A program made the position numbers and the translations under genes. Shown here piece by piece: positions 1-64,000 of a DNA stretch of 64,000 nucleotides. Origin of the DNA: Saprospiraceae bacterium (lineage in GTDB: Bacteria > Bacteroidota > Bacteroidia > Chitinophagales > Saprospiraceae); NCBI GenBank assembly GCA_013140975.1, contig JABFRV010000086.1, forward strand, positions 1 to 64,000. Reading direction: 5' to 3'. The notes beneath the pieces are model-generated. The model did not search any database. It was not told where the DNA came from and saw only the letters and a list, made by a program, of their open reading frames with translations. Position 1 is the stretch's first letter. Every line of letters begins with the position of its first letter.

Positions 1-612
1 TGGATAATAGACGGTTATGCAATGACAAAAGATTATTATTGGCGAATTTTTTTTAAAACAAAAGTTACAGATGAAGATAAAAAATTATTAGAAGTCAATC
101 GTACATTTGCTTATAATGAAGAATTTTCCAATCCTGATGATTATGTAAAAAAGACTATTGGGTATTTTGATTTTGAAAAAGTAAATAGTACTTTTGTTAA
201 TCCTTTATTTCAAGATTCAAGCATATTTTTAAGCCCGCCATTTTCATGTAAAATTACTAAAGAATTAATTTATTCACCGACATTAGAAATTCCTTATTCT
301 TCTATAACCAAGAAAGAACATGCATGGTTAAAAGTAAGCGTAGACTATTTTCCGATTTTTGAATTAAAGGAAAGTAATGCGTGTATTGTAATTCATTTTA
401 CTCATAAGGGAAAATTTATCAATAAGTACAAAGGAATTAAATTAGGAAAAGATGGCTTTACCTTAAATCAATGGAATCATCAGGAGGAGTTTTACTTAAC
501 GCCTTATCCTTTATCTCTTGATGATAAATTGAAAGTCTTTGTTTATAGTATAGGGAATAAAGAAATTTATATAGATAATTTACATATAGAAGCGTACGAG
601 CGGAAATGGTAA
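1..612 (+). CDS. Unknown protein, 5'-truncated by the window edge
   Basis: The reading frame is open from base 1, so the first ATG at 22 is probably internal and the gene begins upstream of the window. The visible 203 codons are rich in aromatic and beta-forming residues. The end, with IYIDNLHIEAYER, resembles the last strands of a beta-sandwich (jelly-roll) domain like those closing some Bacteroidota membrane or surface proteins. No catalytic motif, membrane helix or signal peptide is visible in this part. I do not recognise the family. Base composition matches the neighbours. Confidence 0.6.
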   Translation, partial: WIIDGYAMTKDYYWRIFFKTKVTDEDKKLLEVNRTFAYNEEFSNPDDYVKKTIGYFDFEKVNSTFVNPLFQDSSIFLSPPFSCKITKELIYSPTLEIPYSSITKKEHAWLKVSVDYFPIFELKESNACIVIHFTHKGKFINKYKGIKLGKDGFTLNQWNHQEEFYLTPYPLSLDDKLKVFVYSIGNKEIYIDNLHIEAYERKW

Positions 613-1080
613 TCATTGGAATAAAATGTTATTTAATAACGATTCAATGGATTGTGTTTTCTCTGCACAACGGTCGGAATGTTTTTATTTATGGCTTCTA
701 CAAGTGCTTTAAAATTCTATATGAATGTAATTCAAGAATATTCTTGATCTGAGAATGCATGAAGTCTTTTGTAAGTTAGCTACTGTTTATGATCTTTTCA
801 ATAGTGTTGAATAGAGTAATATTTATTAGAAACTAGGGATCAAATGAAAAATCTAATGCATTTAAAGATTATAATGATTCGAAATTAATAGTGGCGCAAG
901 AATAAGTAATTTAGATTTCTGCCACTATTGGCCGACCTAAGTATATAATAAATTGAATCCCTAAAAAATATCTTAAGTAACTCAAAAATTTGAAATTCTG
1001 ATGCCAATAGAAATTAAAATTATATCGCTCACTATGCTAAATGAATTAGTGCTTTAATCCAGAATACGTAAGTTTGTCAA
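613..1080. other. Gene-free stretch between the first gene and the IS element
   Basis: About 470 bp with no open frame of useful length on either strand and no hairpin followed by a T tract that I could find. It may be intergenic DNA disturbed by the adjacent insertion sequence. I see no RNA gene in it. Confidence 0.6.
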
Positions 1081-1103
1081 TGCCTGAAATAGGTTGACCG
1101 TTT
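1081..1103 (+). repeat. Left terminal inverted repeat of the IS3 element
   Basis: The sequence reads TGCCTGAAATAGGTTGACCG and continues TTT. It matches the reverse complement of 2491-2513 at 20 of 23 positions. Confidence 0.88.
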
Positions 1104-1126
1104 GAGAATATGAAAAAACGGAAAAT

Positions 1127-1540
1127 ATGGCATATCAAAAGAACTTTAAGATGAGTATTTCCGAGCGACGTGCGAGGAAGTTTACAGATTCTTTTAAGAT
1201 TAAGAAGGTAAGGGAAATCGAAAGGGGCAAGGCCAGTATTTCGGAAATAGTGAAGGCCTATGAGGTTTCACCAAGCAATGTATATAAATGGCTTAGTACC
1301 TTTGGGATTATGGCAAAGAAAGTAGATAAAATTGTAGTTCAAACGGAAAGTGACACACAAGAAATCATTTCACTTAGAAAGAAAGTAGCTGATTTAGAAA
1401 GGCTAGTTGGTCAAAAGCAAATCCTATTAGAATTCAAAGACAAAATGATAGAGATAGCGGAGGAAGTATATGGAGTTGACATAAATAAAAAGTATGGCAC
1501 CTCACCATCGAATACTTCCGAAGAAACAAAGATCAAATGA
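1127..1540 (+). CDS. IS3-family transposase OrfA (HTH protein)
   Basis: This 137-residue protein has the expected OrfA build. A helix-turn-helix of the Tnp_1 type lies at about residues 18-60 (ISEIVKAYEVSPSNVYKWL). A leucine-zipper-like coiled coil follows at about 78-110 and would support multimerisation. OrfA binds the terminal inverted repeats and cooperates with OrfB. Its stop overlaps the OrfB start as ATGA, and I see no A6G-type slippery site, so OrfB is more likely made by translational coupling than by the programmed -1 frameshift of many IS3 elements. Confidence 0.9.
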   Translation: MAYQKNFKMSISERRARKFTDSFKIKKVREIERGKASISEIVKAYEVSPSNVYKWLSTFGIMAKKVDKIVVQTESDTQEIISLRKKVADLERLVGQKQILLEFKDKMIEIAEEVYGVDINKKYGTSPSNTSEETKIK

Positions 1541-2466
1541 AATGCAGTATAAATTTTTTGTACAAGAGTTTAGGGATTAGTAAGCAAGCAGTATATCAAC
1601 ATATGATGCGAGCATTAAATAATCGAAATATAGAGCAACAAGTAATCTTACTGATTTATAAGATTCGCAAAGACCATCCTACGATGGGCTGTAGAGATAT
1701 GTACTATAAAATTAAACCACCTGGTTTAGGAAGAGATCGATTCGAGGAATTATGTTTGCAAGAAGGATTAAAATCAATAAGGAGAAAGAATTATCGGAGA
1801 ACTACTGATAGTACAGGGGTATGCAGGTTTCCCAACTTGATAAAAAATTTAAAAATCGAAAGACCCAATCAAGTTTGGCAAAGTGATATTACCTATTATG
1901 AATTAAATGGCAGATTTTATTACTTAACGTTTATTCAAGATAGTTTTACAAAAAAAATTCTTGGTCACCAAGTATCAAAGAATTTGACTACTGAGAGCAC
2001 AACACTAGCCTCCATAAAAAAGGCAATTAAGAATAGATGGCAAATGAATTTTTCAAGAGTAATATTTCATTCCGATGGAGGCGGCCAGTACTATGATAAG
2101 GAGTTTTTGAAAATTACAGCATCAAACAATATGCAAAATAGTATGTGCGAAATGGCTTGGGAGAACGGACTTGCAGAAAGATTAAATGGTGTAATCAAAA
2201 ATAATTACTTAAGACACAAAAAAATCGAAACGTTTGAAATGCTGACCAAAGAAGTTGACCGAATTGTAGAGCTTTATAACTCAGAAAAACCGCATATAAA
2301 GTTAAAAAGAAGATCACCAATTGAATTTGAAAAGTATTATATTTGCAACAAGAGAAAAACCGACGGTGACAAGTCAGCGACGGATAAAAAGTTGGTTACG
2401 AGGGCTGTAACAGGCCCAACTAACCAAAAGAGAAAAACCTCAGGATCTAATATCGCTCTAGATTAA
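1537..2466 (+). CDS. IS3-family transposase OrfB (DDE integrase core)
   Basis: 309 residues with an N-terminal HTH_21-like region (about 30-90) and an rve integrase core. Candidate catalytic residues are D117 (in WQSDITYY), D180 (in FHSDGGGQY) and E214 (in ENGLAERLNG). The second D to E spacing is about 33 residues, slightly under the usual 35. The C-terminal YNSEKPHIKLKRRSPIEFE motif is typical of the family. The extra basic tail after about residue 270 is longer than usual. The gene starts inside the orfA stop (ATGA). No frameshift or premature stop is seen. Confidence 0.93.
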   Translation: MKCSINFLYKSLGISKQAVYQHMMRALNNRNIEQQVILLIYKIRKDHPTMGCRDMYYKIKPPGLGRDRFEELCLQEGLKSIRRKNYRRTTDSTGVCRFPNLIKNLKIERPNQVWQSDITYYELNGRFYYLTFIQDSFTKKILGHQVSKNLTTESTTLASIKKAIKNRWQMNFSRVIFHSDGGGQYYDKEFLKITASNNMQNSMCEMAWENGLAERLNGVIKNNYLRHKKIETFEMLTKEVDRIVELYNSEKPHIKLKRRSPIEFEKYYICNKRKTDGDKSATDKKLVTRAVTGPTNQKRKTSGSNIALD

Positions 2467-2490
2467 AAAATCAAAGCTATGAGTGATAAA

Positions 2491-2513
2491 AAACGGTCAA
2501 CGTTATTCAGGCA
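2491..2513 (-). repeat. Right terminal inverted repeat of the IS3 element
   Basis: It lies 24 bp after the orfB stop. Read on the minus strand it begins TGCCTGAATAACGTTGACCG. It pairs with 1081-1103 with three mismatches. Confidence 0.88.
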
Positions 2514-2526
2514 CGAACTGTTTTTT

Positions 2527-2574
2527 ATTCATAATTCATAATTCATAATTCATAATTCATAATTCATAATTCAT
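2527..2574. repeat. Heptanucleotide tandem repeat (ATAATTC)
   Basis: Six uninterrupted copies of ATAATTC at 2531-2572, with partial copies on both sides, lie just outside the right end of the IS element. The array is intergenic and a whole number of 7-bp units, so it may vary in length by slippage. No function can be assigned. Confidence 0.9.
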
Positions 2575-2801
2575 CACCACCCTTCCACCCCATTGAATTA
2601 GATCAGAATATTTTTTCTTAATTGATTTTTGGGCATTGAAAAGGGCTAAATGCATTTCTTTCTTTTTATTTGGTAAGCAATTGCATATTATGAATTGATA
2701 AAGGCAATTTTCCATTGCTTATTTTAATTATCCATTATTAGTAAAAGACATTTATCTTGATTAAGGTTTTCTCCTTACCTTAGCACAAGATAATATTGTA
2801 T

Positions 2802-3221
2802 ATGAATTGGAAGATAATAGGAATAGTTATTATTCTAGGAATAATAGGCTGGCTTGTAATTAAGAATCTCAATAAGAAGCCTGATCCAATTCCTAAACCT
2901 GTAGTAGTTACCCATATTGATAGCTTGGCAAAAGAGTTTGCCTTGGATTCTTTTAAATTTAAGGAGAAATTTAATAATGCAAATGACTCTCTTCGATCCA
3001 TTGAAGTGAAGGGAATTATTTCTAGAATTAAAGTAGATACAGCCGGCGTTAGTATAATCTTGCATTCTTCCGGAGTTGAGAAAGCTATTTGTAGAATGGA
3101 TAAGGATTATCACAACCTTGAGGCTGATTCTAAAGTAGGGGATACAGTTTCTATAAAAGGCCTTATAATTAAAGTAACTGATTTGTTTATTTTAGAGAGA
3201 TGTTCAATTAGCAAAAATTAA
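2802..3221 (+). CDS. Membrane-anchored OB-fold (tRNA_anti-like) protein
   Basis: A short N-terminal hydrophobic anchor (WKIIGIVIILGIIGWLVI) is followed by a globular domain at about 40-139. The pattern of that domain (KGIISRIKVDTAGVSIIL, then VGDTVSIKGLIIKVTD) matches the OB-fold tRNA_anti-like family found in Bacteroidota membrane proteins and lipoproteins. The function of that family is not established. I prefer the ATG at 2802 to the TTG six bases upstream. The gene lies 27 bp upstream of the response regulator and may be co-transcribed with it, possibly as an accessory to signal reception. Confidence 0.7.
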   Translation: MNWKIIGIVIILGIIGWLVIKNLNKKPDPIPKPVVVTHIDSLAKEFALDSFKFKEKFNNANDSLRSIEVKGIISRIKVDTAGVSIILHSSGVEKAICRMDKDYHNLEADSKVGDTVSIKGLIIKVTDLFILERCSISKN

Positions 3222-3248
3222 AAAGCTTTCTTTTGTCTCTATTGATAA

Positions 3249-3893
3249 ATGCAAATGAATAAAAAAATTATTTTGGTAGATGATCACGAAGTTGTTGTTG
3301 AGAGTTTAAGCCTCTTAATCAACGATATGGAAGGTCTTGAAGTGATTTCTGGTGTTACTGACAGTAGAGAAGCAGAAGGATTCATTGAGAAGTTAATGCC
3401 AGACTTACTAATTACTGATTATTCAATGCCATATCTTAATGGAATTCAACTTTGTTTAAAGTTGCGAAGCCGTTGGCCTGATATCAAAATTCTAATGTTG
3501 ACTGTTTCGGAGGATGCAAATCAGATTAAAGAAGCATTCCGTGTAGGAGTATCCGGATACGTAATGAAGAAAGCGAATAAATTAGAATTGGAAAAAGCGA
3601 TTCATACTGTTTTAGCCGGGCAAAGATATTATTCTGACATGGTTCTGGATGAGCTAATGAAGGCTTCAGATGTAATGCAGGAAGAAAAATTAGAACAGGT
3701 TTCTTTAACGCCAAGAGAAATAGAGATAATTAAGTTGATAGCGAAAGAAATGTCAACTTCTGAAATTGCAAAGGATTTATTTATTAGTATTGGAACTGTT
3801 GAAACACATAGGCATAACATATTAAAAAAATTAGGGTTGAAAAATTCTATTGGATTAATCAAATATGCAATTCAAAACAAATTAATCTCCTAA
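3249..3893 (+). CDS. NarL/FixJ-family response regulator
   Basis: A 214-residue two-domain regulator. The receiver domain (about 6-122) has the acidic pocket D11/D12, phosphoacceptor D57 (LLITDYSMP), T85 and K107 (VMKK). The C-terminal LuxR/GerE helix-turn-helix (about 150-212) has the usual LTPREIEIIKLIAKEMSTSEIA pattern and ends in ETHRHNILKKLGLKN. It binds DNA when phosphorylated by its partner, almost certainly the histidine kinase two bases downstream. The preceding MQ before MNKK is weakly supported, so translation could also start at the ATG at 3255. Confidence 0.93.
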   Translation: MQMNKKIILVDDHEVVVESLSLLINDMEGLEVISGVTDSREAEGFIEKLMPDLLITDYSMPYLNGIQLCLKLRSRWPDIKILMLTVSEDANQIKEAFRVGVSGYVMKKANKLELEKAIHTVLAGQRYYSDMVLDELMKASDVMQEEKLEQVSLTPREIEIIKLIAKEMSTSEIAKDLFISIGTVETHRHNILKKLGLKNSIGLIKYAIQNKLIS

Positions 3894-3895
3894 TT

Positions 3896-5728
3896 TTGAT
3901 TAAGAAGGTGCTCAATATTTGTGCGATTCTTATACTTGCATTATGTAATGAACCATTAACGTATGCACAGTCGTTGAAGAGCCTGGTAGAGAAAGTAGAA
4001 ACAGCTGAATCTGTTTCTGAGAAATCTAAAGCCTACATAAATTTATTAAACTTTTGCATATACGCAAGAAATTCAGATACCGAGAAGTATCTTGAATTGC
4101 TAAAGAAGGAAATTAAGAGTAGTTCAAGTGAAATTATGGAAGCTGTTTATAATATGGAGTCAGCATATTATGAAAGAGAAGTGCTTGGAAATTATGAGAA
4201 ATCTTTTCCGAAGTTAATAGAAGCCAGTAAAGTATTTAAAAAATATAATGTAGTTGATGAATTGGCGTATTCGTATAGCCAAATAATGTTGATGACATAT
4301 TGGAATAGGATTGGAGATACAAGTAATTTCAATAGTTCTTATTTATTTAAGGAGTATGTTCTTCCATCCATTGATCTTATCGAGCAAACTAAAGATAGTA
4401 ATGTCAGAATAACAGTTTTGTTGAATATTGGTAGTTATTATTCCGCACTAGCCAATAATACTGACAGTGCATTATTGTATTACCATGAAGCAGAGAAGAA
4501 TATTCACGATAGTATTTTTTCATACTTAAAAATAGTTGTATATGGAAGCTTAGCCATTGTGAATAGTGTTATTGGAGACTTTGATGAAATGCTTAAGTAT
4601 GTCGATAAAAGTGAAAAAGTAGATTTATTTCATTCTGATAATTATGGAAAAGGAAATATTTATCGTTCGATTTCTAAATTTTATCTGGCAGAAGGCCCTC
4701 AAAGGAATGTAGATAAATCGCTGTATTATGCAAAGGAAGCAATGGGGTGTGCATATGCGACAAAGAGCAATACATACATTTCATTGGCGTATTTAAGGCT
4801 GTATTCTACATTCAAGCAAATGAATATAATGGATTCAGCATTATATTATTATGAGAAGCACAAGAAGGTTGAAGATATAATTAATCGGGAGAAATTCAGA
4901 CTAAGTCTTTCTCAAAATGAAGTTATAGTAAAAGATATAGAACTGAAAGAATTAAGCATAGAAAAGCTGAAGGCGGAGAATTATCAGAATAAGTTAATCA
5001 GACAAACGTTATTACTTTCTTTAATTGTAGGTTTTATTTTTACAATCTGGTATTATTATAATTATAAATTAATCAGGAATAAGAACAAGCTGCTGGAGCA
5101 AAAGAACAAAGAGATTCGATCGGCATATTTTGATGGAAAGCAAGAAGAGCAAAAAAGACTTGCTTCGGAGCTTCACGATAATCTGAATACTAAAATAGCT
5201 GCAATGGGTTGGCAATTGGAAGCTATAAGTAAAGAAAAATTAAATGACAGAGATAAGGTGATACTGGAGCGAGTAACTCAAATTTCCAGGGACTTATATA
5301 ATGATGTAAGACTTATTTCTCATAATATTATTCCTACTGAATTATCATCACACGGTCTTGAAGTTGCTGTTCAGAAGTTGGTCAACAGTTTGAATTCACA
5401 AGATCATCTGGTATTTCATTTTATCAGTAATATTAATAAAGAAATCAGTTCCAATGTAAACAATGAAGTTTATAAAATACTATTAGAGTTATGTAATAAT
5501 GTGATTAAGCATTCTAAAGCAAGTGATGCCTGGATATCAATGATTTCAAATGAAAAGCAGGTAACTATAACTGTGGCAGATAATGGTGTAGGGGCAACTC
5601 AAGACAAGACTGGGGAAGGTATAGGATTAAAAAGCATAACATCCAGGGTTGAGTCATTGAATGGATTCATTCGTGTAGTTCCTAATAATAATCCTGGCTA
5701 CTTGACAGAAGTGATAATGCCTATTTAA
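3896..5728 (+). CDS. TPR-containing sensor histidine kinase (HisKA_3 type)
   Basis: 610 residues. A signal peptide (to about 25) leads an exported TPR-like helical sensor region (about 30-340). A coiled stretch and one membrane helix (about 370-390) follow, then the kinase core. The dimerisation/phosphoacceptor box is EEQKRLASELHDNLNTKIAA with His at 427. The ATPase has the N box (LLELCNNVIKHS), G1 (DNGVG) and G2 (GEGIGLKSI). This is the standard partner of NarL-type regulators. The start is TTG, 2 bp after the regulator stop, chosen because it gives the only good signal peptide and fits translational coupling. The ligand is unknown. Confidence 0.9.
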   Translation: MIKKVLNICAILILALCNEPLTYAQSLKSLVEKVETAESVSEKSKAYINLLNFCIYARNSDTEKYLELLKKEIKSSSSEIMEAVYNMESAYYEREVLGNYEKSFPKLIEASKVFKKYNVVDELAYSYSQIMLMTYWNRIGDTSNFNSSYLFKEYVLPSIDLIEQTKDSNVRITVLLNIGSYYSALANNTDSALLYYHEAEKNIHDSIFSYLKIVVYGSLAIVNSVIGDFDEMLKYVDKSEKVDLFHSDNYGKGNIYRSISKFYLAEGPQRNVDKSLYYAKEAMGCAYATKSNTYISLAYLRLYSTFKQMNIMDSALYYYEKHKKVEDIINREKFRLSLSQNEVIVKDIELKELSIEKLKAENYQNKLIRQTLLLSLIVGFIFTIWYYYNYKLIRNKNKLLEQKNKEIRSAYFDGKQEEQKRLASELHDNLNTKIAAMGWQLEAISKEKLNDRDKVILERVTQISRDLYNDVRLISHNIIPTELSSHGLEVAVQKLVNSLNSQDHLVFHFISNINKEISSNVNNEVYKILLELCNNVIKHSKASDAWISMISNEKQVTITVADNGVGATQDKTGEGIGLKSITSRVESLNGFIRVVPNNNPGYLTEVIMPI

Positions 5729-5821
5729 TTTGATTTATTAATTTGAAAAAAATGTATTCGTTCAAGTGAATACTGATATTTCAACTTGTTACAATTGAGA
5801 ATTATGACTAATAATTCTGGA

Positions 5822-6475
5822 TTAAAAGTGATAGAAGAACGATACAGTACCTTGATATTCAGAATAGTCAACTTCAGTTTTTAAATCAAATTCATTTAAA
5901 GTATTGGACTTATAATTACCAAAATTTCCAGATACCTGAAATTGCATTCCTAAATTAGGTTTTATAAAATATTGGATACCTGCTCTTGTATTTAATCCAA
6001 CGCCACTTAGAACATAATCTCCATTATATTCTTCAACATTTCCATCATTATCTGTATCAATATAGAAATAAATATCAATTAAATCAAAGGTAGATGTATT
6101 AATATTGATTCCGGCCCCAAGAAAAGGCCTGATTTTATTTAAGGTTCCATTGAAGAAATATTGGAATCCAAGGTTAATTTTTTTAGCTGTATTTGTTGTA
6201 ACATAATTGCCAGAAGCGTTTTGTTTATTGAATTGGAATTCAGCATAAACATTGAATTTTTGTAAGAATCCATAGGCGGCATTAAGTTGAAAGCCGAATC
6301 CTGAACTATAATTCTTGCTTAGTAAACTTTCATATTCACTATTCCAATTATTATAGCATATTCCGGCCATAACTGAAAAGCCATCTTCATTTGATTTTAC
6401 AGAAAGATCATTTTGTGCAGTTATATCAATTGTGCTAATGAGTAGAACGAAAAAAATACTGCGTAATTTCATCAT
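5822..6475 (-). CDS. Outer-membrane beta-barrel protein
   Basis: 217 residues with a signal peptide (about 1-20, cleaved after ITAQ). The rest alternates polar and hydrophobic residues in strands, with turn-rich loops, and ends in an aromatic (VSFFYHF), as expected of an OMP_b-brl-type barrel. It is the last gene of the minus-strand kinase cluster, 5 bp after the kinase stop, and so is probably co-expressed with the kinase. It could be an outer-membrane partner or merely a structural protein. No enzymatic motif is seen. Confidence 0.8.
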   Translation of the reverse strand: MMKLRSIFFVLLISTIDITAQNDLSVKSNEDGFSVMAGICYNNWNSEYESLLSKNYSSGFGFQLNAAYGFLQKFNVYAEFQFNKQNASGNYVTTNTAKKINLGFQYFFNGTLNKIRPFLGAGININTSTFDLIDIYFYIDTDNDGNVEEYNGDYVLSGVGLNTRAGIQYFIKPNLGMQFQVSGNFGNYKSNTLNEFDLKTEVDYSEYQGTVSFFYHF

Positions 6476-6480
6476 TGATT

Positions 6481-8262
6481 TTAGATTTTAATTGTTTGAG
6501 GAATAATTTTTGGATTCGGGGAGATGCTTAATCCTTTTTGAAATATTATAGGTTCTGTACTACTTCCTTTTTTTCCTAAAGGTATCATTTTTAAATTTAG
6601 CCAAGTCCCATTAATACACTTTACCTTTTCTATTTGAATTTCCAGATACGAACTGGACTTTCCACTCGGTTTGATTTTGGTGATTCTTGCAAAAGCTTCA
6701 GCGCCATTCTGAATTATTAAATCGGAATTGGAATACACAGAAGAAGTCACTTCCATCTTTACCAGGTCATTGATTTTCTTATTGTCTTCTGAGCTTATGG
6801 TCTCTGCAAGTCTTACTCTGACATCCAAAGCAGGAACATTTATTGTTTTGGATTTTTTCTCTTCAACGGGTGATGATTTTTGTTCTTGTAATACAACTTT
6901 TTCAGTAACTACTTGAGTAGGCTTTTCATTATAAATAACAGAAGGTATATTTTGAGAAGCTGGAGTTGAACTTACATCTTTTTTTTGAGATTGAGGTTCT
7001 GATGTAGTAATTATTTTGTTTTTATTGAGTTTAGAACCTGAAGTATTTTCTGTTGAAGATTCAGTATTAGTATTTTTTTGTTGTTTTTCCGAAATAGAAT
7101 TATTGGCTGTTTTAGGGCTATTATTATAGGGTTCGGACTCTGATTGATTACTTTTTTCACTCTTCAAACTCACTACAGTATTCGAAGAAGTCTCATTTGT
7201 AACACTTGGATCTTTTGCTGAAGTGGAATTGGTCTGTACAGTACTAGCCTGGTAATTTATATTGGATTTAGAATTAAAGTAAATTTCTATACCAATAAAT
7301 AGAGTAGCAGCTAAAATTCCTAAGATGGCAATAATTTTGAAAGGAGATCCATTGTCAAATGATAAAATATTAGAAAGTGATCCAAAATTGATTGTAGGAA
7401 TTTTTATTTTGTCAAATGATGGAATTAAAGAAATTGAAGGGCTTGATTCTGAATCTAAATATTCATTAATAATTTCCTGAAACTCCTGTGACGAGGCGGG
7501 TCTGCGCGAAGGATTTTTATGAAGAACTTTATCAAATACATTCAGAAAAGAAGAATCAAAATTATAAATTTCAGGATTCGGGTTGGTGTGCTTTGTGTTA
7601 ATGATCTGATGCAATAATTGAGCTTCAGAATTTGCTTTGAAGGGCATATTTCCTGTGATCATTTCATAGAGCGTGATACCAGTAGCATAGAGATCTGATT
7701 GAATACTTGCCTCTTCACCTTTCAGAAGTTCTGGTGACATGTATTCCATTGTACCTATTATTTTACCGATTCCTGTTAGCTTGGTTGCACCTGAAATCTT
7801 TGCAATACCAAAATCCATGAGCTTCACATCTCCATTGGGTAAAAGCATTATGTTTCCAGGTTTTATATCCCTGTGTAGAATTGTTTTTTGATGAGCATGC
7901 GAAAGACCAGCCAATACCTTATGTATAATTTGTAGTGCTGAGTTAAAGACTATAGTTTTGTTTTGTCTTAAGTAAACATCCAGAGGGGTTCCCTGAATAT
8001 ATTCCATAACTATAAAGTATTCATCACCATCGTGGATAAAATTGTAAATCTGCGCGATGGTTGGGTGTGAAAGTTTTGCAGCTAATCGAGCTTCATTTTT
8101 AAATCTTTCTAAAAATACAGGATCATTCGTTAGATGTGTGTGTAAGGCCTTAATCGCTACGGTTCTTTCAAGTTGCGTATCAGTTGCCTTATATACAGCT
8201 CCCATTCCTCCTTCTCCCAGAAGCTCTTCAATTTGATAATTCTGAATTTTTCGTCCTAGCAT
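6481..8262 (-). CDS. Transmembrane serine/threonine protein kinase
   Basis: 593 residues with a complete Hanks-type kinase domain (about 9-270): G-loop GEGGMG (16-21), ATP lysine K38, HRDIKPGN with D132, DFG at 150-152 and the APE-like SPE segment. A single membrane helix (about 308-328) places the rest in the periplasm. That part is a Ser/Thr/Asn/Gln/Lys-rich low-complexity linker (about 330-470) and a compact C-terminal domain (about 475-590). The domain has a V-x-VRLAETISSEDN start, a pattern seen in exported Bacteroidota domains of unknown role. The gene starts 4 bp after the PP2C stop, so kinase and phosphatase are a coupled pair. Confidence 0.95.
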   Translation of the reverse strand: MLGRKIQNYQIEELLGEGGMGAVYKATDTQLERTVAIKALHTHLTNDPVFLERFKNEARLAAKLSHPTIAQIYNFIHDGDEYFIVMEYIQGTPLDVYLRQNKTIVFNSALQIIHKVLAGLSHAHQKTILHRDIKPGNIMLLPNGDVKLMDFGIAKISGATKLTGIGKIIGTMEYMSPELLKGEEASIQSDLYATGITLYEMITGNMPFKANSEAQLLHQIINTKHTNPNPEIYNFDSSFLNVFDKVLHKNPSRRPASSQEFQEIINEYLDSESSPSISLIPSFDKIKIPTINFGSLSNILSFDNGSPFKIIAILGILAATLFIGIEIYFNSKSNINYQASTVQTNSTSAKDPSVTNETSSNTVVSLKSEKSNQSESEPYNNSPKTANNSISEKQQKNTNTESSTENTSGSKLNKNKIITTSEPQSQKKDVSSTPASQNIPSVIYNEKPTQVVTEKVVLQEQKSSPVEEKKSKTINVPALDVRVRLAETISSEDNKKINDLVKMEVTSSVYSNSDLIIQNGAEAFARITKIKPSGKSSSYLEIQIEKVKCINGTWLNLKMIPLGKKGSSTEPIIFQKGLSISPNPKIIPQTIKI

Positions 8263-8266
8263 TTTT

Positions 8267-9118
8267 TCAATCGAAGCTTTTCGTTTCTTTTAATTCATTC
8301 TGTATCTCTCTTTGGATAAAATCCATTAGTACAAGAGTTATATTATCATGCCCACCTCTTTGTTTTGCTACTCTTACAAGATGATGTGCGGCTTCTGATA
8401 TTGTATTTCGATTTAGTATGTCCTGAATTTCATTTGTTTTAATGTATTCATAAAGACCATCTGAGCAGATAAGTATTTTTTCTATTTCTTGTGGAATCAG
8501 ATCTATTTCAAGAATTTGAAATTCAACTTTCTCTTTGGTTCCCATGGCCCGGGTAAGTATATTTCTTTCCGGATGATTATTGATTTCATCTTCTTTTATC
8601 ATTCCATTTCTGAAAAGATCCATGACATAAGTATGATCTTCGCTGATCTGTTGTAATTGACCATTATTTAAAAAGTAAATTCTTGAATCTCCAACATGAG
8701 CAAGATAAATTTTATTTTTCTTGATTAGAATTGTTGAACAGGTCGTACCCATTCCTTTATTTTTAGAATTTTTATGAGCGCTTCTAAAAATATTTTCATT
8801 TGCTTCAGAAAATGCTTTATTTAATAATTGCTTATCATTTCCTTTTTCTTTGTAGTAAACCCGTTGTATAGTATCTAATGCAATTCCTGCAGCAACTTCG
8901 CCTGAACTATGTCCTCCCATTCCGTCTGCGAGAATTGCTAAAAATCCTTTTTCATTTCTTTCAAGATTTGTAGATGGCCTTATAAATAATGCACGATCTT
9001 CATTGTTGGTTCTAACGTTTCCAACATCGGTTAAGACAATGGCTTTAACATCTAAATAATCCTCAAAGTTTTGAAGGACTTCTTCTTCATTATTAAAAAA
9101 CCACTTTTTCCAGAACAC
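8267..9118 (-). CDS. PP2C-family serine/threonine phosphatase
   Basis: 283 residues of the bacterial Stp/PrpC type. Metal-binding motifs are visible: D41 in NNEDR, ADGMGGH (D65), HVGDSRIY, CSDGLYEY and GGHDNIT. The first 20 residues are a variable extension. It should dephosphorylate targets of the adjacent kinase and possibly the kinase itself. The start is GTG at 9118; no ATG lies nearby in frame. It lies directly downstream of a hairpin terminator at 9137-9170 that separates it from the FHA-protease gene. Confidence 0.95.
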   Translation of the reverse strand: MFWKKWFFNNEEEVLQNFEDYLDVKAIVLTDVGNVRTNNEDRALFIRPSTNLERNEKGFLAILADGMGGHSSGEVAAGIALDTIQRVYYKEKGNDKQLLNKAFSEANENIFRSAHKNSKNKGMGTTCSTILIKKNKIYLAHVGDSRIYFLNNGQLQQISEDHTYVMDLFRNGMIKEDEINNHPERNILTRAMGTKEKVEFQILEIDLIPQEIEKILICSDGLYEYIKTNEIQDILNRNTISEAAHHLVRVAKQRGGHDNITLVLMDFIQREIQNELKETKSFD

Positions 9119-9132
9119 TTTATAGAAATTTT

Positions 9133-9170
9133 AAAAAGGTGTTGACCTCGAAAAGTCTAGATCAACACCT
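9133..9170 (-). terminator. Hairpin terminator between the FHA-protease and PP2C genes
   Basis: A 9-bp perfect stem (AGGTGTTGA at 9137-9145 with TCAACACCT at 9162-9170) encloses a 16-nt loop. On the minus strand the stem is followed by a run of five T. It lies 18 bp past the FHA-protease stop and 19 bp before the PP2C start, so it probably lowers rather than abolishes expression of the phosphatase-kinase part relative to the upstream genes. Confidence 0.75.
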
Positions 9171-9187
9171 AAAAAAATAGTAGAATG

Positions 9188-10837
9188 CTATTTGTTTTTC
9201 AACAATTCTATACCATACTTTATAGGTACCGCATAGCTGATTTTTGTACCTTGATCATCAGATTTACCGGCATAGAAAATCCCTATGACCTGACCCAGTT
9301 CATTGAATAATGGGCCACCGCTATTGCCACCACCTGTAGCATTAACGGTTAACTGAATTTGATCAATTCCTCCAAGTTTTTCACCATGCCCTTTAGAATT
9401 TTCAGGATTATTAGCACCAATAGATCCAGGTGTGACTGTAGCATTTGGAACTGTTGAAATATTATAATTTGCAACAAAAGCAGTTTTGCCTTTCGTTGCA
9501 ACATAGTTATCACCTGCAACACCAGGAAATCCCATAACTGTAATAGATTCTCCAGCTAACGGTGTGATATTTTCAGATGCAAGTGTCACTGGCAAAATTT
9601 CACTTGCCATATCAATTTTAATAATTGCAACATCACTCTTATTGCTTACAGAAACCAATTTCGCTTCTCTTCTTATAGATGAGTTGTTAAAGACAGATCT
9701 TAAATAGACATTTTTACCAACCACAGCATTACCGCCAAAAGTTGCTTGTGAAGGAACCCAAGGATATACTTCTTGATACTGAACATCATTTCGTATTGTC
9801 TTATGGTTTTGATCAATTAAAATTCCCGGAAAGTGAAATTGACTAAAATTATAAGTAACCGACCATCCTGCAGCAACATGCGCATTTGTCATAATTAATC
9901 CACTTGGACTGACTACAAATCCTGAACCTGATCCTTGCCCAAAAATTTCAAGTCCCAAAATATTTGGTGATCTCTTAGTAAGATATGGAACAATTTTTCC
10001 ATTCTCTTCGATGTAAACGGCTCTTGGAACTTGTCTGCCTGTCTCCGGATCATTTACATAAATGAATTCATGTATAAGTGCAGAATTGCTAAAATCAAAC
10101 AGCTGCCATGCCATTTCAATTTGAACAACTTTCTCTTTATTCGTCTCTGCAATCTGTGCAGGTGTAAGTTTTAGTTTGTCCAGTTCTTCTTTTGCTTTTA
10201 GAATAGAGTCTTGTCTTGCTTTCTCTGCTTGTAAGGTAGCCATTTGCAGATCATTTTTCTGCATATTTTTATAGAGGAAAAATCCGGCTGCAGCAAGAAG
10301 TATTCCTACCAAACCAATGGTTAGAATATTTGAATTCTGATTCTTTTTTCGTTCACCTTCTATGACTCTTTCAAATGTTTGTTTGCCAATTCCGGAACTT
10401 CCTGATGAAGAAGCAGTTGCTGATTTCATCTCCACCGTGCTTTTTATGCTATCCATAACTTTGGTGGCTTGCATAAATTCTGCAGGTCTTGGATCAAGAT
10501 CAAAAACAAAAACAGGACCATTGGTACCAAGTTGAATTTCATCACCTGGGTTAAGCTGGGATTGACCTTTTATCCTGACACCATTTACAAGGATACCATT
10601 CGTACTATTGTTATCGTAAATTATGAAGGAATTCGGAGTCTTCCCTTCTTTCTTAATACTACCATGCTCACGGCTAACTGCCACATCTTTATCCTGATCA
10701 AAAATTATTTGACAATGTGACGCTCTTCCAAAGCTAAGGTTAATGTTTTTTTCAAAATCGAATTGTTCAATCTGATTCGCTTTGAATCCTTCCTTATGGA
10801 TAATTAGAAAATTTTTTACTTTATTCATTGGTTGCAT
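9188..10837 (-). CDS. FHA domain-transmembrane-trypsin-like (HtrA-type) protease fusion
   Basis: Residue numbers count from an alternative start at 10876. A cytoplasmic FHA domain (about 22-125) keeps G50-R51, SREH (68-71) and NNSTNG (89-94), which bind phosphothreonine peptides. A membrane helix (about 184-202) and a coiled segment (about 205-235) follow. Then comes an S1-type protease (about 300-560) with H333 (TNAHV), D415 (KSDVAII) and S519 (GGGNSGGPL). No PDZ domain follows. I prefer the ATG at 10837 (or 10828) because 10876 would overlap the upstream gene by 32 bp. The kinase and phosphatase downstream could set FHA ligand phosphorylation. Confidence 0.93.
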   Translation of the reverse strand: MQPMNKVKNFLIIHKEGFKANQIEQFDFEKNINLSFGRASHCQIIFDQDKDVAVSREHGSIKKEGKTPNSFIIYDNNSTNGILVNGVRIKGQSQLNPGDEIQLGTNGPVFVFDLDPRPAEFMQATKVMDSIKSTVEMKSATASSSGSSGIGKQTFERVIEGERKKNQNSNILTIGLVGILLAAAGFFLYKNMQKNDLQMATLQAEKARQDSILKAKEELDKLKLTPAQIAETNKEKVVQIEMAWQLFDFSNSALIHEFIYVNDPETGRQVPRAVYIEENGKIVPYLTKRSPNILGLEIFGQGSGSGFVVSPSGLIMTNAHVAAGWSVTYNFSQFHFPGILIDQNHKTIRNDVQYQEVYPWVPSQATFGGNAVVGKNVYLRSVFNNSSIRREAKLVSVSNKSDVAIIKIDMASEILPVTLASENITPLAGESITVMGFPGVAGDNYVATKGKTAFVANYNISTVPNATVTPGSIGANNPENSKGHGEKLGGIDQIQLTVNATGGGNSGGPLFNELGQVIGIFYAGKSDDQGTKISYAVPIKYGIELLKNK

Positions 10838-10844
10838 TTTTTGT

Positions 10845-12056
10845 TTAATAAATTTTATACATTCTTCTGGCTTCATTAATGTATTCGGAAGCTGAAAAAT
10901 TTGATTCGAAAGAATTTTTTAAGTCTTGAATAGATTTATTTAAGTTTACTGTTTTTATACCCAATTGTGGATCATTATTATATTTTTTCAGGACCTCTTC
11001 ATATTTTTCCAGGTTTTCACTAATCCTGTGTAGTAAAGTTCCAAAACTAATTTTCAAATCTTGCACTTCATCCAATTGGTATCCTATTTGATTTTTCCAC
11101 TCGTGCGATCCTGTTTCTTTAATGTTCTTAAGGTATTGTGAAGTTGTAGTCTTTACAGATTCATAATAATTCATAACTTTTGTTGGGTCATTGGACTTGT
11201 AAAATCGGGATAGGTAATCATTTTTATCCAATTTTAATGTTTGTAAAACATAATCAACATTTTGAGTGAAAATAGTTTTTTGCAATTGCATTTCTTCACT
11301 AATGGATTTCCATTCGGCCTCAACGCCTTGAAGATCATATCTGATCTGTGCTGCTTTAGTTGTAATCAGGAACATTTCTTCACTCTTCTTTTTTAGTTCT
11401 GCTTTACCTGATCCAAGACTTCCGATAAACATTCCAATTGCAGAAAGGACAGGTTGAACCATGGGACCTGCTAAACTTAATTTACCGCTGGCAGCTCCTG
11501 CGGAGTTTAAAATCGTTTGAACAATTCCCAAAATACTTTCTTTGTTCTTATTGCTTGACACATATTGGCTAAAATACTGAAACCATTCCTTATAACCTGG
11601 ATAATCCATCAGATTAGATAATTCGCCAATTTGTGTAAAAGCGATTCTTGTTTGATCAAACAGTTGCAAAGGTTTTAACTGTTTGTCCATTGCAAATAAA
11701 TTAATGACTGCTGTCTGAACATTGGCTTCGAATGTGCTCCATTCAATTTCTTCCAAAAGTTTGTGCCGCAATTCCAAAAGCTCTACTCTTTCGGACATTT
11801 CTGATAGGTTAGAATTATTGGTTGATGAGGATGCGTTATTCTTAGAAACGGATGTTTTATTTTTATTTAAACGAGATTCAACAGTTTTAAGTTTTGTTGT
11901 ATTTTGAGTAGCGGTAGATTTAGACTGTTGATCTATATTTTGAAGAATCGTTTTCTTGATGTTTGAAAATTGTTGCGCTTCACTATTATTCTGCTGACAG
12001 AATGCTACAGAGTCAACGAGAATCAAAAAAATAATAATTTTTAAGAACTTAAACAT
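10845..12056 (-). CDS. Secreted coiled-coil protein of unknown function
   Basis: About 403 residues with a clear signal peptide (MFKFLKIIIFLILVDSVAFC) followed by a Ser/Asn/Thr/Lys-rich region (about 30-80). The remainder is helical and includes a Gly/Ala-rich hydrophobic stretch near 200-220 (SLAGPMVQPVLSAIGMFIGS). That stretch could insert into a membrane or form a helical hairpin. I do not recognise the family. It ends 7 bp before the preferred FHA-protease start, so it is a candidate substrate or partner. An alternative ATG lies at 12065. Confidence 0.75.
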   Translation of the reverse strand: MFKFLKIIIFLILVDSVAFCQQNNSEAQQFSNIKKTILQNIDQQSKSTATQNTTKLKTVESRLNKNKTSVSKNNASSSTNNSNLSEMSERVELLELRHKLLEEIEWSTFEANVQTAVINLFAMDKQLKPLQLFDQTRIAFTQIGELSNLMDYPGYKEWFQYFSQYVSSNKNKESILGIVQTILNSAGAASGKLSLAGPMVQPVLSAIGMFIGSLGSGKAELKKKSEEMFLITTKAAQIRYDLQGVEAEWKSISEEMQLQKTIFTQNVDYVLQTLKLDKNDYLSRFYKSNDPTKVMNYYESVKTTTSQYLKNIKETGSHEWKNQIGYQLDEVQDLKISFGTLLHRISENLEKYEEVLKKYNNDPQLGIKTVNLNKSIQDLKNSFESNFSASEYINEARRMYKIY

Positions 12057-12155
12057 ATCAAACATTTTAAAAAGAATAACGCTACAAATTTCGCTTTGTC
12101 ACTGTCTATTTTCTAATACAGACATCTATATTTTAACTATAGGTTTTCCTGTATA

Positions 12156-13439
12156 TTATCCTTTAATTGCCCAAAAATCTCCATTTTTAACTAGATTTCT
12201 TTTCTCCGGAGGTTCATTTCTTTCAAAAAGAGCCCTGATGTCGTCTATCACATTGGTCGATGAAACAAAGTAATTATGATTAAATAAATCGCCTTTGATA
12301 ACATTACTTGCATCTACAGTGTAAAAGCCGGCTATAGATTTATTCACTTTGCCAAGTCTTATATATCCATTCAGAATTTCTGAAGCATTGAGTGCCCTGT
12401 CATCTTTAGCAGTATAAATCGTATATCGTGTTGCTAAATTTTTGATTTTTGGGGCTATGTCTCTCTCAAAAATGGCTGCGTCAATATCCGGGGCAGCCAA
12501 TATGACTTGATTAAATTTAATTTTACTATTTTCTTCTGCAATGGATTTTAATGCTAGTGTTAGAACGCGGTTGCCCATGCTGTGTGCAACCATATGAATC
12601 TTTGTGGGTTTCAAATTCTTAATAATAGTCTGTACGTAATTTTTAAATGCATAATAAGAATACTCAGCATTTGTCCCATCTTTTATATAGTCTGTTGCGC
12701 TCCCATTGGATGACCAGCTGTAATATAATGCTAATCCTTTAAATCCTAAATCATAGTATAGCTGTGCTGTTCTTTTCGCTCCTTCAGAGAACGTAGAATT
12801 AAAACCATGAATAAAAATAAAGATATCTTTATTGCTAGAGTTTTTAAGTGTAGAAGACAACGAAAGCATATAATTGTCTTCCTGGAAAGTTTCAATGCTT
12901 CTTATAAGTACAAATTTATCAGGTTCATATTTGGATTTTACCCTCAACATATTTGGCAATTCCAGATTGCCTCTTCTATGTGATTTTGGAATACTGACAT
13001 GCATGAGCCCATAATCAAGTACATCTTTGGTTGAGCGGCTATTTCCATAATAACTTTCTAAAGTATTTTCTTTTTTGGATCGGTCCGTCGCATAATAAAC
13101 AGGTACAAGATAAAAATCGTTATATTGGTTAGTATCAATTTCCGGTAGCGGAAATTTAGGAGGCGCTTCTTTTTTCTTTACACCTGTTCCTTTTTTTTTG
13201 GGATAAGCATAAGGATCATGAGAATTGATTCGCGTATTGTTTTTAGAATACTGAGGAATGATAAGATCTGAAATAAAAAACTCTTTGCGAGCATTTGAGT
13301 CAATATACGGCTTTTTAAACTTGTGAGTGTCTTGTGGGCTTACGTTGTTGATTTTCTTTACCAGTAATTTTCCATCGTAGGTATTAAATAGTACGAAACA
13401 AAAAATCGGGAAAAGAAGAAAAATTTTAAATATACTCAT
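12156..13439 (-). CDS. Exported alpha/beta hydrolase of the DUF900 type
   Basis: 427 residues with an N-terminal signal or anchor (about 1-20). A Lys/Pro-rich stretch precedes a hydrolase domain (about 108-400). Key motifs are PVYYATDRS, the oxyanion-type IFIHGFNSTF (about 207-216) and the nucleophile elbow AHSMGN with S287. The acid and histidine should lie in the following region (PDIDAAIFERD and later). This matches the esterase/lipase-like DUF900 family, whose natural substrates are unknown. Its start overlaps the upstream stop by 4 bp (ATGA), and it is followed by an unexplained 90-100 bp gap. Confidence 0.88.
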   Translation of the reverse strand: MSIFKIFLLFPIFCFVLFNTYDGKLLVKKINNVSPQDTHKFKKPYIDSNARKEFFISDLIIPQYSKNNTRINSHDPYAYPKKKGTGVKKKEAPPKFPLPEIDTNQYNDFYLVPVYYATDRSKKENTLESYYGNSRSTKDVLDYGLMHVSIPKSHRRGNLELPNMLRVKSKYEPDKFVLIRSIETFQEDNYMLSLSSTLKNSSNKDIFIFIHGFNSTFSEGAKRTAQLYYDLGFKGLALYYSWSSNGSATDYIKDGTNAEYSYYAFKNYVQTIIKNLKPTKIHMVAHSMGNRVLTLALKSIAEENSKIKFNQVILAAPDIDAAIFERDIAPKIKNLATRYTIYTAKDDRALNASEILNGYIRLGKVNKSIAGFYTVDASNVIKGDLFNHNYFVSSTNVIDDIRALFERNEPPEKRNLVKNGDFWAIKG

Positions 13440-14170
13440 TTGTCTTTCGGCTTTGGGTAAGATAAATATATTTCCGTAAGATTGTTTAGCTGAAGTAATT
13501 CAAAGTCAGATATGATCTGATTATGCTCAGAAATAGTTTTATTAATATTTGGACTATCTTGCTCGGATCTGGAAAATAAATTCATAAATTCACAATCACG
13601 ATTGATAAAGAGATTGTAATAAATATTGTTCTTTATTTCTTTTTTTGTAAATAAAGCGATACTTCGCAAAGAGCACACCTTATATTTTTTGGATACTGGA
13701 ATAACCGTTGTTCTTGTATCTGAATCACCGGCCTCAAGCCAATGTTGAGAAATTAAGTTGCCGCAGGCTAAGGTTTTTGCTATAGAAACAACATGTTCTG
13801 AGTGGAGGTCTAATTTTTCATCACGAATGCTGGCCCATTGATTTTCTTTGATAGGATAATCAAATGATATAGAGGTGTCCAGATCTGTTCCGCTCTCATA
13901 CTTTAATCCTTGCAGATCATATGTAAACTTTGCGATGTTTACCCTTCTTTGAGAGTTATTGCTGAGGTGAAGCTTTATTTCCAGAAAATAATTATCAGCT
14001 TCTTCTCCAGTTATTTTTAGCTCATGTTTCACTTGAAGATAAGGAGGTAAGCTTTGGGGAATCAGATATCCTTCATAAATAAATTTCCAAAAAGCGATTA
14101 AAGCACCAAAAATTATAGCACCGGAATCCACAAAAGGTTTTATTCGCGAATATCTTTCTGCAATACTCAC
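13436..14170 (-). CDS. Single-pass membrane protein of unknown function
   Basis: 244 residues. One hydrophobic segment near the N terminus (about 15-35, SGAIIFGALIAFWKFIYEG) is followed by a mixed alpha/beta region with a beta-sandwich-like pattern (YFLEIKLHLSNNSQRRVNIAKF). There is no recognisable catalytic motif. It overlaps both neighbours by 4 bp (ATGA at each end), so it is translated together with the small basic protein and the hydrolase. Confidence 0.75.
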   Translation of the reverse strand: MSIAERYSRIKPFVDSGAIIFGALIAFWKFIYEGYLIPQSLPPYLQVKHELKITGEEADNYFLEIKLHLSNNSQRRVNIAKFTYDLQGLKYESGTDLDTSISFDYPIKENQWASIRDEKLDLHSEHVVSIAKTLACGNLISQHWLEAGDSDTRTTVIPVSKKYKVCSLRSIALFTKKEIKNNIYYNLFINRDCEFMNLFSRSEQDSPNINKTISEHNQIISDFELLQLNNLTEIYLSYPKPKDK

Positions 14171-14427
14171 TTCTTTTTGTTTTTTGTTTTAGCTTTCTTT
14201 GCTGAAGGTTTTGTACTTTTTTTTGTAGTATCTGAAAGAATCAAATTCGGTGATTCAGTTGTCTTGCTGTATGCTTTAGGATCTTTGTTATTAGATACTT
14301 TTGGTTTAGGTTTTTCTGAAGCAGTTTTTTTTGGCTTTTCCTGTTGGCTTATATGATACACAGGGTTGCATTCTCCTTTATAAACAATGAAAGATAGAAT
14401 GCCAATAACAATTAATTGACGACACAT
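14167..14427 (-). CDS. Small secreted lysine-rich protein
   Basis: 86 residues: a signal peptide (about 1-20, ending GECN) followed by a low-complexity tail rich in Lys, Pro, Ser and Thr that ends in a run of lysines. It opens the minus-strand cluster and its stop overlaps the next start. The Ser/Thr-rich basic tail could interact with membranes or nucleic acid, or simply be disordered. Family unknown; short length lowers confidence, but position and coupling support a real gene. Confidence 0.65.
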   Translation of the reverse strand: MCRQLIVIGILSFIVYKGECNPVYHISQQEKPKKTASEKPKPKVSNNKDPKAYSKTTESPNLILSDTTKKSTKPSAKKAKTKNKKK

Positions 14428-14443
14428 TACTACTATTTTGGTA

Positions 14444-14476
14444 CAAAAATATTATATAATCTTACTCAATGCTCAA
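14444..14476 (-). promoter_or_regulatory. Probable promoter of the kinase/FHA-protease cluster
   Basis: On the minus strand, TATTTTTG (14444-14451) fits the Bacteroidota -7 box TAnnTTTG exactly. TTG (14474-14476) lies 22 bp further upstream as a possible -33 element. Transcription would begin about 10 nt before the start codon at 14427. Confidence 0.5.
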
Positions 14477-14881
14477 TTTTTGCCTGTAATTCCTCTATAG
14501 GTTTACCTGTAATTTTTCCTAAGGGATTGTCGACCCTCTTGAAATACGGGGCGTATTTAAGCAAATAATCAAACGTACAGACTGATTTTTAATAGATTAG
14601 AAGATATAGCCCTGACTACTTGAAAGGAAATATTCTTCCAATTTCTATGTTTAGTGTATCCATTATTATGCTTGACTCAACGATTTGATTATTTTTCTGA
14701 GATTAAATTGACTCTCTATTGAACACATTATCAATTTTATTAATATGATAGTGTATATTTTGATTTATTAACTTATGTTCATTGTTTAAAATGGAGTTAC
14801 ACTTCATGTCTTTATAAGCGCATTGACATTACTTATAAATACCTTTCATGAAATTAATAATAGATACAATTTTTAAAATAT

Positions 14882-14915
14882 AAAAACCTGCCAAAATTTC
14901 TCCTGGCAGGTTTTT
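14882..14915 (-). terminator. Strong intrinsic terminator (bidirectional shape)
   Basis: A perfect 12-bp stem (AAAAACCTGCCA with TGGCAGGTTTTT) encloses a 10-nt loop. It lies 18 bp past the stop of the duplicated-domain lipoprotein gene on the minus strand. A and T runs at both ends would allow termination in either direction. Confidence 0.88.
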
Positions 14916-14933
14916 AATCTTTTGAGATTGCTA

Positions 14934-15605
14934 TTAGTTGCAGCGATCTTTCAAGGCAATTAGTTCTTCTTTAGAGTTAACTGTTACAGTTGTTCCATCT
15001 TCTTTTAAAGTTACAGTTAAAGGAAACTTTAAATGAGGTCTTGAAGTAGGTTTGCCGGGATTGGCTTCTCTCCATGCTTTGATAGCAGCTCTGAAATCTT
15101 CTTTTTTAGCAATTGTTACTTCAGAATTATCAGGAAGTATCAATGTTACCGGATACACCAATTCAAAACAAGCTAAACCTCTTCCAATATGTCCTCCCGG
15201 ACCTCTTCCAGGTCTGCCTGGGCACTCTTTTCTGAGAGAAATTAGTTCTTCTTTGCTAGTGACAGTTACTGTTGTACCATCTTTTTTCAATACATCAATA
15301 GGGAATACAAATTCTGGTCTTCCATCAGCTTTTGTGTGTGCTTTTCTCCATTCGCGTAAAGCCGATCCCAATTCTTCATAGGATGCATACGTTCCTGATG
15401 TTCCATCTGGGAAAGAAATTGTAACTGGAAATACCAATTCAAAACATCCAAGTTTTCCTAATCCACAATCTCCCTGTAGTTGATATACGGAATTGTTAAC
15501 AAAGTTTTCTACTTCAGTTGAACTTGAATCATCTTTCTGACAAGATGTAAATCCAATTAATACTATGGCGTAAAGTGCCATTCCCTTTAAAATCCAATTT
15601 TTCAT
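14934..15605 (-). CDS. Lipoprotein with two tandem copies of one domain
   Basis: 223 residues. A lipoprotein signal peptide (lipobox GFTSC, Cys about 22) is followed by two homologous segments of about 75 residues: CFELVFPVTISFPDG...SKEELISLRKEC and CFELVYPVTLILPD...SKEELIALKDRC. Each pairs a beta-rich half with a short helix, and each is bounded by cysteines. A glycine/proline/arginine linker (about 128-142) separates them. I know of similar repeated modules in Bacteroidota lipoproteins but no established function. It is monocistronic, with its own terminator. Confidence 0.8.
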   Translation of the reverse strand: MKNWILKGMALYAIVLIGFTSCQKDDSSSTEVENFVNNSVYQLQGDCGLGKLGCFELVFPVTISFPDGTSGTYASYEELGSALREWRKAHTKADGRPEFVFPIDVLKKDGTTVTVTSKEELISLRKECPGRPGRGPGGHIGRGLACFELVYPVTLILPDNSEVTIAKKEDFRAAIKAWREANPGKPTSRPHLKFPLTVTLKEDGTTVTVNSKEELIALKDRCN

Positions 15606-15796
15606 ATTACAAATTTTTTATTGTTTTTAAATATACTAATTAAAGCCAACAAGAATTAATTTGTACTTGAATTTATTAAAATAATTTGATTAAATTTCTT
15701 TTCTTAAGATAGTTTTAACGAATTCTATTTTTTAAGAATAATATTTAAATACAATTGAGTACAGAATATGTCCTTTTTGCCTTTATTACTATTGAT

Positions 15797-16243
15797 ATGA
15801 GGAAGTTTTTAAGTTTTTTCTTGGTAGTTTCATTGTTTTCCTGCAATAATGATGAAACATATACCGTTGATCCTGCTTTCACAGAATTCATTGTAACATT
15901 TAACAAAGAGGCACAATTACGATCTTTAGATTACTCAGAGCAATTACAGGAACTAAATATTAAGTTTTCACTATTAAACGATAATGCAGTTGGTCAATGT
16001 CAAAAGTCTAAAGATTCACACACCATATTAATTGATCAGACGTATTGGAATTCTTTATCCATATTGGATAAAGAACTTATTCTGTTTCATGAACTGGGAC
16101 ATTGCATTCTTAATCGTGAGCATATTGATTCTAGTAATAACCGAATTTGTAATTCAATTATGCGAAGCAGCAATACAGTTTGTAGAATGAATTATAATTC
16201 AACCAGCAGAAAAAATTATTTGGATGAGTTATTTAGCTATTGA
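15797..16243 (+). CDS. Putative zinc-metallopeptidase lipoprotein
   Basis: About 148 residues from the ATG at 15797, which gives a clean lipoprotein signal (LVVSLFSC); the TTG at 15755 would bury it. The motif HELGHCILNREH fits a zinc site HExxH with a third histidine six residues further on, close to but not the same as the metzincin pattern (HExxHxxGxxH). Two later cysteines and SIMR could form a structural loop. Function is inferred only from the motif; no substrate is indicated. It is divergent from the duplicated-domain lipoprotein. Confidence 0.75.
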   Translation: MRKFLSFFLVVSLFSCNNDETYTVDPAFTEFIVTFNKEAQLRSLDYSEQLQELNIKFSLLNDNAVGQCQKSKDSHTILIDQTYWNSLSILDKELILFHELGHCILNREHIDSSNNRICNSIMRSSNTVCRMNYNSTSRKNYLDELFSY

Positions 16244-16363
16244 AATAATGAATCTTTAACATCGTTTAAGAAAAGTACCCATTTCATCTATAATTACAGT
16301 AAACAAGTAAAGAGAGCTAATAATCATTAAGTTATTTATAGTTAATTTCAATTTTCAATTTTT

Positions 16364-16419
16364 CAGAGCATCAGAGCATCAGAGCATCAGAGCATCAGAG
16401 CTCCAGAGCTTTAGAGCTT
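16364..16419. repeat. Octanucleotide tandem repeat (CAGAGCAT)
   Basis: Four exact copies of CAGAGCAT (16364-16395) are followed by three degenerate copies (CAGAGCTC, CAGAGCTT, TAGAGCTT). The last degenerate copies run into the stop and final codons of the minus-strand gene ending at 16411. The array lies in the intergenic gap between convergent genes. Confidence 0.9.
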
Positions 16420-16773
16420 TGACTTGATTTCTCCTACAATGAATTCACTTCCATCATATTTTAGCTTGAACCCAAATGGTTTGCCTCTTAGATTAACAAA
16501 GTTAGTTGAAGCCTCCCCAACCTGGCCATTTAAAGTTTTTATTTCGAAGGAGAGTTTGCTAAGATTTCCTCCATCAAATTTAGAATCAAGGTAATTTATT
16601 TCAACACCATAATTTTGTAAGGAAGATTTTATGGAGTTTAAGTCCTCCTGTTTCATCTTTCTTGTAAAATGTACTTCGGCACCTTGATTATTTATATTTA
16701 TCAATGGCTCTGGAAATCCTAATGCGCAACTTATGCAAAGGATGTAAATGGAAATTTGAATATTCTTAATCAT
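16411..16773 (-). CDS. Small secreted protein with a BlaR1/M56-tail-like domain
   Basis: About 120 residues from the ATG at 16773, which gives a signal peptide (MIKNIQISIYILCISCALG); the upstream start at 16809 would spoil it. The mature part, with QEDLNSIKSSLQNYGVEINY then KLSFEIKTLNGQVG, resembles the short extracytoplasmic domain found at the end of Bacteroidota M56/BlaR1-like membrane peptidases, here as a stand-alone protein. The role is unknown. The 3' end overlaps the octanucleotide repeat, so repeat slippage could change the last codons. Confidence 0.65.
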   Translation of the reverse strand: MIKNIQISIYILCISCALGFPEPLININNQGAEVHFTRKMKQEDLNSIKSSLQNYGVEINYLDSKFDGGNLSKLSFEIKTLNGQVGEASTNFVNLRGKPFGFKLKYDGSEFIVGEIKSKL

Positions 16774-17120
16774 AATTTTTTGTTTTGAATGAAACAAAGT
16801 GTAGTGCATTCTTTTTCAAAGTATGTATTTCAAATTGTTTAATTGTTGCTTCTGAGTTAATCGCAATTTGCCTATATTAAGGTATGAATTAGATTTCAGC
16901 CAGATTGGAAACATTCTTTTGATACGTTATTCTTAAAATAATCTCAGCTTTAAAGTATCGTTGAGTATGCAGACTTTTTGTTAAAGGCATAGGAGAATTG
17001 TTTTTAATAAACTTATGAATTAAACGAATAAAATACTCTTACAAATATAGCAAAATTGAATTAAAAGTCAAATATTTCAACTTTTAGTCAACTTTGATTC
17101 TCTTTTTGTATTTTCTTGAT
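16774..17120. other. Divergent intergenic region upstream of cinA
   Basis: About 350 bp with no credible gene. A near-consensus -7 box (CAACTTTG, 17089-17096, one mismatch) could drive cinA; I see no matching -33 element. No other structure was seen. Confidence 0.45.
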
Positions 17121-18368
17121 ATGGTTGCAGCAATTATTGTTATTGGAGATGAGCTCTTGCTAGGACAGGTTATAGATACAAATTCTGCTTTTATTGCACA
17201 GCGCTTGTCAGAATTAGGGATAAAAGTAGTTAGAAAATGGACTATAGCAGATACACTAGAAGAAATCAATCAAGCATTGAAAGAAGCTTCTCAGCTTAGT
17301 GAATTGGTTTTTTTAACAGGTGGCTTGGGCCCAACAAAAGATGATATTACAAAAAAGGCAATCTCTGATTTCTTTAAGGTTCCTTTGCAATTTAGTGAAA
17401 AGAATTATGAACACCTTCATCAATTTTTGACGTATCGAAAAATTCCAATAAGGGACTCTCACAAAGTGCAATGTTATATTCCTTCCAATGCGGAATTATT
17501 AGAAAATAAGTTGGGAACAGCAATGGGAATGTGGATCGAACATAATAATAAAATATTTATTTCTATGCCCGGTGTGCCGGATGAGATGAAGTATATTTTA
17601 TTGAACGGAGCATTGCCTCGCATACAAAAATTGTGGAAAGGACATTTTGTTTCCAGTAAGACATTTCATACCTGTGGAGTTGGAGAAACCGAAATTGCTG
17701 AAAGGCTTGAACCAGTGCTTTTAGAATTTATGGATAGAATTACAATTGCATATCTTCCTTCAATAGCACAAGTAAGATTTAGAATTACTACAGTAGGGCA
17801 GGATCAAAATGAAATGAATGAATTATTAGATCAATGTTCGATAGTCATCCGAAAAGAGTTTGGACAATTAATCTTCGGAGAGGATAAAACTTTGCTGGAG
17901 ATTGAATTGGGTAAATTATTAAAGGAAAATAAGCTCACCATTGGAACGGTAGAATCTTGTACCGGAGGAACAATTGCATCAAAACTAAGCTCAGTTCCTG
18001 GTTGTTCAGATTATTACAAAGGAAGTATCATTTCATATGCTACAGAAATTAAGGAAACATTATTGGGAATTCCAGATGAATTAATTCAAGAACATAATGT
18101 GGTTTCTTCGCAAGTTGCAGAAGCAATGGTAAGAAATTCGGTAGGGCTTCTAAAATCAGATTTGATTATTTCTTCTACGGGGATCGCAGGTCCTGATGGT
18201 GGGACTGAAAAAATTCCACTGGGAACTGTTTTTATATCATGCGGAAATTCAAAGAGAATTTTAACCCGGAAGTTAACTCTTGGTAAAAACCGGGATAGAA
18301 ATATAGAAGCAGCTTCCGTTCTTGCCCTCAACCTGGCTCGAGAGTGGGTTCTTGGCATTGAGATTTGA
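17121..18368 (+). CDS. cinA: CinA-family NMN amidohydrolase / competence-damage protein
   Basis: About 415 residues, the usual CinA length. The N-terminal MoaB/Mog-like domain (about 1-170) starts AAIIVIGDELLLGQ and carries TGGLGPTKDD. The C-terminal domain (about 260-410) is PncC-like, with TVESCTGGTIASKLSSVPG and SSTGIAGPDGGT. The C-terminal domain deamidates nicotinamide mononucleotide, recycling by-products of DNA ligase, and the N-terminal domain has ADP-ribose pyrophosphatase activity in studied homologues. I use the ATG at 17121 because the TTG at 17094 adds residues absent from the family. Confidence 0.94.
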   Translation: MVAAIIVIGDELLLGQVIDTNSAFIAQRLSELGIKVVRKWTIADTLEEINQALKEASQLSELVFLTGGLGPTKDDITKKAISDFFKVPLQFSEKNYEHLHQFLTYRKIPIRDSHKVQCYIPSNAELLENKLGTAMGMWIEHNNKIFISMPGVPDEMKYILLNGALPRIQKLWKGHFVSSKTFHTCGVGETEIAERLEPVLLEFMDRITIAYLPSIAQVRFRITTVGQDQNEMNELLDQCSIVIRKEFGQLIFGEDKTLLEIELGKLLKENKLTIGTVESCTGGTIASKLSSVPGCSDYYKGSIISYATEIKETLLGIPDELIQEHNVVSSQVAEAMVRNSVGLLKSDLIISSTGIAGPDGGTEKIPLGTVFISCGNSKRILTRKLTLGKNRDRNIEAASVLALNLAREWVLGIEI

Positions 18369-18493
18369 TAAATTGATATACCTTGTATTTTCAAGTTTCA
18401 ATTTTCAATTGAATAGGGCAAATTTGTAACATTTTGGTACCAAATTTGGCGAAGTTAACTGTGTTATCCAAGGCAAATTAGCCATTTATTAGC

Positions 18494-18501
18494 TACCTTT
18501 G
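18494..18501 (+). promoter_or_regulatory. Promoter -7 box upstream of the E2 gene
   Basis: TACCTTTG fits TAnnTTTG exactly and lies 40 bp before the start codon at 18541. No convincing TTTG was found at the usual -33 distance. Confidence 0.55.
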
Positions 18502-18540
18502 CCCCTCGAAATATTCAAATAATCAGGAGAAATTTCTCTT

Positions 18541-19830
18541 ATGGCTCAGATCGAACTTATAGTACCTAAAATGGGTGAAAGTATTATGGAAGCAACCATT
18601 CTTAAGTGGCTTAAGAAGGAAGGCGATTCTGTAGACCTTGATGAGACTATTCTCGAAGTTGCTACTGATAAGGTAGACTCTGAAATTCCTTCTCCTGCGA
18701 AGGGAATTATTACAAAAATTTTAAGTAAAGAAAATGAGGTTGTTGCTATAGGTAAAGTTATAGCCTATATCGAAACATCCGGAGCAGAAGGAGTCTCAAA
18801 AACTGAAATTTCAACTAAAGCTACGGATCCTGTAAAAATTGAATCTAAGGGTGTTCAGACATCTATTCCAACTTCTGCAAGTATTGAATCAACACTTCAT
18901 TCCAGTTCAGACAGGTTTTATAGTCCATTGGTAAAAAGTATTGCGAAGCAGGAGAATATTTCACAAACGCAATTAGACAGAATTCAAGGTTCAGGACTTA
19001 GTGGAAGAGTTACTAAAAGAGATTTGTTATCGTATTTAGAATCTTCCAAATCCGGAAATATTGAACCTCCAATAAGCGCAAGTCCAATTAAGTCTTCAGC
19101 TCCGGCGATTAGTTTTTCAGGAAATGCTGAGATTATTGAAATGGATCGAATGAGGAAACTCATTGCTGATCATATGGTCATGTCCAAGCAGACTTCTCCT
19201 CATGTGAGTTGTTTTGTAGAAGTGGATATGACCAATGTTGTATTGTGGAGAGAGAAAGTGAAAGATCAATTTCTTAAGAAATACAATCAAAAAATTACAT
19301 TCACTCCTATTTTTATTGAGGCAGTATGTAAAGCCATTAAGGATTTCCCTTGGATTAACGTGTCTGTGAATGGAACACAGATTATCCGCAAGATTGATAT
19401 TAATATTGGAATGGCAACAGCATTGCCGTCAGGAAATCTTATTGTGCCGGTTATTAAAACAGCGGATCGATTAAATTTAATTGGTCTTTCAGCTGTAGTT
19501 AATGATCTTGCAGAAAGAGGACGAGATAACAAACTTAAACCTGATGAAATTCAGGATGGAACATTTACTATTACCAATGTTGGTAGTTTTGGAAACCTGA
19601 CAGGAACGCCTATAATTAATCAACCTCAGGTAGCAATTCTTGCAATAGGTACTATTAGTAAAAAACCGGCAGTAATTGAATCTCCGACAGGAGATATGAT
19701 CGCAATACGACACATGATGATTCTTTCTCTCTCTTTTGATCACAGGGTAGTTGATGGATCATTAGGAGGAAAGTTTCTAAAACGTGTTGGAGATTATCTG
19801 GAAAAATTTGACATCAATCAAAGTATCTGA
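18541..19830 (+). CDS. Dihydrolipoyl acyltransferase (E2) of a 2-oxo acid dehydrogenase complex
   Basis: 429 residues with E2 domains in order. A lipoyl domain (about 1-78) carries the modified lysine K44 in EVATDKVDSE. An E3-binding peripheral domain (about 120-160, SPLVKSIAKQ...GSGLSGRVTKRDLL) comes next, then a flexible linker. The catalytic acyltransferase domain (about 195-429) has the active-site SFDHRVVDG near the C terminus. It transfers the acyl group from E1 to CoA. The sequence looks closer to the branched-chain or mixed type than to classical pyruvate E2, but I cannot decide. No E1 or E3 gene is adjacent. Confidence 0.93.
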   Translation: MAQIELIVPKMGESIMEATILKWLKKEGDSVDLDETILEVATDKVDSEIPSPAKGIITKILSKENEVVAIGKVIAYIETSGAEGVSKTEISTKATDPVKIESKGVQTSIPTSASIESTLHSSSDRFYSPLVKSIAKQENISQTQLDRIQGSGLSGRVTKRDLLSYLESSKSGNIEPPISASPIKSSAPAISFSGNAEIIEMDRMRKLIADHMVMSKQTSPHVSCFVEVDMTNVVLWREKVKDQFLKKYNQKITFTPIFIEAVCKAIKDFPWINVSVNGTQIIRKIDINIGMATALPSGNLIVPVIKTADRLNLIGLSAVVNDLAERGRDNKLKPDEIQDGTFTITNVGSFGNLTGTPIINQPQVAILAIGTISKKPAVIESPTGDMIAIRHMMILSLSFDHRVVDGSLGGKFLKRVGDYLEKFDINQSI

Positions 19831-19838
19831 TAACTTTC

Positions 19839-21989
19839 GTGAATATAAAATTAGGATTGATAATTTTTTTTGTTGCCATTATTACCTATAATGGATTGTC
19901 TCAATCAAAATCTGATTTACTGAAGCAGGCGAAACAGTTTCTTGAGCAAAATAATTATAAAGAGTCTTCAAAAATTTATGAAAAATTATTGGATTCTAAA
20001 TTAAAGGAAAAAGATCTTGTTCTTGCCGCCAGGTCATTTAGTAATAATAGACAGATGGATAAAGCAGCAATGACATATTCTCTGTTACTCGAGAAAGAGA
20101 AAGATGATGAATATTACTCTGGATATGCGGAATATCTTCATCATTCCGGTCAGTACAACCAAGCTGCGATTGCTTATAAAGCGTATTTAAAGCAACTAAA
20201 AAAGTCGGATAGGAGTCGAATACAAATTGAACAAAATATACTTCGATGTCTAAATGGTGCAAAGATCAAAAGAAAAGATAAAGCTGCAATTGTTGAGCCA
20301 CTTAGCAAAGTAGTAAATACAAGTGAAGAAGAATTTGCTCCAATTCCCAGTCGTAATTTTAACGGAAGATATTATTTCTCCGCAAATAGAGCATTAAGTA
20401 AGAAAGAAGAAGCGAAGAGGAATCAGAAAAACCAGAATCAAATTAATGCTGAACTATATAGCATTGAAGATAATAACGGAAATTGGTCGGTTATGAAATC
20501 TCTCGGTGAAGGATTTGTAAGTGCAGATGATGAGAGAATCCTGGATTTTATTGATAATGGTAAAGGAATTGTTTTTCTTCGAACAAATTCACTAACGGGA
20601 AAATCAGAAGTATTAGTAAAGCACTTTGAAAGTCTCAAAAAGGAAGAAGTTATTAAAATAGATCTGCCTTTCAATTACGATGCCGGAGATCGTGACCTGT
20701 GTTTGTTTCAGGATTCAGTGTGTATTTTTTCGAGTAAGATGAATGGAGGATTTGGATCTTATGATCTTTATGTGAGTATAAATAGAAATGGAAAATGGTC
20801 AAATCCTTTAAATCTTGGCTCTGTTATTAATACTCCTTTTGATGAAGTAAGTCCGTTTCTTTCCAAAGATGGCCAGACCTTGTATTTTTCAAGTAACAAT
20901 TTAAATTCAATAGGCGGACTGGACGTATTCAGGTCAGAAATAAAGGCAGAATCAGGAACTTGGTCCATACCGGAAAACCTTGGAATGCCAATTAATACTT
21001 CGTTAGATGAAGACCAATTTCGATTAAATAGAAATGGTCTCTCAGCAGTTTTTACTTCGAATAGAAAGGATTTAAGTATCGGTGGAAGAGATATATTTAT
21101 CGCGTATTTCAAAGATGAATTGGAAGAACAATTTTATGATGAATCAGGAACCATATTAAGTTACTTAATAAATTTACAATCATTACCTGAGAGAAAAATT
21201 ATCAAACCAAAGACAGCCATAAAAGAGACTTTGGTTGAAACAAAAACGATAATTGTTGAATCTATATCTACCAATGAAGATGATTTTATCACTTCTACAA
21301 AAAATTCAGTAAGTATTCAGAACCTGGTTAAAGTATTAAAGCAATTTCCGGACGTACAAATTCAGATTATTGCACATTCAAATACTTCCTCAAATAATAT
21401 GCTTAACCTTTTTAGTTCTGTCAAAAAAGCAGAAGAATTGGCCCAGGCATTAAGAGATAAAAATATATCAGATAACAGAATTCAAACTATAGGAGTTGGA
21501 AACATTGCATTGATTGCTCATCCTGCAATAAATGGATTAAATAATCCGCAAGCAGATATTTATAATAACAGAATAGAATTTTTTATTCCACCTTCTTCAA
21601 ATATGAATGCCAATTTTTCTTATGCTAACTTAAAGGTACACGAAGCATTTAAATTTAATCCGCAATTCAAGTTTCAAAATAGTCGATCTGACATAACGTA
21701 TTCAATATTAATTGGAGAGTCTACACAGATGCTTAGCAGGGACATAAGTATCTTTAAAAACACTGAGTTGTTTTGTGAATATCGTAATGGAAAATATTAT
21801 TACTATGCTGGGGTGTTCGATAAATTTTACAAAGCCATTAATTTTATTAACGAGTACTCTCTTGCACGATCTACTCCTATTCAGGCATTTAATTTTGGCA
21901 AGTATATAGATTTAGGATCAATTATTAACTATGTTTCGCAAAACCCCGATTTGATCCTCTTGATTGATTACAATAAGTCGAACAAATAA
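19839..21989 (+). CDS. Exported TPR/PD40/OmpA-like/SPOR-like protein
   Basis: 716 residues starting at GTG, 8 bp after the E2 stop. A signal peptide (about 1-22) leads TPR-like helices (about 25-130) and WD40-like PD40 beta-propeller repeats (about 150-430, with LSKDGQTLYFSSN and SIGGLDVF). A degenerate OmpA-like peptidoglycan-binding region follows (about 490-585, IQIIAHSNTSSN and RIQTIGVGN). A final SPOR-like segment (about 610-710) has the YYYAGVFDKFYKAINF pattern. The build suggests an envelope protein touching peptidoglycan, as in gliding and type IX secretion-related proteins, but no specific role is shown. Confidence 0.88.
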   Translation: MNIKLGLIIFFVAIITYNGLSQSKSDLLKQAKQFLEQNNYKESSKIYEKLLDSKLKEKDLVLAARSFSNNRQMDKAAMTYSLLLEKEKDDEYYSGYAEYLHHSGQYNQAAIAYKAYLKQLKKSDRSRIQIEQNILRCLNGAKIKRKDKAAIVEPLSKVVNTSEEEFAPIPSRNFNGRYYFSANRALSKKEEAKRNQKNQNQINAELYSIEDNNGNWSVMKSLGEGFVSADDERILDFIDNGKGIVFLRTNSLTGKSEVLVKHFESLKKEEVIKIDLPFNYDAGDRDLCLFQDSVCIFSSKMNGGFGSYDLYVSINRNGKWSNPLNLGSVINTPFDEVSPFLSKDGQTLYFSSNNLNSIGGLDVFRSEIKAESGTWSIPENLGMPINTSLDEDQFRLNRNGLSAVFTSNRKDLSIGGRDIFIAYFKDELEEQFYDESGTILSYLINLQSLPERKIIKPKTAIKETLVETKTIIVESISTNEDDFITSTKNSVSIQNLVKVLKQFPDVQIQIIAHSNTSSNNMLNLFSSVKKAEELAQALRDKNISDNRIQTIGVGNIALIAHPAINGLNNPQADIYNNRIEFFIPPSSNMNANFSYANLKVHEAFKFNPQFKFQNSRSDITYSILIGESTQMLSRDISIFKNTELFCEYRNGKYYYYAGVFDKFYKAINFINEYSLARSTPIQAFNFGKYIDLGSIINYVSQNPDLILLIDYNKSNK

Positions 21990-22150
21990 TACCTTACAGA
22001 ATTTTTATGATACTTTTGTTTTTGAGTTCTTGAGTAATGTTTCTTATACTATCTTTTTCTAACTGGTAGTATTGAATTGAATAGTACAATTGAATATTAT
22101 TAATATAACCTTTAATAATTCAGATACTCAATAGACGTTAACAAAAACTT

Positions 22151-22720
22151 TTAGTAGTCAAAAATAACACCTAAAGTAAAGGAATGAGAATTCGTCTTAT
22201 AATCCAGCTCTTTGTAACTCTGATTTAGTCCTAATTCGAAATGATAATCTAATGTGATTGGGAAAAATTCGACTCCAGCACCAATTTGAAATCCAAATCG
22301 GGTTGGAGTTAATAAAGACTCATTAATGATCGGGTGTGTGTCGTCTATTTCAAATATATACATAAAGTTCAAAGCCGTTTGACCTCGAAGTTTAAAATGG
22401 TCATTCTTAAAAACATCATAACCAATTCCCAGAGGAACTCCAAAGGAATAAAAAGATGGACGCTTGTTGAAAATCTCTAGTTTCGGATTTGCCAACAGAT
22501 CAATGTTGTAAAAATCTAATCCAGATAGAAGATATAGCTCATTATAATATTTTCTTACATGAGCGCCTGTCTGCCATCCATTTATAATTGAACCTTCCTG
22601 GATTGCTACTGGATATTTAGTTTTATTCTGAATAAGTCCAAATTGACCAATAATATTCCATGAATTCTGAGAAAAAAGGCTGTTAATGCTTATCAAAAGC
22701 ACAATTGTAGTTGACCTCAT
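22151..22720 (-). CDS. Outer-membrane beta-barrel protein
   Basis: 189 residues with a signal peptide (about 1-17, to LFSQ). The alternating amphipathic strand pattern ends in an aromatic (FTLGVIFDY), typical of an 8-stranded OMP_b-brl-type barrel. It stands alone, convergent with the PD40 gene and divergent from the Lgt-like gene. No binding or enzymatic motif is seen. Confidence 0.78.
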   Translation of the reverse strand: MRSTTIVLLISINSLFSQNSWNIIGQFGLIQNKTKYPVAIQEGSIINGWQTGAHVRKYYNELYLLSGLDFYNIDLLANPKLEIFNKRPSFYSFGVPLGIGYDVFKNDHFKLRGQTALNFMYIFEIDDTHPIINESLLTPTRFGFQIGAGVEFFPITLDYHFELGLNQSYKELDYKTNSHSFTLGVIFDY

Positions 22721-22811
22721 ACTTTGAATTGAAATATAAAAGTAAAAATTACCTACTAATTTCGATCAATTATATAACTTCGTGCCTGCGTAGCCTGACT
22801 AATAGGCAATT

Positions 22812-23969
22812 ATGTATCCTGATTTATCATATATTTTTCATGCAATTTTTGGGACTGAACCAGATAATGCGTTTTCATTAGTTAAGACTTTTGGACTTTT
22901 GCTTGGATTGGCTGTAGCAGCAAGTGGATGGGTATTGCTATTTGAATTGAAAAGAAAAGAAGCATTGGGTCAGCTTCAGGGCAGGGTAGAGAAGGATATC
23001 GTAATTTATAAACCCATTGATATTAAGGAAGTGTTGTTGCAGACACTTGTAAATTTCGTATTTGCATTTAAGATTGGATTGCTTTTTTTACATTATAAGG
23101 ATTTTCAACGAGACCCATCTGCCGCAATTTTTTCCTTAGATGGTAATTGGACCTGGGGAATTATAGCGGCTTTTTTAACTGCAGGCTATTGGTTCTACCA
23201 AATGAAAAATCAAGAAAGTGATGTAGTTAAAAAAACAGACATGTTTGTAAGACCTGTTGATAGAGCCATAAATCTTACAGTATTAGCGGGTCTTTATGGA
23301 ATTATAGGAAGTAAATTATTTTCTGTATTTGAAAATTTTGGAGACTTTATAAGAGATCCTATTGGTGCATTTTTCTCAGGAGCGGGGTTAACTGTGTATG
23401 GTGGACTTATACTCGCTTTTATAATGTTGACTAAGTATATGAAGAGTAAAGGCTTGCATTTGCTTCATATGTATGATGCGATTGCACCAACACTTATGGT
23501 CGGTTATGGAATTGGTAGGTTGGGTTGTCATTTTAGTGGAGACGGCGATTGGGGTATTCCAAATCCTTCACCTGTGCCTTCATGGTGGGTATTGCCGGAT
23601 TCATGGTGGGCTTATTCTTATCCTCATAATGTTGCAGAAGATGGTATCCCAATAGAAGGATGTACTTGGAATTATTGTAGCCAACTTGTTCCTCCGGTAT
23701 TTCCTACTCCTATATATGAATTTGTATTAGCATTCATGATATTTGGAATACTTTGGATGTTACGAACCAGAATTCCATATGCCGGTGTATTATTTTTTAT
23801 TTATGTTTTTCTGAATGGAGTAGAGAGGTTTTTTATTGAAATGATTCGAGTTAATCCACGTTATGATATATTGGGTTTTCATCCTTCATTGTCACAGGGA
23901 ATTGCAATGCTGCTAATAATAACAGGAATTACAGGAACTATATATTACTATCGTAAAAAAATTAAATAA
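22812..23969 (+). CDS. lgt: Prolipoprotein diacylglyceryl transferase (Lgt) homologue
   Basis: 385 residues, a multi-pass inner-membrane enzyme that should move diacylglycerol from phosphatidylglycerol onto the lipobox cysteine. Family signatures are the GYGIGRLGCHFSGDGDWG segment (the R corresponds to R143 in E. coli), PTPIYE and NGVERFFIE. It is about 90 residues longer than the E. coli enzyme because of an insertion at about 55-150. Where E. coli has the essential H of HGG, this protein has Y (LTVYGGLIL). Bacteroidota Lgt-like proteins with GDGDWG exist, so the family call is firm but activity is inferred. Confidence 0.88.
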   Translation: MYPDLSYIFHAIFGTEPDNAFSLVKTFGLLLGLAVAASGWVLLFELKRKEALGQLQGRVEKDIVIYKPIDIKEVLLQTLVNFVFAFKIGLLFLHYKDFQRDPSAAIFSLDGNWTWGIIAAFLTAGYWFYQMKNQESDVVKKTDMFVRPVDRAINLTVLAGLYGIIGSKLFSVFENFGDFIRDPIGAFFSGAGLTVYGGLILAFIMLTKYMKSKGLHLLHMYDAIAPTLMVGYGIGRLGCHFSGDGDWGIPNPSPVPSWWVLPDSWWAYSYPHNVAEDGIPIEGCTWNYCSQLVPPVFPTPIYEFVLAFMIFGILWMLRTRIPYAGVLFFIYVFLNGVERFFIEMIRVNPRYDILGFHPSLSQGIAMLLIITGITGTIYYYRKKIK

Positions 23970-23989
23970 CCATAACCGTTAGTTAAATA

Positions 23990-24946
23990 GTGAAAGTTAC
24001 TGAATGTTTTGAACAGAATAAAGGGAAGACGCTCATTTCATTTGAGGTGCTGCCACCTTTGAAAGGAGGAAGCATTGATATATTATTTGATCAATTGGAT
24101 CCATTAATGGAATTTAAACCTCCATTTATTGATGTTACATACCATAGGGAAGAATTTATATACAAGCAGAAAGATAGCGGATACTTTGAAAAGGTAGCAA
24201 TTCGTAAACGACCGGGAACGGTTGGAATATGTGCAGCGATTATTAATAAATACAAAGTAGAAGCTGTACCTCATTTAATCTGTGGTGGATTTAGTAAAGA
24301 GGAAACTGAAAATGCACTTATTGATTTACATTTTCTTCAGATAACGAATGTATTGGCACTACGGGGAGATGCAAGAAAGTTTGATGACAAATTCCTTCCT
24401 GAAAAAGATGGTCATGAATATGCAGTAGATCTTGTTAAGCAAATTGCATCCATGAATAAGGGTATATATCTTGACGATGATATTGAAACAGGTATGCCAA
24501 TGGATTTTTGCATTGGCGTTGCAGGATATCCTGAAAAACATTTTGAGTCTGCAAGTTTGAAATCGGATTTAAAATACACACGAAAGAAAATTGAAGCAGG
24601 TGCAGATTATATCGTAACACAAATGTTTTTTGATAATAAAAAGTTCTTTAATTATCAAGAGCAATGCAGAAAGGAAGGTATAGAAGTTCCAATCGTTCCG
24701 GGAATTAAACCCATTACAAAAAAATATCAATTAAACGCAATACCCAGAAATTTCTTTGTTGATATGCCTGATGATCTAGTAAGATCAATTCAAAAAGCAA
24801 AAACTGAAGAACAGGTAATTGAAGCAGGAATCGAGTGGTGTGTTTATCAATCTCAGGAATTAAAAAAAGCGGGTGTGCCATGTATTCATTACTATACAAT
24901 GAGTGATAGTGCAATCGTTAAGAGAATTGTTTCTCAGGTAATGTAA
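23990..24946 (+). CDS. metF: 5,10-methylenetetrahydrofolate reductase
   Basis: 318 residues of the flavin-dependent MetF family, which reduces methylene-THF to methyl-THF for methionine synthesis. It begins at GTG with SFEVLPPLKGG, the usual SFEFxPPK-like start carrying the catalytic Glu. ALRGDA (substrate and FAD contacts) lies near 122, with YPEKH and ADYIVTQMFFDN further on and PGIKPI near 240. It is 20 bp downstream of the lgt-like gene and likely co-transcribed with it. Confidence 0.93.
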   Translation: MKVTECFEQNKGKTLISFEVLPPLKGGSIDILFDQLDPLMEFKPPFIDVTYHREEFIYKQKDSGYFEKVAIRKRPGTVGICAAIINKYKVEAVPHLICGGFSKEETENALIDLHFLQITNVLALRGDARKFDDKFLPEKDGHEYAVDLVKQIASMNKGIYLDDDIETGMPMDFCIGVAGYPEKHFESASLKSDLKYTRKKIEAGADYIVTQMFFDNKKFFNYQEQCRKEGIEVPIVPGIKPITKKYQLNAIPRNFFVDMPDDLVRSIQKAKTEEQVIEAGIEWCVYQSQELKKAGVPCIHYYTMSDSAIVKRIVSQVM

Positions 24947-24948
24947 TA

Positions 24949-25356
24949 TTATTTCTTTTTCGCTACTTTTCGCAAAGGTTTTCTTTCTTTTATGTCTGTT
25001 GATTTTTTGGAAGTAGTTTTCTTTTTACTGGAATTAGCAATTTTGTTATATGCAAGTGCATACTGCAACCAAAAATCAAGCTTCTTCTTAGTGTTCACTA
25101 CATTTTCATCAATAAATAAATAGCCTTTCATGATCTTTCCGGTAAAATCCATTGGTTTGCTCCCTTCCAATTCAAGTAGCTCTTCATAGTTATCAGGGTT
25201 TATACGGAGCATTATCCTGTCTTTCTCAACCCCTATACACATTTTCTCATTCACCATAAAGCAGAGACCTCCAAACATAACTTTTTCTTCAACTCTTGTG
25301 TGGGTTTCAGCAATTATTTCGCGGCATCTGGAAGCAAGTTTTTCGTTGTAGGCCAT
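24949..25356 (-). CDS. TfoX N-terminal domain protein
   Basis: 135 residues matching the small TfoX_N family. It has the characteristic KVMFGGLCFMVNEKMCIGV strand and LRINPDNYEE, then KGYLFIDE. A basic, lysine-rich disordered tail (about 105-135) follows. The full TfoX regulator of competence has a second domain that is absent here, so a competence role should not be assumed. Its stop is 2 bp from the convergent metF stop. Confidence 0.88.
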   Translation of the reverse strand: MAYNEKLASRCREIIAETHTRVEEKVMFGGLCFMVNEKMCIGVEKDRIMLRINPDNYEELLELEGSKPMDFTGKIMKGYLFIDENVVNTKKKLDFWLQYALAYNKIANSSKKKTTSKKSTDIKERKPLRKVAKKK

Positions 25357-25535
25357 TGTGTTTTTTTTATAAAAATAAGTACTAATTTAATTATTAATAA
25401 ATTAAATTATTCAGAGCCAATAAAAAGATCTTAAATTATTTTACCAAATTGAAATTCATTTACTCATTTTCAACTATATTGACTCTATTGTATTTCAGGA
25501 CTTCAATCTTAATTATGATTATAAATTAGACGCAA

Positions 25536-26246
25536 TCATTTTTTACGAAGCCATATCTTCAAATCATTGAGCATACTAAAATTGATACTATGATCCTCAT
25601 TGTATTCTTTATACTTCGGCGTAATTTTTAATGTCTTTAGATATTGCACTGCAGACTTTGCTTTCGATACTTCAATGATATTATCATTTTTCCCATGAGC
25701 AATATAGAAATCTAATAATTTTAATTTAGGATGTTTTGCAATTTTGGGTTTGATTTCATTCATTAAGTATCCGCTAAGAGCTATGACTCCATTCACAAGG
25801 TCAGGCCTAGTAAGAGCGACATTGTAAGACATAATGGCTCCTTGACTAAATCCTAAAAGATACACTTTCGTAAATTTGTGTTCTTCCTTATTCTTGATTT
25901 CTTCAATAAAATATATTATATTCAATCGGCTTGTCTCTGCTTGGTTCAAATTCGAAATAGCTTTGTTTGACTTGTCAAACTGTAAATCATACCAACTGTA
26001 TCCACCATTTCCCCAAGAGTATGGTGCGCGTAAAGAAATAATTGTGTAGTTATCCGGAAAATGTGAAGCAAGTTCAAATAAGTCTTCTTCGTTAGATCCT
26101 AGTCCGTGTAAGAAAATAAGCAAATGAGGATTGGGTGTAATGGATTTTTTTATCAAATACATAAGTGAAGAATCCTTCTTAAGGTTTTGGCTGATTCCCA
26201 TTGTTAATTGAAACAGGAGTCCCAAACAAAATATAAAATTTCTCAT
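25536..26246 (-). CDS. Exported phospholipase/carboxylesterase-type alpha/beta hydrolase
   Basis: 236 residues with a short signal peptide (to about 18) and an Abhydrolase_2 domain. The oxyanion loop is FLHGLGSNEEDL (about 44-55). The nucleophile elbow is GFSQGA (Ser about 132). The acid is in HGKNDNII and the histidine in NEDHSIN near the C terminus. This family hydrolyses esters with broad specificity. It is flanked by the REP-like repeats and appears monocistronic. Confidence 0.9.
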   Translation of the reverse strand: MRNFIFCLGLLFQLTMGISQNLKKDSSLMYLIKKSITPNPHLLIFLHGLGSNEEDLFELASHFPDNYTIISLRAPYSWGNGGYSWYDLQFDKSNKAISNLNQAETSRLNIIYFIEEIKNKEEHKFTKVYLLGFSQGAIMSYNVALTRPDLVNGVIALSGYLMNEIKPKIAKHPKLKLLDFYIAHGKNDNIIEVSKAKSAVQYLKTLKITPKYKEYNEDHSINFSMLNDLKIWLRKK

Positions 26247-26375
26247 ATAAGATAATTTGCGAATCGAAGGTGGTAAAGTAAATTGCAGTTTATTAACGAA
26301 TATGAATGTAATAAGTTATAAAAGAAAGTGATTATTATAAGTTGCTATTAAGAAATTGCTTCTTTTATGTATACA

Positions 26376-26569
26376 CAAGCCGGAGGCTTGCACACGCACC
26401 GACTTAAGCTGGAGCTTAAGCCGAAGCGGGCCTTAAGCCGAAGACTGTATAAATTGCCTCGGCTTAAGGTCTTCCTTAAGCTGCAGCGACATCAAGCCTC
26501 TGGCTTGAAATATAATTAATATCAATTTCTACTTCAATTTCAAATCTATAAATCTGAGATATCAATTTC
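26376..26569. repeat. REP-type palindromic repeat block, copy 1
   Basis: Four hairpins follow one another: CAAGCC-GGCTTG (26376-26390), CTTAAGCT-AGCTTAAG (26403-26420), CGGCTTAAGG with CCTTAAGCTG (26460-26483), and CAAGCC-GGCTTG (26493-26507). A unique tail extends to 26569 and contains the last seven codons and stop of the transposase gene. Compared with copy 2 it has a 17-bp insertion (about 26427-26443). Confidence 0.92.
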
Positions 26570-27091
26570 GATCAGTGCTTTAAGTCCAGAGTAATTTCTT
26601 TGACTGCTACAAAGCCAATCTTCAGCGTTTTCAACCAAGCCAGCTCTAACAGGATTTAAATGTATATAGGACATTTTTTGATTGAAAAGAAATGTTGAAT
26701 CAATTTCAATTGCGTGATTATCATTGGTCCAAATTTGGAAATTTGAATCTCGTACATTGGATCTAGCTTTGAATTCAAATCTTTTTAAAATCCAGTTCTT
26801 TCTGCTTTCACCCTTTTCCATGGCTTTTATAACTTCCTTAGCGGTATAACTCTTAAAATCTCGAATGATGTCAGATAAATTATTTTTACTTGAACTTAAT
26901 ATACAATGCACATGATTACTCATTATGACATAAGACCAAATATTTAAACCCTTGTTTTTCCTGCAATAACTAAAGGAGTCTAGAATTATTTTTCTGTAAA
27001 TTTCTCGAGTAAAGATATCTACCCAGTCTACAATCTGAAAAGTTAAATAATAGCAATTAGATTGATTTGCTATTTTATATGCATCGCTCAT
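26546..27091 (-). CDS. REP-associated tyrosine transposase (RAYT, Y1 family)
   Basis: About 181 residues from the ATG at 27091 (MSDAYKIANQSN); the upstream start at 27148 adds a poor leader. The HUH motif is SNHVHCIL and the catalytic tyrosine region is YIHLNPVRAGLV, as in the TnpA_REP/Y1_Tnp family of single-strand nucleases. The SYTAKEVIKA and KARSNVRDSNFQIW segments also fit. RAYTs are thought to mobilise or maintain REP palindromes in trans, and the gene is bracketed by such repeats here. The gene's 3' tail is part of the repeat itself. Confidence 0.93.
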   Translation of the reverse strand: MSDAYKIANQSNCYYLTFQIVDWVDIFTREIYRKIILDSFSYCRKNKGLNIWSYVIMSNHVHCILSSSKNNLSDIIRDFKSYTAKEVIKAMEKGESRKNWILKRFEFKARSNVRDSNFQIWTNDNHAIEIDSTFLFNQKMSYIHLNPVRAGLVENAEDWLCSSQRNYSGLKALIEIDISDL

Positions 27092-27243
27092 GATAAATGT
27101 GTTTAAGATGTACAAATATATGAAGGATTCTTTTTGATGTTTCAACATTTGTAAGAGTAATATTTGGAAAAATGGTTTCGGTTCTATAAAGGATAATTAA
27201 GAGATTAAGAATGAATAAAGGATTTGTAAGTTTATATTATGCT

Positions 27244-27420
27244 CAAGCCGGAGGCTTGCACACGCACCGACTTAAGCTGGAGCTTAAGCCGAAGAATGTA
27301 TAAATTGCCTCGGCTTAAGGTCTTCCTTAAGCCGCAGCGACATCAAGCCTCTGGCTTGAAACATAATTAATATCAATTTCTACTTCAATTTCAAATCTAT
27401 AAATCTGAGATATCAATTTC
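27244..27420. repeat. REP-type palindromic repeat block, copy 2 with transposase tail
   Basis: Near-identical to 26376-26569 in the same orientation apart from the missing 17 bp and a few substitutions. Hairpins are at 27244-27258, 27271-27288, 27311-27334 and 27344-27358. Positions 27397-27420 repeat the last 24 bases of the transposase gene (codons EIDISDL plus stop), although no transposase follows. Confidence 0.9.
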
Positions 27421-27424
27421 TATG

Positions 27425-27510
27425 AAGCTTATTCCGAAGAATGTAAAAATTGCCTCGGCTTAAGGTCTTCCTTAAGCCGTAGCGACATCAAGCCTCAGGC
27501 TTGAAATATT
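27425..27510. repeat. REP-type palindromic repeat block, partial copy 3
   Basis: It repeats the second half of the unit: hairpin CGGCTTAAGG with CCTTAAGCCG (27456-27479) and CAAGCC-GGCTTG (27489-27503). It lies 17 bp before the stop of ygiD and could also act as a terminator for that gene. Confidence 0.88.
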
Positions 27511-27526
27511 ATATCCTTAAAATAAT

Positions 27527-28411
27527 TTAACCGATCAAAACTGAGGTCATTGACAAGGACCCTGCCAATACTTTGTCATTGAAAAGTGTTGTCTTTTCAT
27601 TCTTGTCTTTTAAAGCCAGAACATAAAGTAGGGGCAGATAATGTTCCGGACTTGGTATAGCTAATTGAAATTCCTTTCCTTGCAAGCTATAGTTAATTAG
27701 TGGACCATGATTGTTATCTAAAATATATTTATTCATTTTAGCTCTTGCTTCGAGACACCAGTCATATCCATATTCAGGAGCATTTAGTTTATCCCAGGCA
27801 ACCATGCCAAGATTATGTACCATGTTGCCACTCCCGATTATCAAGATTCCTTTATCTCTCAAGAAATTTAATTCTTTAGAAAGTTCGTAGTGATATTTTG
27901 CGTCTTTAGAATGATCCAGGCTCATTTGAATAACTGGAATATTAGCTTTAGGATATAAGTGTTTTATTACCGACCAAGCGCCATGATCTAATCCCCAATT
28001 GTTATCAAGACCTACATTCGTTTTCTTTATTGTTGACTTAATTTCAGATGCAAGTTGAGGATTTCCGGGTGCAGAATATTGGATATTATAAAGTTCTTTA
28101 GGAAAGCCGCCGAAATCATGGATTGTTTTCGGCTTAGACATTGCAGTTACAAATGTTCCTTTGGTTTCCCAATGAGCGGAAATACAAAGTATGGCTTTTG
28201 GAATTGGAAGTATCTTAGCAATTGTTCTAAATCCTTTAACGAATTCATTTTCTTCAATAGCATTCATAGGGCTTCCATGTCCTAAAAAGAGTATAGGCAT
28301 CCTGGCTGGACCTTCGCTTAATTTTTTAAAAATGTTTAATTCAGAAAGTTTTAACATTGATCCGGATAAAGGAAGAATTGATAAGATCTCTACAAATTTT
28401 TTTCTATGCAT
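27527..28411 (-). CDS. ygiD: Extradiol ring-cleavage dioxygenase, LigB/DODA (YgiD) family
   Basis: 294 residues. After an N-terminal leader of about 35 residues comes the family core: LFLGHGSPMNA (metal-binding His), ISAHWET (second metal His), DFGGFP, LDHGAWSVI and GSGNMVHNLG. Members open catechol rings such as DOPA with non-haem iron or zinc. The leader is not a clear signal peptide, and the core-proximal start (ARMPILFLG) is also possible. The natural substrate is unknown. Confidence 0.92.
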   Translation of the reverse strand: MHRKKFVEILSILPLSGSMLKLSELNIFKKLSEGPARMPILFLGHGSPMNAIEENEFVKGFRTIAKILPIPKAILCISAHWETKGTFVTAMSKPKTIHDFGGFPKELYNIQYSAPGNPQLASEIKSTIKKTNVGLDNNWGLDHGAWSVIKHLYPKANIPVIQMSLDHSKDAKYHYELSKELNFLRDKGILIIGSGNMVHNLGMVAWDKLNAPEYGYDWCLEARAKMNKYILDNNHGPLINYSLQGKEFQLAIPSPEHYLPLLYVLALKDKNEKTTLFNDKVLAGSLSMTSVLIG

Positions 28412-28466
28412 GTAAACATTATTTAGAGATGATTATGCCAGATTAGTTGATTTACCTCTTAGATAA

Positions 28467-28500
28467 TTGAGATGAAACCAAACATTTGGTTCCATCTCAA
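28467..28500 (-). terminator. Hairpin downstream of the YceI-family gene
   Basis: The inverted repeat TTGAGATG-AACCAAA with TTTGGTT-CATCTCAA has one mismatch and starts 14 bp after the YceI stop on the minus strand. The T tract after it is weak, so it may act as an mRNA-stabilising stem as well as a terminator. Confidence 0.55.
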
Positions 28501-28513
28501 ATCATCCTACTAT

Positions 28514-29128
28514 TTATTTTTTCTTTTTGGATTTTTTAACTTTTTTTAATTGTTCTGCAACTATATTCACATCTACATTAAAATTATCATCTATCGCTTT
28601 GTCTCCAAGATTATCAAAGAAACTACCTGATCCGTACTTAATATTAAACTTTGTTCTGTTGACGTTAAAATTAGCCATAGCTGTAACTGTTTTCTTCTTA
28701 ATTGTTACAGTAGCAGGAAAACTAATTTCATTAGAAATACCTTTGATAATTAAGTTTGCAACAATATCATAATCAGACCCGCCCTTGTGAGTTGCAGAGA
28801 TTATGTTTAAACTGGATCTCGGATTTTTGGCGACACCAAAAAAGTCTTCGCTTTTTAAATGACCAACGAGTTTATCCCCATATTCTCCTTTCGTGTCTTG
28901 GCAGTCGATACTATTCATATCTACAGTAAAGGTTCCGCCTACTAATTTGTCATTTTCTACACTTAGAGTTCCGGCTGAAAATTTAACATAACCCCAATGG
29001 CTACCTGTAACTTTTTTACCTGTCCATTTGAATGTACTTTTAGTTAAATCTATTTTGTACTCATCAGGCGCGGGTTTCATTGACAAAACCCCTAAAACGA
29101 GAATTAATAATACGCTTAATTTTTGCAT
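28514..29128 (-). CDS. YceI-family lipocalin-like secreted protein
   Basis: 204 residues with a signal peptide (about 1-20) and a YceI domain (about 24-190): YKIDLTKSTFKWTGKKVTG, then GTFTVDMNSIDCQD and a long beta-barrel. YceI proteins bind long-chain isoprenoid or polyprenyl lipids in the periplasm. A lysine-rich tail ends the protein. It has its own well-formed promoter at 29144-29174. Confidence 0.93.
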   Translation of the reverse strand: MQKLSVLLILVLGVLSMKPAPDEYKIDLTKSTFKWTGKKVTGSHWGYVKFSAGTLSVENDKLVGGTFTVDMNSIDCQDTKGEYGDKLVGHLKSEDFFGVAKNPRSSLNIISATHKGGSDYDIVANLIIKGISNEISFPATVTIKKKTVTAMANFNVNRTKFNIKYGSGSFFDNLGDKAIDDNFNVDVNIVAEQLKKVKKSKKKK

Positions 29129-29143
29129 TGTTTATATTTTTTG

Positions 29144-29174
29144 CAAAATTAGAATAAATTCTTATAGCGCCAAA
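29144..29174 (-). promoter_or_regulatory. Promoter of the YceI gene (Bacteroidota sigma consensus)
   Basis: On the minus strand TTTG (29171-29174) is followed after 19 bp by TAATTTTG (29144-29151), an exact fit to TTTG-N19-TAnnTTTG. The start codon is 16 bp downstream of the -7 box. Confidence 0.8.
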
Positions 29175-29415
29175 AGTATTTCAGAAACTTATGTTATATT
29201 TTTGGTAATAATATAGAACATTAAAAGAACATATTTAATCTGTTCGGCTTGTATCCAGATTTGTGCTAGAATACTTCAAAAATAGCATAACCCTTCCTTT
29301 TATTCAATTAAAACGAAAATTGTAAAAATCGACTTATTCGTCAAGAATAAGAGGTTTCGCATAGGAATAATTTACTTGAAATCGATTTTTAAAACGAATT
29401 GATAACTTGTTATGC

Positions 29416-31086
29416 CTAAAAGTAATATTGCAATCCAAATTGAATACTGGCACTTTTATAATTCAATCGTAGTGGTCCATCTAAATAGGAACTACTAAAT
29501 CTCTGATATAAGAAAGAGTTATATATATAAATATTATTTCTTATCCTGTAGTTCAAGTAAATTCCTCCACTTACTCCAATTCCCAACTGAGATCTGATAG
29601 GTGTAAGTGAGATCTGATTTAAATTTGAAATAAGTAATGAGTCATTGATGGATCTGCCTTTCATATTATTTTTTATTGATAGCAGTATCCCACCTTGTAA
29701 ACCGAATGTCCATTTATTTATTAAGAACAAATCATAACTCGCTCTTATTGGAATATTCCAGTTCTGTATTGCATTATAATGTATCACATGTCTTGTAGAA
29801 AATTCTTGATACCACTCATCGCCGATAATGGTATCTGTTGTATTATTTATATATTGCCTTCTAATAGTTGTGGGTCCAAACTTATTATTGTTTGTCGATT
29901 GGAAATATTCAAATTGTTCGTTTTTCTGGGTAAATTGTAATCCTGTTTCTAACGACAACTTATTCCATTTAATTCCGATATTCAATCCTGCATTCCACTC
30001 TTCAAGAATTAATTCTGAGGATTTGCGGATTGAAAGGTAATTGTGGAGGTTCGTATCAGAACTTGTAAAACTCTTGAAAAATGTTCCTAATCCGAATTCT
30101 GGGCGAATGAAGTATTGTATATTTCTTTTAGGTTTTTGCCTGGAAGTTAATTCTAGATCTTTTTGAATAATTTGATCCTTGGTCAGATCTTGCTTTTGTA
30201 GAATGCTCGCATTGTCTTCCTTTAATTGAATTGAGTCAGCTGGAATGCTATTTTCTCTTTTCTCATTTATTGTGGTATTTGAAAGACTCACTTCTTGAGC
30301 TTCTTTTGCTTCTTTGGTTGATTCATTTTTTGTATCGTTTAATGGTGTGGCCTGTGTTGATTGAGTTTTATCTGCAATATTATTGTTAGGAAGTTTTTCT
30401 GAATCTTTTTGAAGAGCAGGATTTAGGTGGCTTGATTTACTAATGTTAGATTCTGATGATTGAGATTCAGATTTTTTCAAGTTTGAAGAAGAAATATTGG
30501 ATATATTTTCATCTTTATGTTTGACCTCTTTTTCTTGAGATGAATAATTTGAAATAATTTTAGATTTTTGATTCGTATTTGATAATGTTGAAGAAGCAGC
30601 AGCTGTATTTATTGAAGTTTTGGTAATTTTAGATGTTGTAGATTGTGATGTATTGGAAGAAGTATTTTTGGAATTGTGATTTTTAGTTTGTGAAGTTTGA
30701 TTGTTTACTATTTCGTTAGAATTAGAGTCATCATTATTTGATGAATTATCATTGACATATTCGTTTTGATGATTATCTTTTTGTGATAGATTTTTTTGAA
30801 TTTCAGCAATTGGTTCTGTATTTGTTCTGTTTTTTAATAAAAGAGAATCTGAAGTCAGATCATTCGATAGACTTTGCAAATGAATATTATTTTTCATTTT
30901 GGTATTGTATAATGCATAGCCTATGCCTCCTAAAAGTAGCGGAAGTAAGAACCAAAAAAAGTATCTTCTTTTTTTCTTCTTTGGAGGAAGTTTAGGTTCT
31001 AGATCTGACCAGAATTTGTCAAGATCGATTTGGGATCTATGACCATCGAGTCTATCTCGAAATGATTTGTCAAAATTATTTTCCAT
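29416..31086 (-). CDS. Inner-membrane/outer-membrane-barrel fusion, possible anti-sigma-linked protein
   Basis: 556 residues. A short acidic/basic cytoplasmic N terminus (about 1-40) precedes one membrane helix (about 43-60). A long Ser/Asn/Gln/Thr-rich low-complexity linker follows (about 65-300), then an amphipathic-strand domain (about 325-556) ending in an aromatic (IQFGLQYYF), as in OMP_b-brl proteins. The start overlaps the stop of the ECF sigma gene by 11 bp. The N terminus could act like an anti-sigma factor, although no ZAS motif is visible. The linker seems long enough to span the periplasm. Confidence 0.75.
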   Translation of the reverse strand: MENNFDKSFRDRLDGHRSQIDLDKFWSDLEPKLPPKKKKRRYFFWFLLPLLLGGIGYALYNTKMKNNIHLQSLSNDLTSDSLLLKNRTNTEPIAEIQKNLSQKDNHQNEYVNDNSSNNDDSNSNEIVNNQTSQTKNHNSKNTSSNTSQSTTSKITKTSINTAAASSTLSNTNQKSKIISNYSSQEKEVKHKDENISNISSSNLKKSESQSSESNISKSSHLNPALQKDSEKLPNNNIADKTQSTQATPLNDTKNESTKEAKEAQEVSLSNTTINEKRENSIPADSIQLKEDNASILQKQDLTKDQIIQKDLELTSRQKPKRNIQYFIRPEFGLGTFFKSFTSSDTNLHNYLSIRKSSELILEEWNAGLNIGIKWNKLSLETGLQFTQKNEQFEYFQSTNNNKFGPTTIRRQYINNTTDTIIGDEWYQEFSTRHVIHYNAIQNWNIPIRASYDLFLINKWTFGLQGGILLSIKNNMKGRSINDSLLISNLNQISLTPIRSQLGIGVSGGIYLNYRIRNNIYIYNSFLYQRFSSSYLDGPLRLNYKSASIQFGLQYYF

Positions 31087-31630
31087 TTGCGCTTGCTTTT
31101 TGTGCTAAAAGTTGTTGCATCAGTAATTTTCTTGCCCTAAATAAGTAAGAGCGAGAAGTGACTACTTCTATTCCCAATATTTCTGCAACTTCTTCATGTG
31201 TATATCCATCTATTGCATGAAGGTTAAATATTTTTCGATAAGGATCTTCGAGTTTTTGAATTAGTTTTATTAAGTATTCTGAATCCAGATGTTGAAGACT
31301 TATTTCGGTTTCAGGGATTGAAAGTGCTTGAGATTCTTCTAAGACTTGTATTCCATTTAATCTACTTTTTTCCATCTGGAATTGTCTGAATGTCGTATGA
31401 ATGACAATCTTTCTCATCCATGTGTACAAGCTTGCTTTCTGATGATCAAATTGTTGAAGATTGTTAAAAATATTAATAAATCCTTCCTGTAAATAATCTT
31501 CTGCGCGATGCACATCAGTGACATATCTTCTGATCACAGATAGAAGAGCTGGCGCATAGTTGTACACCAGCTCTTTCTGCGCTCTGCGATCATTACGCAG
31601 ACATTGATCGATCAGATTTATTTCGTTCAA
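31076..31630 (-). CDS. ECF-type RNA polymerase sigma factor
   Basis: 184 residues of the sigma-70 ECF family. Region 2 (about 20-85) has VTDVHRAEDYLQEGFINIF and the DNA-melting stretch YTWMRKIVIHTTFRQF. Region 4 (about 120-175) has the HTH GYTHEEVAEILGIEVVTSRSYLFRARKLL. It starts 2 bp after the surface lipoprotein and overlaps the next gene, so the three form one signalling operon. Confidence 0.94.
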   Translation of the reverse strand: MNEINLIDQCLRNDRRAQKELVYNYAPALLSVIRRYVTDVHRAEDYLQEGFINIFNNLQQFDHQKASLYTWMRKIVIHTTFRQFQMEKSRLNGIQVLEESQALSIPETEISLQHLDSEYLIKLIQKLEDPYRKIFNLHAIDGYTHEEVAEILGIEVVTSRSYLFRARKLLMQQLLAQKASANGK

Positions 31631-31632
31631 GT

Positions 31633-33384
31633 TTAATACTTACGTTTGATGCTAAAGTCTCCAGTAAATGGAATGGGAGATGGGGCTTGACCTTGATATG
31701 AATTGGGAAGAGTTCCAGTAAATGTTCCTTTAATGTAATCTCCAATATTACCTGTCTGTGTTACAGTGATTTGTACACCTGAACACGAGCTGATGCAAAA
31801 TAAATTAATCAATTCTTTATGACTACCAAAAGAAAATCGAATGGGATTTAGCACACCTAGGTTAAAACCATTTTGCGAAATATGAATATAACTTGAATCA
31901 ACCGGATCTTCTCCGTAAAACTGCAGGAGGTTATTTGTATCTTTCAATTGTCGACCTATTACCGTGATTTCTTTTCCTAAGTAATTTATTTTGATATAAT
32001 CATTAAATTGATTACATAATTGAATTATCCCAAGATCGTAAATCGATTGACTACTTACAAGATTTACAGAATATTCAGTTGATTCCTTTAAATTTGTTAA
32101 ATCAACAAATTTAATTTTAATTTCTTCTGGATTGCAAAATATATTTTTATATGAAAATTCTCCATTAGACGGTATTAAGTACGGAATATAAGTATTGGCG
32201 TTAGAACTTGTTATTATTGCATACGCTTGCTTAATCGGAATGTTATTGCAATCGTTAACCAAGGATTTTAACTCAAATTGTTTTGGAAGAGTAATTACGA
32301 CATCGCCTAAATCAAGGTCTATTGTGGTAGTTTGAAATAATTTTATAAGAGTAGGAGTATTGCAATTATAAATATAAAGTTCAAAGTTAGAATTCTGTGG
32401 AAAAATGTCAAGAAAGGATCCATCATTATTTGTTTGACCAGCTGCCGTGCGGTTACCTGTAATATCATTAACTGTAAAATAATAATTTCCAATTGGATTG
32501 CCAGACTGATCTACGAATCTAAATTTTACCATAACACTCTGAAATGGAACATCACAATTCCAAATTGTAAAGTGCGTAACTTTTCCAACATACTTATCAC
32601 CAACCTTATTCGCACTTCCTTCTTCAATCCAACCCCCTTTAGATGCATCAAAATACCATAGAGGAATGGTAGCTTCAGCTTTGGAACTCAAACTAACCGG
32701 AATGGGTGTGCTTAATTCTGCGGGGAATTGTGGATCTAGTTGCAATGCATTACCCGACGCATCTTCTAATTCAACCATCAACATTCCCATAGATCTTAAG
32801 ACAACAAATTTTCCGTCTTTGTTTCTGCCCGTTAAATTTCCCGGCATTTCCAATTGTGTACGTTCAGTTGTTGGATCTAGATAATAAGTATAAACGTTTA
32901 CATTCCCTGAATAGCTAGAACCATTTTTAGTTTTAAAACTGTTGGCTTGAAAACTAACACTTGCAGTTCCATTGCTTTCAACTTTTCCTCCTGATGCTGA
33001 AGGAATTGTTTTTGTTACTTTTCTTGCAACAAGTTGAGCTGAAAGATTAACAATTTTTCCTTTTATGGGTATAACCGTTTTGTGTATTTCAAAATATCCG
33101 GACTTGCGTAATTTTACTTGTGCTCCCTGTGTGTTCATGAATTGATTTTGTAAGAGAAAGACACCGTATTTATCAGTAAGAACTACGGTCTTGTCGTAAC
33201 TTACTTCAACTCCAGCGGCTGGGTTTCCCAAAGGATCAATAATTTTTCCAAATACTCCTGATTCTACATATACCGGATTATTCGTTCCTGAATTATCAGT
33301 ATCTGTGTTTTCTCTACACTGCCACGAAATTGTAGCTGTTAATAAGATGAAGGTCAATAGACCTAATAAATGAAATTTTTTCAT
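31633..33384 (-). CDS. Surface lipoprotein with carboxypeptidase-regulatory-like domain
   Basis: About 583 residues from the ATG at 33384. The lipobox is ISWQC (Cys about 23). A CarboxypepD_reg-like beta-sandwich lies at about 43-120 (VFGKIIDPLGNPAAGVEVSYD...VLTDKYGVFLL), followed by repeated beta-sandwich regions to the end. Large lipoproteins like this sit on or under the Bacteroidota outer membrane. As first gene of the sigma operon it may provide or sense the surface signal. The TTG nine bases upstream is a weaker start. Confidence 0.8.
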   Translation of the reverse strand: MKKFHLLGLLTFILLTATISWQCRENTDTDNSGTNNPVYVESGVFGKIIDPLGNPAAGVEVSYDKTVVLTDKYGVFLLQNQFMNTQGAQVKLRKSGYFEIHKTVIPIKGKIVNLSAQLVARKVTKTIPSASGGKVESNGTASVSFQANSFKTKNGSSYSGNVNVYTYYLDPTTERTQLEMPGNLTGRNKDGKFVVLRSMGMLMVELEDASGNALQLDPQFPAELSTPIPVSLSSKAEATIPLWYFDASKGGWIEEGSANKVGDKYVGKVTHFTIWNCDVPFQSVMVKFRFVDQSGNPIGNYYFTVNDITGNRTAAGQTNNDGSFLDIFPQNSNFELYIYNCNTPTLIKLFQTTTIDLDLGDVVITLPKQFELKSLVNDCNNIPIKQAYAIITSSNANTYIPYLIPSNGEFSYKNIFCNPEEIKIKFVDLTNLKESTEYSVNLVSSQSIYDLGIIQLCNQFNDYIKINYLGKEITVIGRQLKDTNNLLQFYGEDPVDSSYIHISQNGFNLGVLNPIRFSFGSHKELINLFCISSCSGVQITVTQTGNIGDYIKGTFTGTLPNSYQGQAPSPIPFTGDFSIKRKY

Positions 33385-33390
33385 TGCTTG

Positions 33391-33420
33391 CAAAATTAGA
33401 TGATTAATAATAGAATCAAA
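33391..33420 (-). promoter_or_regulatory. Candidate promoter for the sigma-factor operon
   Basis: On the minus strand TTTG (33417-33420), 18 bp, then TAATTTTG (33391-33398, exact -7 box). It ends only 6 bp before the ATG at 33384, implying a leaderless or nearly leaderless transcript, so another upstream promoter is possible. Confidence 0.45.
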
Positions 33421-33646
33421 ACCCGGATTTTGAAGTTTACAATAGCATATAGTCTTTCTTTACCCATAGCGTTGCAGAAACAATAAATTATTTTTAAAAA
33501 ATTTACTTTTAAGACAAATACAGATCAATAAATAGAAGAAAGACAGACATTAAATTATTTTATTCATTATAAAATATTTATAATGAATATATTATATATA
33601 GTTTAAATAACTTATATATTTTTTATTTAATATGTGTGTCTTTTCC

Positions 33647-33677
33647 TTGCTTTTTCGGCGTTGGAGACTTACTTTTG
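33647..33677 (+). promoter_or_regulatory. Promoter of the polysaccharide operon
   Basis: TTG (33647-33649), 20 bp, then TACTTTTG (33670-33677), an exact -7 box. The leader to the first start codon would be about 80 nt. It looks able to drive the tightly packed operon up to 44568. Confidence 0.7.
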
Positions 33678-33764
33678 AGCCTCTAAGGTCTTAGTTCTTA
33701 AGAGTTTAAATATTTAAAAACTGCCATTATAACTAAAGATCTAAGCCGTAAGTCGTTATTAATC

Positions 33765-35054
33765 ATGTTTAAAGAAATAGAGAAAAAGGAAAAGAAAATT
33801 GCTGTTATAGGTTTGGGTTATGTGGGTCTCCCTCTTGCACTTTTATTTGCCAGAAAATATAAAGTGGTTGGATTTGATATCAATGAGAAGCGGATTGAAA
33901 TGCTTAGAAATCGAATTGATCCATCCCGCGAATTGTCTGCATCAAGTTTTGATAATAGTGATATAGAGTTCACCAATGACGTTGAAGTTCTTCGTTCTGC
34001 ACATTTTTTTATTGTAGCGGTTCCTACACCCGTTGATGAGCATAAAGTTCCGGATTTGAATCCTGTGTTAAGTGCTGCCAGAACAATTGGCAAAGTTTTA
34101 AAGAAAGGAGATTATGTTATTTTTGAATCCACAGTTTATCCTGGTTGTACGGAAGAAGATTGCCTTCCGATTTTAGAATCTGTTTCTAATCTTCGTTTGG
34201 GAACAGATTTCAAATTGGGATATTCTCCGGAGAGAATTAATCCGGGAGATAAAAAGAACACAATTGAAAAAGTTCTAAAAATAGTTTCAGGTTCAGACAA
34301 TGAAGCTTTGGAAGAAATAGCAAAGGTGTATGGATCGGTAATTGAAAAAGGAATTTATAAAGCGAAATCTATTCGTGTTGCAGAAGCAGCTAAAGTAATT
34401 GAAAATACGCAACGAGATTTGAATATTTCTTTTATGAACGAATTGTCAATAATTTTTGACAGAATGGGAATATCTACAAGAGATGTTATTGATGCTGCCA
34501 GCACAAAATGGAATTTTCTAAAATTTTCTCCCGGCCTCGTAGGTGGTCATTGTATTGGAGTAGATCCTTATTACCTCTTGCATAAATCCCATGAGTTAGG
34601 TTATGATCCCCATGTAATTCTTTCGGGAAGAAGGATAAATGATAAGATGCCTGAATTTATTGCAAAAAAATTAGTTCAGATTTTAATTGCCAAAGACAAG
34701 AATCCCGGGAATTGCAAAGTTTTAATTTTAGGAATTACTTTTAAGGAAGATGTAACGGATATCCGAAATTCTAAAGTTGCGGATTTGTATGAGGAATTAA
34801 AAGGGTATTCAATGCAAGTACATGTTTCGGACTATATGGCCGATTCACATGAAGTCGAAGAAGAATACCATATAACGCTAACACAAAAGATTGATAATGA
34901 TTATGATGCAATTATTGTCGCAGTTTCTCATCAACAATATACGGAAATGAAAAGTGTTGACTATAAAAAATTAATGAATAGTAATCCAATACTTATTGAC
35001 TTAAAAGGTGTCTGCAAGGATATTGATCCTGAAATTCACTATTGGAGTCTTTAA
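33765..35054 (+). CDS. wbpA: UDP-N-acetylglucosamine 6-dehydrogenase (WbpA/TviB type)
   Basis: 429 residues of the UDP-sugar dehydrogenase family. The N-terminal Rossmann NAD motif is IAVIGLGYVGLPLA. The central domain has the conserved VIENTQRDLNISFMNEL. The catalytic cysteine is C263 in PGLVGGHCIGVDPYY, the GGHCIGVDPYY form typical of UDP-HexNAc dehydrogenases. It oxidises UDP-GlcNAc to UDP-GlcNAcA, the first step of the diacetamido-uronate route encoded downstream. A WecC-like UDP-ManNAc activity is the main alternative. First gene of the operon. Confidence 0.9.
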   Translation: MFKEIEKKEKKIAVIGLGYVGLPLALLFARKYKVVGFDINEKRIEMLRNRIDPSRELSASSFDNSDIEFTNDVEVLRSAHFFIVAVPTPVDEHKVPDLNPVLSAARTIGKVLKKGDYVIFESTVYPGCTEEDCLPILESVSNLRLGTDFKLGYSPERINPGDKKNTIEKVLKIVSGSDNEALEEIAKVYGSVIEKGIYKAKSIRVAEAAKVIENTQRDLNISFMNELSIIFDRMGISTRDVIDAASTKWNFLKFSPGLVGGHCIGVDPYYLLHKSHELGYDPHVILSGRRINDKMPEFIAKKLVQILIAKDKNPGNCKVLILGITFKEDVTDIRNSKVADLYEELKGYSMQVHVSDYMADSHEVEEEYHITLTQKIDNDYDAIIVAVSHQQYTEMKSVDYKKLMNSNPILIDLKGVCKDIDPEIHYWSL

Positions 35055-35063
35055 TTAAGATAC

Positions 35064-36377
35064 ATGAAAATAGCAGTAATAGGAACGGGATATGTTGGAC
35101 TGGTTACGGGTACTTGCTTTGCAGAAACCGGACATCATGTATTGTGTATAGATAATAATCTCGAAAAAATAAAAATGCTTGAAAATGCAGAAGTTCCAAT
35201 CTATGAACCCGGATTAGATGTTCTCCTTGAAAGAAATATCAAACAACATAGAATTTCTTTTTCATCAGATATTCAAAAAGCTGTAGAGTTTGCTCAAGTA
35301 ATATTTCTGGCTTTACCAACTCCTCCAAATGAAGACGGATCTGCAGACCTTTCTTATGTTCTGGGTGTTGCAGAACAGTTGTCATCTATGATTAAGAAGT
35401 ATACTGTAATTGTAAATAAAAGTACAGTCCCTGTTGGAACAGCTGAATTGGTCATAAATAAATTAGCAGAAAAATTATCTACTGAATTTTTTGATGTAGT
35501 ATCTAACCCCGAATTTTTACGAGAAGGCGTTGCAGTCGATGATTTTCTAAAACCTGATCGTGTTGTCATAGGATCCAATTCTGCAAAAGCATCCAGAATT
35601 ATGCGTGAATTGTATGATCCGTTCGTTCGTCAGGGAAATCCGATTTATGAGATGGATCTTCGGTCATCGGAATTAACCAAATATGCAGCAAATTCTTACC
35701 TCGCTGCAAGGATTAGTTTTATGAATGAGATTGCTAATCTCTGCGAAAAAACAGGAGCAAACGTTGATATGGTTAGAATAGGAATGGGATCTGATTCAAG
35801 AATAGGAAAAAGATTCTTATTTCCAGGAGTTGGTTATGGTGGTTCATGTTTTCCTAAAGATGTTCAGGCGCTTTATCAAACATCTCAAGAGCATAATTAC
35901 GATTTTAAAATTTTGAATGCAGTCATGAAAGTGAATGAGATTCAAAAACAAATCCTAGTTGAAAAGTTATTACAAAGATTTGATCAAAATCTAAAAAATA
36001 AAAGAATTGCAATTTGGGGCTTAGCATTTAAGCCTAATACAGATGATATACGTGAGGCACCGGCACTTACAATCATCCAGAAATTATTGGATCATGGAGC
36101 GCGCATTCTTGTGCATGATCCTGAAGCAATGAATAATGTAAGAAATATTTTTGACGGCAAAATAGAATATTGTGAAGATATGTATGATTGCTTGAAGGAA
36201 GCTGATGCATTGGCAATAATAACGGAATGGTCAGTATTCAGGTCACCCGACTTTGAGCTTATGAAAAGCAATATGACAACACATTGTATATTTGATGGCA
36301 GGAATGTGTTTGACGTTCGAAAAATGAAAGAAGAAGGATTTGAATATTATAGTATAGGAAGAAACGAATATGAATAA
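35064..36377 (+). CDS. ugd: UDP-glucose 6-dehydrogenase
   Basis: 437 residues. NAD motif AVIGTGYVGLVTGTCFA, VNKSTVPVGT and catalytic C262 in GVGYGGSCFPKDVQAL identify the UDP-glucose dehydrogenase branch, distinct from the preceding gene. It makes UDP-glucuronate. It sits 9 bp after wbpA and overlaps the aminotransferase by 8 bp, so the operon appears to supply both glucuronate and a diacetamido-uronate to the same polysaccharide. Confidence 0.93.
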   Translation: MKIAVIGTGYVGLVTGTCFAETGHHVLCIDNNLEKIKMLENAEVPIYEPGLDVLLERNIKQHRISFSSDIQKAVEFAQVIFLALPTPPNEDGSADLSYVLGVAEQLSSMIKKYTVIVNKSTVPVGTAELVINKLAEKLSTEFFDVVSNPEFLREGVAVDDFLKPDRVVIGSNSAKASRIMRELYDPFVRQGNPIYEMDLRSSELTKYAANSYLAARISFMNEIANLCEKTGANVDMVRIGMGSDSRIGKRFLFPGVGYGGSCFPKDVQALYQTSQEHNYDFKILNAVMKVNEIQKQILVEKLLQRFDQNLKNKRIAIWGLAFKPNTDDIREAPALTIIQKLLDHGARILVHDPEAMNNVRNIFDGKIEYCEDMYDCLKEADALAIITEWSVFRSPDFELMKSNMTTHCIFDGRNVFDVRKMKEEGFEYYSIGRNEYE

Positions 36378-37497
36378 ATTACAAATGGTAGACCTTGTCA
36401 GTCAATACCAAAAAATTAAAACAGAAGTAGATCAGGCAATTTTAGAGGTAATAAGCCAAGCTACTTTTATTGGTGGCGAAAGAGTAAAGTCTTTTAAAAA
36501 CAATCTTGAAAAATACCTCAATGTAAAGCAAGTAATCCCTTGTGCCAATGGAACGGATGCATTGCAAATAGCATTTATGGCTCTGGGCTTGAAACCTGGT
36601 GATGAAGTTATTGTTCCTGCATTCACTTATGTTGCCACAGCAGAAGTGATTGCTTTGTTGCATTTAAAACCCATCCTTGTTGATGTGAATATGGACGATT
36701 TCAACATTGATGTAAATGAAATTATAGAAGCCATTGGTCCAAAAACAAAAGCCATCGTGCCGGTTCATCTTTTTGGACAATGCGCCAATATGGAAGAAAT
36801 TATGAAGGTCGCCAATCAACACAATCTTTATTTGGTTGAAGACAATGCACAAGCTATTGGCTCAGATTATTATTTTAAGAATGGGAAAACACAAAAAGCA
36901 GGAACCATTTCTGACATAGGATGCACTTCTTTTTTTCCTTCAAAAAATTTAGGATGTTATGGTGATGGAGGTGCAATGTTTACGAATGATGAAGAATTAG
37001 GAAAAAAAATTACGATGATTGCCAATCATGGACAATCTGTACAATATTATCATGATGTCGTTGGAGTCAATAGTAGATTGGATACGATTCAGGCAAGTGT
37101 GTTAGATATCAAACTAAAACATTTAGATGAATATGCAGTTTCTAGGAGATCCGCTGCAGATTATTACGACAACGCTTTTAAAGACCATCAACATATTATT
37201 ACTCCATTTAGAAACAAGCATAGTTCACACGTCTTCCATCAATACACTTTAAGGATTACGAATGGTCAAAGAGATGCACTAAAGGAATTCTTGTCTTTAA
37301 ATCAAATCCCTTGCGCAATTTATTATCCGTTACCGCTTTACAAACAGAAAGCGTTTGCACCATTTTGTGAAGAAGTTAATTATCTACCTGTGACAGACCA
37401 ACTTTGTAAGGAAGTAATTTCGCTTCCAATTCATACTGAGCTTAGTCCAGAATCTCAAAATATAATAATAGATAAAGTTTTATCATTTTTTAAATAA
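36370..37497 (+). CDS. wbpE: DegT/DnrJ-family sugar aminotransferase (WbpE type)
   Basis: 375 residues of the PLP-dependent DegT/DnrJ/EryC1/StrS family. CANGTDAL (about 58-65) binds phosphate, EDNAQAIG carries the PLP-contacting acid, and the Schiff-base lysine is K192 in SFFPSKNLGCYGDGGA. In the WbpB/WbpE pair the enzyme transaminates the 3-keto UDP-GlcNAcA made by WbpB. Assignment to WbpE rests on the neighbouring wbpA, wbpB, wbpD and wbpI homologues. Confidence 0.9.
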   Translation: MNKLQMVDLVSQYQKIKTEVDQAILEVISQATFIGGERVKSFKNNLEKYLNVKQVIPCANGTDALQIAFMALGLKPGDEVIVPAFTYVATAEVIALLHLKPILVDVNMDDFNIDVNEIIEAIGPKTKAIVPVHLFGQCANMEEIMKVANQHNLYLVEDNAQAIGSDYYFKNGKTQKAGTISDIGCTSFFPSKNLGCYGDGGAMFTNDEELGKKITMIANHGQSVQYYHDVVGVNSRLDTIQASVLDIKLKHLDEYAVSRRSAADYYDNAFKDHQHIITPFRNKHSSHVFHQYTLRITNGQRDALKEFLSLNQIPCAIYYPLPLYKQKAFAPFCEEVNYLPVTDQLCKEVISLPIHTELSPESQNIIIDKVLSFFK

Positions 37498-38082
37498 ATG
37501 AGTGAATCGCAAAAATATTACGCGCACCCATCTGCTATCATAGATGATGGATGTGTAATTGGTGATGGAACCAAGATTTGGCATTTTACTCACATCATGC
37601 CGGATTGTAAATTAGGAGCAAATTGTAATTTAGGGCAAAACGTTGTGATAGCGTCAGGTGTACAACTTGGAAATAATGTTAAAGTGCAGAACAATGTTTC
37701 AATTTATACGGGTGTGATCTGCGAAGATGATGTATTCTTAGGGCCTTCCATGGTGTTTACAAATGTAATCAACCCTCGTTCAGCAGTAAATCGACGAAAC
37801 CAATATTCTAAAACAATAGTAAAAAAAGGTGCAAGCATTGGAGCGAATGCAACAATTGTTTGCGGAAATGATATAGGACAATACGCTTTTATTGGCGCTG
37901 GAGCTGTTGTGACGAAAGAAGTTCCGGATTATGCATTAGTTATTGGGAATCCGGCGAGACAAACTGGCTGGATGAGTGAATATGGGCATAAGCTAAAATT
38001 TGAAGTAGATGGGAAAGCAACTTGTCCCGAGTCAGGCGAAATATATCAATTGTCTAATGGAAAAGTCAGTAAATTACTATGA
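37498..38082 (+). CDS. wbpD: Left-handed beta-helix N-acetyltransferase (WbpD type)
   Basis: 194 residues made of hexapeptide repeats ([50 protein letters not shown]). The catalytic region is around the conserved histidine in WHFTH. It acetylates the 3-amino group to give UDP-GlcNAc(3NAc)A. It starts directly at the aminotransferase stop (no gap) and overlaps wbpB by 4 bp. Confidence 0.9.
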
Positions 38083-39047
38083 GTAAAAAGTTTGCATTGG
38101 TTGGAGCTGCAGGATACATAGCTCCTCGACATATGAAGGCTATTAAAGATACAGGAAATGAATTGGTTGCAGCCTTCGATAAAAACGATTCCGTTGGAAT
38201 TATTGATAGCTATTTTCCACAAGCAGATTTTTTTACTGAATTTGAACGATTTGACAGGCATCTTGAAAAACTTAGAAGAAAGTCAAATTCCATTGACTAT
38301 CTAAGTATATGTTCTCCCAATTACTTGCACGATTCTCACATAAGATTTGGTTTGAGATTAGGATCTGATGTGATTTGTGAAAAACCCTTAGTTCTTAATC
38401 CCTGGAATATTGAAGGACTTCAGGAAATTGAATCTGAAACAAATAAACGAGTCAATTCAATTCTCCAATTGCGATTACATCCAAAAGTAATTGAGATGAA
38501 GACACAATTGGATCAAAGGAAAGAAGAAAAGAAAGTTGATGTTGATCTGATATATATTACATCCCGGGGAAAGTGGTATTATACTTCATGGAAAGGTGAT
38601 GGACAAAAATCAGGAGGAATTGCAACCAATATTGGCGTTCACTTTTATGATCTCTTAGGATTTCTTTTTGGGAAAATACAGAATAATGTTGTTCATATAC
38701 AAACACATGATCGTGTTGCCGGATTTCTGGAATTTGAAAAAGCACGTGTTAGATATTTTCTAAGTATAAATGAATCAACTTTACCGGATGAAGTACTTCA
38801 ATCCCAAAAAAGAACATATCGATCATTGACATTTGATGGAAAGGAATTCGAATTCAGTGAGGGATTTGGAGATTTACATACAATTTCTTATCAGGAAATT
38901 CTTAAGGGAACGGGTTTTGGCCTTGATGAAGTAAAGCAATCCATTGAAATTGTGCATAAGATTAGAACTTCTATTCCAACCGGTTTGAAAGGGGATTATC
39001 ATCCTTTTGCGGCAAAACCTCAGTCTAATCACCCATTTGACAATTAG
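38079..39047 (+). CDS. wbpB: Gfo/Idh/MocA oxidoreductase (WbpB type)
   Basis: 322 residues. The NAD-binding start is [17 protein letters not shown], then [13 protein letters not shown] and [10 protein letters not shown] with the catalytic-loop lysine. [16 protein letters not shown] carries the conserved Asx-x-x-His-type site. WbpB homologues oxidise UDP-GlcNAcA at C3 using NAD, recycled through 2-oxoglutarate. Order here (A, ugd, E, D, B, I) differs from P. aeruginosa but the set is the same. Confidence 0.9.
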
Positions 39048-39066
39048 TGTAATTAAAAGTACTTGA

Positions 39067-40167
39067 ATGAAAATTATCAGTATTGTAGGGGCAAGACCAA
39101 ATTTCATGAAAGTTGCTCCTATTCATCGAGCTTTTAATCGTACACCGGATAAAATTATTTCTAAAATTATTCATACCGGTCAACACTTTGATGAAAAAAT
39201 GAGTCAGATTTTTTTTGATGAGTTGGAGTTGCCTGTTCCGGACTATTTTCTAGGAGTCGGGCAGGGTACACATACAGAAGTTACAGCAAGAATTATGCTT
39301 GACCTGGAGCCCATTTTTCAAAATGAGAAACCGGATCTGGTCCTTGTTGTAGGAGATGTAACATCAACTTTTGCAGCTGCTATTGTTGCTCAGCGTAATG
39401 GAATCAAAGTAGCACATGTTGAAGCTGGATTGCGTTCTTTTGATAGGGGAATGCCCGAAGAAATTAATCGATTACTTACTGATCAAATTTCGGATTATTT
39501 ATTTATTACTGAGGAATCAGGAATGATAAATCTGGCAAAAGAAAATATCCCGCAGGAGAAAATTTTCTTTGTTGGTAATTGTATGATTGACTCATTAGCA
39601 TATTATACTGATAAAACTTCGAATACCCAGCATTTGGCAAAGTATGGTATTGAATCTAAAGATTATATTATTATGACCATGCATCGACCTTCCAATGTTG
39701 ATCATGAACAAGGATTAATCAATATTATTTCTATTATTAAGGAAATAGGAAAAAGAAAAAAAATAGTATTTCCAGTTCATCCACGTACCTCTAATAAATT
39801 GGAGTCGATGGGATTGATGGAAGAGTTGAAGTCTTTAAACATTATTTTAACTGAACCATTGGCATATTTAGAATTTGTCACTTTGATGAGGTATTCTTCA
39901 TTGATTTTAACAGATTCAGGCGGAGTTCAGGAAGAGACAACGTATTTGGGAATTCCTTGCGTGACATTTAGAAAAACAACTGAAAGGCCGGTGACAGTGG
40001 ACTTAGGCACAAATATTCTCATGGATGATCTTAATGTAGAGAAAACAATACAAACCGTGAATAGCATACTAGATGGTCATGGTAAAAAAGGTACTATACC
40101 TCCTTATTGGGACGGAAATGCAGCAATAAGAATTAGAGATATACTCATTCAGGAATTTTATTCTTAA
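39067..40167 (+). CDS. wbpI: Non-hydrolysing UDP-HexNAc(A) 2-epimerase (WbpI/WecB type)
   Basis: 366 residues of the UDP-GlcNAc 2-epimerase family: GARPNFMKVAPI at the start, HTGQHFD, HVEAGLRSFD with its acidic residues, and TDSGGVQEE near 285. In the presence of the four upstream enzymes it most likely epimerises UDP-GlcNAc(3NAc)A to UDP-ManNAc(3NAc)A. A plain WecB function (UDP-ManNAc) is the alternative. Confidence 0.9.
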   Translation: MKIISIVGARPNFMKVAPIHRAFNRTPDKIISKIIHTGQHFDEKMSQIFFDELELPVPDYFLGVGQGTHTEVTARIMLDLEPIFQNEKPDLVLVVGDVTSTFAAAIVAQRNGIKVAHVEAGLRSFDRGMPEEINRLLTDQISDYLFITEESGMINLAKENIPQEKIFFVGNCMIDSLAYYTDKTSNTQHLAKYGIESKDYIIMTMHRPSNVDHEQGLINIISIIKEIGKRKKIVFPVHPRTSNKLESMGLMEELKSLNIILTEPLAYLEFVTLMRYSSLILTDSGGVQEETTYLGIPCVTFRKTTERPVTVDLGTNILMDDLNVEKTIQTVNSILDGHGKKGTIPPYWDGNAAIRIRDILIQEFYS

Positions 40168-40171
40168 AGGA

Positions 40172-41728
40172 ATGTCTCTTCAATTATATTTATTTACAAT
40201 TTCGTTTCTTAAAGCAAGGCAGGTTTATTTTCAGATCCTTTTTCCGATTAAAAGATTTCTGAATACATTTCGATCCTATAATAAGTTTATTCATCTTGAC
40301 ATAAAAAATGTTCCTGCAAGTTATTTTCCAATTATTGATCATCAAAAGAACAAAGGTGAACATAAATTTACTTTATTAAACATTGAGCATGATTTCAGGG
40401 AAACAATCGATTGGAACATATCAATACATGGTAAATTATGGAATTATAAATTGCAGTATCTGGATTTCTTATTGGATCCCGATTTGGAAGTTGGGGAACG
40501 AAATGAGTATTTGCTTGATATATCAAAAAAAATACTTGACAAAAGCCTCACGTTGGAACCCTATCCGGTTTCGCTTCGTCTAGTTAATTCCCTTTTATTT
40601 ATAAATCAATGTAAAGTAGAAGATGAATTAATCTGTCAAGCTATATTGAAGCAAATTCATTTCCTGGAGTCGAATCTGGAATATCATATTGATGGAAATC
40701 ATTTACTAGAGAATGCAATCACCCTGCGCTTTTGTTGTCAATTTATTAGTAACGAAAAACTTAAATCATTTGCAAAAAAATTCCTTTCAACTTTATTAAA
40801 GGAACAAATTCTTAACGATGGAGCTCATTTCGAAAGAAGTCCCATGTATCATTTTCAGATCTTAAATAGATTGACAACTCTTATTGGAGTATTGGATATT
40901 TCGGAATCAGATTATAATGAAATAATACAATATCTGCAAAAAATGTATTCCTGGTTAATAATATTAACAAGGAGTGGAAAGTATTTTCCGTTCCTTCAGG
41001 ATAGCACTGGAAATTATTTAAAAGGTTTTTTAAAGCTTGAAGAATTTTTAATTTCTAAGGGTTTAGAAAAGAAGTTTTGTGAACTAAAAGATTCAGGATA
41101 TAGAATTCTCGAAAGCGATAAATTATTTGCGATCGCCAATATTGTTTCAACATCACCTTCCTTTCAACCCGGACACTCGCATGCAGATGCGGGAAGTTTT
41201 GTATTGTATTACAAGGATAGTCCAGTTTTCGTTGATAGAGGAATATCAACTTATGAAGTTAGCGAAACAAGAAGTTTGGAAAGGTCTACTGCAGGTCATA
41301 ATACTGTGAACCTGAATGGTAAGAATCAATCCGAAATGTGGAGTAGTTTTAGAGTAGGTCGCAGGGCAAGAACTCTTCTTGAGTTTGAATCAAAAAGGCA
41401 ATTTAAACTTTCGTGTAAACCATTTTATAATTCTTTAGTCGAGCATAACCGGAATTTCGAATTTATGGAGCAATCTTTAATAATTATTGATAGTGTTTCC
41501 GGATATGATAATGAAATTTGCGAAGCGAGATTATATTGTGATCATGCATGTTCAGTAGAGAATAATGAACATACTGTAAAGGTCAATGGTCTATGGGTTA
41601 GATTCGAAAACGCTTTGCATCTTCAATTGATTTCTTATCAACAAGCTTTAGATTTTAATCTTTGCCGTTCAGCTACTTGTATTGTTATTTCATTCAGAAA
41701 TTCACTTACAACCCGTATACATGTCTAA
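40172..41728 (+). CDS. Heparinase II/III-like polysaccharide lyase
   Basis: 518 residues with no signal peptide. An alpha/alpha-toroid-like helical N-terminal part (about 100-320, with LEYHIDGNHLLENAI and ILNDGAHFERSPMYHFQIL) precedes a heparinase II/III C-terminal beta domain (about 330-515). The second part carries PGHSHADAGSFVLYY and RSLERSTAGHNTVNLNGKNQSEMW. Conserved His/Tyr/Asn there match the lyase family. It overlaps the following glycosyltransferase by 8 bp and may trim, or act during export of, a uronic-acid polymer. Intracellular location is inferred from the absent signal. Confidence 0.88.
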   Translation: MSLQLYLFTISFLKARQVYFQILFPIKRFLNTFRSYNKFIHLDIKNVPASYFPIIDHQKNKGEHKFTLLNIEHDFRETIDWNISIHGKLWNYKLQYLDFLLDPDLEVGERNEYLLDISKKILDKSLTLEPYPVSLRLVNSLLFINQCKVEDELICQAILKQIHFLESNLEYHIDGNHLLENAITLRFCCQFISNEKLKSFAKKFLSTLLKEQILNDGAHFERSPMYHFQILNRLTTLIGVLDISESDYNEIIQYLQKMYSWLIILTRSGKYFPFLQDSTGNYLKGFLKLEEFLISKGLEKKFCELKDSGYRILESDKLFAIANIVSTSPSFQPGHSHADAGSFVLYYKDSPVFVDRGISTYEVSETRSLERSTAGHNTVNLNGKNQSEMWSSFRVGRRARTLLEFESKRQFKLSCKPFYNSLVEHNRNFEFMEQSLIIIDSVSGYDNEICEARLYCDHACSVENNEHTVKVNGLWVRFENALHLQLISYQQALDFNLCRSATCIVISFRNSLTTRIHV

Positions 41729-42896
41729 GAAAATATTGTATTTAACTTATTTTTTTGAACCTGATCTGGGAGCTGGTGCATTTCGGAATACTTCTTTGGC
41801 AAAAGAACTTTCTAATCTAATTCAACCTGATGACGAGATTGAACTTATTACAACATATCCTAATCGCTATTCTAATTTGGATTTTGAAGTTGGCAAGGAC
41901 AATGTGAATAGTAACCTTCTCATTCATCGGATAAAGGTTTTAGAGCACGGAAATTCTTTTTTAGGGCAAATTCGCTCATTTTTAAGCTACAGAAAAGGTG
42001 TAAGAAAGCTAACCAAAGATAAGAATTATGATCTGGTGTTTGCTTCGAGTTCAAAATTATTTACAGCCTACCTTGCATATACTATTGCTAAGTCAAAAAA
42101 AACTGCATTGTATGTTGATCTGCGAGATTTGTTTTCTGAAAATTTAAAAGAGCTAATTCCTAAATTTAGGATGGGACATTTCTTCTCTTTTGTGGTAAAA
42201 AATCTATTTGAAAAACCTGCTTTGAAGTATGCCTCACATCTGAATTTAAACTCTGAAGGATTTAAGGAAGAATTTCAATATAGAAGTTCAGGACATATTA
42301 GTTTTTATCCAAATGGAATCGACGATTATTTTATTGGGCATAAGCAAAATAATTTATTGCAGAAAACTCCTATAATTATTACATACGCTGGAAATATAGG
42401 TGAAGGACAAGGACTTGAAAAAATTATACCGGAGCTTTCGCAGAGATTAGGGAATAAGTATTTGTTTAGTATTATTGGTTCCGGATCTTCTCTGCATAAA
42501 TTTGAAGCTGAACTTAAGAGATTCCCTAGATCAAATGTGAAAATAATTGCACCTATTCCTCGAAAAGATTTATTAGATTATTATAAAAATTCTCATTATT
42601 TATTTCTACACTTAAATAATTATAAATCATTCGAAAAAGTTATCCCTTCTAAAGTGTTTGAATATGGTGCTTTTAATATGCCAATAATTGCTGGTGTTGC
42701 AGGCTATCCGGCTACGTTTATTCGAGAAGAAATTAAGGATAATTGTTTTATTTTCGATCCTTGTAACGTAGATGCTGTGCATCATTATTTACTTTCCAAT
42801 ATCTATTATTTGCAGGATAGAAAGGAATTTATCAATAAATATAAGAGAGATAGCATTAGTAAGAAGTTAGCACAGTCAATTTTGCAATATCTATAA
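41721..42896 (+). CDS. GT4-family glycosyltransferase
   Basis: About 391 residues from the ATG at 41721 (MSKKILYLTYFFEPD); the upstream frame adds a leader inside the lyase gene. GT-B fold: the acceptor domain begins with the YFFEPDLGAGAFR motif and the donor domain has YAGNIGEGQGLEKIIPEL and KVIPSKVFEYGAFNMPIIAG. The pattern resembles WbuB/WcaI-like enzymes of polysaccharide operons. Donor and acceptor cannot be fixed from sequence. Its stop overlaps the next gene's start by one base. Confidence 0.88.
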   Translation: MSKKILYLTYFFEPDLGAGAFRNTSLAKELSNLIQPDDEIELITTYPNRYSNLDFEVGKDNVNSNLLIHRIKVLEHGNSFLGQIRSFLSYRKGVRKLTKDKNYDLVFASSSKLFTAYLAYTIAKSKKTALYVDLRDLFSENLKELIPKFRMGHFFSFVVKNLFEKPALKYASHLNLNSEGFKEEFQYRSSGHISFYPNGIDDYFIGHKQNNLLQKTPIIITYAGNIGEGQGLEKIIPELSQRLGNKYLFSIIGSGSSLHKFEAELKRFPRSNVKIIAPIPRKDLLDYYKNSHYLFLHLNNYKSFEKVIPSKVFEYGAFNMPIIAGVAGYPATFIREEIKDNCFIFDPCNVDAVHHYLLSNIYYLQDRKEFINKYKRDSISKKLAQSILQYL

Positions 42897-44008
42897 TGAA
42901 AAGGATTGTATTCGTTTCTAATACATCTTGGAATCTGGTAAACTTCAGAATGCCTTTAATTAAAGAATTATTATTAAAGGGAAATCAAGTTTTTTGTTTG
43001 GCGCCAAAAGATAATTTTACAAAAATATTAGAAGCTCTTCCTGGATTACATTACTTGCACCTTAAGTATGTTCAGGCAAGGGGGATGAATCCATTTTTTG
43101 AGTTGTTGTTGATGGCGCATATACTTGTGAGAGTAAAGAGGATCAAACCTGATCTTGTAATTTCTTATACTATCAAACCCAATATTTATGCCGGCATAAT
43201 TTGTAGATGGTTAAATATTCCAATAATGAATAACATTACTGGTCTTGGTTCAGAATATAAAGAAGGAAGAGGTTTTTCAAAAGCAATTGGAAAGATGCTA
43301 CATTATACTCTTGAAAAAAGTACAGCGGTTATTTTCCATAATTCAGCAGATAAGGAATGTCTTATAAGAGATGCGATAATTCAGGAAAAGAATACGTATG
43401 TGATTAACGGTTCCGGAATTGATATTGAATTCTTTAAATGTCGAAACAAGATTCGCAGAGTAAATAAGTTTTTATTTTTAGGCAGGCTTTTACCAGAAAA
43501 AGGAATTCTGGAATTTATTGATGCTGCTCGAGAGATTCTTATAAAGAGAAAAGATGTGTCGTTTACAATTGTTGGTGATTCTTACAGTGTCGATAATGAA
43601 GAGATCAGAATTGCTCTTGAAAGAATAAGGGATGATAAATCATTTACAATTCGAAAATTTACGGATGATCCAAGGTCATGTCTTGAAAAATCAGATTGTT
43701 TAATTTTGCCTTCAAGCCGAGAAGGCTTGTCAAAATCATTGATGGAAGCGATGTCTATGGAAAGGGTTGTGATTGCTTCAAATGTTCCGGGTTGTTCCGA
43801 GTTATTGGACAATGGAAAGAATGGTGTGATTCTTGAGGAAATAAGCTGGCGATCTGTTTATAATGCCATTTCCACTGTTTTAGATATGGATGAAAATGAA
43901 ATTTTATTATTGACAGAAAGTGCACGAAATAAAATTAAATCAGAATATACAGCTGAATTTATAGTAAATCAATACAACAATATTTTACATCAGAACTTTT
44001 TACTATGA
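42896..44008 (+). CDS. GT4-family glycosyltransferase (PglA-like)
   Basis: 370 residues with a GT-B fold: SNTSWNLVNFRMPLI near the start, SYTIKPNIYAGIICR, NNITGLGSEY and the donor-binding LPSSREGLSKSLMEAMSM with the E-x7-E-type motif. This branch includes enzymes adding HexNAc residues to lipid-linked oligosaccharides. It overlaps the methyltransferase by 4 bp. Specificity is unknown. Confidence 0.88.
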   Translation: MKRIVFVSNTSWNLVNFRMPLIKELLLKGNQVFCLAPKDNFTKILEALPGLHYLHLKYVQARGMNPFFELLLMAHILVRVKRIKPDLVISYTIKPNIYAGIICRWLNIPIMNNITGLGSEYKEGRGFSKAIGKMLHYTLEKSTAVIFHNSADKECLIRDAIIQEKNTYVINGSGIDIEFFKCRNKIRRVNKFLFLGRLLPEKGILEFIDAAREILIKRKDVSFTIVGDSYSVDNEEIRIALERIRDDKSFTIRKFTDDPRSCLEKSDCLILPSSREGLSKSLMEAMSMERVVIASNVPGCSELLDNGKNGVILEEISWRSVYNAISTVLDMDENEILLLTESARNKIKSEYTAEFIVNQYNNILHQNFLL

Positions 44009-44568
44009 ATCGAGGTATAGTAGAAAAGAATCAATTGTATTACAGAAAAAGAATACGATTTATATTAAAAGAACTAAGTTTTCAAGGAAAGTCAATCCTT
44101 GATCTTGGCTGTGGCGAGTTTGTATTGTTAGATGAGCTGGATCGTGATATAATTAAATCTTATGTAGGTATTGACAGTATCCCGTTTTCATCTATGCGAT
44201 ATCCGGAAGTTAAATTTATTTGTAAAGATATTTTGGAATACGGGAATTCAATTAATGATAAATATGATATAATATTTTGTTTGGGTGTATTAGACCATAT
44301 GGATAAGGATAAGCAGGAAAATTTATTGGATATTTATAAAAATCGATGTAATGATTATATGGTAATAAGTCTTGCAAACTGGGTGAATCCAATTATTAAT
44401 TTAATTATACCAAAAGAAGAGCCCTGTATAAAACTACATATTGAAAAGAAATTATACTTAATAAAAATACCTAAAACACAGTTTGTCTTTAATATTTCTT
44501 CATTAAAACCTTTGAGAAGATTTATTGCAACAGAAATTATTTATTTTCTTACAGCAAAAAAAGATTAA
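44005..44568 (+). CDS. Class I SAM-dependent methyltransferase
   Basis: 187 residues. SAM motif I is SILDLGCGEFVLLDEL (about 31-46), an acidic residue after beta-2 follows in YVGIDS, and a motif IV-like DIIFCLGVLDHMD lies near 91-103. It is the last gene of the operon and might methylate the glycan or its lipid-linked intermediate. The C-terminal half is diverged, so the target is uncertain. Its end overlaps the convergent gene by 4 bp. Confidence 0.82.
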   Translation: MNRGIVEKNQLYYRKRIRFILKELSFQGKSILDLGCGEFVLLDELDRDIIKSYVGIDSIPFSSMRYPEVKFICKDILEYGNSINDKYDIIFCLGVLDHMDKDKQENLLDIYKNRCNDYMVISLANWVNPIINLIIPKEEPCIKLHIEKKLYLIKIPKTQFVFNISSLKPLRRFIATEIIYFLTAKKD

Positions 44569-45470
44569 ATAATTTCTCTTAGAATCCATTTTTTATTCAA
44601 AGCATTATACTGATACGTATAAATGCTTTCTTGTCTGTTAACAGGCGCAGTTAGATTATAAAAAAAGGGGACTCCATGAATCTGTAAAAAGCCGTTTTGA
44701 TCGATTCTGATCTTTCTTGCTTTATCGTCTCCTCTTGGGCCAAGGTCAGAAATATTAATTTCTAAATTGGGTTTTCCGATGGGGATATTATTATTGTCTA
44801 AATCAATTGACCATATCTCTGATTTTCGACACAGTCCATAAAACAATTTTTTTTGATTTCCGATCCTAGCAGTTACTACACTTAGTACGTCTCTGTTTTC
44901 AAGTATTGTATTAATATTTTTTGTTGTGGTGTTGATAGTATAAACTTTACCAATTTCTGTTTTTTGATTAGAACCAGCAATCGAACATACAATTAGATTA
45001 TCGTTATCACAATCATAGTATGCACTTAATAATCCATTTGCATTTTGGTTGTCCGGAATTCGTGCCATTGGAATTGATAACCATTGTGTCATTTTGCCGG
45101 ATTCAGAGTCAACTACATAAATCGTATTTTGATTTTGAGGCTGATTGTAGAGCATGTTGACATTGGCTTTGGGAAGTACATATACATTGCCATTTCTACC
45201 GGTTGTTATTGAGCCTGCGTAACCACAGATTGTCCAAGAGGGATCCTGAAACGATTTTGTACGTTTCGAATTCGGATCTTTAGGATCCACATATTCTATC
45301 AGAATAACTCCTCTGATTCTTTTTTCCTGAGAACTCATTGCAGATCTTGTTGGATCAAATGACTTTTGAATCATGAATTTTGGAATACCCTTACAGAGTT
45401 GCGAGACCAAATTTTGTGATCCGGCTAAGTAACAGATTAAAAGTGTGATAATAAATTTCTGAGGCAACAT
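44565..45470 (-). CDS. Secreted protein, beta-propeller-like, unknown function
   Basis: 301 residues with a signal peptide (about 1-23). The rest is beta-rich with propeller-like segments: NVYVLPKANVNML, NTIYVVDSESGKMTQWL, DNDNLIVCSIAG and KVYTINTTTKNINTI. It is 10 bp downstream of the copper-amine-oxidase-like gene and likely co-expressed with it. No catalytic motif recognised. Confidence 0.7.
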   Translation of the reverse strand: MLPQKFIITLLICYLAGSQNLVSQLCKGIPKFMIQKSFDPTRSAMSSQEKRIRGVILIEYVDPKDPNSKRTKSFQDPSWTICGYAGSITTGRNGNVYVLPKANVNMLYNQPQNQNTIYVVDSESGKMTQWLSIPMARIPDNQNANGLLSAYYDCDNDNLIVCSIAGSNQKTEIGKVYTINTTTKNINTILENRDVLSVVTARIGNQKKLFYGLCRKSEIWSIDLDNNNIPIGKPNLEINISDLGPRGDDKARKIRIDQNGFLQIHGVPFFYNLTAPVNRQESIYTYQYNALNKKWILREII

Positions 45471-45480
45471 AACTATTACA

Positions 45481-47193
45481 TTATTGGAAAGGAGTTAATT
45501 TGGGTCCACTCGGACAAGGCCAGGTTTTGGAAACATAAACACCATTTTCCAGGATAGATTCAGCCCAGCAATATTCTTTTCCAGGTGTATTGTCATTTTT
45601 TATTTGTGGTACATACCATAATACAAGTTGTGATTGATCTAAATTTTCATCTTCCATAAATTTCTCCGGACCTTGTTTGTAATCCGTATTGCAGCAAGGA
45701 CCCAGTGTAGGAAGATCAAGTTCTCCTTCATCCTGTTCTTTGTGAAGTTTGGTAATATAATAATACGCATTATCTCCTCTGCCTCCATCGCCAAATTGGC
45801 CTCTATTCGCTTCAATTAAAAAATTGGCGCCACCGGTGTTTTGTAATTTAAAAATGTACTTTCCATTTTCATATTGATCAGCATCAGTTTGCAATTTCCA
45901 TTTTTCTTGAGTCCATTTATTCCATTGTTTTTTTTCAAATTCCAAAATTTCTTGTTCATTTCCTGCAAATGCAATTCTTGTAACTGGTCTATAGGTTCCA
46001 TCATTTCCACAACCTCTGCCTAGCGAAGCGACTATTGGTCGAAATGACCCATCTTTATAAAATTCAAAATGTTGCGCATAATTATAACTGCATGGAGTTG
46101 GCCAACCTTCAGAAAAGTATTGTTGATACAATTCAAAGCCCAAAGTATCACCATCTTTAATTAGAAGTTTTATTTCCGGAGCTTCGATCGCAACAACTGC
46201 AGCGTTGCTGTATTCAGGGCAACCTATTGCGTCGCTATAACCAAAACCTTCCGTTTTCGAATATGAAACATGCCAATCCATGAGTTTAACACTTGTAAAA
46301 TAAGGTACGTTATTTCGTTTAACGTTGGATATTTTCAGACCATCAGACCGGGTTAATGAATAATTAAAACTCCAACCATCTTTTTCAATTGAATTTTCAA
46401 CTTCACAATAACAGGACATTATTTTTTCATTCTGATAAACTCTTTCTGTTAATGCAATTCCGGTTGTTCCAACTTCGGTCCATTTAACACCAGCTACTTT
46501 TAATTCTGTTAGATCCACAATGCTCCATAAAGCTTTATTGCCTTTAACAAAAGTTGGTGCAACACAAAGATGTTGTGATCTTTGGCATTTACTTCTGTTG
46601 AGGGCTGTTTTAGTGGCTTGCATTCTAGAATGAGCAGGGTCTAGTTTTCCATTATAGGCTCTGATAACCGAAGTATCTTCTATTGCAATTGCAAGAGCAA
46701 GTTCTGCAAGATGAGGTGGGATATCAGGTTGCATTTCAGAATAATACTCTGAAGAAATGATAATATTTTTTTGTACATCAACAATGCTAATAACCATACT
46801 ATTTAAAGCGTAATTGTAAATTTCAACACGATAGCAATTAGAACTTGTACAATTCTTTTGGCGTAATGTATAATCTGATGGCCTGGATTGGGAAACGGAA
46901 AAAACTTCGTTGAGCATTTTTTTTCCTGTAGCCTGTTCTGTAAATAATGCTTTAAGCTTAGGGTCTGAAAGTGCTATTTCTTGTGCTTTAAATTCAATTG
47001 CTTTTGGATCTTGAATTAATTGAATTACTGGACTGTTTTGTTGTAAAGCATTTTGAATCTGATTTTTTCTTTTCTCAATTAGTTGGTGAAGGTTAGAAGA
47101 TGTTGATGATTTGGAAGGTTCAGTCTGGCAACATGTTTGAGATAATACTCCTACGATAAATACAATCAGAGTTATTTTACTTACATTCATCAT
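45481..47193 (-). CDS. Copper amine oxidase-like lipoprotein, probably without copper site
   Basis: About 570 residues. The lipoprotein signal ends SQTCC. The C-terminal half resembles the copper amine oxidase catalytic domain: GWSFNYSLTRSDGLKISNV, PYFTSVKLMDWHVSYS, then SYNYAQHFEFYKDGS, where N-Y occupies the place of the TPQ-precursor motif NYD/E. The usual HxH copper ligands appear replaced by TYRPVTRIAF, and no third ligand histidine is visible near the C-terminal LVLWYVPQ. So I expect a pseudoenzyme or altered activity. The homology is my own pattern match. It is followed 10 bp later by a secreted protein gene. Confidence 0.65.
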   Translation of the reverse strand: MMNVSKITLIVFIVGVLSQTCCQTEPSKSSTSSNLHQLIEKRKNQIQNALQQNSPVIQLIQDPKAIEFKAQEIALSDPKLKALFTEQATGKKMLNEVFSVSQSRPSDYTLRQKNCTSSNCYRVEIYNYALNSMVISIVDVQKNIIISSEYYSEMQPDIPPHLAELALAIAIEDTSVIRAYNGKLDPAHSRMQATKTALNRSKCQRSQHLCVAPTFVKGNKALWSIVDLTELKVAGVKWTEVGTTGIALTERVYQNEKIMSCYCEVENSIEKDGWSFNYSLTRSDGLKISNVKRNNVPYFTSVKLMDWHVSYSKTEGFGYSDAIGCPEYSNAAVVAIEAPEIKLLIKDGDTLGFELYQQYFSEGWPTPCSYNYAQHFEFYKDGSFRPIVASLGRGCGNDGTYRPVTRIAFAGNEQEILEFEKKQWNKWTQEKWKLQTDADQYENGKYIFKLQNTGGANFLIEANRGQFGDGGRGDNAYYYITKLHKEQDEGELDLPTLGPCCNTDYKQGPEKFMEDENLDQSQLVLWYVPQIKNDNTPGKEYCWAESILENGVYVSKTWPCPSGPKLTPFQ

Positions 47194-47316
47194 CAATTAC
47201 TTATTATTACACAAATATAATTATTATTTAATATGTGCTTGAGTATAAATTAAAATATTTTCAATTTCCTTGAGATAGTAGTTCAGGTAATTAATATTGC
47301 AATTGAGGAATTAATT

Positions 47317-47892
47317 CTAAGGTAGTTTAAGAAAATCTTCGATAAGTAATTTTACCATATTTTTTGCCAGATCAAGTCTGTCATTCGTAATTACATAATC
47401 GAAATATTTTAGGTATTCTAACTCATTAGACGCTCTTTTTATTCTTTTTTCAATAGATTCTTCGGAATCTGAAGCTCTTTCAACTAATCGCTTATGCAGT
47501 ACATCAAGTGAAGAAGTTTTAATAAAAATCGTTAATACATTTTTAGGTTTAGACTGTTCGATTTTGTATGCTCCTTTAACATCAATGTCAAAAAGTGCAA
47601 CTTTATTTTCACTCCATATTCGTTGAAGTTCAGAATGTAAGGTTCCGTAATATTGATTCGAATAAACTTCCTGATATTCAAACAGCTTGTGATCTTCAAT
47701 GAGTGATTGAAATTGTTGATGACTGACAAAGTAATAATCTTTACCGTCTACTTCGGTTGGTCTGGGATTCCGGGTTGTTGCTGAAACAGAAAAAGAAAGC
47801 TCAGGAAAAATACTTAAAGCATACTTAGCCAAAGTTGTTTTTCCACTTCCTGAAGGGGCTGTAAATATTATTATTTTACCTTGTGTACTCAT
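47317..47892 (-). CDS. gmk: Guanylate kinase
   Basis: 191 residues. P-loop APSGSGKTTLAK (about 12-23), SVSATTRNPRPTEVDGKDYYFV GMP-binding region, and LFDIDVKGAYKIEQ. It phosphorylates GMP to GDP. It starts one base into the yicC stop (TAATG overlap), a gene order frequent in many bacteria. Confidence 0.96.
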   Translation of the reverse strand: MSTQGKIIIFTAPSGSGKTTLAKYALSIFPELSFSVSATTRNPRPTEVDGKDYYFVSHQQFQSLIEDHKLFEYQEVYSNQYYGTLHSELQRIWSENKVALFDIDVKGAYKIEQSKPKNVLTIFIKTSSLDVLHKRLVERASDSEESIEKRIKRASNELEYLKYFDYVITNDRLDLAKNMVKLLIEDFLKLP

Positions 47893-48761
47893 TATAGGAT
47901 ATTATTCAATTGCTCTTTTATTTTTTCAAGCTCATCTTTCATATCTACGACTAATTTTTGCATTTGATGGTGTTGCGACTTTGCTCCCAGTGTATTTATT
48001 TCTCTGCCTATTTCCTGTGATACAAAGCCAAGTTTTTTAGATTTCGTTTGACTTTTTAAGTTTAGTTCGTGCGTAAAAAATTCACAATGCTGTTTTAGTC
48101 TTATTTTTTCTTCAGTAATATCTAGTCTTTCGATATAATATAATAATTCTTGTTCAAATCTGTTTTTGTCTATCGATTCATTGTTGAAATTGGACAGTAG
48201 GGATTTCATAATTCGATCTTTCAGAGATTCAATTCTTTCTTTTTCGTACTTTTCAACTTCTTTAAGATATTTAAGAATGTTATTAACTCTTAATTGCATA
48301 TCAGTCTGAAGAACCGTTCCTTCAATACTTCTAAAGTCATTTAATTTCTCGATCGATTCCTGAAGAAGTGTACATGTAAATTCAAATTCTTCCTCTGAAA
48401 TTTCATTATTATTGGATTCAAAAATATTTGGAAATTTCAGCAAGGCATTTAAAATATCAATCTTTTCTAAATCAATATTCAGTTCCTTAATCTGATTCAT
48501 GTACGATTTGAAAAGATTTGTGTTAATTTTAGTATCCTCTTCAAATCCTTTACCCGAAATATCTATTGTGACATCAAGTTTGCCACGTACAATAGTATCA
48601 TTTAGAATTCTTCTTATTTCTAATTCCTTTTGCCTGTAAGATGCCGGAATCCTTAATCTGAAGTCATTAACTTTTGAATTAAGGCAGCGAATCTCAACAT
48701 TAATTTCTTTGTCACCGAATTGACTCTTAACTTGACCATAACCGGTCATGGAATATACCAT
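47892..48761 (-). CDS. yicC: YicC-family endoribonuclease-like protein
   Basis: 289 residues. The N-terminal YicC_N domain starts MVYSMTGYGQ and EIRCLNSKVNDFRLRIP; the C-terminal DUF1732 domain ends SKKLGFVSQEIGREINTLG and IKEQLNNIL. YicC homologues are reported to act in RNA turnover. It is tightly coupled to gmk and divergent from HU. Confidence 0.95.
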   Translation of the reverse strand: MVYSMTGYGQVKSQFGDKEINVEIRCLNSKVNDFRLRIPASYRQKELEIRRILNDTIVRGKLDVTIDISGKGFEEDTKINTNLFKSYMNQIKELNIDLEKIDILNALLKFPNIFESNNNEISEEEFEFTCTLLQESIEKLNDFRSIEGTVLQTDMQLRVNNILKYLKEVEKYEKERIESLKDRIMKSLLSNFNNESIDKNRFEQELLYYIERLDITEEKIRLKQHCEFFTHELNLKSQTKSKKLGFVSQEIGREINTLGAKSQHHQMQKLVVDMKDELEKIKEQLNNIL

Positions 48762-49094
48762 CCAATATAATTTGCAGCAAGATACAAATTATGTAGACCT
48801 TGACTGATATAGGTTAAATGGGGGAGCGCCTGGACGGGTAATTTGAAAAAGCGGAATAAAGACACATAAATGGATAGATTTATGGTAACGGGTATATTTT
48901 TGGATGTTTTAGCTTAATTCCTTTATAAATAGACCCATTTTAGCTAATATTTTGAAATAACTAGTTGATTTAGAAATGCTTAGAAATATTATTTTCGAAA
49001 AAATAAGAATAAAAGTTTTGAGGTATGGTTTTTTTTGCGAAATTTGCAGTCCTTTAAGCCTAAATATATTCATAACTGGTTAAAAATCAAGTAA
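48762..49094. other. Divergent intergenic region between yicC and the HU gene
   Basis: About 330 bp without a reading frame. T- and A-rich elements around 49028-49045 could belong to the HU promoter, but no full TAnnTTTG box is convincing. No RNA gene or repeat seen. Confidence 0.4.
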
Positions 49095-49415
49095 ATGAGA
49101 AAAGCAGACCTGGTCGCACTTATTTCTGAAAAGTCCGGAGTACCTAAAGTTGACGTATTGGTATCTCTAGAAATGTTCTTTAAAGAAGTCAAAACTTCAC
49201 TTGCTAAAGGTGAAAATGTTTTCATAAGGGGTTTCGGTTCTTTTGTAGTAAAGAAAAGAGCAAAAAAAATCGGTAGACATATTAAGAAAAATCTTGCCAT
49301 AGAAATACCTGAACATTTTATTCCTTCTTTTAAGCCAGCAAAAATATTTGTTGATCATGTGAAATTAGGAAGAGAGCCTGAAGGTGATTATGAAGATGAT
49401 GATATAGAAGAATAA
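49095..49415 (+). CDS. HU-family DNA-binding protein
   Basis: 106 residues: MRKADLVALISEKSGVPK, GENVFIRGFGSFVVKKRAKK and SFKPAKIFVDHVK match the HU/IHF fold, including the DNA-binding arm. The arm region is modified (RHIKKNLAIEIPEHFIPSF) relative to E. coli HU, as usual in Bacteroidota. An acidic tail (about 94-106) extends the family length. It is one base upstream of the TPR gene. Confidence 0.95.
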   Translation: MRKADLVALISEKSGVPKVDVLVSLEMFFKEVKTSLAKGENVFIRGFGSFVVKKRAKKIGRHIKKNLAIEIPEHFIPSFKPAKIFVDHVKLGREPEGDYEDDDIEE

Positions 49416-49416
49416 T

Positions 49417-50181
49417 ATGTTTAAACATCCAGGCTATTTAGCCTTGATATTTGTTGTTTTAGGAGCAATATTATACTTTACAGTAGACATAGTTCCTTCC
49501 GATATTTCAGGAAAAAATGAGCAAATCAAGGAAACTCCAAAAGAGTCGGTAAATAACCAAGATGATATAGCAAAATTATCACCGGAACAGAAAGCTGAAC
49601 TGGATAAGTTGAATGAAGAAATGAAGAGTGCTGATTCCAAGCAGACAATTGAGTTATTGAAAAAGATTTCCGGATTTTGGTATAAAAATGGAAATTTTAT
49701 TCAAGCCGGGAATGCTGCATCTAAAGTTGCAGACCAGGAAAATTCTGCAGAATCATGGGGCATTGCAGGTACTAGTTTTTTAGCCGGATTATCTACAGAA
49801 GCTCTTGAGCCTGACAAAAAGTTTTGCAGAGATGAAGCTATTAGATGTCTGGACAAAGCAATTCAATTGGATAGCATTAATCCACAACATCAGATGAATA
49901 AAGCTCTGTGTTTTGTGAAGTTGCCGGATGAAAATCCAATGCAGGGAATTATGATGCTACTTGATTTGAATAGAAAATTTCCGGAATATATTCCGGTACA
50001 GATTACTCTCAGTCAACTAGCAATTCAAACAGGTCAATGGGATAAAGCGTATGATCGTTTGGTTAAAATTTTAAAAAGCCAGCCAGATCAACCTGAAGCG
50101 AATTGCCTGATGATAGAAGTTATAGAACAAAGTAATAGAAGCGAGAATACGAAACCGTATGAACGATTCTGTAATAAATAG
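49417..50181 (+). CDS. Membrane-anchored TPR protein
   Basis: 254 residues. An N-terminal membrane helix (about 5-25) is followed by a charged linker and TPR-like repeats (about 70-240, including AIRCLDKAIQLDSINPQHQMNKALCF and GQWDKAYDRLVKILKSQPDQPEANCL). The gene commonly follows HU in Bacteroidota, but no function is established. It is co-transcribed with HU (1 bp gap) and followed by the 31-residue basic protein. Confidence 0.85.
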   Translation: MFKHPGYLALIFVVLGAILYFTVDIVPSDISGKNEQIKETPKESVNNQDDIAKLSPEQKAELDKLNEEMKSADSKQTIELLKKISGFWYKNGNFIQAGNAASKVADQENSAESWGIAGTSFLAGLSTEALEPDKKFCRDEAIRCLDKAIQLDSINPQHQMNKALCFVKLPDENPMQGIMMLLDLNRKFPEYIPVQITLSQLAIQTGQWDKAYDRLVKILKSQPDQPEANCLMIEVIEQSNRSENTKPYERFCNK

Positions 50182-50208
50182 ATTTAAAATATAGTAAATT
50201 ATAAAAGT

Positions 50209-50304
50209 ATGCCTTGCGGTAAAAAAAGAAAAAGACATAAAATCGCGACTCATAAGCGTAAGAAGCGATTGAGAAAGAACAGGCACAAGAAAAAGAATAG
50301 GTAG
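50209..50304 (+). CDS. 31-residue basic AURKAIP1/COX24-like (mS38-type) protein
   Basis: It encodes 31 residues, MPCGKKRKRHKIATHKRKKR then LRKNRHKKKNR. This pattern matches the small AURKAIP1/COX24 (DUF1713) proteins of Bacteroidota, relatives of the mitochondrial ribosomal protein mS38. Probably ribosome-associated. It is 27 bp after the TPR gene. Too short for routine gene finders, but the KRKRHK...HKRKKRLRKNRHKKK signature is strong. About two thirds of the residues are Lys, Arg or His. Confidence 0.88.
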   Translation: MPCGKKRKRHKIATHKRKKRLRKNRHKKKNR

Positions 50305-50540
50305 ATTTTTTCTTGCGGATATTGGGTGATGTACTCAAGTCCTTAGCAAACCTTTACTTGCTTGTAATGCAAAAAAAGGTCGGAATCCTACGCAACTCTT
50401 TTGTGCAATGGGCAATTATTATTCCCTCAAATCGCAGTATTACCCACAGCAGCAAATCCCTTTTGGGTTCTGTTTTTCGCTAAATTGCTATCTAAAGGTC
50501 TTCCTTACTTCAGCTCGTATCTGCGTCTAAATATATATAG

Positions 50541-52088
50541 ATGGACAAAGAGCTCGTGATCTCTTCCCAAAATGGGACTGTAGAAATAGCGCTGGTCGAA
50601 AACAAGAAGCTCGTTGAGCTTCATAAGCAAAAGACTGAATCAGTATACAATGTTGGAGATGTTTTTCTCGGACAAGTAAAGAAACTTATGCCGGGATTAA
50701 ACGCGGCTTTCGTTGACATAGGTCATGCGAAAGAAGCATTTCTTCATTATACAGATATGGGCCCCTTATTGAATTCCAATAAGAAATTTACGAAAGACTC
50801 AACCAGTGGAGTCCAAACAAGTCCTTTATTAGAACAATTCGAAATCCAGGAAGAAATTCATAAGAATGGGAAAGTAGCCCAGGTCCTGGAAAAGAAAAAC
50901 CTCCTTTTGGTGCAAATCGTGAAAGAGCCAATTTCAACGAAAGGTCACAGATTGAGCTGTGAAATAACTGTTCCAGGGCGATTTATTGTGTTGACACCTT
51001 TTAACAACACAATTGCAATTTCTAAGAAAATAAGTACCACAGAAGAGAGAGAAAGATTATTCAAATTAATAGAATCTATACGGCCTAAAAATTTTGGTGT
51101 CGTTGTCAGAACTGCAGCTGAACATAAAAAAGTTGCAGAGCTTCATGAAGAAATGAATCTCCTCATGGAAAGATGGAAAGGACTTCATGGTCAGCTTGTA
51201 AAATCAAAGCCTCCAATAAAGTTGCTTAGTGAATTGGATAAAGCATCTTCCTTGATTCGTGATATTTTGAATACTTCCTTTAATGCGATACATGTTGATA
51301 ATAAGGAATTATATCATAGTATTAAGGACTATTTGACTATGAACCTGCCGGAGAAAGCAAAAATCCTGCAATATTATAGTGGTAGTAAACATATTTTTGA
51401 TGCTCTTGGAATTAAACGACAGATCAAGTCTTCTTTTGGCAATAACTCTACATTGTCCAGTGGCGCATATATCGTCGTAGAAAGAACAGAAGCTATGCAT
51501 GTAATTGATGTTAACTCTGGTCCAAAGGTTCAAAGATTAGATCAGGAATCTGCTTCTCTCCAAGTAAACCTTGAGGCAGCTGAAGAAATAGCGAGGCAGG
51601 TTCGTTTAAGAGATATTGGAGGATTAATAGTAATTGATTTTATTGATCTCAAAAATACGGATAACAAGACCGTTCTCTACAATAGCATGAAGAAATTCAT
51701 GGAGAATGACAGATCTCAACATACAATACTTCCTTTGTCAAAGTTTGGACTCATGCAAATAACGCGTCAGCGTGCAAGACCAGAAATGACAATTGATTCT
51801 GCCGAACATTGTCCATGTTGCAAGGGAACCGGAAAGGTGAATCCAACAATATTACTTATTGATACTATTGAAAGTCAGATGGAATTCATATTACGTACCA
51901 AGCCAATTAAGAGTTTAAGTATAGAAGCACACCCATTTGTTATTGCATTTCTTAAAAAAGGTTTCTTCAACTATACATGGAAATGGTATTTTAAATATCA
52001 GAAACGTATTAAGCTTATTGAGAATCAGGACATCGGGCTTATTACTTATAAATTCTATGATGGTGCTGAAGAAATTCGCATGGTATAG
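50541..52088 (+). CDS. rng: Ribonuclease G/E family endoribonuclease
   Basis: 515 residues, RNase G length, lacking the long RNase E tail. An S1 RNA-binding domain (about 37-125) comes first, with VGDVFLGQVKKLMPGLNAAFVD. The catalytic DNase I-like domain follows, with metal-binding aspartates in VIDVNSG (about 325) and VIDFIDL (about 367). The zinc-link motif CPCCKGTGKV lies near 427-436. It processes rRNA 5' ends and degrades mRNA. It is separated from the small basic gene by a 236-bp gap. Confidence 0.95.
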   Translation: MDKELVISSQNGTVEIALVENKKLVELHKQKTESVYNVGDVFLGQVKKLMPGLNAAFVDIGHAKEAFLHYTDMGPLLNSNKKFTKDSTSGVQTSPLLEQFEIQEEIHKNGKVAQVLEKKNLLLVQIVKEPISTKGHRLSCEITVPGRFIVLTPFNNTIAISKKISTTEERERLFKLIESIRPKNFGVVVRTAAEHKKVAELHEEMNLLMERWKGLHGQLVKSKPPIKLLSELDKASSLIRDILNTSFNAIHVDNKELYHSIKDYLTMNLPEKAKILQYYSGSKHIFDALGIKRQIKSSFGNNSTLSSGAYIVVERTEAMHVIDVNSGPKVQRLDQESASLQVNLEAAEEIARQVRLRDIGGLIVIDFIDLKNTDNKTVLYNSMKKFMENDRSQHTILPLSKFGLMQITRQRARPEMTIDSAEHCPCCKGTGKVNPTILLIDTIESQMEFILRTKPIKSLSIEAHPFVIAFLKKGFFNYTWKWYFKYQKRIKLIENQDIGLITYKFYDGAEEIRMV

Positions 52089-52508
52089 TGAATCTTTTTT
52101 AAAGTTTTAATTCTTTTTGCAGCATGTCTACATGTTGTGAAAGTTATAAAATAAATTTTCTCAGTATCGCTTTTTCTAAACACTTTATTTATTTTAAACT
52201 TATAGTCTGACTGACTTTTGAATATTGTAACTTCTCAATAATCATCGAGACTTTTTATGACGTTATAAAGTAAGCTTTTAGAATTTGTATTACAAGAATT
52301 GGACTAAGAAGTTATAAAAGTTATAATCGGATTAAAACTTTTTAGATGAAAAACAAGTAAAGCAATATTGCTGATTTTTCTATTGTACAATTGTTTTCAA
52401 TTGATTCCATTGCGTAATGTTAATTTACGTTTATTTCAATTAGATTCAAGTTTTTATTTGTTTCATGGTTTTTTTTCCAATCTTTGCAAAGACTATTAAA
52501 TAAATTAC
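52089..52508. other. Intergenic region upstream of the glycosyltransferase
   Basis: About 420 bp with no credible gene. Near 52457-52486 TTTG, 22 bp of spacer, then CTTTG suggests a weak promoter (the -7 box is AATCTTTG, one mismatch, with an 18-bp spacer). No repeat or RNA gene seen. Confidence 0.45.
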
Positions 52509-53582
52509 TTGTCAATTCAAAGCAAAACCGTACTCATTACACCCCAGCATTGGGGACTCGGTCATGTCACCCGGACAATTCCTGTAATACGATATTTTTT
52601 AGATTTAGGCTGGAAAGTTTTATTGGGTTCTTCGGACGCTGGAGCTGATCTTTTGAGAAAGGAATTTCCCAATCTGAAAGTTTACGAACTACCGGATTAC
52701 AAAATTTTGTATCCAAGCAAAAACATGTATTGGAATATGGCAATTCAAATGTACAAAATGCATTTGGCCATTTTTAAAGAGTATTTTGCCATAAAAAAAA
52801 TTTGCAAGGAAAATAAAGTGGATCTCTTGATTTCCGACGCTAGATTGGGAGCGGCGCAGAGTAATGTGCCGAGTATCGTTATAACTCATCATCTACATTT
52901 TCCTCTTTCTTATAAGTTATTTGAATGGTTCGCAGATACCTGGATGAGATTTTTTTATATGCGTTTTAATCAGATTTGGATTCCTGATTTTGAAGGGAAA
53001 ATTAACATTGGAGGAGATCTTGATCATGGTTTTAAGTCCAACAAACATTATTACGTAGGTGCATTAACACGATTTCAAAAGATTGAAGTATCACAGGAAT
53101 ATGAATTCTGCTTTATGATATCAGGACCAGAGCCGCAAAGGACATATCTGGAAGAAAAAATCATTGCTCAATTAGAAGAGATAGAATATAAAAAATCAAT
53201 TTTAATACGTGGTACAAAGACCGGAAAAAGCTTACCCGTTTTACCCAATCTTCAGGTTATTGACTTAGCAACTTCAGAACAATTGAATCACATAATGTGT
53301 GCTTCCGGATTAATCATCTGTCGAAGCGGCTATTCAACTTTATTGGATTTGACAATCATTCGCAAAAAAGCATTATTGATTCCAACACCTGGACAACCCG
53401 AACAAGAATACCTTGCTCGAGAATTAAATTCTAATAAATTATTTTTCAGCACAGACCAAGATCATTTAAATCTACGCATTCAACTTCCAATCGCACTGGA
53501 ATTTCCCGGCTATGATAATTTGCCTCCTGCAATCAATCTTCATGATATTGTTCCGACTCTACTAAATAAACTTAATAATTAG
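52509..53582 (+). CDS. MurG/MJ1255-like glycosyltransferase
   Basis: 357 residues, GT-B fold. The N-terminal LITPQHWGLGHVTRTIPVI is a glycine-rich acceptor loop. LLISDARLGAA and the C-terminal ICRSGYSTLLDL and LIPTPGQPEQEYLAREL follow, as in GT28/MurG-like enzymes. It starts at TTG, with no in-frame ATG that would keep the N-terminal loop. Stand-alone, unknown acceptor; it may glycosylate a lipid or protein. Confidence 0.85.
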   Translation: MSIQSKTVLITPQHWGLGHVTRTIPVIRYFLDLGWKVLLGSSDAGADLLRKEFPNLKVYELPDYKILYPSKNMYWNMAIQMYKMHLAIFKEYFAIKKICKENKVDLLISDARLGAAQSNVPSIVITHHLHFPLSYKLFEWFADTWMRFFYMRFNQIWIPDFEGKINIGGDLDHGFKSNKHYYVGALTRFQKIEVSQEYEFCFMISGPEPQRTYLEEKIIAQLEEIEYKKSILIRGTKTGKSLPVLPNLQVIDLATSEQLNHIMCASGLIICRSGYSTLLDLTIIRKKALLIPTPGQPEQEYLARELNSNKLFFSTDQDHLNLRIQLPIALEFPGYDNLPPAINLHDIVPTLLNKLNN

Positions 53583-53653
53583 AAGAATGCAATATGCACT
53601 CTTCAATGCCTGACAACTAACTTTAATTCTTGTGTCATAGAGCATATTAGCAA

Positions 53654-54259
53654 TTAATGCATCCTATCTCCTCTCGGCTTCAAATCTTTGACAATATCTG
53701 CTTCAAAATCAAGAAATTCTTGCCAACGGGTTCGTACTTTTTTTTGATCAAAATAATGTTCTGCCAATTCAATAAACATTCTGTAATGACCAGCCTCAGA
53801 TATCATAAAATGTCTGTAGAATTCTCTAAGATTTTCTTCCGGTAGATTTTCAGAGAGAAGCTTAAACCTTTCGCAGGATCTTGCTTCTATTAAAGCACAT
53901 AATAAAAGCTGATCTAAAAGTCTGTCTTCTTTGCTCCCTCCTTTCTTTGTAAATTGAAGTATGCTGTTAACATATTCATCTTTACGTTGAAAACCCAACT
54001 TTAAGCCTCGCTTGTTTAATTCCGAAATAACCAATCGGAAATGTCCCCATTCTTCGGTTACAACAGGTGCAACTTCATCAACTAATCTTGTTTTATCGGG
54101 CCACATTTGAATAAGGCTTATACAAGTACTTGCAGCTTTTTGTTCGCAATAAGCATGATCTGATAAAATTTCTTCAAGAGAGTATTGTGTTAAATCAACC
54201 CATCGAGGATCAGTAGGCAGATGCAATCCAAGCGTAGTTAGTTCTTTATTTGAATGCAT
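53654..54259 (-). CDS. miaE: tRNA-(ms2io6A)-hydroxylase
   Basis: About 201 residues from the ATG at 54259 (MHSNKELTTLGLHLPTDPRW), which begins the family core. A four-helix diiron protein with EEILSDHAYCEQKA, VTEEWGHF (E, H), ALIEARSCERF and ISEAGHYRMFIELAEHY supplying iron ligands. It hydroxylates modified A37 of tRNA. The start lies 22 bp inside the upstream gene, so the two are coupled. Confidence 0.94.
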   Translation of the reverse strand: MHSNKELTTLGLHLPTDPRWVDLTQYSLEEILSDHAYCEQKAASTCISLIQMWPDKTRLVDEVAPVVTEEWGHFRLVISELNKRGLKLGFQRKDEYVNSILQFTKKGGSKEDRLLDQLLLCALIEARSCERFKLLSENLPEENLREFYRHFMISEAGHYRMFIELAEHYFDQKKVRTRWQEFLDFEADIVKDLKPRGDRMH

Positions 54260-55203
54260 TTTGAAAGATTTTGAAAAACATGGAGTTTCATCATTTCGTA
54301 TGTTTCCGAACCCGTTGGCCACAATACTGTAAGCTTATCAACATCTTTTTTCGATAGCTTTTTAAAATCAGATCTTGAAATATTGCATTGCATTTTATAT
54401 ACTGTTTTTCCGGTTTTGATTTGTTGTTCCGGAGGCGCGGTAACTGCGTTTTGAAGATAGATATAATCTTCATCTATAAAAGTTAATTTGAGAGGACTTG
54501 TCTCTTCAATAATTCCATACAATTGAATTGCTTTTGGAGTGCCGAATTCAAACTTAAGCTCCAAGAAGTACTTTTTCCCCGATTTTAAGAAACGACAATA
54601 TGTCTCAAGGAATTCCTGTTCAACAAAATGTTTTTCCAGTTCAGCAGGAGTAAAAGAAAACAATTGAGCAAATTGATTGGCTTTGACTTTGCCATCTTGC
54701 GTAACTTCTAATTTACAATCATATTCAGGAATATAGTTCACGAGCATTCCTTGATTAAAAAGTGAAGAATAATCTTTTTTGGCTTCCTTATAATGAATTT
54801 TATTACGATCAATTTTTAGAATTAAACTTAAAATTCTTTTTGTTTCTTTGGATTCTTTGTAATTGGGTAGGTATTGTATTTGATTTGTAAGTGTTTGTGC
54901 AAGAAGGTAGCATTGCATTTTATCTTCGAAGGATTTTACAATCTTCTGATTGGCTTTTATTTGATTTAATATTACTTTTTCGGATTTAGAATCTAATTTG
55001 GATTCTTTTAACTTCTTTTGAAGTCCGTCGATCACATCATGGCGACTTACGATAAGTGATCGCTGATTCTCCACTTTTTGGTGAATTATTGTTTGCAACT
55101 CAGGTTTTTGAATTAAAGCTGAGGGCGAATTGGCTGATAATTCAAGACAGGGTTCAAAAAGACAGAATAGGAGAATTAAGGCAGGAAAAAGATTAATTTT
55201 CAT
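54238..55203 (-). CDS. Secreted protein of unknown function
   Basis: 321 residues with a signal peptide (to about 24, LELSAN). A helical, charged N-terminal region (about 35-115) precedes a beta-rich part (about 140-300) with repeated LELKFEFG and LKLTFIDEDYIYLQ strand patterns. I do not recognise the family. It overlaps miaE, but a shared role is not indicated. It ends in KCIQIKN. Confidence 0.7.
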   Translation of the reverse strand: MKINLFPALILLFCLFEPCLELSANSPSALIQKPELQTIIHQKVENQRSLIVSRHDVIDGLQKKLKESKLDSKSEKVILNQIKANQKIVKSFEDKMQCYLLAQTLTNQIQYLPNYKESKETKRILSLILKIDRNKIHYKEAKKDYSSLFNQGMLVNYIPEYDCKLEVTQDGKVKANQFAQLFSFTPAELEKHFVEQEFLETYCRFLKSGKKYFLELKFEFGTPKAIQLYGIIEETSPLKLTFIDEDYIYLQNAVTAPPEQQIKTGKTVYKMQCNISRSDFKKLSKKDVDKLTVLWPTGSETYEMMKLHVFQNLSKCIQIKN

Positions 55204-55425
55204 TATAAAATAGAAATTGCGGATAAAACTATCAAAAAGTAAAATTAGAATTATTTTATATATGTAAAATTAATTTCTGTCCTTTCAGGCTAAATTGTTC
55301 GATTCTGTGCTTGAGATTGATGCTGAATTATAGGATTTTCAGTAAAATATACCATTTTTAAGCTGTTTTGGCTGTATAAATTTTTTAATTCAATAAAAAA
55401 TTAGATAAAGTATTAATATTTAGCA

Positions 55426-55433
55426 TACCTTTG
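55426..55433 (+). promoter_or_regulatory. Promoter -7 box of the RRM gene
   Basis: TACCTTTG fits TAnnTTTG exactly, 42 bp before the start codon at 55475. No clear -33 TTTG. The implied leader is about 35 nt. Confidence 0.6.
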
Positions 55434-55474
55434 AGCGTCCTGCTTTACAAATCTCAGGACTGTAATTTTATTTT

Positions 55475-55807
55475 ATGAACCTTTTTGTTACCAAATTGGA
55501 CTTCCAAACTAAAGAGAGCACGCTTAGAGCTGCCTTTGAGAAATACGGAGAAGTCACTGATGTTAAAATTGTTACCGACAAAATGTCCGGACGCTCTAAG
55601 GGGTATGGCTTTGTTGAAATGTCTAATGACGACGATGGTATGAACGCTATAAACGGTCTTAATGAGACTGAATTAGATGGACGTACAATAATCGTTAAGA
55701 AAGCTGAACCTAGAGAAAGCAGACCTCCTCGCACTGGCGGCGGTGGTGGTGGTGGCTTCAGAGGAGGCAACGGCGGCGGTGGCGGCAACAGAAACAGACG
55801 TTTCTAA
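55475..55807 (+). CDS. RRM-type glycine-rich RNA-binding protein
   Basis: 110 residues. One RRM (about 1-78) with RNP2 LFVTKL and RNP1 KGYGFVEM, then a Gly/Arg/Asn-rich tail (about 85-110), the usual build of bacterial cold-shock-like RNA-binding proteins. It probably binds single-stranded RNA. The GC-rich tail differs in composition from its AT-rich neighbours only because of glycine and arginine codons. Confidence 0.95.
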   Translation: MNLFVTKLDFQTKESTLRAAFEKYGEVTDVKIVTDKMSGRSKGYGFVEMSNDDDGMNAINGLNETELDGRTIIVKKAEPRESRPPRTGGGGGGGFRGGNGGGGGNRNRRF

Positions 55808-55917
55808 GCTACAAACACGCTCTTTCCCAATTTTTCGATTTTTACTGAACTAATAGCATAGCTATTGGATTTGAATAATATTAAGTATTATTTAAGTCCT
55901 TACCTTTCAAAATGTAG

Positions 55918-55925
55918 TACTTTTG
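55918..55925 (+). promoter_or_regulatory. Promoter -7 box of the M20 peptidase operon
   Basis: TACTTTTG fits TAnnTTTG exactly, 36 bp before the start codon at 55961. No good -33 box. Confidence 0.6.
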
Positions 55926-55960
55926 CGGGCATCTAAAGCTTTTATCCTAATCGTTTTATC

Positions 55961-57337
55961 ATGAGTGCAATAAATACATATATACAGAATAATTTCGGAA
56001 GGTTTACTGATGAGCTCCTAGAGCTTTTAAGGATTCCATCTGTAAGTGCAGATTCCAAACATAACGAAGATACTGCCAGATGTGCTGAAGCTGTTAAACT
56101 AGCTTTAAGTAAGGCAGGATGTAGTCATGTTGAGATCTGTCCTACAGACGGGCATCCTATTGTTTATGCCGAGAAAATTATCGACCCTAATTTACCAACA
56201 ATTTTAACGTATGGACATTATGATGTTCAGCCTCCAGATCCTCTTGATCTTTGGACTAGTGGACCTTTCGATCCTGTTATTAAGGATGGAAAAATTTACG
56301 CCAGAGGTTCATGTGATGATAAAGGTCAGGTATTTATGCACGTTAAGGCATTAGAAACAATGCTTGCCACGAATTCATTGCCTTGCAACATTAAGTATAT
56401 GATTGAAGGCGAAGAAGAGGTAGGCTCATCTAACTTGGGAACATTTTTAGAAAAAAACAAAGAAAAGCTTAAAGCTGACATTGTACTCGTTAGTGATACT
56501 TCGATGATCAGTATGGACACTCCTTCTATTGAAACAGGCTTAAGAGGCCTTGCTTATATGGAAGTCGAAGTTACAGGCCCGAATCGTGATTTACATTCAG
56601 GAGTATATGGTGGTGCTGTCGCTAATCCAATTACGATCCTTGCTCAGATGATTGCTTCTCTTCATGATGAAAACAATCATATTACTGTTAAGGGATTTTA
56701 TGACGATGTATTGAATTTGACTTCTCAAGAAAGAGAAGATCTCAATAAAGCTCCTTTTAGCCTTGAGCAATACAAAAAAGATTTAAATGTAACAGAGGTT
56801 TGGGGAGAAAAAGGATATACAACTCTTGAACGAACCGGCGTACGACCTACACTAGAATTAAATGGTATCTGGGGAGGGTATACAGGAGAAGGAGCTAAAA
56901 CTGTACTTCCTTCAAAAGCATCTGCTAAAATTTCGATGCGACTTGTTCCTCATCAGAATTCAATTAAAATTGCTGAATTATTTACCAAGCATTTTGAATC
57001 CATTGCTCCACCATATATAAAAGTTAACGTGACCGAATTACATGGTGGCGAACCTGTTGTTACTCCTACAGATGGACTGGCGTATCGAGCAGCTGCAATG
57101 GCAATTGAAGAAGCATTTGGAAAAAAGCCAATTCCAACAAGAGGAGGTGGAAGTATTCCAATTGTAGCGCTATTTGAAAAAATATTAGGATTGAAAACTG
57201 TTCTTATGGGATTCGGTTTAGATTCTGATAATATTCATTCACCGAATGAACACTACGGTTTATTCAATTTTCAGAAAGGAATTGAAACAATACCTTTGTT
57301 CTGTAAAAATTTTACGAAATTAAATCAAACATCATAA
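55961..57337 (+). CDS. M20-family metallopeptidase (dipeptidase)
   Basis: 458 residues. Zinc-binding and catalytic motifs are ILTYGHYDVQPPDP (metal His and base Asp), YARGSCDDKGQVF (metal Asp), EGEEEVGSSN (catalytic Glu-Glu) and a late HSPNEH (metal His). A dimerisation lid domain lies at about 190-350. Members are cytosolic dipeptidases or carboxypeptidases. The FKBP gene begins 1 bp after its stop, so they are one transcript. Confidence 0.94.
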   Translation: MSAINTYIQNNFGRFTDELLELLRIPSVSADSKHNEDTARCAEAVKLALSKAGCSHVEICPTDGHPIVYAEKIIDPNLPTILTYGHYDVQPPDPLDLWTSGPFDPVIKDGKIYARGSCDDKGQVFMHVKALETMLATNSLPCNIKYMIEGEEEVGSSNLGTFLEKNKEKLKADIVLVSDTSMISMDTPSIETGLRGLAYMEVEVTGPNRDLHSGVYGGAVANPITILAQMIASLHDENNHITVKGFYDDVLNLTSQEREDLNKAPFSLEQYKKDLNVTEVWGEKGYTTLERTGVRPTLELNGIWGGYTGEGAKTVLPSKASAKISMRLVPHQNSIKIAELFTKHFESIAPPYIKVNVTELHGGEPVVTPTDGLAYRAAAMAIEEAFGKKPIPTRGGGSIPIVALFEKILGLKTVLMGFGLDSDNIHSPNEHYGLFNFQKGIETIPLFCKNFTKLNQTS

Positions 57338-57338
57338 A

Positions 57339-58004
57339 ATGAATAAAAATTTCATTATTGCACTTCTTTGTGCATTTAGTATTTCACATTTTACAACAAA
57401 TGCACAAAACAATAATCGACCAATGGATAATTTTAGTTATAGCGTAGGTGTATTAATCGCCAAATCATTGAAAGATCAAGGAATTGATAACCTGAATATG
57501 GACGACTTCATGAAAGGGCTTAATGAGCAACTTAAAGGAACTGCAAATTGCACAGTTGAACAAGCTACGCAAGCATACAGTAAAGGAATGCAAGAAGTTG
57601 CTGCAAAGAAAAATGGACCTTTGAAAGAAGCAGGTGAAAAATTTCTTGCTGAAAATAAAACAAAACCTGGAGTAGTGACAACTACAAGTGGTTTGCAATA
57701 TCAGGTAATTAAAATGGGTGATGGAGCAAAACCTGGCCCAACCAGTAAGGTAAAGGTTCATTATCATGGAACTCTTCCTGATGGAAAAGTATTTGATAGC
57801 TCAGTTGAAAGAGGAGAGCCTATTTCTTTTCCATTAAACGGTGTAATTCCAGGTTGGACAGAAGGTGTGCAATTGATGCCTGTTGGTTCTAAGTTTAAAT
57901 TCTTTATACCATACAATCTTGCTTATGGAGAAAGAGGAGCAGGAGCTGATATCAAGCCGTTTTCTGCTTTGGTATTTGAAGTTGAATTATTAGCCATAGA
58001 ATAA
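57339..58004 (+). CDS. FKBP-type peptidyl-prolyl isomerase (Mip/FkpA type)
   Basis: 221 residues: a signal peptide (to about 22), an N-terminal helical dimerisation domain (about 27-105) and an FKBP catalytic domain (about 115-220). Active-site residues include YHGTLPDGKVFDSS, IPGWTEGVQLMPVG and YGERGAG. It is a periplasmic proline isomerase/chaperone. It is followed by the heptad repeats and hairpin at 58005-58104. Confidence 0.94.
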   Translation: MNKNFIIALLCAFSISHFTTNAQNNNRPMDNFSYSVGVLIAKSLKDQGIDNLNMDDFMKGLNEQLKGTANCTVEQATQAYSKGMQEVAAKKNGPLKEAGEKFLAENKTKPGVVTTTSGLQYQVIKMGDGAKPGPTSKVKVHYHGTLPDGKVFDSSVERGEPISFPLNGVIPGWTEGVQLMPVGSKFKFFIPYNLAYGERGAGADIKPFSALVFEVELLAIE

Positions 58005-58034
58005 TTGAAAATTGAAAATTGAAAATTGAAATTG
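58005..58034. repeat. Heptanucleotide repeat TTGAAAA (left arm)
   Basis: Three copies of TTGAAAA plus TTGAAATTG lie directly after the FKBP stop. It forms a 21-bp perfect inverted repeat (58005-58025) with 58157-58177. Confidence 0.88.
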
Positions 58035-58063
58035 GGATACCGCAAGATTGCGGAATATTTGAT

Positions 58064-58104
58064 TAATATTTATTATATTTTCCTTGAAAATATAATAAAT
58101 ATTA
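58064..58104. terminator. 19-bp AT hairpin downstream of the FKBP gene
   Basis: A perfect 19-bp palindromic stem (58064-58082 with 58086-58104) with a 3-base spacer, made almost wholly of A and T. A smaller GC stem CCGCA-TGCGG lies at 58039-58052. It could terminate or stabilise the operon transcript; the absence of a T tract leaves the role open. Confidence 0.6.
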
Positions 58105-58156
58105 ATAAGTAAATTATAGTTAAATCATTTTTCATTCTAATTTCATGTTTGGTAAA

Positions 58157-58180
58157 TTTTCAATTTTCAATTTTCAATTT
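58157..58180. repeat. Heptanucleotide repeat TTTTCAA (right arm)
   Basis: Three copies of TTTTCAA, exact reverse complement of the left array for 21 bp. It ends 4 bp before the trmD start at 58185. Confidence 0.88.
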
Positions 58181-58184
58181 AGTT

Positions 58185-58865
58185 ATGATTATTGACATCA
58201 TTTCTGCAGTTCCAGAATTACTAATTAGCCCTTTTAATCATTCTATTCTTAAAAGAGCTAAAGAAAGAGGATTACTGGAAGTTAATGTTATTGATCTTCG
58301 GGCATTTGGTATTGGATCTCATAAGCAAATTGATGACTATGCTTATGGTGGAGGATCTGGTATGGTAATGATGATGGAGCCACTTGTTAATTGCCTTCGA
58401 TCGCTACAAATTTCAAGAACATATAATGAAATTATTTACCTCACACCAGATGGATTAACACTCAATCAAAAAATTTCTAATTCTCTTAGCTTAAAGAATA
58501 ATTTACTACTGATTTGTGGGCATTATAAAGGAATTGATCAGCGTTTTCGTGATCAATTTGTAACAATGGAAATATCAATTGGCGATTATGTACTAAGTGG
58601 GGGAGAGTTGGCTGCGGCAGTACTTGTCGATTCTATTGGTAGATTAATACCTGGTGTATTAAATGATGAAACATCGGCACTTACAGATTCATTTCAAGAC
58701 AATTTACTTGCACCTCCTGTTTACACTCGACCCGAGATTTTTGAAGGATCTAAAGTTCCTGATATTTTACTTAGTGGTCATGAAGCCAAAATTGAAGATT
58801 GGAGATATGAGCAATCTATAGAAAGGACTAAGAGATTGAGACCTGATATTTTTAAGGAGGAATAG
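58185..58865 (+). CDS. trmD: tRNA (guanine-N1-)-methyltransferase
   Basis: About 226 residues from the ATG at 58185; the TTG at 58149 would translate the heptad repeat. SPOUT fold with the trefoil knot: DDYAYGGGSGMVMMMEPL, LICGHYKGIDQRF and the SAM-binding GDYVLSGGELAA. It methylates G37 of tRNA and prevents frameshifting. Slightly shorter than E. coli TrmD at the C terminus. Confidence 0.95.
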   Translation: MIIDIISAVPELLISPFNHSILKRAKERGLLEVNVIDLRAFGIGSHKQIDDYAYGGGSGMVMMMEPLVNCLRSLQISRTYNEIIYLTPDGLTLNQKISNSLSLKNNLLLICGHYKGIDQRFRDQFVTMEISIGDYVLSGGELAAAVLVDSIGRLIPGVLNDETSALTDSFQDNLLAPPVYTRPEIFEGSKVPDILLSGHEAKIEDWRYEQSIERTKRLRPDIFKEE

Positions 58866-59008
58866 AATTTTGAAAAATAATAATTCTAATAATTTAGTAA
58901 ATAATAATTTAGATTATTTATTTTTAAAGGTTTTGCCGCGATCGAGGGGTTTTATTTCATAAAAGTTATTACAGAAAAGCATGAAAAAGTATTAAGAATT
59001 GCTAAAAT

Positions 59009-59521
59009 ATGAAATACTATATAATTATTAATTTTTTAGTCATTTCTTGTTCTATCAAAAGTTCAGAACATAAAGAGTATAAACAGATTTTAAAAACTTT
59101 ATCTAAACCTATATATAGGAACTCAGGTCCAGGTATTTATTCAATAGATTATGCCAAGCTACCTTGTCCAAGTAACTTTACTGAAATAAAAATAAAATAT
59201 GAAAAAATAATAGGATTAGAATTAGATAGTTTAAAAGTAAAGGTTATGGCTTATAGAGAAAAATTTCTTGAAGCTTCTCCAAGTCTAAAAGGAGTTACGA
59301 TTACTGAAATTAGAAAGTATTATGGGAAAGAAACTACCAATGCATTTCGAAATGGAAGGATAAGTGAATTGCAATATTATTTCAATGGAATTGGGGTTGT
59401 TGACTGTTATACGCCTTATGATGAAATAGGAACTGATTACAATCATTGTTCATTGTTGAGTTTTGAGTTGGACTCAAATGAGAAATTAGAGAAAGTTAAT
59501 GTTCTTAATTTTTTTTATTAA
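59009..59521 (+). CDS. Small putative lipoprotein of unknown function
   Basis: 170 residues starting with a hydrophobic signal followed by LVISC (possible lipobox). The rest is mixed and has no recognised motif. Several cysteines (about 53, 132, 147) could be structural. It is isolated, with the repeat-bearing intergenic region downstream. Family not recognised. Confidence 0.65.
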   Translation: MKYYIIINFLVISCSIKSSEHKEYKQILKTLSKPIYRNSGPGIYSIDYAKLPCPSNFTEIKIKYEKIIGLELDSLKVKVMAYREKFLEASPSLKGVTITEIRKYYGKETTNAFRNGRISELQYYFNGIGVVDCYTPYDEIGTDYNHCSLLSFELDSNEKLEKVNVLNFFY

Positions 59522-59777
59522 GAATTAATAACTTTTTTAAGTCATACTATGAAAAGATTTGACCCAGGATTGTACTATTGCAAAAGATCCTAAATCAGGT
59601 GTAATTCTTAGACAATTAGGATCAACATTATCATTTAAAGGTTTTAAACAAGGCTGAAGTGTATCAAGATTGATATCAAATATATTACAAATTGAGATTT
59701 CACGAAATCACTCTGCATTGATTAATTTACTAGGCAGAATAATTGAGTATTAATTGTAATCCATAGCTCTTAAGTAA

Positions 59778-59793
59778 GTTCACGAACGGATTT
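59778..59793. repeat. GTTCRCGAACGGATT element, copy 1
   Basis: GTTCACGAACGGATTT begins at 59778. It lacks the upstream inverted arm seen in the other copies and is followed by a T-rich stretch. Its start is exactly 95 bp before that of copy 2. Confidence 0.75.
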
Positions 59794-59864
59794 GATTTTT
59801 ATTTAGAATTGTCACAACAATATTGGTTTTCAATAAAACTAGCATAACGTCTGTAAGAATCAGT

Positions 59865-59888
59865 TCCGAACGGTTCGCGAACGGATTA
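59865..59888. repeat. GTTCGCGAACGGATT element, copy 2
   Basis: The element starts at 59873, preceded by TCCGAACG, forming an imperfect palindrome, and is followed by ATTAG and a run of nine T. It may act as a terminator for the lipoprotein gene. Confidence 0.8.
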
Positions 59889-59952
59889 GTTTTTTTTTAG
59901 ATTGGTTTAAATAAATATTTAACAAGAAAAAAATCAACTTTTAGATCTTAAT

Positions 59953-59981
59953 ATCCGTTTGCGAACCGTTCGCGAACGGAT
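59953..59981. repeat. GTTCGCGAACGGATT element, copy 3 with full inverted arms
   Basis: The 14-bp arms ATCCGTTTGCGAAC and GTTCGCGAACGGAT are separated by one C, with one mismatch. The centre CCGTTCGCGAACGG (59966-59979) is a perfect 14-bp palindrome. ATTATTAG and T-rich sequence follow. The core starts exactly 95 bp after copy 2. Confidence 0.85.
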
Positions 59982-60039
59982 TATTAGTTTTTAATAATAG
60001 ACTACGATTGATTAACAAATATTAGATAAAGTGAGTCTT

Positions 60040-61278
60040 TTATACTTCTTTTATTTTTGATAGTAACGCATAAAGAATTTTATAGTCACTATTCTTTTCG
60101 TCAAGAATGCTTAATAATTTTTGCGCTTCCAATTTTACTTCCTGATCAGGAAATTGATGATCTCTCATATAATGTAAGTACTTCATCAAGCGGAATGGAT
60201 TGAACCATTTTAAAAGTCTTTTCGTAAAGGATTCAATTGTCGCGCAATTATTTCGACAAAGTTTTATTTCAGATTCAAGTTGTTCGTCAATAAAGTAATT
60301 AAATAAATCTTCATGAAGACTTATTAAATCCTCTTTCCAGGAATCATTATTATACCAACCAGGAATTAGGGAAATTAATTTTCCAAAAAGCAAAATAGCT
60401 TCCAATGAATAGGTGAGTTGATTCTTGTTTTCTTCGAATTTAATGATTGCTCTTCCCGTTCCAAATGGAACTCTTTCCGAAATACGGGAAGAAGGATATA
60501 CCAATACCTTATCCAATTCATCCAACTGGTTGTTAACTGAAAACTTATGCAAAAAATAAAAATCTTCACCAGCCTTTCTTTGATTCATGCCGCCTTGTCT
60601 GCAATAATCCAGAGCACGAACAGCAAAGCAAGATCCTAAAGTTTGAAAGGCATAAGGGTAGTTGATTAATTTTTGAGAGGCAATGTAATATCTAAGATGC
60701 AACTCGTATTCCAAAATTGCCTTGTGATTTTTTTCATCATCTATTCTGTGACTAAAATTTATTGACAGACATGATTTGCGATCGGGGGAAGAGAAATAAT
60801 TTTCTATATCTTTTAAGTAGGAAGATTCAACAATGCAATCTGCATCAAGATTAACGATAATGCCATTGGAATTCGCAATTGTCTTAAATCTATTAATCGC
60901 TTCATCCATGCCTGCTTTTCTTGCTGATCCAACACCGGCAATTTTATTTTTAAATACCAAAGGCTCAATACAATGAAATCGAACGAAGCGTGTGGAATTT
61001 ATCTTTATCCAGTTTTGAAGTTGCTCATATTGTAATTTATGAAATAGTATAAGCTCATTTGGAGCTGATTCAGAGTGATTGAGTATCACGATTACTTCTG
61101 TAAGTGTATTCGGTTCTTCACAATCTTTAAGGGATTGTAGGGTCTTAATCAGGTCTTTTTCTTCGTGTGATGGAATAATTACAATTGTAGAAAGCTCAGG
61201 CTCTGGGTTTGCAGGAATTAAGGTAGGGTGCAAACCATGTTTTTCTAAATAACTGGAATAAATTGAGAGATTATTCAT
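60040..61278 (-). CDS. Family 2 glycosyltransferase
   Basis: About 412 residues from the ATG at 61278 (MNNLSIYSSYLEKHG); TTG at 61290 is the alternative. GT-A fold with TIVIIPSHEEKDLIKTLQSL at about 25-45 and the metal-binding DADC in VNLDADCIVESSYL. MNQRKAGEDFYFLHKF (ED motif) is diagnostic of processive-like GT2 enzymes. It has no membrane helices. The acceptor is unknown; its divergent neighbour is WbqC-like. Confidence 0.88.
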   Translation of the reverse strand: MNNLSIYSSYLEKHGLHPTLIPANPEPELSTIVIIPSHEEKDLIKTLQSLKDCEEPNTLTEVIVILNHSESAPNELILFHKLQYEQLQNWIKINSTRFVRFHCIEPLVFKNKIAGVGSARKAGMDEAINRFKTIANSNGIIVNLDADCIVESSYLKDIENYFSSPDRKSCLSINFSHRIDDEKNHKAILEYELHLRYYIASQKLINYPYAFQTLGSCFAVRALDYCRQGGMNQRKAGEDFYFLHKFSVNNQLDELDKVLVYPSSRISERVPFGTGRAIIKFEENKNQLTYSLEAILLFGKLISLIPGWYNNDSWKEDLISLHEDLFNYFIDEQLESEIKLCRNNCATIESFTKRLLKWFNPFRLMKYLHYMRDHQFPDQEVKLEAQKLLSILDEKNSDYKILYALLSKIKEV

Positions 61279-61322
61279 TTTCCGGTACAAACATATTTTT
61301 ATTTTCGGTCATCGGCTTACCT

Positions 61323-61949
61323 TTGAGAAAAATAATTATTCTGGATACCATCATTATTGAGTGTCATATCTTTCCTTCAATTGAATGTTTATCCCTGTTT
61401 GCTCACAATCAAGTTCAAATTGAAGCCCATGAGAATTATCAAAAACGTTCTTTCAGAAATCGTTACTTTATTAAGGATAGGGATGGATTACAATCATTAA
61501 GCATTCCATTACTGAAAGGTAAAAATCAGCAACAACATATCCAAAATGTTGCAATAAGTTATGACCACCCTTGGGTAAAACAACATATACAAACACTACA
61601 AACAGTCTATGGAAAGGCACCTTATTTCTTATATTATTTTGAAGAAATTAAGCAAATGCTTGAAGCTAAAACTTCCAGTCTTTTTGAATTAAATCTTAAC
61701 ACTACAAAATTCTTGCTTCATAAAATTGGTCTTAAGAAGGACCTTGAGCTTACTTCAACATTTTGTAAAAATTATGAGAGTGCAATTTTGGATTGCCGGA
61801 ATAAGTTTGATATAAATTCTGCAAATCAGGTAGAGTTAGTTGAAAGTCGTTCATTTAGTAATGTAAAAATAAATCCCTTGATGAGCGGACTTGATTTATT
61901 ATTTAATTTTGGTCCTGAATCGATTCTGCTACTGAATGAATTAAGGTAG
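61323..61949 (+). CDS. WbqC-family protein
   Basis: About 208 residues from TTG at 61323 (MRKIIILDTIIIECHIFPSIECL); no suitable ATG exists and earlier starts overlap the divergent gene. Family features are the FPSIECLSLFAHNQVQIEAHENYQKRSFRNRY start and LSIPLLKG near 75. WbqC proteins occur near O-antigen or secretion genes but have no clear catalytic assignment. The start lies 44 bp from the divergent glycosyltransferase start. Confidence 0.85.
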   Translation: MRKIIILDTIIIECHIFPSIECLSLFAHNQVQIEAHENYQKRSFRNRYFIKDRDGLQSLSIPLLKGKNQQQHIQNVAISYDHPWVKQHIQTLQTVYGKAPYFLYYFEEIKQMLEAKTSSLFELNLNTTKFLLHKIGLKKDLELTSTFCKNYESAILDCRNKFDINSANQVELVESRSFSNVKINPLMSGLDLLFNFGPESILLLNELR

Positions 61950-62206
61950 AAGGGAATCAAGTTTTATTTGAAATTAAACAATAATATTTTTATTCGAATT
62001 GGTTTAAAATTTCTGAATATCATGTATTAGATTTCTTGACTCGGGTCGTTATGAAAACACCTTGTATTCGTATTTTGAAACTCCAAGTCAACAATAAACT
62101 TTCAGCTATCAATCCGTCAATGATCAATGGCAATTCACTAAACAATTTAAGATTTTCTTTGCAATTAATTATTTTTGAAGTAGTTGATATGAAGTATTTT
62201 TACAGT

Positions 62207-64000
62207 ATGAAACAAGTATTATTCGTTGGTATTTCGCTAATAATCCTATTTACTTTTTGCAAGCCAGAGGTAAAAGAAAAAGAACCTATTGTCGAAACCA
62301 GGAGACCTGATCCTCATAGTTTTTCAAGACCTGATATAGCTGTGACCAAACATTTGGAACTAGAACTAAGCTGTGACTTTCAACAAAAACAAATTCGAGG
62401 AATTGCACTCTATGATATTGAGCATAAGAGTGCTGATGAAATAATTTTTGACGTCTTACATTTGAATATAGATAGTATTGATTTAATAGATAATAGAACA
62501 GCAGTAACAAAAGCATCCTATAAGTATATTGAGAATGATGAAGTATTAGGTAAAGGTCTTCATGTTAAATTGAATTCAAATACAAAAAAAGTTAAAATCT
62601 ACTACCGCACTTCAGCTGATGCGATTGCATTGCAGTGGTTAAATGTGGATCAAACGAATACAAAAAAGTTGCCTTATTTGCTTACGCAATCACAGTCGAT
62701 TTACGCCCGCTCATGGATTCCTTGTCAGGATGGTCCCGGAATTCGATTTACTTATAATGCAGTCGTAAATGTTCCTGAGAATATGATGGCAGTTATGAGT
62801 GCCGACAATCCTCAAAAAAGATCTACAGATGGAAGGTATACTTTCACAATGGACATACCAATACCGGCGTATCTGTTAGCATTGGCAGTTGGAGATTTCG
62901 ATTTTAAACCAATCGGAAATCGGACAGGTGTTTATGCATCTTCAGATATACTTGATAAAGCCGTTTGGGAATTTGCAGATTTGGAGAAAATGCTTGAAAC
63001 TGCTGAAACATTATATGGTAAATACCCCTGGGGTCGATATGATGTAATTGTTCTTCCTTCTAGTTTTCCATTTGGAGGAATGGAGAATCCTAAACTTACA
63101 TTTCTTACACCAACTTGTATCGCTGGAGACCGATCTTTAACTTCACTTCTTGCGCATGAACTAGCACATTCCTGGTCAGGTAATTTAGTTACAAATGCAA
63201 CTTGGGAAGACTTTTGGCTGAATGAAGGATTTACAACTTACTTTGAGAATAGAATTATGGAATCATTGTATGGGAAATCATATGCAGATATGTTAAGTCT
63301 TTTGGGCTATCAGGATTTGAAAAAAACGATTGAAGAAATGGGTGATACGAATGTGCTGACAAAATTGAAATTAGATTTAGAAGATGAAGACCCCGAAGAT
63401 GCATTGTCAGATATTGCTTATGAGAAAGGGAAGACCTTATTGCGTTATTTAGAAGAAAGACAGGGTAGGGCTGATTGGGATGGATTCCTAAAGTCATATT
63501 TTGAAAAGTTCAAGTTTAAATCCAATACAACAGAGGGTTTTGTGAAATATCTGGATGAATATTTTCCTACAATGAATAAAGGTGTTCGTGATACAATGCA
63601 GAAATGGATTTATAATCCCGGATTAATTGCATTTCAACCGAATTATGATAATAGCAGATTTTTATTTGTCGAAAAGCAGCTTGAAGAGTTATTAAAAAAA
63701 CCGGGCGCATATAAATTAAAAACAAGGAATTGGTCAACACATGAATGGTTGCACGCAATTCGAAAACTACCCAAAGATATTACAAAGCAAATTATACCCA
63801 ATCTGGAGACCAATTATAAACTCCATGAATCAGGAAATAAGGAAATTGCATTTGCCTGGCTTAAGTATAAGATTGAGAATAACATAAATGCTAAGGAAAT
63901 TGCAAAAGTTGAGAATTTTCTTCTTCAGGTAGGGCGTAGAAAATTTGTTCTTCCCCTATATGAAAGCTTAATGAAAAATGGGCATGAAAAAGAGGCAAAA
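62207..64000 (+). CDS. M1-family aminopeptidase lipoprotein, 3'-truncated by the window
   Basis: The frame is open from the ATG at 62207 to the window end (598 codons); an in-frame ATG also lies at 62189. A lipoprotein signal (ILFTFC) is followed by the M1 N-terminal beta domain and the catalytic part. That part has the exopeptidase motif GGMENPKLTF (in place of GAMEN), the zinc motif HELAHSWSGN and NEGFTTYFE. A leukotriene A4 hydrolase-like helical C-terminal domain is starting. It removes N-terminal residues from peptides in the periplasm or at the surface. Confidence 0.94.
   Translation, partial: MKQVLFVGISLIILFTFCKPEVKEKEPIVETRRPDPHSFSRPDIAVTKHLELELSCDFQQKQIRGIALYDIEHKSADEIIFDVLHLNIDSIDLIDNRTAVTKASYKYIENDEVLGKGLHVKLNSNTKKVKIYYRTSADAIALQWLNVDQTNTKKLPYLLTQSQSIYARSWIPCQDGPGIRFTYNAVVNVPENMMAVMSADNPQKRSTDGRYTFTMDIPIPAYLLALAVGDFDFKPIGNRTGVYASSDILDKAVWEFADLEKMLETAETLYGKYPWGRYDVIVLPSSFPFGGMENPKLTFLTPTCIAGDRSLTSLLAHELAHSWSGNLVTNATWEDFWLNEGFTTYFENRIMESLYGKSYADMLSLLGYQDLKKTIEEMGDTNVLTKLKLDLEDEDPEDALSDIAYEKGKTLLRYLEERQGRADWDGFLKSYFEKFKFKSNTTEGFVKYLDEYFPTMNKGVRDTMQKWIYNPGLIAFQPNYDNSRFLFVEKQLEELLKKPGAYKLKTRNWSTHEWLHAIRKLPKDITKQIIPNLETNYKLHESGNKEIAFAWLKYKIENNINAKEIAKVENFLLQVGRRKFVLPLYESLMKNGHEKEAK

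Follow-up and report, generated by a model that had tools for sequence, protein, structure and literature searches.

A recurring gene module of Bacteroidota combining a Ser/Thr kinase and a PP2C phosphatase with a predicted membrane FHA-protease

In their best-known role, bacterial Ser/Thr kinases sense conditions outside the cell and act on cytoplasmic targets. The PknB/Stk1 systems comprise a Hanks-type kinase with a single transmembrane segment (TM), an Stp1-type PP2C phosphatase and FHA readers such as GarA or OdhI, and a kinase, a PP2C and an FHA protein are likewise found together in type VI secretion (PpkA-PppA-Fha). The KKP module also unites a PP2C and an FHA domain with one or two kinases, according to the available part of its description (PMC11341870). 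DegS and other HtrA proteins are membrane-anchored periplasmic proteases with a catalytic triad, and VirB10/TrbI proteins combine one inner-membrane TM, a long linker and a C-terminal domain.

Here we describe a gene cluster in a 64,000-nucleotide stretch of a Saprospiraceae genome (contig JABFRV010000086.1, hereafter the window) that shares parts with each of these systems. Its core consists of an FHA-TM-protease, a PP2C phosphatase and a Ser/Thr kinase. In contrast to PknB/Stk1, the window kinase gave no Pfam match to PASTA repeats and scored 313 against NF033483 (cut-off 450), with a match limited to residues 9-273; in contrast to GarA and OdhI, the FHA reader of the core is a transmembrane protease. 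Against the type VI secretion FHA protein TagH the window reached 26.3, where the cut-off is 120.25, and no secretion genes were recognised in the mapped core neighbourhoods. In the available part of the KKP description, the FHA domain is fused to a kinase and no transmembrane protease is mentioned, whereas the core carries its FHA domain on the protease; the order given there, in which a PP2C precedes two short kinases that carry fused CSD and FHA domains, also differs from the window, which has one kinase. The core protease shares the periplasmic HtrA-type domain and triad with DegS, but it lacks a PDZ domain, has a cytoplasmic FHA domain added and scores far under the cut-offs of the DegS families. 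The core kinase resembles VirB10/TrbI in its TM, its long linker and the predicted fold of its C-terminal domain, but it has a cytoplasmic kinase domain, and its C-terminal domain measures about 115 residues compared with about 185. In open-licence full text, with subscription journals outside the search, we found no paper on the core gene set, which is not proof of novelty; the nearest publications were a survey of conflict systems (PMC7159879) and the KKP paper (PMC11341870), neither of which describes this gene set in the parts available.

Gene content and conservation of the core

The cluster occupies positions 5822-14427 of the minus strand, where all eight open reading frames proposed by an earlier sequence-only reading are present and open. 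The domains named in that reading proved to be real, with matches to Pkinase (3e-59), PP2C (2.9e-20), FHA (5.8e-16) and Trypsin_2 (5e-18) in a single protein, and DUF900 (5e-49). Scans against Pfam, NCBIfam and PADLOC confirmed the kinase, the PP2C, the FHA and trypsin-type protease and the DUF900 protein and supported the barrel weakly; catalytic motif residues are intact in the kinase, the PP2C and the protease. The source genome (3.97 Mb in 196 contigs) encodes only three FHA domains and four kinase domains, of which one each lies in the window cluster and a further two each in a cluster on contig C69, so that the grouping in the window appears to be more than chance. The C69 cluster resembles that of the window in having an FHA-TM-trypsin protein with two kinases and a PP2C, but it differs in its distant sequences, a zinc-ribbon/FHA protein and its other genes. 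Clusters related to C69 were found in four genomes (G165, G451, G409 and G090), and more distant FHA-trypsin/PP2C/kinase clusters occur in others.

The distribution of the core was surveyed with the FHA-protease as the sole query; all loci were found through it, and kinase-PP2C pairs with a VirB10-like domain are covered where they accompany the FHA-protease. Five full-length matches, including that of the window, were obtained among 199 genomes of the order, and GTDB species genomes yielded five further distinct loci (Terrimonas, two Aequorivita, a Bacteroidota MAG and a Sphingobacteriales MAG); L045 from the same scan, to judge by its length and position apparently the same contig as G102, was not counted as distinct. 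Terrimonas ferruginea and Aequorivita todarodis are culturable carriers. An FHA-linker alignment, run against 395 genomes from the phylum, added three more loci, and two Gemmatimonadota FHA loci (L047 and L055) were too distant and were left out. The resulting 13 distinct orthologues, from several Bacteroidota families, are 35-43% identical to the window protein, and in blastp maps against the window proteins every one of them shares a short cluster on one strand with a PP2C and a kinase. The order of genes is protease, PP2C and kinase, with a second kinase between protease and PP2C in L036, L039 and L154. The module is rare, at about 2% of sampled genomes. Its 13 loci share ancestry, two of them (Aequorivita) being close, so they do not count as independent. 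The pairwise distances for the protease, the kinase and the PP2C were strongly correlated (Mantel r 0.79-0.94), with 2000 permutations giving no value as high; this shows that the three genes have travelled together, from which an interaction does not follow.

An outer-membrane beta-barrel protein is encoded downstream of the kinase in seven of the 13 cores. In the window (5822..6475, minus strand), the match to PF13505 is weak, at 25.9 bits against a cut-off of 28.7, and three of seven relatives scanned exceed the cut-off. The six cores without a barrel form a single, fully supported branch in the protease tree; one gain or loss therefore suffices for this pattern, and the barrel is not essential everywhere. 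Two further loci vary the core itself. In L046 (a Leadbetterella MAG), the protein combines a similar FHA domain and TM with another periplasmic region, which on visual inspection resembles a transglutaminase-type core and has no Pfam family match; the PP2C, kinase and barrel are kept and one gene is added. In L157, an FHA protein of 136 residues without a protease adjoins the PP2C, kinase and barrel. Judged from sequence comparison, the FHA-TM-protease, PP2C and kinase, often joined by the barrel, are a real recurring module.

Predicted architecture of the core proteins

The FHA-TM-protease gene (9188..10876, minus strand) encodes 562 residues as called, and its orthologues indicate that the start is probably at 10837 or 10825 and not at 10876. 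The FHA domain lies at 10735-10526, the TM at about 10327-10271 and the protease domain at about 9937-9203. A hydropathy scan found a single TM, at residues 184-202, between FHA domain and protease, and an AlphaFold2 model (mean pLDDT 76) consists of the FHA domain, a long helix containing the TM, and the protease. The triad H333, D415 and S519 is invariant in the 13 orthologue sequences, as are the FHA residues G50, R51, S68, R69, H71, N93 and G94, which comprise the Gly-Arg, Ser-Arg-x-His and Asn-Gly pattern and mark the domain as a putative phosphothreonine reader. Profile and fold searches with the protease domain led to HtrA proteases, including DegS without its PDZ domain, and the trypsin-type domain with its His-Asp-Ser triad places the protein in the HtrA/Deg class. 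Neither Pfam nor the model gave a PDZ domain, and the protein ends at the protease domain. A stretch of very low confidence in the model, at about residues 137-189, corresponds to a linker modelled as disordered. It contains T138 (10465-10463), which is invariant in all 13 sequences, is also kept in L046 and is mostly followed by one basic and then two hydrophobic residues; we consider it the leading candidate phosphosite. G164, K165 and T167 (10378-10376) are invariant in the 13 only, and T167, a second candidate, was dropped as a universal phosphosite on account of its absence from L046.

The PP2C gene (8267..9118, minus strand, GTG start) encodes a phosphatase of Stp1/IreP type, with 253.6 bits against NF033484 (curated cut-off 230). 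Its N-terminal peptide, FWKKWFF, belongs to an aromatic-basic pattern (of the kind MFWKK or MRFPWQKK) found in 14 of 15 core PP2Cs, 13 by the pattern script alone and the GTG-started window protein by addition, and in none of 14 controls from other FHA clusters; as the pattern was written after the core sequences had been seen, this is a comparison and not a blind test. A membrane tether is the simplest reading of such an N-terminus, and a possible one.

The kinase gene (6481..8262, minus strand) encodes a kinase domain (8238-7483), a TM (about 7335-7279), a linker of about 147 residues and a C-terminal VirB10/TrbI-like domain (6837-6493). Every kinase compared has one TM, between the kinase domain and the conserved C-terminal domain, and in the ten kinases measured the linker spans 101-147 residues, except for 240 in L039. 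The periplasmic domain was modelled with a pLDDT of 87. Foldseek placed VirB10-type domains on top (best E 0.0095, none below 0.001), and VIA-align, applied to Foldseek's own list, gave Z values of 10.0-6.2 for VirB10-type chains and 3.8 for the next fold. At the sequence level, the Pfam TrbI family matched two of 11 members weakly (best E 0.0099, below cut-off), two members matched TraM weakly, and a profile comparison with TrbI of other Bacteroidota yielded E 7e-4 at a probability of 27%, compared with E 0.35-0.66 for shuffled and reversed controls. No TrbI match was found in the source genome or in 61 relatives, a PDB sequence search with the kinase domain gave no significant match, and a search of PHROGs gave no useful one. 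The domain is thus predicted from its model to have the VirB10 fold, and common ancestry with VirB10/TrbI is likely, if unproven. VirB10 connects the inner and outer membranes, as stated in the available part of PMC6120205. By its length, the linker of 101-147 residues could reach the outer membrane, and together with the adjoining barrel it suggests a possible contact there.

Local genes and transcription signals

Four further genes of the minus-strand cluster look, from their distribution, like local additions outside the core: CC406 (10845..12065), a predicted exported coiled-coil-like protein; a DUF900 alpha/beta hydrolase with an N-terminal hydrophobic segment (12156..13439; PF05990, 5e-49); U244 (13436..14170), a single-TM protein; and K86 (14167..14427), a short lysine-rich protein. 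None of them adjoins any of the 12 other cores. CC406 occurs in three of 296 genomes and never with the core elsewhere, and within 20 kb around its two other loci no kinase, PP2C, FHA-protease or DUF900 match was found. DUF900 homologues occur in 17 of 247 genomes, mostly in one distant family and away from core loci; U244 has no match outside its own genome among the 296, and K86 has no family match and no counterpart in the mapped core loci. Scans of Pfam, NCBIfam and PADLOC gave no convincing family match for CC406, U244 or K86. The idea of a single conserved system that the sequence-only reading had put forward therefore holds for protease, PP2C and kinase and fails for the eight genes together, given that homologues of CC406 and DUF900 also occur without the core. 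Support for CC406 as a substrate or partner is confined to gene position. K86, described earlier as a lysine-rich secreted peptide, is indeed lysine-rich, but no hydrophobic segment passes the scan, and its export is putative. A local role of the four genes is no more than possible.

Gene overlaps and short gaps within the cluster suggest that co-transcription is at least partial. Between protease and PP2C, a terminator-like hairpin followed by a U-run lies on the minus strand at 9137..9170; it has 12 pairs and a fold energy z of -4.64, no shuffle was as stable, and a consensus terminator scan did not flag it. Because this hairpin separates the FHA-protease from the PP2C, the eight genes may not form one transcript, and the amounts of the two proteins may differ. 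As a conserved element the hairpin was rejected: the intergenic region folds stably in the window, L040, L043 and L044, the latter three having no U-run behind, unlike the window, and does not in L041, L042, L036, L039 and L154. Upstream of K86, a pattern scan gave a weak, loose match to a Bacteroidota-type promoter, TTGA-N-TATTTTTG (14444..14476, minus strand), whose -7 motif alone occurs 46 times on the minus strand of the window.

On the plus strand, a LuxR-type response regulator (3249..3893) is paired with a histidine kinase (3896..5728; HisKA_3 and HATPase_c). Orthologues of the regulator, 51% and 56% identical, occur near the core in G045 and G376 (the best paralogue in the source genome is 35% identical). 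In G045 the pair comes immediately behind the barrel, and in G376 it is separated from the protease gene by about 9 kb; the other cores have no such pair nearby. With linkage in three of 13 loci, the two-component pair was rejected as a core member, and the LuxR-type protein is a possible core-associated regulator.

Candidate mechanism and alternatives

The best explanation of these observations, which we hold with about even confidence, is a phospho-switch at the membrane that governs proteolysis in the periplasm. The kinase would sit in the inner membrane; its catalytic domain would face the cytoplasm, and the long linker would carry the VirB10-like domain into the periplasm, where that domain perhaps touches the outer membrane via the adjacent barrel. 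Envelope changes would alter the kinase, which would then phosphorylate itself and, in the FHA-protease, the linker on the cytoplasmic side, with T138 as the best candidate. The FHA domain would bind phosphothreonine, either on the kinase or on a protease linker; if it bound the conserved T138 of its own protein, this would be a GarA-type switch. Such binding may gather or rearrange the protease and thereby let the HtrA-type domain cut periplasmic targets. The PP2C, which its aromatic-basic N-terminus probably tethers to the membrane, would reset the switch. Cytoplasmic phosphorylation that acts on a periplasmic protease is consistent with the predicted topology, and we infer the gating itself. 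A broader version, which we regard as tentative and rather doubtful, is that of an envelope-spanning kinase whose VirB10-like domain reads the outer membrane via the barrel and which controls exchangeable periplasmic effectors, an HtrA protease or another enzyme-like domain, through membrane-tethered FHA domains.

The phospho-switch is favoured by the linkage in 13 of 13 loci, which arose with the protease as the only query, by the correlated divergence, by the invariance of FHA residues, triad and T138, and by the shared TM order, VirB10-like fold and PP2C N-terminus. It is weakened by L046 and L157, which lack the protease domain, by the hairpin, which may split transcription, by the shared ancestry of the loci, by the missing barrel in six cores and by the post hoc definition of the PP2C motif. 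The same parts and topology would also allow the FHA domain to dock the protease on the autophosphorylated kinase, whose linker or VirB10-like domain the protease would then trim, ending the signal by shedding. Every kinase measured exposes a long linker, and a phosphothreonine on the kinase is all that the FHA domain would need; this explanation nevertheless seems unlikely to us, as it does not require the invariant threonine in the protease's own linker and L157 has an FHA protein without a protease. Less likely again is a complex of kinase, PP2C and FHA-protease whose main output is cytoplasmic phosphorylation, with the protease as a minor quality-control partner. In its favour, a kinase paired with a PP2C commonly acts on many cytoplasmic proteins, and three loci carry the linked response regulator pair. 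Against it stand the protease, found at each of the 13 loci in a search that itself selected for it, and the invariance of the triad, which argues for a selected protease activity.

An antiphage or conflict module, in which phosphorylation would free a toxic protease in the manner of kinase-phosphatase defence systems, appears quite improbable. The exchangeable effector domain seen in L046, the patchy distribution and the resemblance of the kinase to the PADLOC PD-T4-6 models would fit such a role. However, the PADLOC matches are generic to the kinase fold, the effector is predicted to be periplasmic, and both a defence island and plasmid carriage were considered and dropped: the surroundings in the window are chromosomal housekeeping-type genes, and no plasmid match was found. 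That a common kinase-phosphatase pair is grouped only incidentally with an FHA protease is close to refuted; PP2C and kinase genes are often adjacent in bacteria, but the complete linkage in divergent genomes, the correlated divergence and the shared special features speak against it.

In summary, judged from its genes, the module is a distinct form of kinase-phosphatase-FHA signalling with a periplasmic protease as its likely output. Its parts would allow a phosphorylation signal to pass outward through the inner membrane and reach proteolysis in the periplasm. If the phospho-switch is true, the coupling of envelope state to proteolysis would have a further design next to that of DegS-RseA, and with the VirB10-like domain of the kinase a fold of secretion machines would unexpectedly have been put to another use. 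With its invariant T138 and few genes, the module lends itself to direct tests.

Surroundings of the core genes

In the window, we observed a response regulator and a histidine kinase (3249-5728) whose nearest relatives lie close to the core genes (FHA-TM-protease, PP2C and Ser/Thr kinase) in two other genomes. A lipoprotein-like protein whose two halves are alike is encoded at 14934-15605, immediately upstream of the eight-gene cluster. The intergenic region between the protease and PP2C genes holds a hairpin of unusual stability (9137-9170), and unusually stable hairpins were also observed in the gap past the protease gene in three loci with core orthologues (L040, L043 and L044); these protease-PP2C hairpins of the four loci are not alike in sequence or form.

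A second phospho-signalling cluster

The window's own genome carries a second phospho-signalling cluster on another contig (C69; L004:3459-11219), which encodes a zinc-ribbon/FHA protein, two kinases, an FHA-TM-trypsin protein that differs from the FHA-protease of the window, an uncharacterised exported protein, and a PP2C carrying a TM segment. Clusters resembling it are present in four other genomes (G165, G451, G409 and G090).

Variant FHA proteins and a possible secretion link

In a Leadbetterella MAG, the protease of the FHA-TM protein (L046:9974-11668) is replaced by a periplasmic part that by eye looks like a transglutaminase-type core, and PP2C, kinase and barrel genes adjoin it as in the core. 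In a distant genome, an FHA-only protein is encoded beside the PP2C, kinase and barrel genes, and the gene order is unchanged (L157:6267-10486). In a further locus (L161:4547-20000), a protein judged PAAR-like by eye lies near FHA, PP2C and kinase genes, which suggests that these genes are linked with a contractile secretion system in that locus.
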